Assembly: GCA_014728985.1 (NCBI GenBank)
Contig: WJKS01000007.1
Coordinates: forward strand, 1-32,025
Source of the DNA: Candidatus Aenigmatarchaeota archaeon
GTDB taxonomy: Archaea; Aenigmatarchaeota; Aenigmatarchaeia; CG10238-14
DNA length: 32,025 nt
Direction of reading: 5' to 3'
The position numbers and the translations under genes are program-made. The notes beneath the pieces are model-generated. The model worked only from the letters and a program-made list of their open reading frames with translations. It did not search any database and was not told the origin of the DNA. This document shows positions 1 to 32,025 of this stretch, piece by piece. Each line of letters starts with the position of its first letter. Within the stretch, counting starts at the first letter, position 1.

Positions 1-2
1 AA

Positions 3-185
3 TATACACACTGTCCTGATGGACAAGAACATAATTGGACTAGAACTGGAGCGTATAAACCAGTTTCTGGGGCCCAAAGACTCATTAAACCCGAGATACG
101 TTGTATTCACTGTAGTAGAACTTTTTACGGGGAACCAGAGGAACGTAGGTATGGTCTTGGGTTAGATAGGAGAGTTGGTGATTAG
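3..185 (+). CDS. C-terminal part of a small zinc-binding-like protein (5' end outside window)
   Basis: Frame 3 is open from the window edge to TAG at 183-185: YTHCPDGQEHNWTRTGAYKPVSGAQRLIKPEIRCIHCSRTFYGEPEERRYGLGLDRRVGD; C-P-D-G and C-I-H-C pairs suggest a zinc ribbon. Confidence 0.5.
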   Translation, partial: YTHCPDGQEHNWTRTGAYKPVSGAQRLIKPEIRCIHCSRTFYGEPEERRYGLGLDRRVGD

Positions 186-234
186 AACTAAAAGAAGAAC
201 TTAAATTTCTTAGATTCAAAACAAAATTAATTAT

Positions 235-510
235 ATGCCAATTTACAGGGTCAGATGGTCCGAATTCCTAAACGAAAGTAATGTAGAAGCAAATACACCA
301 TACTTTCCATCCGAAAGAGGAAAAGAATATCCAAACCCAGAAGAGACAAGAAGATGCCTTAATTATTGGAGAAGGAGACATTATGCTGGACATCCCATAA
401 TACCACACTTAAGACTCCCAATGGAAAATCTAGTCCCTTTCATAGAGGTACAAAAAGATGATGAATGGGTTAAAGCACCAGTCACTTATCAGCCTAAACT
501 TTTCCCTTAA
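235..510 (+). CDS. hypothetical small protein
   Basis: 91-aa ORF, ATG start, A/T-rich TATA-like element (ttaaattt) ~30 nt upstream. Confidence 0.6.
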   Translation: MPIYRVRWSEFLNESNVEANTPYFPSERGKEYPNPEETRRCLNYWRRRHYAGHPIIPHLRLPMENLVPFIEVQKDDEWVKAPVTYQPKLFP

Positions 511-542
511 CTTTTATTTTCTCCTAATCCCAAGATTAAACC

Positions 543-1706
543 ATGACAATAGAACATGAAATCTCCGAAAGGTATTCCCGCTTACCCTCATCAAATTTCG
601 CAAAAATCCTAAAAATAGCAGTTGAGGATAAAGATGTCATCTCACTCGGGCCTGGAGAACCTGATTTCACAACCCCAGAACATATCCGAGACGCTGCAAT
701 AATGGCTATTGACAAAGGATTTACACATTATTCCCCACCAGGTGGAAGGACAGAAACTAAGGAGACAATAGCTAAAAAACTAAAGAAAGACAATAGAATT
801 AACGTCTCACCAGAGGAAATCATAGTCACATGTGGTTCTCAGGAGGCCTTATTCCTTGCCACACAAAGTTTAATCGACCCGGGAGAGAAGATGATAGTCC
901 CAAACCCTGGTTTTCTAGCTTTTATACCTATGGTTGAGACACTCACAGGAATCCCAGAACCAATTCCTCTAAGAGAAAAGAATGGGTTTGAATTTGACCC
1001 TGATGAACTTGAAAAACTAATCGACAGGAGGACAAGAGTAATACTGATCAATTCACCAAGTAACCCCACAGGAAGAATGTTAAAGAGAAAAACACTCGAA
1101 AAACTTGCAGATATAGCTATACAACATGACCTAGTCATATTCTCAGATGAAGCTTACGAAAAATTAACCTATGATAACCGAAAACATATCAGTATAGGTA
1201 GTCTAAACGGAATGAAAGATAGGGTTATAACATTCCAAAGTTTCTCCAAAAGCTATGCTATGCCAGGATTCAGGATAGGATATGCGGCAGGACCAAAAGA
1301 TATTATCCAGGCAATGACACGACTTCATATCTACACAACAGTCTGTGCACCAACACTGTCTCAATTAACAGCAATTGAAGCATTAACTGGAAATCAGTCC
1401 TGCGTGAAAGAAATGAGAACACAGTATAACAGGAGAAGAAAACTAATAATAAAACGACTTAAAGAAATACCAGATATTAACTGTCTTCAACCGGAAGGTG
1501 CTTTCTATGCCTTTCCAAATATTTCCAAATTAGGGTCATCTGTTGAAGTTGCCAACCTTTTCCTCAAAAAAGCCAAAGTTCTTGTTGTGCCCGGGACTGA
1601 GTTTGGCAAGTATGGTGAAGGTTATGTCAGAATGAGTTATGCAACCAGTTATGAAAAGATTGAGGAAGCTATGGATAGGATTGAAAAGGTTGTTAAAAAC
1701 AGATAG
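543..1706 (+). CDS. class I/II pyridoxal-phosphate aminotransferase (aspartate aminotransferase-like)
   Basis: SLGPGEPDFTTPEHI, NSPSNPTGR, SDEAYEKL, SFSKSYAMPGFRIGY motifs typical of fold-type I aminotransferases. Confidence 0.95.
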   Translation: MTIEHEISERYSRLPSSNFAKILKIAVEDKDVISLGPGEPDFTTPEHIRDAAIMAIDKGFTHYSPPGGRTETKETIAKKLKKDNRINVSPEEIIVTCGSQEALFLATQSLIDPGEKMIVPNPGFLAFIPMVETLTGIPEPIPLREKNGFEFDPDELEKLIDRRTRVILINSPSNPTGRMLKRKTLEKLADIAIQHDLVIFSDEAYEKLTYDNRKHISIGSLNGMKDRVITFQSFSKSYAMPGFRIGYAAGPKDIIQAMTRLHIYTTVCAPTLSQLTAIEALTGNQSCVKEMRTQYNRRRKLIIKRLKEIPDINCLQPEGAFYAFPNISKLGSSVEVANLFLKKAKVLVVPGTEFGKYGEGYVRMSYATSYEKIEEAMDRIEKVVKNR

Positions 1707-1738
1707 ATTTAAATATTTAACCCCTTCTTAGTAGTTAT

Positions 1739-2569
1739 ATGAGAATAGGTTTATCATTAAGTGGAGGGGCTTCTCCTGGTTATTTACAACACCTAGCATT
1801 ATATTGTGCTCTTGAGAATTTAGGTATAGAAGTGGAAGAAATCGCAGGTACAAGTGCAGGATCTATAGTAGCAGCACTTATCGCAGGAGGTGTCCCAGTC
1901 GAAGAAATATTGGAAAAAGTACCAGTAACAAAAGAAATTTATGCTCCATGAGTAGAATCTTCAAAGGGACCTTATCTGAGGGAGAACGGTCTTAGAAGAG
2001 CATTATCAGATCTAAATGGAATTACTTTTGGAAATACTAGAATACCTTTACAAATAACTGTAGTAGATGTTGGTGAAAGGGAACCAAACATGGGGACCTT
2101 AGCTAGAACACTTTACTCTATCGCAAGTGGTAGAAATGGTGTATATAAACCACATGTTTTGAACAGTGAAAATGCGAGTGATGTAGGTTTGATAGAAGCT
2201 GTGTTAGCATCAACCGCAATACCAGGAGTGTTCCCACCTGTGGAAATTGGTGGAAGATGGTATTATGATGGTGGGGTCCACGGACCGAATTCATCCCCGG
2301 TTGACTTATTAAAGGGGGAAAACAGAGTCGTTGAATCAGTATATACCTCTTCTGGAGGTCTTATGAGAGTTCTTGGAGGACGTAAAAATAGAGATTATGG
2401 GTACCATGAACCAGATGATCGTCTTGTTGAAAAGAATAATCATGTAGTTGTAAGAACTCATCCATCCCTCAGAAACAGACCTCCTCTTTTACTTAGAGGA
2501 AAAGGTGATGTAGATCTCGTTCGTTCAATGGCAGAAGATTATACTGAAGTACTTCAGGATGTATTTTGA
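1739..2569 (+). pseudogene. patatin-like phospholipase interrupted by a single in-frame TGA (1949-1951)
   Basis: ORFs 1739-1951 and 2090-2569 are in the same frame; read through one TGA they give a continuous patatin with LSLSGGASPGYLQH, GTSAGS nucleophile elbow and DGG motif. Confidence 0.8.
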
Positions 2570-2651
2570 TTATCTTATTTGACTAAATTCTAATAAAACT
2601 CAGTAAAGACTTAACAAAAACTAAAAGGTTAATTAAAAAAAGAAAAATCAA

Positions 2652-2966
2652 CTAACCAAATAGACTTGCTAATCCACCTGCGGCTTCTTCAGCCTTCTTT
2701 TCTTCATCTTCTTCGTCTTCTTCTTCCTTTTCTTCTTCTTTTGCTTCTGCTCCTCCACTTGCTGCTGGTGCTGCTGCTGTTGCGACTGGTACTGCTGCCT
2801 TGCTGACTACTTCTTCTATGTCAACTCCTTCCAGAGCAGCGATCATTGCTTTGATTTTTGCATCTTCCGCTTTTACTCCGGCCGCTTCTATTACTTTTTT
2901 AACGTTTTTTTCATCAATTTCCTTACCAGCTGAGTGTAGTAGCATTGCTGAATATATGTATTCCAT
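2652..2966 (-). CDS. rpl12: archaeal ribosomal protein L12/P1
   Basis: [30 protein letters not shown], acidic linker and terminal GGLASLFG. Confidence 0.97.
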
Positions 2967-2979
2967 TAACTACACCTCC

Positions 2980-3834
2980 TTAATCATTAAAACCTGAAAC
3001 TTGTTTTAGGTTTTGAGCATGAACTTTAGCTTTTCTTAAGATATCTTCAATAACACCTTTATCCAGTATGTTACATTCTACACCAAGATTCTTAGCCTGA
3101 TTAAAGGCTTTGTGAATCATTATCTTAACAGAATCCTTGGTAATATACCCTGTGTTAACTGAAAGATTAATAGCATGATTGTAAGCGGTCTGTAATTTAT
3201 CAAGGTAGTCTTGTACATCAACTGCGAGAACATCTTCGCTAAACACAGTCCCATCTTCCCAAGCAGCCAAAAGATCAATACTTATCTCCATGGGCTGAAT
3301 GTCAACTTTCTTGAGTATACTGGAAACGTCTGGATTTATCTCTTCGCCCTTTTTGACTACTTTAGTGTCTTTTCTAACGTGAATTCTTCCTTCCTGTACC
3401 ATTGCCGGGATTTTAGCCTTTTGGAAACTAGCTATTGCCGGGCCTGCGGGAACCATAGTAGGGCCTTCAGGTACAATTATATCCTTCGGGGCTATATCAC
3501 CTGGTTTTGCGTATGTTGGTGACCTGTTCTCGTCAAGTATTTTGTACAATTTGAACGGGTTCATGTTTGTAAGTATTAGAGCAGGTTTTTTAGGGTCTAA
3601 TTCCAGAAGTTCTTTCAGATTTTTCTTATCTTTTACACCATCAATAGCCCTTTCGATTACACATTTTTTTCTCATAAGTATTTCTACTTCTCCTCTGAGG
3701 TCTTTCCTCATGGACTGTAATTGTCTGGACGGAAGCTTGTAGAAATCTAATAGACCTATCACTGAGTATTTCTTAACCTTCTCGGTTAGTACTTTGGTTT
3801 GGTCTATTTTTTCCTGTCTTACCATTTTCACCAT
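2980..3834 (-). CDS. rplP0: ribosomal protein L10/P0 (stalk base)
   Basis: SVIGLLDFYKLPSRQLQSMRKDLRG...; position between L1 and L12; lacks the acidic C-terminal tail. Confidence 0.95.
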   Translation of the reverse strand: MVKMVRQEKIDQTKVLTEKVKKYSVIGLLDFYKLPSRQLQSMRKDLRGEVEILMRKKCVIERAIDGVKDKKNLKELLELDPKKPALILTNMNPFKLYKILDENRSPTYAKPGDIAPKDIIVPEGPTMVPAGPAIASFQKAKIPAMVQEGRIHVRKDTKVVKKGEEINPDVSSILKKVDIQPMEISIDLLAAWEDGTVFSEDVLAVDVQDYLDKLQTAYNHAINLSVNTGYITKDSVKIMIHKAFNQAKNLGVECNILDKGVIEDILRKAKVHAQNLKQVSGFND

Positions 3835-4445
3835 GCCTCGAGTTTGAGTGGTTTACTCATAGTTAATTTAAGATAAACGTTGGATATGTTATTTCTTCCC
3901 CTGGGTAGTTTTTTCTGGAGGAAATCTACTGCTTTTTTGATGTTTTCTCCTACATCCTTATCGTCCATATCTTCAGATCCGACCGGTAATTGAATCATTG
4001 GGTGTTTTTTTATTGAGATTCTGATTGCTTTTTGATAATCACCAATATTTTCCTTAAGATCTCCGACAACCGGGGTAGGCATTCTGTTAATAGGAGCCAA
4101 GTACCTACCTAAGTGTTTACCTACTACAGGCATAAGTTTTGGTTCTGAGAGGAATAATGATGTGCTTTTGATTAGTTCTTTTCTTTGTTTCTTATTCTTT
4201 GCGATTTTTTCTATGTCATTTCCAGAGACTATTCTGGCTTTTTCCATTTTTTTAACAGAATCTGAGAAAATTGTGATAGAAGGTGGTTTTCCAGGTATCT
4301 TTGGAAGGAATAGTAATTCATCAATCTGGTTCTCTGGTTTCTTGATATCCATGTCTTTAAAAGTGACTACCAAATCAAATCTTTGAGTGAAATTTCTCTT
4401 TTTTGAGGATTCTCTTAGTTTTTTAATTTCTTCGACTATTGTCAT
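3828..4445 (-). CDS. rpl1: ribosomal protein L1 (start placed at internal ATG 4445)
   Basis: FTQRFDLVVTFKDMDIKKPENQIDE and GKHLGRYLAPINRMPTPV; SD-like GGAGGGAG just upstream of ATG at 4445 favours this over the 4475 start. Confidence 0.95.
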   Translation of the reverse strand: MTIVEEIKKLRESSKKRNFTQRFDLVVTFKDMDIKKPENQIDELLFLPKIPGKPPSITIFSDSVKKMEKARIVSGNDIEKIAKNKKQRKELIKSTSLFLSEPKLMPVVGKHLGRYLAPINRMPTPVVGDLKENIGDYQKAIRISIKKHPMIQLPVGSEDMDDKDVGENIKKAVDFLQKKLPRGRNNISNVYLKLTMSKPLKLEAW

Positions 4446-4498
4446 ATTTCTCCCTCCTGCATTAAGCAGTACCAATGGGCTAGATTAGTTTAGTAGTT

Positions 4499-4511
4499 AA
4501 AATTTATAAAG
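4499..4511 (-). promoter_or_regulatory. TATA-like promoter element for the L1-L10-L12 operon
   Basis: minus-strand ctttataaatttt upstream of L1. Confidence 0.5.
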
Positions 4512-4598
4512 GTTGTTTTTCTCTAGAGAATGTTACTACTGTATAATAGAAATGTTTATATAGTAGAAAACCTTATAAGAGAATGTTAGGTGGAAAAT

Positions 4599-4886
4599 AT
4601 GACTGATTATGAACCAGGGCGTATAGATGTTGAAAAAACCATCAAGGATTCTGCTGATAGAAATAGGGGTAAATTTATACGAAGGAATAGGCCTGAATAT
4701 TCAGTTCAAAGAGATTTTATAGAATCCCCTGAGGAGGATTCCAATGGAACTAGAGGAGGAGGATGCTTAATAGGAATTGGAATTTCTTTATTAGGAGCTA
4801 GTGTTTTATACATCTTTGATCCAACTACCCAAAGAATGGTCGAGCAAGTCGTTGATCGATTGACCACTTACATCTCAAACTTCTAA
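4599..4886 (+). CDS. small membrane protein with one C-terminal TM segment
   Basis: SD-like aggtgg before ATG 4599; TM segment CLIGIGISLLGASVLYIF; upstream TATA gtttatatag. Confidence 0.6.
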   Translation: MTDYEPGRIDVEKTIKDSADRNRGKFIRRNRPEYSVQRDFIESPEEDSNGTRGGGCLIGIGISLLGASVLYIFDPTTQRMVEQVVDRLTTYISNF

Positions 4887-4945
4887 TAAGATCATTCTTA
4901 ACTAATAAAAGGGTTCCTAAAACTCAAAAAAAAGTCTTAGATTCA

Positions 4946-5368
4946 TTATTTTTTTTCATCTTTCAATTTCAAAAAAGCTTCTCCTAACATATTAAACTTA
5001 TCAGTAAACTTATTATCCATCTCCAGGATTTTTCTGACAACATCTCTGTAGGTTCTCTCATAATCCTTGGGTAGATTCTCCAGTCCATTGAACTTGGTTT
5101 CCAACTCATCGACCTTCTCACCTATTATCCATGTCGCTTTCCGGTAGTTTTCGAGGAGCATCTCCAACTCAAACATTTTCTTGAAGTATTTGTTTTCCTC
5201 TTCCACTAACTTACTGATCTTATTCTCGATCGGCTTAAAATTAACCTTTTCAAGATTCTCCATTATTTTTTGAGACCTTTTTCTCTCCAGAAAGTACAGA
5301 TAAGTAACTATTCCCAAGGCAACTAAAGGAATTGAAATCAGAATTACCAAAACTAAACCCTGAATCAT
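4946..5368 (-). CDS. N-terminal TM plus coiled-coil protein
   Basis: LVLVILISIPLVALGIVTYLYFLERKRS followed by long K/E/L-rich helical region. Confidence 0.65.
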   Translation of the reverse strand: MIQGLVLVILISIPLVALGIVTYLYFLERKRSQKIMENLEKVNFKPIENKISKLVEEENKYFKKMFELEMLLENYRKATWIIGEKVDELETKFNGLENLPKDYERTYRDVVRKILEMDNKFTDKFNMLGEAFLKLKDEKK

Positions 5369-5402
5369 ATTATCAACTTATTACTTAATAGTAAGTAAAA
5401 AC

Positions 5403-6137
5403 TTAAGAATCTAATATACACTTAACCTCTTTTTCCAAAAGACCAAAATGGTGGGCAATTTTATCTACACCCCAACCATAGGAATTGAGTTTAACGATCG
5501 CTTGCTGAAATTTAGGTCTCTGGGGAATCCAACTACCGGAAAGTTCTCTCTTAACCTTGAGAAGCTCTTTACTTGTTCTTAATTTTGGTATATTTTTGAC
5601 ATTTTTAACCAGATAATCATTTACTTGTTTTAAGCCAACCCACTCATACAGACATTCAGGGCAGGGAAATAATTCTACCGCATCAATAAGAAGACATAAA
5701 ATCTGTTCTGTTAGAAGGGAATGTTCCCGAAGACTGGTTCTAGTACTGTCTCTGACGTCGGAAGGAATTTCTTCCAATATCTGGTTCTTAGCGATGAAGT
5801 TCCTCATTTTATTTAAATCTGCCTTATTAGTCCAAAAATGACTCCTAAGTTCTCTATCGAACCTCCCCACCAGATACCGGTGGTACTTTCCCTGTGGGAT
5901 CACAAAATCCTCGGCATTCACTCTTTGAATCTCTGATGAGAACTGATCAGCATATTTTACCAGACAAAGATAGTCTTTGCCATTACCTCTTTTATGGAAT
6001 CTTTGCAAATAATCAATTATTACAGGATCAAAAATATTGCATTCTTTCAGGATTTTTACTATGATTTTCTGGTGATTCCTTCTATCAAAAACCTTTCCTA
6101 AGTCGTGCGTAAGGGCAACAAACCTGAGTTTCCTCAT
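5403..6137 (-). CDS. stand-alone HD-domain protein resembling the Cas10/Csm1 HD region
   Basis: ALTHDLGKVFDR, RFHKRG, LVKYADQFSSEIQR, SLREHSLLTEQI; HTH-like C-terminus GWGVDKIAHHFGLLEKEV; TATA-like element at ~6168-6180 favours start at ATG 6137. Confidence 0.6.
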   Translation of the reverse strand: MRKLRFVALTHDLGKVFDRRNHQKIIVKILKECNIFDPVIIDYLQRFHKRGNGKDYLCLVKYADQFSSEIQRVNAEDFVIPQGKYHRYLVGRFDRELRSHFWTNKADLNKMRNFIAKNQILEEIPSDVRDSTRTSLREHSLLTEQILCLLIDAVELFPCPECLYEWVGLKQVNDYLVKNVKNIPKLRTSKELLKVKRELSGSWIPQRPKFQQAIVKLNSYGWGVDKIAHHFGLLEKEVKCILDS

Positions 6138-6242
6138 TGTTATCAAATAATGTATATACAAAAGAGTTTATAAATAAAATTAGAGTAGGGTTGGAATGAA
6201 AAATAATGGAATTATAACAAGTAATTAACTATCAGAACGACT

Positions 6243-6905
6243 TTATTCCTCTTTTATCACAGAATCATACTTTCCTTCATCAATTTCCTTCAATACTTCC
6301 TTAGGATTTTTTCCCTCAACAGTAACTGGCATACTTACACAGGTAGCTACAACTTCTTTAACCGCACTTTTGAATGTTTTAGCAAGCAGAGATTCCCTTT
6401 TCATTTTCGCGACTCTCACACACTGTTCTAATTTCACATCAGCGACTATTTCCCTTTCTTTTTTCTTTTTCTTCTCTTTCTTTCCTTTACCCTTCTTTTT
6501 CTTCTTTTTACCTTCAGGTACCTCCTCCTCTTCAACTTCCTCTTCCCCTACTTTCTTTTTCTTCTTTTTCTTTCCTTCTTCAGGCTCCTCAGATTCCGCT
6601 AAAAAAGTATCCTCCTCTTCCTTCTTTTCGACTGCTATCTTCTTAACACCAAGTTCCTTCCTGAGCAACGAAGAAACAGGTGGAGTACCAATCTTGATTT
6701 TATAACTACGAGTTTTAGTATTAATTATCACTTTAACAGGAACTTCCATATTAGCATATTCTTTGGTCTTATCATTTATATCCTGAAAAAGTTGACCTAT
6801 GTTTACCTTCAAAGCGCCTAATCTTGGAGCAGTAGAAGGTCCAGGTTTGGCTTTTCCTCCTTCAACCAACAAATCCAATGTTTCCGTATTAGCCATGATC
6901 TTCAA
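6243..6905 (-). CDS. rpl11: ribosomal protein L11 with large charged insertion
   Basis: GGKAKPGPSTAPRLGALKVNIGQLFQDIN at N-term; KLEQCVRVAKMKRESLLAKTFKSAVKEVVATCVSMPVTVEGKNPKEV at C-term; likely true start is Met at residue 4. Confidence 0.95.
   Translation of the reverse strand: MKIMANTETLDLLVEGGKAKPGPSTAPRLGALKVNIGQLFQDINDKTKEYANMEVPVKVIINTKTRSYKIKIGTPPVSSLLRKELGVKKIAVEKKEEEDTFLAESEEPEEGKKKKKKKVGEEEVEEEEVPEGKKKKKKGKGKKEKKKKKEREIVADVKLEQCVRVAKMKRESLLAKTFKSAVKEVVATCVSMPVTVEGKNPKEVLKEIDEGKYDSVIKEE
6444..6635 (-). other. ~64-residue Lys/Glu low-complexity insertion within L11 C-terminal domain
   Basis: EEEDTFLAESEEPEEGKKKKKKKVGEEEVEEEEVPEGKKKKKKGKGKKEKKKKKERE separates the LGVKK helix end from KLEQCVRVAKMK. 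Confidence 0.85.
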
Positions 6906-6942
6906 CTCATATAATTAGTAAGAGTAAAGCTATTTAAGTTAA

Positions 6943-7380
6943 TTATTCGTTCTTCTTGACTACCTTTACAAGTCCGGCGTCTACAGTAACAGGTATAGGA
7001 ACGGTTACTTCTATTAACTCAATTGTAACTTCTCTCTTGACTTCATCATACCTTTTAACCTTACCTCTTTCACCCTTGAAAGGACCGCCTATAACCTCGA
7101 CTATATCTCCCTCATTAATTTCTATCTCGACCTTCTTTGGTTCTAAGAATCTTTTAATATCTTCAACAGGAACAGGCTTCCTTATTATACCCCTGGCGTG
7201 AGGAATCTCTTTTATTGCTGTTTCTATATCCCTCATATCCCCTTCTACAAAAACATAACCCCTGATCTCCTCAGGATGTACTAGCACCTTAATATCTAAA
7301 TCATTAATCTGAGCCTTACTGGCGATATTATCAACCACCAAATTTTCTCTTCCTATTATTGTTTTAACTGTATATATCAT
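6943..7380 (-). CDS. spt5: transcription elongation factor Spt5/NusG
   Basis: NGN domain plus KOW motif EGDIVEVIGGPFKGERGKVKRYDE. Confidence 0.95.
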   Translation of the reverse strand: MIYTVKTIIGRENLVVDNIASKAQINDLDIKVLVHPEEIRGYVFVEGDMRDIETAIKEIPHARGIIRKPVPVEDIKRFLEPKKVEIEINEGDIVEVIGGPFKGERGKVKRYDEVKREVTIELIEVTVPIPVTVDAGLVKVVKKNE

Positions 7381-7566
7381 CTAAGCACCAAAAATTGCCG
7401 AAACCATGTAAAATACAAAAGAAATAAATCCCATTACAAAAAAACCCATAAAACATATTCTGGATATCTTCTTTAGTTCATCCATAGTAGGTTTTCTTGC
7501 TAGAATAAGTACTCTCTTATATTTCTGTATTGTTTCTTTTAAATTGAATTTCAGGTTTATCTTCAC
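7381..7566 (-). CDS. secE: protein translocase SecE/Sec61-gamma
   Basis: 61-aa single-TM protein, RVLILARKPTMDELKKISRICFMGFFVMGFISF, next to Spt5 and L11. Confidence 0.9.
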   Translation of the reverse strand: MKINLKFNLKETIQKYKRVLILARKPTMDELKKISRICFMGFFVMGFISFVFYMVSAIFGA

Positions 7567-7633
7567 GAATACACCTAACTTACACTAATTATTTTTCAAT
7601 ATTAATAAATTAATAGAAAAGAAAATAAAAGGA

Positions 7634-8710
7634 TTATTCGACGAATTCTATTCCTAATTCCTCTTCAACGAATGTTTTCTTTGGCTGTAGGATTTTTTCC
7701 TGGATTATCTCTTCATCTCCCTTGACACCAGTCACTACAACTAGTACTCTTACTGTTTCAGCCAAGTCCTTATTTACCTGAGCTCCCCAGATTATCTTTG
7801 CCTCTTCGCTTAATCTTCCTGAAACTGCTTCAACAACCTGTTGTGCTTCACGGATTGTTATATCAGGTCCGCCTGTCACGTTGATTAAAGCACCATCTGC
7901 ACCTTCTATATCCAAAGATAGTAATGGGTTACTCAATGCTTTCTCAACTGCTTCTATTCCTCTGTTCTCTGTATCCGATTCTCCCATACCAATCATTGCT
8001 AGTCCGCCGTTCATCATAACTGATCTGACATCTGCCAAATCCAAGTTAATCAGACCTGGTTTTGTTATTAGTTCTGCTATTCCTTTAACTGAATTAACAA
8101 GAATCTCATCTGCGACCTTGAAAGCAGTTGCCAAAGAAACGTCAGGAACTATTTCAAGTAATTTATCATTTGGTATAATTATTATAGTATCTACAACCTT
8201 TCTTAACTTCTCTAACCCTTCTCTTGCATTTCTCATCCTTATTTTCCCTTCCATTGTAAATGGTAAGGTAACAATAGCAACGGTTAGAACACTTGACTTT
8301 TTCGCGGTTTCAGCTATTACAGGAGCAGAACCTGTTCCTGTACCACCACCCAAACCACATGTAATGAAAACCATATCAGAATCCTGAATTAACTTTTTGA
8401 TATCTTCTCTACTTTCCTTTGCTGCTTCTTCCCCTACTCTTGGGTCACCACCAGCACCTAAACCACTAGTAGTTTCTTTTCCAATAAGTAATTTCTTATC
8501 GGCGTCAGAGTAAAGCAAATCTTGGGCATCAGTATTCATTGCAATAACTTCAACACCCTCAACACCCACTTGCATCATTCTTGTTATGGTATTGTTTCCC
8601 GCACCACCTGAACCTACAATTTTTATATTAGCTTTACTTTTCTTTAGAAATTTTTGAAGTTCTTGGTCTATCTTAGATAATTTTTCAGTCTTTTTTCGTG
8701 GTACAGCCAT
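7634..8710 (-). CDS. ftsZ: cell division protein FtsZ
   Basis: GSGGAGNNTITRM, GLGGGTGTGSAPVIAE tubulin/FtsZ GTPase signature. Confidence 0.98.
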   Translation of the reverse strand: MAVPRKKTEKLSKIDQELQKFLKKSKANIKIVGSGGAGNNTITRMMQVGVEGVEVIAMNTDAQDLLYSDADKKLLIGKETTSGLGAGGDPRVGEEAAKESREDIKKLIQDSDMVFITCGLGGGTGTGSAPVIAETAKKSSVLTVAIVTLPFTMEGKIRMRNAREGLEKLRKVVDTIIIIPNDKLLEIVPDVSLATAFKVADEILVNSVKGIAELITKPGLINLDLADVRSVMMNGGLAMIGMGESDTENRGIEAVEKALSNPLLSLDIEGADGALINVTGGPDITIREAQQVVEAVSGRLSEEAKIIWGAQVNKDLAETVRVLVVVTGVKGDEEIIQEKILQPKKTFVEEELGIEFVE

Positions 8711-8826
8711 GATTATTTACCTCCTAACAGTTATTACAAACTATATCATTTAAGGGTAGTTAAATTTAAATCTCTTTTCTAAATTTTTTTATATCTAAGA
8801 GAAATTTTTTTCAGGTTAAAATTAAG

Positions 8827-9576
8827 TTAATCCTCAGTTACCCTAGGTGCTAGTACAAAGCCCAAAGAGACCTTATCCAGACTGGAAAAGTCGAGTTTCA
8901 TTGGATAATCTGTAGACCATTTTATGACTGCTTCGTCAGCGAGCTTAGATGCCTTGATCATTTTTTTAAGATATTCCAATGGATATCTTGCCAAAACACT
9001 CCCTTTAACACTAAAGTCTAGCAAACTCTTGTTATCTTTCTTCAGTATAAGTTCACTTGAAGTGATGTCACCTGTTGCTTTCATATTGAACTCATTATCT
9101 TTTGCGCCCAAAACTACCGAGTCACCAACAACGTCTGCATCCTCAATTCCACTTTTCAGAATATCAGATTTCAATTTCACTTTTGCTTTAAAGTCAAGTT
9201 CATCGATAGGCGGTATTTCTTCTTTTGAAACCTCAAGTAAAGGAACCGTAAATCTCCTCTTAGAAGAGTTCTCTATCAATATTTCTAATTTATTACCTTT
9301 CAACTCCATCTTCAATTTGTCTTTTGATTTAACTCTTTTAAGAATAGAAACCAGATTTGATATATTGACAGCAATTTCCTCTTCTTTATCATTCTCAAAT
9401 TTTTCAAAAACCGTAGGCGGAAGCTTAAAATCTACAACAGCAACCATAGCCCTATCTGCTGCAACCAAACTCATTCCTTTATCATTTATCTTAAAGATCC
9501 CCTCGTCTATCAATTCGCCTATAGTTGTTATAGAGTCCTTGAAAACAGATGGATCCGATATAGTACCCTTAAACAC
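8827..9576 (-). CDS. pcn: DNA polymerase sliding clamp PCNA
   Basis: DEGIFKINDKGMSLVAADRAMVAVVDFKL; LGFVLAPRVTED C-terminus. Confidence 0.95.
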   Translation of the reverse strand: MFKGTISDPSVFKDSITTIGELIDEGIFKINDKGMSLVAADRAMVAVVDFKLPPTVFEKFENDKEEEIAVNISNLVSILKRVKSKDKLKMELKGNKLEILIENSSKRRFTVPLLEVSKEEIPPIDELDFKAKVKLKSDILKSGIEDADVVGDSVVLGAKDNEFNMKATGDITSSELILKKDNKSLLDFSVKGSVLARYPLEYLKKMIKASKLADEAVIKWSTDYPMKLDFSSLDKVSLGFVLAPRVTED

Positions 9577-9579
9577 AAA

Positions 9580-9906
9580 TTACACCCCCATTTTTTCATA
9601 CAATTTATTTACCTTCTTGTAGAGTTTTACATTCAAATCAGATAAATCCTGAACAATGCCTGCCTTGATTTCAAAACCTTCGTCCGTAGGCATTATTGTT
9701 CCGAAAACTTTTACAAGTTGATTCAAATTAACACTTTCTGTTATATTAGGTAGGTCTACGAATACTTGAATTTTTCCACTACCATCATCAATAATCATGG
9801 TCTCGTCCTTTTTGTCGACTAAAAATCCCATCACTTTGACTTTGAAATCGTTTTCAGGATTAATTTCCTCAATTTTCCTATTATAATAGTGATTCTGACT
9901 GACCAT
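9580..9906 (-). CDS. small single OB-fold protein (RPA-like)
   Basis: VKVMGFLVDKKDETMIIDDGSGKIQVFVDLP...VKVFGTIMPTDEGFEIKAG OB-fold pattern; lies just upstream of PCNA on the same strand. Confidence 0.75.
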   Translation of the reverse strand: MVSQNHYYNRKIEEINPENDFKVKVMGFLVDKKDETMIIDDGSGKIQVFVDLPNITESVNLNQLVKVFGTIMPTDEGFEIKAGIVQDLSDLNVKLYKKVNKLYEKMGV

Positions 9907-10104
9907 AAGGTATTATTAGAAATTAAGATATAAATTGGTGAAAATAGATTTAGAATTTTAATAGAATTGAAATTCCTCTTGAAATTAAAATAAAAACTAT
10001 TTAACCATTAATTAGGAATTATAATAGTTGTTCAGAAATAAATTACGGAAAGAATTTCTGATGTTATTTTAAACTTAAACCGTTAAATAAGACTTGGGAT
10101 CATT

Positions 10105-11247
10105 ATGCTTGATATGGCTCTTAGAAATGTATTCAGACAAAAGGCAAGAACAGCGCTAACAGTGCTAGGCGTAATGATAGGTATAGCTGCCGTAGTTGCA
10201 TTAGGTTCACTATCAGAGGGTCTGAGAGTACAGATAACAAAGAACCTAGAGCAAGCAAGCGGTATAGTCACTGTAACTGAAAAATCAGATCAAGGCCTTT
10301 TCGTGGGAATGACAAGCAGCGAACTTTCACAAGAGACTGTAGATGAAATAATGTCAATAGACGGTGTAAGAGATGCTACACCAGTTGTTTATGAGGTTGG
10401 TTATCTTGATGATGAATCTTTGGGGTTTGGTCAACCAACATTATTTGAATCTGGGGTGAATCCAGAAGACATTGAACTATTTACTACAGAAGGTGCTATC
10501 CTTGACGAAGGTGAGGTTTTGGAAGAAGGAGATACGGATTATGCTATGATCGGATATACTATATCAGAGGATTTGGATCTGGAAGTGGGGGATATAGTAA
10601 CAGTAGAAGAGAGGGATTTCATAATCAAAGGTGTTTATGAGGAATTCGGTGACCCCGGACTTGACAGTGGTATCATAATTCCAATTGAAATAGCACAAGA
10701 ATTATTTGAAAGAGATACATATTCTGCAGTAATCATTTATCCAGAAGATTTGGATGAAGTGGAAACTTTAGCGAATGATATTGAGGATTCGATTGATGGT
10801 GTTTCCGCATTTACCACAGCAGAATTCGCAAAACAAATACAAGGTATAGTTGACCAGATAGGATTCTTTACAATAGGCATAGCTGCTATTTCTGCGATAG
10901 TTGGTGGCTTGGGAGTAATGAATACTATGATAATGTCAGTGATGGAAAGAAGAAGGGAAATAGGTGTTCTCAAGGCCATAGGTGCAACTAACAGTTATGT
11001 TCTCAGGATGATATTAATCGAATCGGCTATAATTAGTCTGATTGGTGGGCTAATAGGTTTGGGTATTGGTTATCTTGGATCAAATGCACTTAGTTTCCTG
11101 ACTGGAGGTCAGGCTGAAGGAATAGTTACCATAAGACTGGCTGTTTATTCGTTGGTATTTGCATTGTTCCTAGGAATAGTCGGTGGACTGTACCCGGCAA
11201 ACAGAGCATCTAAATTAAGTCCTGTGGAGGCTTTAAAGTATGAATAA
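10105..11247 (+). CDS. MacB/FtsX-type ABC transporter permease
   Basis: N-term RQKARTALTVLGVMIGIAAVVALGSL; GLGVMNTMIMSVMERRREIGVLKAIGA; APN...[19 protein letters not shown] end. Confidence 0.95.
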   Translation: MLDMALRNVFRQKARTALTVLGVMIGIAAVVALGSLSEGLRVQITKNLEQASGIVTVTEKSDQGLFVGMTSSELSQETVDEIMSIDGVRDATPVVYEVGYLDDESLGFGQPTLFESGVNPEDIELFTTEGAILDEGEVLEEGDTDYAMIGYTISEDLDLEVGDIVTVEERDFIIKGVYEEFGDPGLDSGIIIPIEIAQELFERDTYSAVIIYPEDLDEVETLANDIEDSIDGVSAFTTAEFAKQIQGIVDQIGFFTIGIAAISAIVGGLGVMNTMIMSVMERRREIGVLKAIGATNSYVLRMILIESAIISLIGGLIGLGIGYLGSNALSFLTGGQAEGIVTIRLAVYSLVFALFLGIVGGLYPANRASKLSPVEALKYE

Positions 11248-11926
11248 GGTAATCATCAAAACAGAAAATCTCTGTAAGTATTATAATAAAGGACAACATA
11301 ATGAAGTCCGTGCAATTGACAAAGTCAACATAGATATAAACAGAGGGGAATTTATTTCGATAATAGGTCCTTCAGGGAGCGGTAAAAGTACACTATTACA
11401 TATGATCGGTTTACTTGACAGACCCACATGCGGTAAAATATATTTTGACGGAAAGGATATATCAAATCTTTCAGATAACCAGATAACAAAAATAAGACGA
11501 GAGAAAGTAGGGTTCGTATTCCAACAATTCAATCTTATACCATTATTAACTGCATTGGAGAATGTTGAATTGCCTATGACAATCAACGGTCATAAAGAAA
11601 TCGATACCAAAAAAAAGGCAGAAGAGTTGCTAAAAAAGGTTGGTCTTGGGCACAGGCTAAACAATCGACCTCCCCAATTATCAGGTGGAGAAAAGCAAAG
11701 AGTCGCAATAGCCAGGGCATTGGCAAATGACCCAGAAATAATTCTTGCAGATGAGCCAACAGGTAACTTGGATACAAAAACCGGGAAGGAGATAATAAAT
11801 CTTCTGAGAAGAATGGATAAGAAAGGGTTTACTCTTGCTATTATTACACATGATCAAAGGATTGCTAAAGTAGCAGAAAAGGTAATAAATATAAAAGATG
11901 GAAGAATAATAAAAGAAGGTGGATGA
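11240..11926 (+). CDS. MacB/LolD-type ABC transporter ATP-binding protein
   Basis: Walker [25 protein letters not shown], Walker [12 protein letters not shown]; overlaps permease. Confidence 0.98.
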
Positions 11927-11927
11927 G

Positions 11928-13049
11928 ATGAGAAAAATAATATTACTTGGATTAATTTTGATGCTGATACCTACTGCTGTACTTTCACAACAGTTCACAC
12001 TTGACGTTGAGACTGCTTACACAGACCCTTATCCGGTTGAACCTGGTCAAAACTTTATACTGTCACTTCAGGTCACTAACGAGGGCAGTGAAATGGTTGA
12101 TACTGTTTTCATAGAATTAGATCCACAACATCCATTCACAGTACTGGAAAACCCAAGAAAGAGCTTCACTGATATAGGTGGCGGGAGTAAGAAGATTGTT
12201 GAGTATGATGTTTTTGTAGATTCTTCAGCGGTTTCTACGGTTTATGAAATACCAGTCAAAGTAATATATGGAGCACTTGCAACCTCAACTCAAAGAGTCC
12301 AGTTAAGGGTTCAAGGAACTCCCAGATTCGAAATATTAGACGTTAAATCCAACGAGATAAATCCTGGTGACAGGGAATCATTGAATATTCAGGTTCAAAA
12401 CGTGGGTACAGGAACCGCAAAAAGAATGACAGCAACATTTAGCTCAAGTTCTGAATATATTACACCAATATTTTCTGGTGGTAGTGTATATATCAATGAA
12501 TTCAAGGTAGGGGAAAAGAAATGGATACAGTTTGATATTCTTGCTGACCAAGACTCAGAATATGGCGTTTATACAGGAACAATCTCCTTGAATTATAATG
12601 ACGAGTCAGGAAGTAGTCACGCAGACTCATATAATGTTGGCGTACTTGTAAGTGGAGAACCAAGATTCAGTATTGTGAAATCAGAAGTGGATAAAAGTGA
12701 TGATGAACTTGAGATTGAAGTTATAAACTCTGGTACAGCAAAAGCAATTGCAGTAAAATCTGAACTTTGGTTAAATGGTGACTTGTTCAATACAGATTAC
12801 ACAACACAGGTAAAAATAGATAAAAAAGCTGTATTGAAATTTGATTTACCAGAAAGAGCAACTTCAGGTAAACTTAAACTGTATTACAAAGGCCCGGATA
12901 ACAAAGAATATGTCCAGGAAGAAGATGTAGCTTGGAGCCCTGTCAGAAACAGTAGAATTCTCTTGTATGTAATCTTAATTGGAGCAACTGCAGTTCTGAT
13001 ATGGAAAAAACCATGGAAGAAGTTGAAATGGTTCAAAAAGAAAAAATAA
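11928..13049 (+). CDS. secreted/membrane-anchored COG1361/CARDB-like beta-sandwich protein
   Basis: Signal peptide MRKIILLGLILMLIPTAVLSQQ, repeated Ig-like strands (NEGSEMVDTVF, NVGTGTAKRMTATF, NSGTAKAIAVKSEL), C-term TM plus basic tail. Confidence 0.8.
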   Translation: MRKIILLGLILMLIPTAVLSQQFTLDVETAYTDPYPVEPGQNFILSLQVTNEGSEMVDTVFIELDPQHPFTVLENPRKSFTDIGGGSKKIVEYDVFVDSSAVSTVYEIPVKVIYGALATSTQRVQLRVQGTPRFEILDVKSNEINPGDRESLNIQVQNVGTGTAKRMTATFSSSSEYITPIFSGGSVYINEFKVGEKKWIQFDILADQDSEYGVYTGTISLNYNDESGSSHADSYNVGVLVSGEPRFSIVKSEVDKSDDELEIEVINSGTAKAIAVKSELWLNGDLFNTDYTTQVKIDKKAVLKFDLPERATSGKLKLYYKGPDNKEYVQEEDVAWSPVRNSRILLYVILIGATAVLIWKKPWKKLKWFKKKK

Positions 13050-13086
13050 GTCCTCTTAATTTATTTTTTAATTCCGAATTAGATTT

Positions 13087-13476
13087 ATGTTAAAATTTGA
13101 ACGTGCTTATGACATTCAAACCAGAGTAAATAGAATATTATCTGTTCTTGATTTCCCGCATATCAGAAGAAATAGAGTTATTTGTATGAGGAGCCAGGGA
13201 TCAAAATCTAAAGCTACGGCAAGGATATGGAGTATGCCCAGAATCTGGCAGAAAGCTTTAGGTATAAAATCTCATTATGTCATTGAAGTGATTTCTGAAA
13301 GATTTGATAAGTTAAACAAAGAAGACCAGGAAAGGACATTGATACATGAAATAATGCATATCCCTAAAACCTTTAGCGGTGCCTTAGTTCCACATAAATG
13401 TTTTGGTAAAAAAATCGACAGGAAAAGTGTGGAGAAGATGTACAAGGAATACAAATCGAAGTTAAAAAAACTTTAA
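13087..13476 (+). CDS. predicted zinc metallopeptidase (COG4900-like)
   Basis: HEIMH motif: RTLIHEIMHIPKTFSGALVPHK. Confidence 0.7.
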   Translation: MLKFERAYDIQTRVNRILSVLDFPHIRRNRVICMRSQGSKSKATARIWSMPRIWQKALGIKSHYVIEVISERFDKLNKEDQERTLIHEIMHIPKTFSGALVPHKCFGKKIDRKSVEKMYKEYKSKLKKL

Positions 13477-13505
13477 TTCAAGAAACCAAATTATTACTGA
13501 TATCT

Positions 13506-15623
13506 TTGTTAGGTAAAATTTTTGGAAAAAAAAGGTACAATGTTCAGGAAATTGAAAGGAAGGCAAAGGAGCATGTACCTGAAAAGGTGAAGAAACCAAA
13601 AAGACCTAAATTTGAGAGGGCATGTAATTTTGCAAGAGAGAAACTGAACCTGAAAGCCTCTAAAGGAATGCGAGAAAAACTCCGAAAATCTATCTTAATG
13701 ATAGATCTTGACATCACTCCAGATGGTGTTTTTTCATTAACTGTCCTTACTTTGCTTGTTCTTCTTGTTGCAATTATACCATTTTTCATTCTAATGGGAG
13801 GGATTAATCTACTTTTACCATTTCTCCCCTTTATTGGAGCATATTTTATTTACACATATCCAGGCTATCTTGCTGCCGTAACAAAGATTAGAGCAGCCGA
13901 TGAAACCGTTAAAGTTATTCTATATATGGTAATATATCTCAGATTCAATCCTCATCTGGAAGGTGCGTTGAGTTTTGCCGCAGAACATTGTCGCGGACCT
14001 ATAGGAAAAGATTTCAGAGAGTTTTTATGGGGAATACAGAGTGGTCAATATCTAACCGTAAATCAAGCAATAAGTACAAAAATGGAAAAATGGTTGATAT
14101 GGGACAAAGAATTTGTAGAATCAATGAATCTATTGCTCTCAATGACTAGAATAGGGGACGAGGAAGTTAGAAAAAGAACTCTCACTAAAGCCTTATCATA
14201 TATATTGACTTCTACCTATGAGAAAATGAAAGAATATACTCGTAATCTGAGATCACCAATAACAATAATACACAGTATGGGGATTACTTTTCCACTAATG
14301 GGCTTAGTAATGTTCCCAATGATTTCAATTTTCCTACACGACCAATTTAACCCACTTTATTTGGTTATAGGTTATACGGTGATTCTTCCTTCAATCCTTT
14401 ATTTTTATCTTAAAAGAACTATTTCAAAGAGACCAGGAGCATTCACGGCTCCAGATATATCTGAACACCCAGATGTACCTCCTGAAGGAAAATATAGATT
14501 AAAATTATTCAGTAAAAAAATACTGGTTCCAGTTCTGATAATAGCTTTAATAGTGATGTTTTATAGTTCCATCCCTGGATTAGCCCATTTCTTCAGTTTG
14601 GCTTCTAATTATATTACCTTTAAACAGGATTCGGATACTTTTTCAGAAAACTGGAAAGAGTTCCTGAGTAATCAATACAAACCTGATGTTCTGTTCAAAT
14701 TAACTTTCTATTCATTGAGTATAATCTGGGGGATAGCATTAGGTACAATTGTTTATTGTTTAGGTATGAGCCAACAGAGGCTAAAGATAAGGAATGAAAT
14801 AAAGGAGATAGAAAATGAGTTTCAGATTGCACTATTTAATCTGGCGGATGTTTTATCTTCTGGAATACCAATAGAAACTGCCTTAGAAGAGGTATCAATA
14901 AAATATAAACGTTCAAAAATGGATGATTCTCCGATGTATAAATTTTTCATTGACATGCTGAGAAATATGAAGAATATGGGAATGACATTTGAGAGGGCTG
15001 TATTTGATAGAAATTACGGTGCTATAATAAGGTTTCCTTCAAAACTTGTACAGGACATAATGAAAATAATTGTTTCAGCGTCAAGAAAATCTTCTGTTAT
15101 ACTTTCTGTCGCGACCAGGTCGATATCGGATTTTCTTTCCAAAACTAAGAATATTGAATCTTTACTTAAGCAAATGTTGGAAGAGATCAGCTCCTCACTT
15201 AAGTTACAAGCTGTTTTTATCGCCCCCTTTATCTGTGCAATTGTTGCTAGTATAGGTACTTTTATTGTTGAGTTGCTACAAAAAGTTGCAGAATATTTAG
15301 CATCTATAGAAGAAAGTTTCAATATGGGAGGGACCTTTATCCATGGTGGAACCGTAAAGTTCGGAGAAACTTTAGGTTTGATAAATATAGAACAAGTTAT
15401 GCCACCAACCTTTTTTCAACTTGTCATAGGAATCTACATGATAGAAATTGTAATTATCCTTTCCTATTTTTTAAACGGCATTAGGAACGGATTTGATAAA
15501 ACCACAAGAAACGTTTTGATTGGAAAGACCCTTTTAACTTCACTACTGCTTTATTCAATATTACTTATAATTTCACTATATTTAACAAAGGGCCTATTTC
15601 CCATGTTCGAAGGAGGAATATAA
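13506..15623 (+). CDS. TadC/FlaJ-like type IV pilus membrane platform protein (type II secretion F-domain family), TTG start
   Basis: 705 aa, repeated TM clusters with GAIIRFPSKLVQDIMKIIVSASRKSS and ALFNLADVLSSGIPIETALEEV motifs; multiple TMs typical of archaeal FlaJ/TadC. Confidence 0.85.
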   Translation: MLGKIFGKKRYNVQEIERKAKEHVPEKVKKPKRPKFERACNFAREKLNLKASKGMREKLRKSILMIDLDITPDGVFSLTVLTLLVLLVAIIPFFILMGGINLLLPFLPFIGAYFIYTYPGYLAAVTKIRAADETVKVILYMVIYLRFNPHLEGALSFAAEHCRGPIGKDFREFLWGIQSGQYLTVNQAISTKMEKWLIWDKEFVESMNLLLSMTRIGDEEVRKRTLTKALSYILTSTYEKMKEYTRNLRSPITIIHSMGITFPLMGLVMFPMISIFLHDQFNPLYLVIGYTVILPSILYFYLKRTISKRPGAFTAPDISEHPDVPPEGKYRLKLFSKKILVPVLIIALIVMFYSSIPGLAHFFSLASNYITFKQDSDTFSENWKEFLSNQYKPDVLFKLTFYSLSIIWGIALGTIVYCLGMSQQRLKIRNEIKEIENEFQIALFNLADVLSSGIPIETALEEVSIKYKRSKMDDSPMYKFFIDMLRNMKNMGMTFERAVFDRNYGAIIRFPSKLVQDIMKIIVSASRKSSVILSVATRSISDFLSKTKNIESLLKQMLEEISSSLKLQAVFIAPFICAIVASIGTFIVELLQKVAEYLASIEESFNMGGTFIHGGTVKFGETLGLINIEQVMPPTFFQLVIGIYMIEIVIILSYFLNGIRNGFDKTTRNVLIGKTLLTSLLLYSILLIISLYLTKGLFPMFEGGI

Positions 15624-15626
15624 TAA

Positions 15627-16931
15627 ATGAAAGGTATGGCATTGGAAACAATCGGATTTATAACAATAGCTTTAATTGGCGTATCTGTACTAATTATTCT
15701 TGTTTCTGGTAGTTTGGGTAGTATGTCACGAAACGTCTTCTGCTATTTTTATCAAAATGTTTTTGGAAAAAATATTGAAATGTGCGAAGAAAAAGGTAAT
15801 ATACCAGAAACACTTGAAATTAAACCTAAGGATTCTGAAGAGTTAGCTAGATATATAGCTGCCTATTCAATCAAATGCTGGGAAGATGCAACAAAATCTC
15901 TTAACACTGAGGATACCAATTGCTTTAATTTGATTATAGAAACTGGACCCTTTGATCCAGGGGTAGATGAGATTAGTGTAACTGATATTCTTTTGGCTGA
16001 AGGTGGATGCAGTAAACTAGGTAATTATAACCTTAATGATAATTGTGGAACGGAAGATCAGTTAAGATGGGAAATTAGTAGTGGAGGATATTCTCTTTGG
16101 GAAAATAGAGGGCCTGATGCAGCTTGGACTGATAATTCCGGGGTTCTACATATAGTTAATGGGAACTGGGTATGGGAAAATTCGGGTTCCTGGTCTGGAC
16201 CCATTGAAATTTCAACTCTAAGTCCATTTAATAGCCTAACGGTATCTGGAAACGAGTATTATCCTTGGGAAAATGGTGGTATTGATGCCGCTTGGATGAA
16301 CAATGTTGACAAGATTAGCATAAGTAATGGTGGGTGGATATGGACATGGACTCCATCTAACGGATGGAATGGCCCTATCAACTTTTACGAAAGACCGTAT
16401 TGGGGAGATGAGAACCATGCCACATACGGTTTGGAGCCTTCTCCAGACGGATATCTATGGAGTGGCTATGGATTGGATGTTGGGTGGTTAACATCTAATA
16501 ATAGATATGCGATGAATGAAAAATGGTTATGGTTTTTTGACCCAAATGACAACAGTTGTGGAAGAAGTAGGTGTTGGCGTGGACCATATGATGTTTTAAA
16601 TTATGTGAATGTAGGAGAATACAATTGGGGCTCTAGTCATGGCATGAGTCCCTCAGCTGACGGTTATCCCTGGGAGAATGGGGGTATTGATGCCGCTTGG
16701 ACTGATAACTCAGGAATTACATATATAACCAATGGGAAATGGCAGTGGTATTATAGCCCTAACGATAATAGTTGTGGTGAGATAGGTTGTTGGTCCTCTC
16801 CTGAAGATATCTCATCCTTGCCCTTAATAGAAACTGATTACTGTATAGGTAGTAAATGCCCCATTACTGACCAACAATTGATTCTAATAAAATATGACGA
16901 TATCGAAAAACAAATAGTTGTAAAAGGCTAA
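15627..16931 (+). CDS. pilin-like anchored protein carrying four hemopexin-like repeats
   Basis: MKGMALETIGFITIALIGVSVLIILV N-terminus; four WENGGIDAAWTDNSG..I.NG.W.W repeats; C-terminal strand LILIKYDDIEKQIVVKG. Confidence 0.8.
   Translation: MKGMALETIGFITIALIGVSVLIILVSGSLGSMSRNVFCYFYQNVFGKNIEMCEEKGNIPETLEIKPKDSEELARYIAAYSIKCWEDATKSLNTEDTNCFNLIIETGPFDPGVDEISVTDILLAEGGCSKLGNYNLNDNCGTEDQLRWEISSGGYSLWENRGPDAAWTDNSGVLHIVNGNWVWENSGSWSGPIEISTLSPFNSLTVSGNEYYPWENGGIDAAWMNNVDKISISNGGWIWTWTPSNGWNGPINFYERPYWGDENHATYGLEPSPDGYLWSGYGLDVGWLTSNNRYAMNEKWLWFFDPNDNSCGRSRCWRGPYDVLNYVNVGEYNWGSSHGMSPSADGYPWENGGIDAAWTDNSGITYITNGKWQWYYSPNDNSCGEIGCWSSPEDISSLPLIETDYCIGSKCPITDQQLILIKYDDIEKQIVVKG
16083..16818 (+). repeat. 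four degenerate protein-coding repeats, hemopexin-like (units ~16083-16215, 16257-16391, 16446-16608, 16659-16818)
   Basis: LWENRGPDAAWTDNSGVLHIVNGNWVWENSGSWSGPIEIS / PWENGGIDAAWMNNVDKISISNGGWIWTW..GWNGPINF / LWSGYGLDVGWLTSNNRYAMNEKWLWFFD..CWRGPYDV / PWENGGIDAAWTDNSGITYITNGKWQWYYS..CWSSPEDIS. Confidence 0.85.
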
Positions 16932-16936
16932 ATTTC

Positions 16937-17881
16937 TTAATTAACTCTAACCCAATCTAAACGATGATCGCATCCCCCACGGTCTGTGCATATATCCACA
17001 TAAAGAACATTATCATCTATATTTATTGTATTTTCACCATTCCCGTCGATATTATTAGCTATTCTCTCCCATCCACTTGATTTACGTGCATAAACATCTA
17101 AATTACTATGACAATTTGCCACAGCCCTAAAATTTATACTGGATACATAAGTCCAATCCCCAACGCTTAGCCTTGCACATTGACCTAAATTATAACCAGC
17201 TCTAACACAACAGTTATCGACGTCACCTTCTATACATAAAAATTCATTCCATTCTGAACCTGTCCATCCCCCATCATTCCCGCAATCAGGGTCAATAATA
17301 TTATCATCTTGACAGTTAGTCCCTGAACAACCACAATAAAGTTTACTCAGATAACCCATTTCATTTGCACAATAGCTAATAGTATCAGGTGTTAAGGACC
17401 CGTCGTGAGAAATATATACTCTAACTTCACCATTACCTCTTCTCTTTAAAATCACTTCATAAGTCTTGAAACCAATTTTACCGCCTATTTTTTCCAAAAG
17501 ACCATTAAGTGTTTCGCCCTCAACCTTAGATATCACATGAACTTCACATCCTAAATCCCTACATTCTATACTATCTCTAAATTCCAGACAAAGTTTATTA
17601 CCATTCGAAAATCCACCGGAGTCTACATTATATGCACCATCATCTGAAGCATAGATACTTCGACTGAAATCCGAAAAAGAATTTGTACTTGAAAGGTATT
17701 CTAAACCCACTTTTTCACAAAAACTATTGATATCTAAAATCAGCATGTCAAAAGTTTCCATTGTTGACTGTCTATGCTTTTCTATTGTCATATTAGAAAA
17801 AATTTGTAGGAATAAGGAGAATAGGATGAAAGATATTATCAGACCACCAATTATCCATATCCAATTTGAAACTCCCTTCAA
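16937..17881 (-). CDS. pilin-like anchored protein with Cys-rich, beta-sandwich-like C-terminal domain
   Basis: MKGVSNWIWIIGGLIISFILFSLFL N-terminus paralogous to 21662-22192; C-term SSINFRAVANCHSNLDVYARKSSGWERIANN...VDICTDRGGCDHRLDWVRVN. Confidence 0.75.
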   Translation of the reverse strand: MKGVSNWIWIIGGLIISFILFSLFLQIFSNMTIEKHRQSTMETFDMLILDINSFCEKVGLEYLSSTNSFSDFSRSIYASDDGAYNVDSGGFSNGNKLCLEFRDSIECRDLGCEVHVISKVEGETLNGLLEKIGGKIGFKTYEVILKRRGNGEVRVYISHDGSLTPDTISYCANEMGYLSKLYCGCSGTNCQDDNIIDPDCGNDGGWTGSEWNEFLCIEGDVDNCCVRAGYNLGQCARLSVGDWTYVSSINFRAVANCHSNLDVYARKSSGWERIANNIDGNGENTINIDDNVLYVDICTDRGGCDHRLDWVRVN

Positions 17882-17921
17882 GATACCACTAATTTATTTT
17901 AGGCTTCCTATAATTTAAGTT

Positions 17922-18344
17922 ATGATAAAAGCACAGATGTCTCTTGAGTATATAGTAAAAATTACAATACTGCTTGTAGTCGTGATAGTTATAACTGGCA
18001 TGATAATAAATTTCTATGATCAAATAAAAGCCAAAATAAAAGAACTTTTCGGAAGAAAAGAACCTGAAGTGGATTTTCCAAAAATAATTGATAAAACTAG
18101 TTTTACCGCAGGGGAGGTTTCAGCTTATATAGAAAGTTGCCATTCAACTATGAGTTCACTTCCAGAAGAAGTCCAAGACAATATCATTTGTTATCTGCTT
18201 AGGTCGGATACCATTATTACTATTGATACTGGTCTTGCAACCCCAGGCGGAATAACCGTTACCTGGAATTGGGTATCTGGAACCTTTGACGAAATGAAAA
18301 TTGAATATCAAGATGTAGGAAACGAAATTGTAATAAGTGATTGA
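17922..18344 (+). CDS. small pilin-like protein with class III signal peptide
   Basis: MIKAQMSLEYIVKITILLVVVIVITGMI: A|QMSLEY prepilin peptidase-type site; C-terminal strand MKIEYQDVGNEIVISD. Confidence 0.8.
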   Translation: MIKAQMSLEYIVKITILLVVVIVITGMIINFYDQIKAKIKELFGRKEPEVDFPKIIDKTSFTAGEVSAYIESCHSTMSSLPEEVQDNIICYLLRSDTIITIDTGLATPGGITVTWNWVSGTFDEMKIEYQDVGNEIVISD

Positions 18345-18345
18345 T

Positions 18346-18825
18346 TTGAAAGGCATAACCTTCAACATTATTGTCTTTGCCACAATAGCTCTAGTATCTG
18401 TGGTCATATTTCTTATCGTTCTTAATTCCATTATTCCAAATTTTATCGGGAGAGGCTTATGCAAATTATATCAAATTTTTCTCTCTTTACCACTTCCAAA
18501 AGAGTTAAAACCCCCAATACCTGGTTGCTCTATATTCCCTAGGATGGAGAGATTACGTTTCCCAGAAGGCTCAGCAACTACTTTGGCAAATTATTTAATA
18601 CAATGTTGGGAAAAATCTGAAGAAGGGAAATTGGGTCAAACTTTCATTTGCTACGAATTATTTTTAAAGGAAATTCCCATCCCATTCGATGATGGAGATG
18701 TCACAACAGGCTCTACAGTTCCAATTACCTGGAAAATAAATCCTCCATCAGGACTCATAGAAGGAGAGGATATAACTATAATCATAAAATACAACGCTGA
18801 AACTCAAAGAGTAGAAGTGATTTAA
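18346..18825 (+). CDS. small pilin-like protein (start re-placed at TTG 18346 giving MKGITFN...)
   Basis: TTG at 18346 gives the same MKG N-terminus as sister genes; CW motif YLIQCWEKS and C-term DITIIIKYNAETQRVEVI. Confidence 0.7.
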   Translation: MKGITFNIIVFATIALVSVVIFLIVLNSIIPNFIGRGLCKLYQIFLSLPLPKELKPPIPGCSIFPRMERLRFPEGSATTLANYLIQCWEKSEEGKLGQTFICYELFLKEIPIPFDDGDVTTGSTVPITWKINPPSGLIEGEDITIIIKYNAETQRVEVI

Positions 18826-20063
18826 TGGAAACAGGTCTAATAGGCGCAGTTTTAATAGGTTTAGTAGTTTTGGTAGTGTCCGTATTAATCATTAAATCTC
18901 TTGGATATGAAATTCAACTAAATATTAAAGAGGGTATCAAAGAGTTCTTCGGAGAAATTTATTCCCAAATTTTTGGAAGAGACTATTATAATATCTGTGA
19001 AGTTTATGATAATGATTATATCTCATTTAACGACTTTAAAACCCTTTTAAATGCGGTTTATAATAAAAAATGTGGGAACTCAAAAATAAATGTAATAATA
19101 AGCTTTTCTCTAAGAGAAGAAGATATTAAAAAATTAGCAGAGGAACTTGATATAGCAAAAAACGGTGAACTAATATATCAAGGCTCAAGTGACGAAACAC
19201 TTGGAATGGGTGCAATAATAGTTGATACAGAACACACTGGAAATTTCTTATTTGAATTCCGAGATGAAATTACTCTCTGGAATGAAGGCGAACCAAATGA
19301 AGATACTCTAATAAGTTTAACTGGGCTAGATTGTGATATCTACGATAAAACTTGTACACCAACAACAGGATATATACCCCCTACATTTACATTACTCTAC
19401 ATTCAGCTAGAGGGAAATGTCCCAGACTTTGAAACTAAGGCTGAGGGTGCTAAGGACTTCTGGGTCCAAAAAACATCCTTATCTTCATGTCCAGATAGAG
19501 TGAATTTCATCGCTGAAAATACCCAAATTTGTGACGTCCCTGATCAAATTGATATTTGTGGTGCTTCAGCAGCTATAGCAGAGGCAACAGTTTCCCAGAC
19601 TATGAATTCTATTTCTAATTGTATCAATAATTGGGGCTATACAGATGATTATACTAGGGTTGTTGGGATTATACCGGGGGATTATGTGTGTTCTGGTAGT
19701 TTAGGTTCTGTTAATGGTTACGCCTATATCAACGGAGAATATGTTGTTAGTGCGGAAGGGGACTTTACTAGTCTCCATTATTTATCTTCCACATCTACAC
19801 ATGAGTTGGGTCATACTTTTGGTCTTTGTGATGAAGGTTATGGGAATTGTATAGACAACGGTTGCTCAAGTGGTTTTAGAGAAGGTGAATGTACTTCGAT
19901 GGGGTGTATTGACACTACTACCCACTGCTGTCCGAACGAACCTGAATTAGATAGTATTATGTGTACTTTTGATGATTGTAATAGAGGATGTGATTACGAT
20001 CATCGATTCGCAGATACCAGCCGAACATACCTTGAAAGCCAATTAAATAGTTATTGTAATTAA
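18825..20063 (+). CDS. membrane-anchored metzincin-type metalloprotease
   Basis: N-terminal TM GLIGAVLIGLVVLVVSVLII; HELGHTFGLCD (HExxHxxGxxD, 19800-19832) and downstream DSIM Met-turn-like element; Cys-rich. Confidence 0.8.
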   Translation: METGLIGAVLIGLVVLVVSVLIIKSLGYEIQLNIKEGIKEFFGEIYSQIFGRDYYNICEVYDNDYISFNDFKTLLNAVYNKKCGNSKINVIISFSLREEDIKKLAEELDIAKNGELIYQGSSDETLGMGAIIVDTEHTGNFLFEFRDEITLWNEGEPNEDTLISLTGLDCDIYDKTCTPTTGYIPPTFTLLYIQLEGNVPDFETKAEGAKDFWVQKTSLSSCPDRVNFIAENTQICDVPDQIDICGASAAIAEATVSQTMNSISNCINNWGYTDDYTRVVGIIPGDYVCSGSLGSVNGYAYINGEYVVSAEGDFTSLHYLSSTSTHELGHTFGLCDEGYGNCIDNGCSSGFREGECTSMGCIDTTTHCCPNEPELDSIMCTFDDCNRGCDYDHRFADTSRTYLESQLNSYCN

Positions 20064-20087
20064 GTTAATATTAAACAGGTAAGATAT

Positions 20088-20660
20088 ATGGGAAAAAAGT
20101 TAATTTTCACGATTAGTCTATTGATCTTCTTCTCCCTAATTTTCTCTACATCTTACAGTAAGGAATTAGTTCATTCCTTGGATATGATGATCTATAGAAA
20201 TGATACCGTTGAACTCAAGAATCTAAATCTTATATATGCCAAACCAGGTGAATTCTCTGAAAGATATCTGGATTATAGTGTCAAAGTTTTTTCTGATGAT
20301 GATAAAATTCTATCTGAAGAAAATTTAAGAGTCTCTTTCCTGCTATCCTTAGATCCAATTGGGACTATTATTACCAATAGCACTTTCGTCCATGTCAATG
20401 TACCTTATTTTGAAAATGGGAAGAGAATTGGTATATTCCATCTAGATAAAGAAATACTAAATATAGATCTTCAGAAAGAATTTTGTAACAAGGATGGAAT
20501 TTGTGGCCCAGGGGAAAATATCTACAGTTGCCCAGAAGATTGTTCGGAAACTAAAGATAGAAAATCCTTTCCATTTTCCTTATTGATATTTTTAGCTCTG
20601 ATAGCATCATTAATTGTGGTTATTCTAACAAGGAGAAAACCAACAAAAGGAATTAAATAA
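20088..20660 (+). CDS. secreted protein with C-terminal TM anchor and Cys/Asp motif
   Basis: Signal peptide MGKKLIFTISLLIFFSLIFSTSYSK; CNKDGICGPGENIYSCPEDC; C-term SLLIFLALIASLIVVILTRRKPTKG. Confidence 0.75.
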   Translation: MGKKLIFTISLLIFFSLIFSTSYSKELVHSLDMMIYRNDTVELKNLNLIYAKPGEFSERYLDYSVKVFSDDDKILSEENLRVSFLLSLDPIGTIITNSTFVHVNVPYFENGKRIGIFHLDKEILNIDLQKEFCNKDGICGPGENIYSCPEDCSETKDRKSFPFSLLIFLALIASLIVVILTRRKPTKGIK

Positions 20661-20700
20661 ATACCTAATTAATTTATTCCAACTTAACCAATCTTATCTT

Positions 20701-21654
20701 ATGAAGGGTGTTGCACAAGGAATCCCAAGTTATCTGTATGTTCTTGCTGCTATAGTAGTGGGTATAATTATGTTAGTTATTTTATCAAGATACTCCAAAG
20801 TACTTTTCGGGGAAAAGGCTGAATTAAGGTTAACAGGAGATGAGCAGGAAATATCTAAGAGGCTTTCTGAAATTATTCAAAAGTGTTGGGTTGATAATAG
20901 AAGGGGATTAGAGGATGAATCTAGTATCTACAAAGAGATTAGTCTTACTGATAGCCTGAAAATAGAAGAGAAGAATTTAACTGATCATTTGGACTGTGAA
21001 AAATTACCCAACAATGATTGCTATATTTATCCTGATGGCTCTGACCCAGATTATGACTGTAGTTTATGTGATTCCCCTTATTTTGATGATGGTGATAAAA
21101 TAATTTGGCTTGCCGAAGAGGATAATACAGAATTGAAAATAAGTTATCATGGGGGTTCCCGTAAGATTGTGGTAGTTGGTTACCCATGCGATGACAGATG
21201 TATGTGTGAAAGAGATTGTAAGAAGAAATGTATAGATGGTTTATCTACAACAGAATGCGAGGACTGTTATAATGACTGTGGGACTATTGTAGTAATAACT
21301 ACAACTATCACTACTCCCATTACTACAACTACAAATATTATTACAACTACTAGCACTAGCACTACGATACCAACACCTCAATGGTCTCAATGTTTCAGCC
21401 CAGCAGACTATTTAGACTTTCTCACATGTAACGATCTTTGTGCTTCCATAGGAAAAGTATGTGTCAACGCCTGTATAGTTAATACCGATAAAGGTCCTGT
21501 CACTACTGGACTTAAAGGTTATGGTTATGAAGACCATAATTGTGGAAGTAGTTCATTAATTATCGAATGGGAGATAGTAAAAGATTATAGTTGTAGTTGG
21601 CCAGAATGTGTTTGGCCTGGACATAGAAATAGCTGTAAATGCTGTTGTCGGTGA
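20701..21654 (+). CDS. pilin-like anchored protein with Thr-rich linker and Cys-rich C-terminal domain
   Basis: MKGVAQGIPSYLYVLAAIVVGIIMLVIL; EIIQKCWVDN motif; TTTITTPITTTTNIITTTSTSTTIPTP linker; C-terminal CKCCCR. Confidence 0.75.
   Translation: MKGVAQGIPSYLYVLAAIVVGIIMLVILSRYSKVLFGEKAELRLTGDEQEISKRLSEIIQKCWVDNRRGLEDESSIYKEISLTDSLKIEEKNLTDHLDCEKLPNNDCYIYPDGSDPDYDCSLCDSPYFDDGDKIIWLAEEDNTELKISYHGGSRKIVVVGYPCDDRCMCERDCKKKCIDGLSTTECEDCYNDCGTIVVITTTITTPITTTTNIITTTSTSTTIPTPQWSQCFSPADYLDFLTCNDLCASIGKVCVNACIVNTDKGPVTTGLKGYGYEDHNCGSSSLIIEWEIVKDYSCSWPECVWPGHRNSCKCCCR
21289..21375 (+). repeat. low-complexity Thr-codon tract (Thr-rich linker)
   Basis: actacaactatcactactcccattactacaactaca... encodes TTTITTPITTTTNIITTTSTSTT. 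Confidence 0.85.
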
Positions 21655-21661
21655 TTAAGAA

Positions 21662-22192
21662 ATGAAAGGAGTAGCAAATTGGATCCTGGTAATAGGAGGT
21701 ATGATAATGGGGATTGTGATATTCACAATTAGTGCGAGTTTACTGATAAACCATATCAGAACAATGAAGAGACAAACAGTTCTGGGACAAATACAAAACT
21801 TTCATGATGAATTGACTACTATCTGCAAAATGGGACTAGGACACAGAAAAAAATATTATTTAGTTCTTCCGGATACTGTCAGAGCCGTCTATGTTGCAAA
21901 TAAAAGTTATGATACTCCGCCTGACAAGGTTTCTGCTTATATCTCTGACAAGGTTTCTGCTGTGGGTAATCATACCTGCATTCAATTCTTCGATGAGAAT
22001 GTCCCTATCTGTCAATACATTGGCTGTAAAACCCGATTAACTTACATTGGTTCTCCCTCACTTAAGTCAAACCTGCAAGTATTTGTTGCGCAGTTAAAAG
22101 GGGAATACCCTGTTTATGAGTATACACTACAGATAGAGAAAGCGGGTGAATATTTCCTGGATGTTGATGCTGAAGAAGGAATAGAAGATTAA
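21662..22192 (+). CDS. pilin-like protein, paralog of 16937-17881 core
   Basis: MKGVANWILVIGGMIMGIVIFTI; shared C...FxD...C...GC pattern with the minus-strand paralog. Confidence 0.75.
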   Translation: MKGVANWILVIGGMIMGIVIFTISASLLINHIRTMKRQTVLGQIQNFHDELTTICKMGLGHRKKYYLVLPDTVRAVYVANKSYDTPPDKVSAYISDKVSAVGNHTCIQFFDENVPICQYIGCKTRLTYIGSPSLKSNLQVFVAQLKGEYPVYEYTLQIEKAGEYFLDVDAEEGIED

Positions 22193-22608
22193 TCATTAGT
22201 CTCAAATAAAAATCTGTACCTGTCTTTACCAACTCTTTCAACGGATTTAATTCTGATTTTACCTATCTCACTGGTATTGTCAACATGATTATCTGCACAT
22301 GGCCTTTTATCAAACTCCTGAATATCAACGATTCTTATTTCTTGGGTTTTCTTCGGAACTTTCCGTAAATCTACTTCCTTTTCCGCTTCTTCTCTTGATA
22401 GAATATATTTCTTTACCACGAGATTATTAGATATGATTTTATTTGTTTGGTTCTCTAGGTCTTCTAGAACAACTTCTCTTAAATCTAATCTGGAATAAAC
22501 CTCCAGTAGTCCGATATCATCAAACTTGCAAATACCGACCTTAACATCAAATCTATCTTCAAGTATCTTTGCTATAATATGTTCGGCCGTGGGAAGCCTT
22601 GGGTCCAT
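22189..22608 (-). CDS. AlaX-like tRNA-editing (SAD domain) protein
   Basis: RLPTAEHI and CADNHVDNTSEIGKIRI, equivalent to the HxxxH / CxxxH zinc motifs of alanyl-tRNA editing proteins. Confidence 0.8.
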   Translation of the reverse strand: MDPRLPTAEHIIAKILEDRFDVKVGICKFDDIGLLEVYSRLDLREVVLEDLENQTNKIISNNLVVKKYILSREEAEKEVDLRKVPKKTQEIRIVDIQEFDKRPCADNHVDNTSEIGKIRIKSVERVGKDRYRFLFETND

Positions 22609-22639
22609 ATATATTTCTACTACACTAGTAATTTAAATT

Positions 22640-23188
22640 ATGCGGGAATTCATACTGTTCTCACGAACTGCCAGGACTGATGATAATTTCAAATTTCTAA
22701 GAGAGGGTGGAAGACTTGATGTCGTTTATCAATGTATACTTATGAGCATATTCTCATCACATAGACATAGGAATACCAAACTTCATGCTATTCTTAACGG
22801 CCCACCTAATCCACCTTTACATTTAGAAGTGGATGGGAGTGAATTAAGGGATGCTAGGGTAGATGAAAAAACCTGGGAAAATATTCTAAGAAAAGTTTTA
22901 TCTGGTGGAAAGCACCCAGGGATAAGACTTGGGAAAAAGAGTTTTCAGGAATTAGTCAAGGAGAAAAACAAACTTTATGTACTTGAGGAAAGAGGTAAGG
23001 ACATTGTTGAAGTAGAATTTGACGAGAACCCTGTGTTCGTCCTAGGGGATCAGGTTGGACTTCCCAAAAAAGATGAAGGCTTTGCTCTGAGGTATGGTGA
23101 GAAGATTTCTCTGGGTAAAGGATTGTACTTGTCTTCTTCTGCTATTGATATTGTTAACTGGTGGTTGGATAGAAAAGGTATTCAATGA
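22640..23188 (+). CDS. trmY: tRNA (pseudouridine-54 N1)-methyltransferase TrmY
   Basis: GGRLDVVYQCI, VFVLGDQVGLPKKDE, SPOUT-like C-terminus. Confidence 0.88.
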   Translation: MREFILFSRTARTDDNFKFLREGGRLDVVYQCILMSIFSSHRHRNTKLHAILNGPPNPPLHLEVDGSELRDARVDEKTWENILRKVLSGGKHPGIRLGKKSFQELVKEKNKLYVLEERGKDIVEVEFDENPVFVLGDQVGLPKKDEGFALRYGEKISLGKGLYLSSSAIDIVNWWLDRKGIQ

Positions 23189-23251
23189 TACATATGATTC
23201 TGAATGATTTTAGATATGCTTTTAAATAAATTACCCTTAATCTAATGTAAT

Positions 23252-23554
23252 ATGGTAAGATCTGTCTATATCAAGGTAACAGAAGGTCCTGATCCAAATA
23301 GTAAATTAGTTCAAGAAGAAGGACCCATTACTAACAGAACAGACTTTGCTGCCGCTGTCACAGCAATTGCTTCCACCAATGGAGGAACTCACCTCCATTA
23401 CTATGCAGACCAAGGCCTGGAAGGAGATGGTAGTTTTGAGGGAGACCTTGGGAGGAGATTCACAGGAGGACCAGGTTTAACAAGATATGGGAGTGCGAAA
23501 ACATATTTAAAACCTGGCGCTTCGGCGGTTCTTATTAATAAAATTAGATATTAG
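23252..23554 (+). CDS. hypothetical small protein
   Basis: 100-aa ORF; TATA-like tttaaata ~30 nt upstream of ATG. Confidence 0.55.
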   Translation: MVRSVYIKVTEGPDPNSKLVQEEGPITNRTDFAAAVTAIASTNGGTHLHYYADQGLEGDGSFEGDLGRRFTGGPGLTRYGSAKTYLKPGASAVLINKIRY

Positions 23555-23576
23555 TTAATATTGAATTCTGCGAATT

Positions 23577-23915
23577 TTATCGGTGAAGACCTCTTGTTGC
23601 AGCAACTTCAGCACAAAGAACTCTTGTATCAGATCTTAAATCAGCTATCACTTCTAAAGCTTTTCGAGGACTTCCTACTGAGAACATATAACTAGTACTT
23701 GGCTGAACTGTATCCCCTGAACCATATGGTAAACTTCGGTTAATATCAGAAACCAGTTCCGGAGTAAATTCAGCACCAGTTCTATATCTTCCTTCAGGTA
23801 ATAAATGTGGGTTTAAAACTGCATTTACAGTATCTTCGGGAGTTCCATATGGAAAAGACACGATAACAGTACTTGTTAGACCCGTAGTTCGATTAACTGT
23901 CAAAAAACTCACCAA
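23577..23915 (-). CDS. hypothetical small protein
   Basis: 112-aa ORF in an otherwise unoccupied intergenic space; no family recognised. Confidence 0.5.
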   Translation of the reverse strand: MVSFLTVNRTTGLTSTVIVSFPYGTPEDTVNAVLNPHLLPEGRYRTGAEFTPELVSDINRSLPYGSGDTVQPSTSYMFSVGSPRKALEVIADLRSDTRVLCAEVAATRGLHR

Positions 23916-23970
23916 AGAAAAATAGGTTTTATGAAAATTTATTTTTATATCCTTCTAAGGTTAACTCATG

Positions 23971-24045
23971 TGCTCGAGAGGGGATTCGAACCCCCGACCT
24001 TCACCTTAGGAGGGTGTTGCTCTATCCAAGCTGAGCTACTCGAGC
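23971..24045 (-). tRNA. tRNA-Arg (anticodon CCU)
   Basis: Cloverleaf on minus strand: GCUCGAG / CUCGAGC acceptor, GCUC..GAGC D-stem, loop CUCCUAA, GGGGG UUCGAAU CCCCU T-arm; no encoded CCA. Confidence 0.95.
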
Positions 24046-24143
24046 ATCTAAAACACTATAATTACTTGTTATATTAGAAATAAAAATTTCTGTTTATTTT
24101 CGAACATCTAATTAATTATTCTTAAATCACCAAAATAGACTTA

Positions 24144-24416
24144 ATGTCAGAAATAAAGCCTCTTCAAAACGGAATAATGGTTACAATAAAAGTGAAACCA
24201 AATTCTCCAAAGTTCAAAATAGAAAGGGAAAAAAACAGAATAATAGTAAACTGTCAATCCCCTCCTGAAGATAACCAAGCAAACAAAGAAATAATCAAAG
24301 AATTAGAAAATTTAACTAGAAGAAAAGTCAAGATTGTAAGAGGATTAACCTCAAAAAAGAAAAGTATAATCATTCATAATATTACAGAAAAAGAATTCGA
24401 AGAGTTGATTTCATGA
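24144..24416 (+). CDS. DUF167/YggU family protein
   Basis: VTIKVKPNSPKFKI...VNCQSPPEDNQANKEIIKELENLTRRKVKIVRGLTSKKKSI. Confidence 0.85.
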   Translation: MSEIKPLQNGIMVTIKVKPNSPKFKIEREKNRIIVNCQSPPEDNQANKEIIKELENLTRRKVKIVRGLTSKKKSIIIHNITEKEFEELIS

Positions 24417-25771
24417 TTCGAGATTTAATGGAAAAAATAGTTGATATTCTAGGAGATACTTATTACGGTGATGTCAGATACGATTCCGGAGAATCAACAG
24501 GTGTAGGTAAAAGCAAGAGTGAAGAGTCCATATCAACAGGCTCAGCAAATGGTCTGTGCATCCGCGTAATCTCAGATAATAAATGGTATTACTTGGGTTT
24601 TGATACAATTGACAAGAAAAGAATTCTGGACGAAACTGAAAAGCTGGTTAGAAGAGTGGGTAAGAAAAAATCTAAAATCTGGCTACAAGATCCATGGGAA
24701 ATTGAAAAAGTTCTCCCGGTAAAAGAAGACCCTGATGATATACCACTCGAAAAAAGAATGGAAACTGTGAGAGAAATGCACAAAAGAATAATGGAAAACA
24801 AAAAAATAATAAATTCAAATGTCGGAATCGGAAATTCCAGAACAGAAACTATATTTATGAATACTGAGGGGACTAAACTTTCTCAAGTTCTACCTTATTT
24901 CAAATTTATAATGACGGCTACATCTAAAGAGGGAAAAAATCTGGAAAATGATTACTTTGTTCTTGCAAAACAGGGAGGATATGAACTCCTGGGAGAAGTT
25001 GATATTGACAAAAAGATTGATGAGATTGTTGGCAATGCTGTGGCAATGCTGGATGCAAAGCAAATCAAAGGCGGGAGATACGACATAATAATTGATCCAG
25101 AGATATCTGGTGTAGTCGCACATGAATCTTTCGGACATGGTTTGGAAGCAGACCAGGCAATGAGAGACCGTTCTTACTTAGCCCCATTAAAAGGTAAAGG
25201 AATTATTTCTGAATTAGTTTCTATTCACGATAACCCCAGTATGAAAGGTGAAAGAGGGTTTGTTTTCTTTGACGATGAGGGAATTAAAAGTAGAGATAAT
25301 ATACTGGTTGATAAAGGTGTTCTTAAACAATTCATGCATGACAGACAATCATGTGTATTAATGGACTCTGAACCTACAGGAAATGCCCGTGCACAGGATT
25401 TTGCTAGAAAAGTCTTTGTAAGGATGACAAATACCTATATCTCACCGGGTGACTGGAAATTACAGGAATTGATTGAAGAAACAAAATCTGGTTACTATCT
25501 AATCAAGAATCTGACGGGTATGGAAGATCCACTCGGAGGGAATATGCAGATGATCACCGGAAGAGCTATGGAAATAAAAGATGGTGAATTAACCGGTTTG
25601 TTCAAGGGTGTTGGAATAGCCGGAAAAGTACTTGAATTCTTGAGTGATGTTGATGCTGTCACAAGAGATTTTCAGGTCAGGGGAAGTGGCTGTGGGAAAG
25701 GGAGAGAAGATTATGTATCTGTAAGTAGTGGAGGACCTTATATGCGTGTTAGAAACGCGGTGATAGGATGA
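24413..25771 (+). CDS. tldD: metalloprotease TldD
   Basis: HESFGHGLEAD (HExxxH) motif; overlaps TldE/PmbA. Confidence 0.95.
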   Translation: MIRDLMEKIVDILGDTYYGDVRYDSGESTGVGKSKSEESISTGSANGLCIRVISDNKWYYLGFDTIDKKRILDETEKLVRRVGKKKSKIWLQDPWEIEKVLPVKEDPDDIPLEKRMETVREMHKRIMENKKIINSNVGIGNSRTETIFMNTEGTKLSQVLPYFKFIMTATSKEGKNLENDYFVLAKQGGYELLGEVDIDKKIDEIVGNAVAMLDAKQIKGGRYDIIIDPEISGVVAHESFGHGLEADQAMRDRSYLAPLKGKGIISELVSIHDNPSMKGERGFVFFDDEGIKSRDNILVDKGVLKQFMHDRQSCVLMDSEPTGNARAQDFARKVFVRMTNTYISPGDWKLQELIEETKSGYYLIKNLTGMEDPLGGNMQMITGRAMEIKDGELTGLFKGVGIAGKVLEFLSDVDAVTRDFQVRGSGCGKGREDYVSVSSGGPYMRVRNAVIG

Positions 25772-27102
25772 AAGAAGAATTAATTAATTATACAAAAAAA
25801 CTAGCAAAAGATTATGACATTTACCTACAGTCCACTGAAATCAATGAAATACAGTTACAGAAAAACAAGATTAATTTTACCAACAAGGCATTTGATTCTG
25901 GATATGGAGTTAGGATCTTAAAAGGGGGGTTGGGTTTCAGTGCTAGTAATGTTAAATCTGAAGAGAATATTCATAAAACTGTGATTGACTCTCTAAAATC
26001 TGCTGAGATAACAGAGAAGGTCAAATTTAGATTTCCTGAAAAAGGGAGATACCCTGAAGTAAAAACTATTGACAAGAAAATAAGAAATAAAGGAGGAGAA
26101 GCCGTTAAAGAATACTCGGAAAAGTTAATCAACGGGATTCCTGAAGATGTTCTATTATCGTTTGGTAAAATAAGATCTTACGATAGTGTTACAAATATCA
26201 TCAATTCTGAAGGATTAGAAGTTAAGAGAGAAGATACTAATTTTATGGTGGAATTATCTCTGATAGTCAAGAAAAATAATAAGAGAATGGAATTCTGGCC
26301 ACATGAATATCGAAGAAGAATGCAAGACATTCCAATGTCACATATTGATAAATGGGTAAAATTGGCCTATGACCAAACTATTGCAAAAGAACCTAAAACA
26401 GAAAAAACTAGAGTTGTGTTTTCACCTTCAGTTGTTTTGGATGGATTAGGGTCAGTTATAGGAGGACATGTGACAGGTTCAGCTAAGGTGAATGAAGTTA
26501 ATAAATTCTCAGTGGGTGATAAAGTTGCTTCACCTAAATTAACAATCATTTCTGACGGTCTCTACGCTTATGGGCTGATGAGTGGAGAATTTGATGATGA
26601 GGGTGTTCCCCAGAGAAAAGTACCTCTAATTGTTGATGGCGTATTCAAAGGATTTGTTTATGACCAATTTTATGCGATGAAGGACAATACTGAATCAACT
26701 GGTAATGGTCTAAAACAGTCTGGTGTTTTCTTTTCATTTGAAGGAAAGTATGGGGCTCAGCCCGGTAACCAGGTCTCTAATTTTTATGTCAAGTCAGGTA
26801 AGGTCAGTTATGATGATATGATTAAAGATATTCAGAGCGGTGTCTTAGTTGAACAGTTCAGTTGGTTGAATCCGGATGTAACCACAGGTAAATTTTCTTC
26901 AGAGATAAGGGCTGGATATTATATTAGGGAAGGTGAAATCAAGGAACCGATTAAAGGGGGATTAGTTATTGGTAATATTTTTGATATGATTAAGAGGATT
27001 GATTGTATATCTGACAAATCTATGATTTGTTCTGGAGGAACTGTATTTGCTGGTATTTGCCCTTATATTAGCTTTGAGGACGTTCAGATCGCTGGAAAGT
27101 AG
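25768..27102 (+). CDS. pmbA: TldE/PmbA family protein
   Basis: Paired with TldD by ATGA overlap; KAFDSGYGVRILKGGLGFSASN, GGLVIGNIFDMIKRID; no HExxxH. Confidence 0.93.
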   Translation: MKEELINYTKKLAKDYDIYLQSTEINEIQLQKNKINFTNKAFDSGYGVRILKGGLGFSASNVKSEENIHKTVIDSLKSAEITEKVKFRFPEKGRYPEVKTIDKKIRNKGGEAVKEYSEKLINGIPEDVLLSFGKIRSYDSVTNIINSEGLEVKREDTNFMVELSLIVKKNNKRMEFWPHEYRRRMQDIPMSHIDKWVKLAYDQTIAKEPKTEKTRVVFSPSVVLDGLGSVIGGHVTGSAKVNEVNKFSVGDKVASPKLTIISDGLYAYGLMSGEFDDEGVPQRKVPLIVDGVFKGFVYDQFYAMKDNTESTGNGLKQSGVFFSFEGKYGAQPGNQVSNFYVKSGKVSYDDMIKDIQSGVLVEQFSWLNPDVTTGKFSSEIRAGYYIREGEIKEPIKGGLVIGNIFDMIKRIDCISDKSMICSGGTVFAGICPYISFEDVQIAGK

Positions 27103-27242
27103 TTATTCTACAACTTTACCTAAAACTAACTCACTAAAAACTTTTCGGACTCTAATTGATTATTAAGAAATTTCAATTTTTCTTTTCAACTTTGAGGTAA
27201 CTTATTTACTATTTCATAGGACAATGGTAGATAAATATCAAA

Positions 27243-27440
27243 TTAACGTGGTTTATATCTTCTACCACCAGGGGCCTTACCAGCTCCTCTTCTACAACCT
27301 CTTTTACATCTCGGTGGGTCGGGGCCCATTCTTCTTCTAGGTGTCAAATAATGTCTAGTAGGTACATGCCCAACTAAATGTTGTGGCTGTCTTCCATATC
27401 CAGTCACTGCTGAACCATTGTTGTATCTTCTTAACTTCAT
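27243..27440 (-). CDS. small Arg/Gly-rich basic protein
   Basis: 65-aa ORF MKLRRYNNGSAVTGYGRQPQHLVGHVPTRHYLTPRRRMGPDPPRCKRGCRRGAGKAPGGRRYKPR. Confidence 0.5.
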   Translation of the reverse strand: MKLRRYNNGSAVTGYGRQPQHLVGHVPTRHYLTPRRRMGPDPPRCKRGCRRGAGKAPGGRRYKPR

Positions 27441-27497
27441 ACCAAAATTATTTGTGAAAAGTGAATAAAAATCTTTTTTTCTATATAATAGAATAAA

Positions 27498-28112
27498 CTA
27501 AACATACTTCCCAAATTCTCTCTCTTCAAATAAATCATAAATTGATATTATCTTATCTCTCAAATTCCTCATATCATAGAAGCCTGGTAATTCGTCCAAA
27601 AAGTCCTCTTTTCCATATTCTGCCATAGCTTTTCTTAATCTTTTCATTATAGGGCCACTGTTTCTCAAAACTGGATATATTCCTAGTATAAGATAGAGCT
27701 CCCTTTCCAGATACTCCCTAAAGTCTTGTGCCCATTCCTGATGTTCCTGCTCCGATTCGAACTGCTTTTCTTTAGGTTTCCCATTAAGATAAAATCTGGC
27801 TGCCAATGCGGCGATCATGAGTTCGGTATTATCGAAAAATTCTCTGATATTATTATCCGCGACCTCAACTCCAGCTATTTTTTTTGCTATTCCTGGTATT
27901 CTATCATAAGTTCTTCTTAACTCATCAATTTTTTCTGAAACTTCATCCGGATCAATACTACCTAAATACTGGTAAAGAGACCCTAATTTTTCTATGGCCT
28001 CATCTTCTGGGAGTCTATTGAATCTTCTAACAACGGTTCTCAGATCAGGACCTAAACCGTAAATCCCATCAATAATACTTCCCATATCAAAATCAGAGGG
28101 GCTCATAACCAA
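27498..28112 (-). CDS. hypothetical helical protein
   Basis: 204-aa ORF, no recognised family. Confidence 0.65.
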   Translation of the reverse strand: MVMSPSDFDMGSIIDGIYGLGPDLRTVVRRFNRLPEDEAIEKLGSLYQYLGSIDPDEVSEKIDELRRTYDRIPGIAKKIAGVEVADNNIREFFDNTELMIAALAARFYLNGKPKEKQFESEQEHQEWAQDFREYLERELYLILGIYPVLRNSGPIMKRLRKAMAEYGKEDFLDELPGFYDMRNLRDKIISIYDLFEEREFGKYV

Positions 28113-28172
28113 TGTCTACTCGATTTGAATTTAAAATGATTTATCTTTAAGAGAACCAAAATATTATTAAAA

Positions 28173-29294
28173 GTGTTTATATTGTCAGTAAAAATCAAAT
28201 TAGAGGTGTTTAGGGAAGAGATGGAAAAGAACTCATTAGATGCATCAATATTTCTCTGTTCCTCACCCATCCATGATTCCAATATTCAATATTTCACTGG
28301 ATTTCAGCAAACCAGATTCTGGGCGTTCAGTTGCCTGGTAATAACTCCAGAGAAATCCTTACTCATACCTTCTAGATTAGAGTATGATCGTGCGCTAAGA
28401 GAGGCGGAAGCGGATGAAATAATCAATATCAAGGATTATGACAATAGTCTAACAAAAATACTGAAAGAAAAACTGAGAGACGAGAAAAAAATCGGAATAA
28501 TTGAAAGTATCTTTCCGTATAGACTGACAAGAAAACTGAAAAATAAAGAATTCAGAAATGTCTCAGATATAACAGAAGAATTAAGAAGTATTAAGACACA
28601 GGGTGAGATAGAACTAATCAAAAAATCATGTAAAATAGCGAATCATGGGGTAAAAGTCGTCCAGGAAAATTTATCAAAAAATATTACCGAAAAAGAAATC
28701 GCGATAATAATTGAACAGGAATTAATTCGCAAGGGTGCTGATGAAATATCTTTCCCAACCATCGTTACTTCTGGTAAGAGATCTGCTTATGTACATCCAG
28801 AACCAAGTTTTTCCGAGAAAAAAATTCAGGAAGGCCTGGGTTTAATTGATTTCGGTGCAAGATACAAAGGGTATTGTTCGGATATTACTGTACCTTTCTC
28901 AATTGGAAATCTATCAAAAAAACAGAAGGAAATTGTAAATACCGTACAAAAGACATATGAAAAATCTATTGAAAGCCTAGAAATCGGAAAGCCGACCTGG
29001 AAGATATATGATATAACTGAAAAAATAACAGAAGGTGATGGGTTTGAGGCGAAACATTCCCTAGGGCATGGTCTGGGACTGGACGTTCATGAATCACCAA
29101 ACTTATCACCTAAACCTAAAACAGAGGATGGGTTAAAAGGTTGGGAAGAAACTTTGCTAAAAGAAAATATGGTTTTCACAATAGAACCTGGTATTTATGT
29201 TCCTGAAATTGGCGGGTCCAGACTTGAAAATGATGTTCTGATGGTAAAAAATGGACCCGAAATTTTAACTAAATCAGAGTTCATAGAATTGTAA
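28173..29294 (+). CDS. M24 family Xaa-Pro aminopeptidase
   Basis: GLIDFGARYKGYCSDITVPF, HSLGHGLGLDVHESP, FTIEPGIYVPEIGGSRLEND. Confidence 0.92.
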   Translation: MFILSVKIKLEVFREEMEKNSLDASIFLCSSPIHDSNIQYFTGFQQTRFWAFSCLVITPEKSLLIPSRLEYDRALREAEADEIINIKDYDNSLTKILKEKLRDEKKIGIIESIFPYRLTRKLKNKEFRNVSDITEELRSIKTQGEIELIKKSCKIANHGVKVVQENLSKNITEKEIAIIIEQELIRKGADEISFPTIVTSGKRSAYVHPEPSFSEKKIQEGLGLIDFGARYKGYCSDITVPFSIGNLSKKQKEIVNTVQKTYEKSIESLEIGKPTWKIYDITEKITEGDGFEAKHSLGHGLGLDVHESPNLSPKPKTEDGLKGWEETLLKENMVFTIEPGIYVPEIGGSRLENDVLMVKNGPEILTKSEFIEL

Positions 29295-29308
29295 AAAGAG
29301 GTGTTTAT

Positions 29309-30631
29309 TTGGAAAAAGAGAGAGTTATTTTGATGGGGGCAGCGGGCAGGGATTTTCATAACTTTAACATTCATTTCCGTGATAATCCTAAATATAATGT
29401 AGTTGCATTTACAGCAACTCAAATACCTAACATAACTGAAAGAAAATATCCAAAAGAACTGTCGGGTAAACTTTATCCTGATGGTATCCCAATTCATCCT
29501 GAAGAAAAATTATCCGAATTAATAAAAAAATACAATATTGATAAAGTAGTTTTTTCCTATAGCGATGTTTCCCATGAATATGTAATGAACAAGGCTTCTC
29601 TGGTAAACGCTTGTGGCGCGGATTTTGAACTTTTAGGTGTTAAAAACACTATGTTCAAATCCAAAAAACCTGTAATTACAGTTTGCGCAGTTAGAACTGG
29701 ATGTGGAAAAAGTCAAACTTCCAGAAAAATAGTGGATCTCTTGAAGAATAAGGGTCTGAAAGTAGTTGCTATCCGTCATCCCATGCCTTATGGTGATTTG
29801 GCGAAACAGGCCGTGCAAAGATTTGAAAATTATGAGGATTTAGAAAAACATGAGTGTACAATCGAGGAAATGGAAGAGTATGAGCCTTACATTGAAAGAG
29901 GACTAGTTGTATATTCTGGGGTTGATTATGGAAAAATACTAAGAGAGGCTGAGAAAGAGGCTGATATTATTGTCTGGGACGGCGGGAATAACGACACTCC
30001 ATTCTTTGAACCGGATTTACATATAGTAGTTACAGATCCTCACCGGGCTGGACATGAAACCGAATATTATCCTGGGGAGACAAACTTCAGGATGGCAGAC
30101 GTAATAGTAATTAACAAAATGGATACTGCTAAACCCGAGGACGTTGAAGTTATATTGAAAAACGTTAAAAAAATGGTCTCTAAAGCTATTGTGATTAAAG
30201 CTGATTCCAAGATAACTGTGGATAATTCAGATAAAGTGAAGGGTAAGAAAGTCTTGGTAATCGAAGATGGTCCTACACTTACACATGGTGGAATGAATTT
30301 TGGCGCTGGAGTCATTGCTGCACAAAGATTGGGTTGTGAATTAGTTGATCCTGAGTCCTTTGCTGTTGGGTCGATAAGGGAGACTTTAAAAAAATATCCA
30401 GATTTACATAATCTAGTTCCTGCCATGGGTTACGGTAAAAAACAAATGGGAGAATTAGAAAAGACTATTAACAAAACTGAATGTGAATATGTGGTTGTTG
30501 GTACACCAATAGACATTGGGAGACTATTAGACGTTAATAAACCTACTGTAAGAGTAAATTATGAACTTGACGAAGTCGGTGAACCTAACCTTAAAAGTGT
30601 TCTTAATAAATTCTTAGAAAAGATGAAATGA
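29309..30631 (+). CDS. cyclic 2,3-diphosphoglycerate synthetase-family protein (COG2403-like)
   Basis: ILMGAAGRDFHNFN, CAVRTGCGKSQTSRKI P-loop, VWDGGNNDTPF; TTG start. Confidence 0.85.
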   Translation: MEKERVILMGAAGRDFHNFNIHFRDNPKYNVVAFTATQIPNITERKYPKELSGKLYPDGIPIHPEEKLSELIKKYNIDKVVFSYSDVSHEYVMNKASLVNACGADFELLGVKNTMFKSKKPVITVCAVRTGCGKSQTSRKIVDLLKNKGLKVVAIRHPMPYGDLAKQAVQRFENYEDLEKHECTIEEMEEYEPYIERGLVVYSGVDYGKILREAEKEADIIVWDGGNNDTPFFEPDLHIVVTDPHRAGHETEYYPGETNFRMADVIVINKMDTAKPEDVEVILKNVKKMVSKAIVIKADSKITVDNSDKVKGKKVLVIEDGPTLTHGGMNFGAGVIAAQRLGCELVDPESFAVGSIRETLKKYPDLHNLVPAMGYGKKQMGELEKTINKTECEYVVVGTPIDIGRLLDVNKPTVRVNYELDEVGEPNLKSVLNKFLEKMK

Positions 30632-30640
30632 GGGGATGAA

Positions 30641-30739
30641 ATGGGAAGGAGACCAAGAAGTCATAAGAAAAAGACTATTGCTGCAAAGAAAAGGAGTATT
30701 AAAAGAGGAAACAAGGGTTGGAAAGAAAATTTGGAGTAG
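30641..30739 (+). CDS. 32-aa basic micro-protein (not in supplied ORF track)
   Basis: MGRRPRSHKKKTIAAKKRSIKRGNKGWKENLE; SD-like aggggatga immediately upstream, 9 nt after the preceding stop. Confidence 0.5.
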   Translation: MGRRPRSHKKKTIAAKKRSIKRGNKGWKENLE

Positions 30740-30831
30740 TTTTTTCACTTAAATTTAGTTGGTTCAGAATTTATTCTTATTTAAAATTTCTGGAGAATTA
30801 AATTAAGACTTATTTCTAACTTCTATAGAAA

Positions 30832-31158
30832 TTAGCGGTCCTCCCAGTATTCCATATACAAATCGGTCATATCTTCACCGTGTTTTCTCACATAAGCCAC
30901 TGTTAATACAGGGGAATACGGATCTCCCGTAGGGCCGAATCTGTTATTCAGAGCATTATCTGTCCCTCTTGCGTCATCTGGTACAACATACTGATGGCTT
31001 ATTCCGGCTCCTGAAAGTGAAAATATTCTAGAAGATATTCCCTCTCCCCTCAATTTGAGATGGAGAGCACATGCCGTATCTACACAACTAAACCTAGGGA
31101 TCGGAATTACGGTATTATCATCCTGAACTCCGTAAGACCTATAATCAAATTTCTTCAC
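30832..31158 (-). CDS. small protein with Cys-His-Asp pattern, possibly transglutaminase-like
   Basis: SCVDTACALHLKLRGEGISSRIFSLSGAGISHQYVVPDD; C...H...D spacing; GTG start. Confidence 0.5.
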   Translation of the reverse strand: MKKFDYRSYGVQDDNTVIPIPRFSCVDTACALHLKLRGEGISSRIFSLSGAGISHQYVVPDDARGTDNALNNRFGPTGDPYSPVLTVAYVRKHGEDMTDLYMEYWEDR

Positions 31159-31288
31159 AAAATTATAATTAAATGAATAATCTTATCAATATTAAATTCC
31201 CTGGTTCAAAATTTTGAAAAGTGTCCTTGAATTTCCAATGTTGTCACTACCAAAAGGTATTTAAATTTATTTTATATCTGATAGTAAT

Positions 31289-31666
31289 ATGGGAACATTA
31301 CCAACCTTAAGAGGACTAACTGATAGTCACAAAATAAGAGAACAGTTGTATAGGACTTTACATCAGTATCTTGACATGGCTGAAGGTCAATTATATCCAA
31401 GGACATATAATCAATTATCACCAAATGGGAGAACAGAGTTAGATTATCAAATCAGTCTTCAAACCGGGACACCAGGAACTTATACTTTGGTGGCTGCTGG
31501 AAAGAACTCGGATTGGATGTTGGGAAACTATTTATCAGAAATAGCCATGGAAATATGGAGTAAAGTTCATGAAAGAGGGAATCAGTTAGGTAAACAAGCT
31601 TTTAGAAATTGTAAACAACCACCGATTAAAATCGGTGGCATTGCGTCTATGCGGCGTAATCGGTAA
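31289..31666 (+). CDS. hypothetical protein whose 3' end runs into an IS200-type terminal hairpin
   Basis: 125-aa ORF with TATA-like tatttaaattt ~30 nt upstream; final residues encoded by the palindrome at 31619-31638. Confidence 0.55.
   Translation: MGTLPTLRGLTDSHKIREQLYRTLHQYLDMAEGQLYPRTYNQLSPNGRTELDYQISLQTGTPGTYTLVAAGKNSDWMLGNYLSEIAMEIWSKVHERGNQLGKQAFRNCKQPPIKIGGIASMRRNR
31619..31638. repeat. perfect palindromic hairpin ccaccgattaaaatcggtgg, probable IS200/IS605-type end
   Basis: Direct reading: 8-9 bp perfect inverted repeat just beyond the tnpA stop. Confidence 0.7.
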
Positions 31667-32025
31667 GTCTTTTCTGGTCTCCCTTAATACCCTGCTCTCT
31701 AACATATCTTTCGATAATCTCTGATTGTACATCACCTATCGAATCAAAATAATAAGCTGGTGACCATAATCCACCTTTCAAAAAGAATTTCCTTCTTAAC
31801 CAGGGAAATGTTTTGAATAATCTTCTAGAAGATCTGCCTTTCAGAAATTTGACAACTTGAGATACTGAATATCTGGGTGGTATATCAATTACCATATGGA
31901 GATGATCTATATCAAAACCTAATTCTTTGATAATCAATCCATATTTTTCAGCAGTTTCATAGAAAGATTTTTCACAAACAACTTTTATTCTCTCAAAACC
32001 AAATATTTTATGTCGATATTTGGGG
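31647..32025 (-). CDS. tnpA: IS200/IS605 family Y1 transposase TnpA (5' end outside window)
   Basis: DHLHMVIDIPPRYSVSQVVKFLKGRSSRRLF HUH motif; same frame is open upstream of the listed TTG to the window edge (PKYRHKIFGFERIKVVCEKSFYETAEKYG-LIIKELGFDIDHLHM). Confidence 0.9.
   Translation of the reverse strand, partial: PKYRHKIFGFERIKVVCEKSFYETAEKYGLIIKELGFDIDHLHMVIDIPPRYSVSQVVKFLKGRSSRRLFKTFPWLRRKFFLKGGLWSPAYYFDSIGDVQSEIIERYVREQGIKGDQKRLTDYAA

Follow-up and report, generated by a model that had tools for sequence, protein, structure and literature searches.

The DNA analyzed here, a window of 32,025 nucleotides from a genome of Candidatus Aenigmatarchaeota (DPANN), contains an array locus that is real and conserved in relatives and that represents, with a probability of roughly 0.7, one half of an archaeal type IV filament system, namely its pilin array. 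Its platform, FlaJ-2, would serve core and modular pilins with the help of a borrowed ATPase, and the swappable heads of the modular pilins may be used to grip and digest another cell. The source genome is small (~1.0 Mb), and the archaeon is probably host-dependent. The assembly is a metagenome-assembled genome (MAG) that is 82% complete, and the arrays of its relatives end at contig edges in several cases.

As judged from sequence comparisons, the first gene of the locus encodes a divergent TadC/FlaJ platform, a paralogue without an ATPase of its own. The Pfam model T2SSF gave 17.1 bits, under its cut-off of 25.2, and a FlaJ-2 profile found no match of weight among PDB sequences. The type IV pilus-type platform gene proposed in the first-pass annotation is borne out by homology to the ATPase-linked FlaJ-1 elsewhere in the same genome (333 bits) and by a tree of FlaJ proteins, in which the FlaJ-2 clade (20 members, SH-aLRT 100) is paralogous to FlaJ-1. 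An own ATPase within 3 kb is missing from 19 of the 20 FlaJ-2 loci; the exception, L069, encodes FlaJ-2, a slot-1 pilin, one ATPase, and FlaJ-1 in that order on one strand.

Neither an ATPase nor a prepilin peptidase is encoded in the window, as had been noted at the outset, but both occur on other contigs of the genome. A FlaI-like ATPase (129.7 bits with the FlaI model, below cut-off) adjoins FlaJ-1 on contig C61, and a protein of contig C8 that exceeds the cut-offs of both Peptidase_A24 and Arc_PepC is an archaeal A24 prepilin peptidase. Because both platforms, a pilin, and a single ATPase stand in a row in L069, it is likely that FlaJ-2 shares the ATPase encoded with FlaJ-1, a partnership that we infer from the gene order of this locus. 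Two further T2SSE genes are located on C77 and C108 in separate Tad-type loci, whose ATPases could serve FlaJ-2 as well. Classification of the locus as a Tad (T4c) pilus, i.e., TadA plus paired TadB/TadC in one locus, was rejected in view of its single two-domain platform and the lack of an ATPase at the locus.

Table 1. Features of the FlaJ-2 locus (positions in the window)
Feature	Position	Strand	Evidence
FlaJ-2, TadC/FlaJ-type membrane platform, 705 aa	13506..15623	+	~9 predicted TM segments; homology to FlaJ-1
Slot-1 pilin core, N-terminal part (MKG leader, TM helix, alpha/beta core)	15627..16085	+	Orthologues, model, alignments
259-aa insert in slot-1 core hairpin, four W-rich hemopexin-like repeats	16086..16862	+	Repeats; sub-threshold Pfam match
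Slot-1 core, C-terminal strand pair (ITDQQLILIKYDDIEKQIVVKG)	16863..16931	+	Aligns with C terminus of insert-free orthologues; pLDDT ~95
WIW-slot pilin-like protein, TTG start	16937..17881	-	Core 17429-17881 common to 21662-22192 and relatives
Slot-2 pilin, MIKA|QMSLEY, without extra head	17922..18344	+	Conserved in 17 loci
Slot-3 pilin, MIDLKG leader, without extra head	18337..18825	+	Slot-1-like core
Slot-4 pilin-like core, without charged leader	18825..19373	+	Cores 31-39% identical in C25- and metzincin-bearing orthologues
Slot-4 head, metzincin protease	19374..20063	+	HELGHTFGLCD, Met-turn SIMC, fold
Companion protein, Sec-type signal and C-terminal TM, not a pilin	20088..20660	+	Family membership
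Pilin core (~residues 1-158), Thr-rich linker, Cys-rich head	20701..21654	+	Core via array profile
WIW-slot pilin-like protein without extra head	21662..22192	+	Core shared with 17429-17881

The ORFs and coordinates of the first-pass annotation proved to be as described. Between 15627 and 22192, seven of the eight ORFs combine a short N terminus, one N-terminal TM segment, and an ectodomain, which agrees with the at least six or seven single-TM pilin-like proteins postulated there except that the companion protein does not belong to them; its family has 20 members in the loci fetched, 17 of which are found in FlaJ-2-type arrays. The statement that most of the proteins start with MKG holds for four of them, with MIDLKG in a fifth, whereas the others start with MIKA|QMSLEY, i.e., the canonical class III site A|QMSLEY that had been correctly recognized in slot 2, and with METG (slot 4). 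A scripted strict prepilin rule matched five of nine ORFs of the array region, with the neighboring ORF 22189-22608 counted as the ninth, versus none of 30 elsewhere in the window. Class III signals are discernible by sequence in slots 1, 2, and 3, in both WIW-slot proteins, and in the 20701 protein, but not in slot 4; since the slot-4 orthologues likewise have no charged leader, cleavage by a prepilin peptidase is doubtful for them. Searches of single window proteins against Pfam and NCBIfam gave few matches over cut-off, and Class_IIIsignal reached only 12.7 bits with the slot-2 protein (cut-off 23.7). The genes are tightly spaced (+3, -8, -1, and +7 nt), the 8-nt overlap being that of slots 2 and 3. 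The gene overlaps that had been taken to suggest co-expression are real, but the array is not a single operon, because the gene at 16937-17881 lies on the opposite strand here and in relatives.

The co-occurrence with the TadC-like gene, on which the first-pass proposal had been staked, is evident: a slot-1 pilin is present in 24 of 26 genomes with FlaJ-2 versus 4 of 130 without it (P = 6e-22; 28 of 156 Aenigmatarchaeota genomes in total), at a distance of at most 620 bp from FlaJ-2 in 21 of 23 cases, and slot 4 also co-occurs with FlaJ-2 (P = 1e-8). This orthology-based test replaced a general count of prepilin-like proteins downstream of FlaJ-2, whose enrichment was just twofold (52/145 versus 39/188 in the rest of the same loci, P = 0.003) because the arrays run on both sides of the platform gene. 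The array proteins represent conserved slots, whose core is orthologous across species and whose head is exchanged, which strengthens the idea of functionalized pilins on one platform. Slots 1, 2, and 3 have one common ectocore (hhalign of slots 2 and 1, probability 98, E = 7.8e-14), and the hhalign probabilities for core homology to slot 1 of 50 for slot 4 and 73 for the WIW slot are suggestive only. Slot 2 is a candidate for the major pilin. A pilin module with a non-pilus domain, the hallmark of modular pilins, is found in slot 1 (insert), slot 4 (metzincin or C25), and a third slot (papain, M64, or M23+SLT).

In slot 1, much of the core was modeled with a pLDDT above 80-90, and the insert has no counterpart in the congeneric orthologue, nor did a search of the other 155 genomes find one. 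The hemopexin-like repeat domain recognized at first sight is supported by four repeats in the sequence, but Pfam Hemopexin remained below its cut-off (E = 0.0009, 19.6 bits, cut-off 21.3) and matched one repeat only. The structure model leaves the insert without a confident fold, and the four repeats may form a four-bladed propeller. A Foldseek search with the slot-1 model, insert included, gave no significant match and no pilin in the PDB because the unresolved insert swamps the search; the slot-1 profile and the propeller repeats had no match of weight among PDB sequences. The G+C content of the insert is 0.42 versus 0.34, and a horizontal origin is not claimed, since its Trp/Gly-rich composition may account for the difference.

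By motif and modeled fold, the head of slot 4 is a metzincin, as the first reading of the sequence had proposed. HELGHTFGLCD matches HEXXHXXGXX(H/D), SIMC is conserved, and in Foldseek the head model matched ADAM-8 and archaemetzincin with a probability of 1.00, the Met-turn lying in a low-confidence stretch; the match to archaemetzincin among PDB sequences was weak (E = 0.02). The extended zinc motif occurs in 13 of 103 array proteins versus 0.024 expected from shuffling, and in none of 236 soluble proteins. A DNA-level pattern for the motif found no match and was too narrow because of codon choice.

In other genomes, slot 4 carries a C25 (gingipain-type) protease, and in G025 residues 1-474 are 40-46% identical to the C25-type proteins, yet the C-terminal end is a metzincin. 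The third slot with swapped heads bears papain, M23+SLT, M64, or no head, and the WIW slot has a metzincin in G001 and G002. In the window, the candidate head of the minus-strand WIW-slot protein (~160 aa, 16940-17428) had no PDB sequence match, and that of the 20701 protein had no Pfam match of weight. Among the heads that belong to a known family, nearly all are hydrolytic enzymes or binding domains; a vWA domain in a protein of the same genome (L148:1436-2656) was dropped because the E value of the homologue was no better than 0.029. In both this genome and its congener, SLT+C39 and SLT+Amidase_2 heads occur on the FlaJ-1 array, and since archaea, to our knowledge, have no murein, these murein hydrolases hint at bacterial targets. 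A division into proteases with FlaJ-2 and murein hydrolases with FlaJ-1 was abandoned, given that G005 carries M23+SLT in a FlaJ-2-type slot.

In the proposed mechanism, the duplicated FlaJ-2 platform without its own ATPase would serve small core pilins and several modular pilins, it would most likely borrow the FlaI-like ATPase encoded on C61, and the prepilins would be cut by the A24 peptidase from C8. The orthologous core of a modular pilin may occupy a set position in the assembled structure, and its exposed head would have been swapped in evolution among metzincin, C25, papain, M64, murein hydrolase, hemopexin-like repeats, or none. In this species, a filament or pseudopilus might expose the metzincin together with a hemopexin-like binding domain at the surface, most likely for gripping another cell and digesting its surface locally. 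The presence of unrelated proteases in one slot of different species suggests that protease activity itself is the selected trait. Only tentatively do we extend this to a distinct subclass of type IV filaments in Aenigmatarchaeota, with an ATPase-less second platform, fixed slots, and exchangeable enzymes for the contact-dependent breaching of the surface of hosts or prey, including bacteria.

The same kind of filament or pseudopilus could also be used for feeding, its heads degrading extracellular free protein and murein debris without attacking living cells. The prevalence of hydrolases and binding domains among the heads would fit, and a ~1.0-Mb genome suggests dependence on scavenging, but we regard this use as unlikely: surface-tethered enzymes suit contact better than bulk digestion, and the DPANN archaea known in culture are attached to host cells (PMC11291902), although neither point is decisive. 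Less probable is that the array encodes ectoenzymes that are anchored in the membrane by a single TM segment and never polymerize, with FlaJ-2 as a T2SS-like or bindosome-like exporter. Class III signals occur on non-pilin proteins of the Sulfolobus bindosome, whose BasE model appears in the model search, slot 4 has no prepilin leader, and the slot-1 model, insert included, matched no pilin fold in the PDB; however, slot 2 has the classical cleavage site and is homologous over its length to slot 1, and conservation next to the platform gene, gene order included, extends to the cores as well as the anchors. That the proteases process the pilins or S-layer of their own cell, with no foreign target, is very unlikely, since the protease class in a slot varies among relatives while the cores persist, and murein hydrolases would have no substrate in archaea, even though surface peptidases of the transglutaminase family, which are associated with archaeal pilus loci and may process pilins, provide a parallel (Makarova et al. 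2016, PMC4858521).

Both modular pilins and the diversity of pilins in DPANN are known already; the ATPase-less platform with slot-wise swapping of enzymes was not found in the literature compared here. Bacterial modular pilins, e.g., PilB and PilC of S. sanguinis, comprise more than 1,200 proteins in 264 architectures with vWA, lectin, and peptidase grafts (PMC8179133). In them, too, a pilin module bears a grafted functional domain, but they were reported as individual proteins, whereas here several stand in one array of conserved slots with heads that vary by slot, and one graft lies, unlike those reported, inside the core hairpin. For DPANN lineages including Aenigmarchaeota, loci similar to those of type IV pili that encode CpaF, TadC, and coiled-coil proteins have been described (PMC11291902). 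The FlaJ-1 locus on C61, with its ATPase, FlaJ, and two adjoining ORFs with coiled-coil-type Pfam matches, resembles this type; FlaJ-2 has no ATPase or coiled-coil neighbor in the window, an arrangement absent from the portion of that paper compared here. Unannotated signal-peptide proteins beside TadC in DPANN were predicted to be diverse pilins (PMC6393860, Fig. 2A), but the heads, slots, proteases, and ATPase-less platform present here are not described in the part of that study considered. No pilins are annotated in the MAGs of PMC9563170. Pilins often remain unannotated in DPANN genomes, and FlaJ-2 together with the slot cores provides a rule for spotting them. Archaeal peptidoglycan hydrolases kill bacteria, and murein hydrolases of archaea are also prominent in Nanoarchaeota (PMC12352652); the word pilin is never used in that paper, whereas SLT, Amidase_2, and M23 sit here behind pilin-like N termini. 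The locus bears on the means by which DPANN archaea attach to other cells, penetrate them, or feed on them and offers specific proteins with testable activities on a defined platform (metzincin, C25, papain, M64, and murein hydrolases); a structural slot with unrelated proteases across species represents a natural experiment. The Epd pilus of Methanococci, a clade-1 archaeal type IV pilus, combines a single ATPase with two TadC components and five or more minor pilins (PMC4858521), and both of its TadC genes belong to one system, whereas here the second platform has an array of its own and is usually located elsewhere in the genome.

Comparison of related Aenigmatarchaeota genomes shows that the predicted heads of the pilin-like proteins encoded beside the platform FlaJ-2 are exchanged between species, while the cores of the conserved array positions (slots) persist. 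Slot 4 ends in a metzincin in the window, its congener G001, G002, and G025, and in a C25 protease in G048, G096, and G041. In G025, the core and Cys-rich stalk (residues 1 to 474) are 40 to 46% identical to the C25 proteins, and the end is a metzincin, which is a head swap at the stalk-head joint. The metzincin protease proposed in the first-pass annotation is borne out by an HELGHTFGLCD motif, an SIMC Met-turn, and a metzincin fold matching ADAM-8 and archaemetzincin. The WIW slot has an extra head in the window and a metzincin in G001 and G002; the SEN slot, located on contig C4 of the same genome, lacks a head there and in G001 and carries papain in locus L145, M23 plus SLT in G005, and M64 in G126. 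Of the 103 N-terminally anchored proteins encoded at these loci, 13 carry an extended zinc motif, where shuffling predicts 0.024; none of 236 soluble proteins has it. Contig C4 (L148:234-3987) contains four more pilin-like genes, whose G001 counterparts continue the FlaJ-2 array.

Features of the platform, its array, and related loci
Feature	Position	Size	Character
FlaJ-2 platform	13506-15623	705 aa	membrane protein, ~9 TM segments
Slot 1	15627-16931		
Slot-1 insert	16086-16862	259 aa	four repeats
WIW slot	16937-17881 (-); 21662-22192		
Slot 2	17922-18344		
Slot 3	18337-18825		
Slot 4	18825-20063		
20701 protein	20701-21654		core, Thr-rich linker, Cys-rich head
Last protein of FlaJ-1 array	L013:12811-15597 (C61)	928 aa	pilin-like; SLT transglycosylase and C39-like domains
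Its G001 counterpart	L065:2036-4411		SLT and Amidase_2
Prepilin-like proteins, Tad-type loci	L014:4654-7395 (C77); L015:8458-11091 (C108)	913 aa; 877 aa	vWA domains

In slot 1, the four-repeat domain is set between two core strands; it is missing from the congeneric orthologue (183 aa), replaced by a different insert at the same position in locus L114, and absent from the other 155 genomes searched. The repeats noted at first pass were recovered, but the name hemopexin-like is only a lead, because the Pfam Hemopexin match is under the cut-off. Structure models cover two proteins and are of mixed quality, the AlphaFold model of slot 1 having high confidence in the core on either side of the insert and low confidence within it. 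The insert has a G+C content of 0.42 versus 0.34 in the flanking core, which may be explained by Trp/Gly codon composition bias.

The initial ORF positions proved correct. Slots 1 to 3 and the 20701 protein are joined by iterated profiles (slot 1 versus slot 2, full length: hhalign probability 98, E = 7.8e-14), and their core is tied to pilins by the canonical class III site of slot 2. For slot 4, which lacks a charged leader, and the WIW slot, a relationship to this core is only suggestive. A family with a Sec-type signal and a C-terminal TM segment (window 20088-20660) recurs in pilin arrays (20 matches in the loci examined).

The expected conservation of platform and array in relatives was confirmed among 156 genomes of the phylum, namely, MAGs with contig breaks and script-made gene calls: slot 1 is present in 24 of 26 FlaJ-2 genomes and in 4 of 130 others (P = 6e-22), and slot 4 also co-occurs with FlaJ-2 (P = 1e-8), the exact counts carrying some judgement since FlaJ-2 was scored by match score with partial matches included. 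In two of the four slot-1 genomes without detected FlaJ-2 (G002 and G005), the array begins at or near a contig end. Slot 1 and FlaJ-2 share a contig in 23 cases; the distance between them is at most 620 bp in 21 of these and at most 5.4 kb in the other two.

The assignment of FlaJ-2 as a TadC/FlaJ platform is upheld by clear homology to FlaJ-1 of the same genome (333 bits), though its T2SSF match (17.1 bits) is weak and under the cut-off. A phylogeny of 89 FlaJ proteins places it inside a 20-member clade (SH-aLRT 100) made up of Aenigmatarchaeota or relatives of the same class, and 19 of the 20 lack an ATPase within 3 kb; in the sole exception (L069), FlaJ-2, slot-1 pilin, ATPase, and FlaJ-1 follow each other on one strand. 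The ATPase and prepilin peptidase sought beyond the window are both encoded in the genome (1.0 Mb, 82% complete), on contigs other than that of the window (C72): FlaJ-1 directly follows a 753-aa FlaI/TadA-like ATPase and precedes its own pilin-like array on C61, and an archaeal A24 peptidase lies on C8. Most simply, FlaJ-2 would have arisen by duplication and would use the ATPase of FlaJ-1; we infer this sharing rather than assert it, because two further T2SSE genes exist on C77 and C108. In Methanococci, one ATPase is known to accompany two TadC proteins (PMC4858521). PhageMetallopep/SprT-like proteins are encoded immediately 5' of FlaJ-2 in the window (13087-13476) and likewise upstream in G001 (L048:6328-6735).

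The C8 peptidase would probably cut the prepilins of slots 1 to 3 and others, which FlaJ-2, with the shared ATPase, would extract for assembly into a pilus or pseudopilus, slot 2 being the candidate major subunit. The modular pilins would present their heads on this structure, most likely to the surface of another cell. Because murein does not occur in archaea, the SLT/C39 and SLT/Amidase_2 heads of the FlaJ-1 arrays are likely to act on the walls of bacteria or on debris. Bacteria are well known to have modular pilins (PMC8179133). In DPANN, TadC-adjacent dark-matter proteins had earlier been predicted as diverse pilins (PMC6393860), and pilus loci that combine an ATPase, TadC, and coiled-coil proteins have been recorded (PMC11291902). 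Murein hydrolases of archaea are on record with no mention of pilins (PMC12352652). Neither the ATPase-less FlaJ-2 clade nor a slot-by-slot exchange of enzyme heads is described in the publications consulted, which came from open-licence PMC text.

Seven FlaJ loci (L080, L081, L082, L084, L089, L093, and L101), with no ATPase or prepilin-like genes in the flanks examined, possibly represent a third locus type. On C8 (L016:795-8009), the peptidase gene has as neighbours three ORFs resembling radical SAM/SPASM enzymes and one for a protein that contains a long (TTS)n tract.
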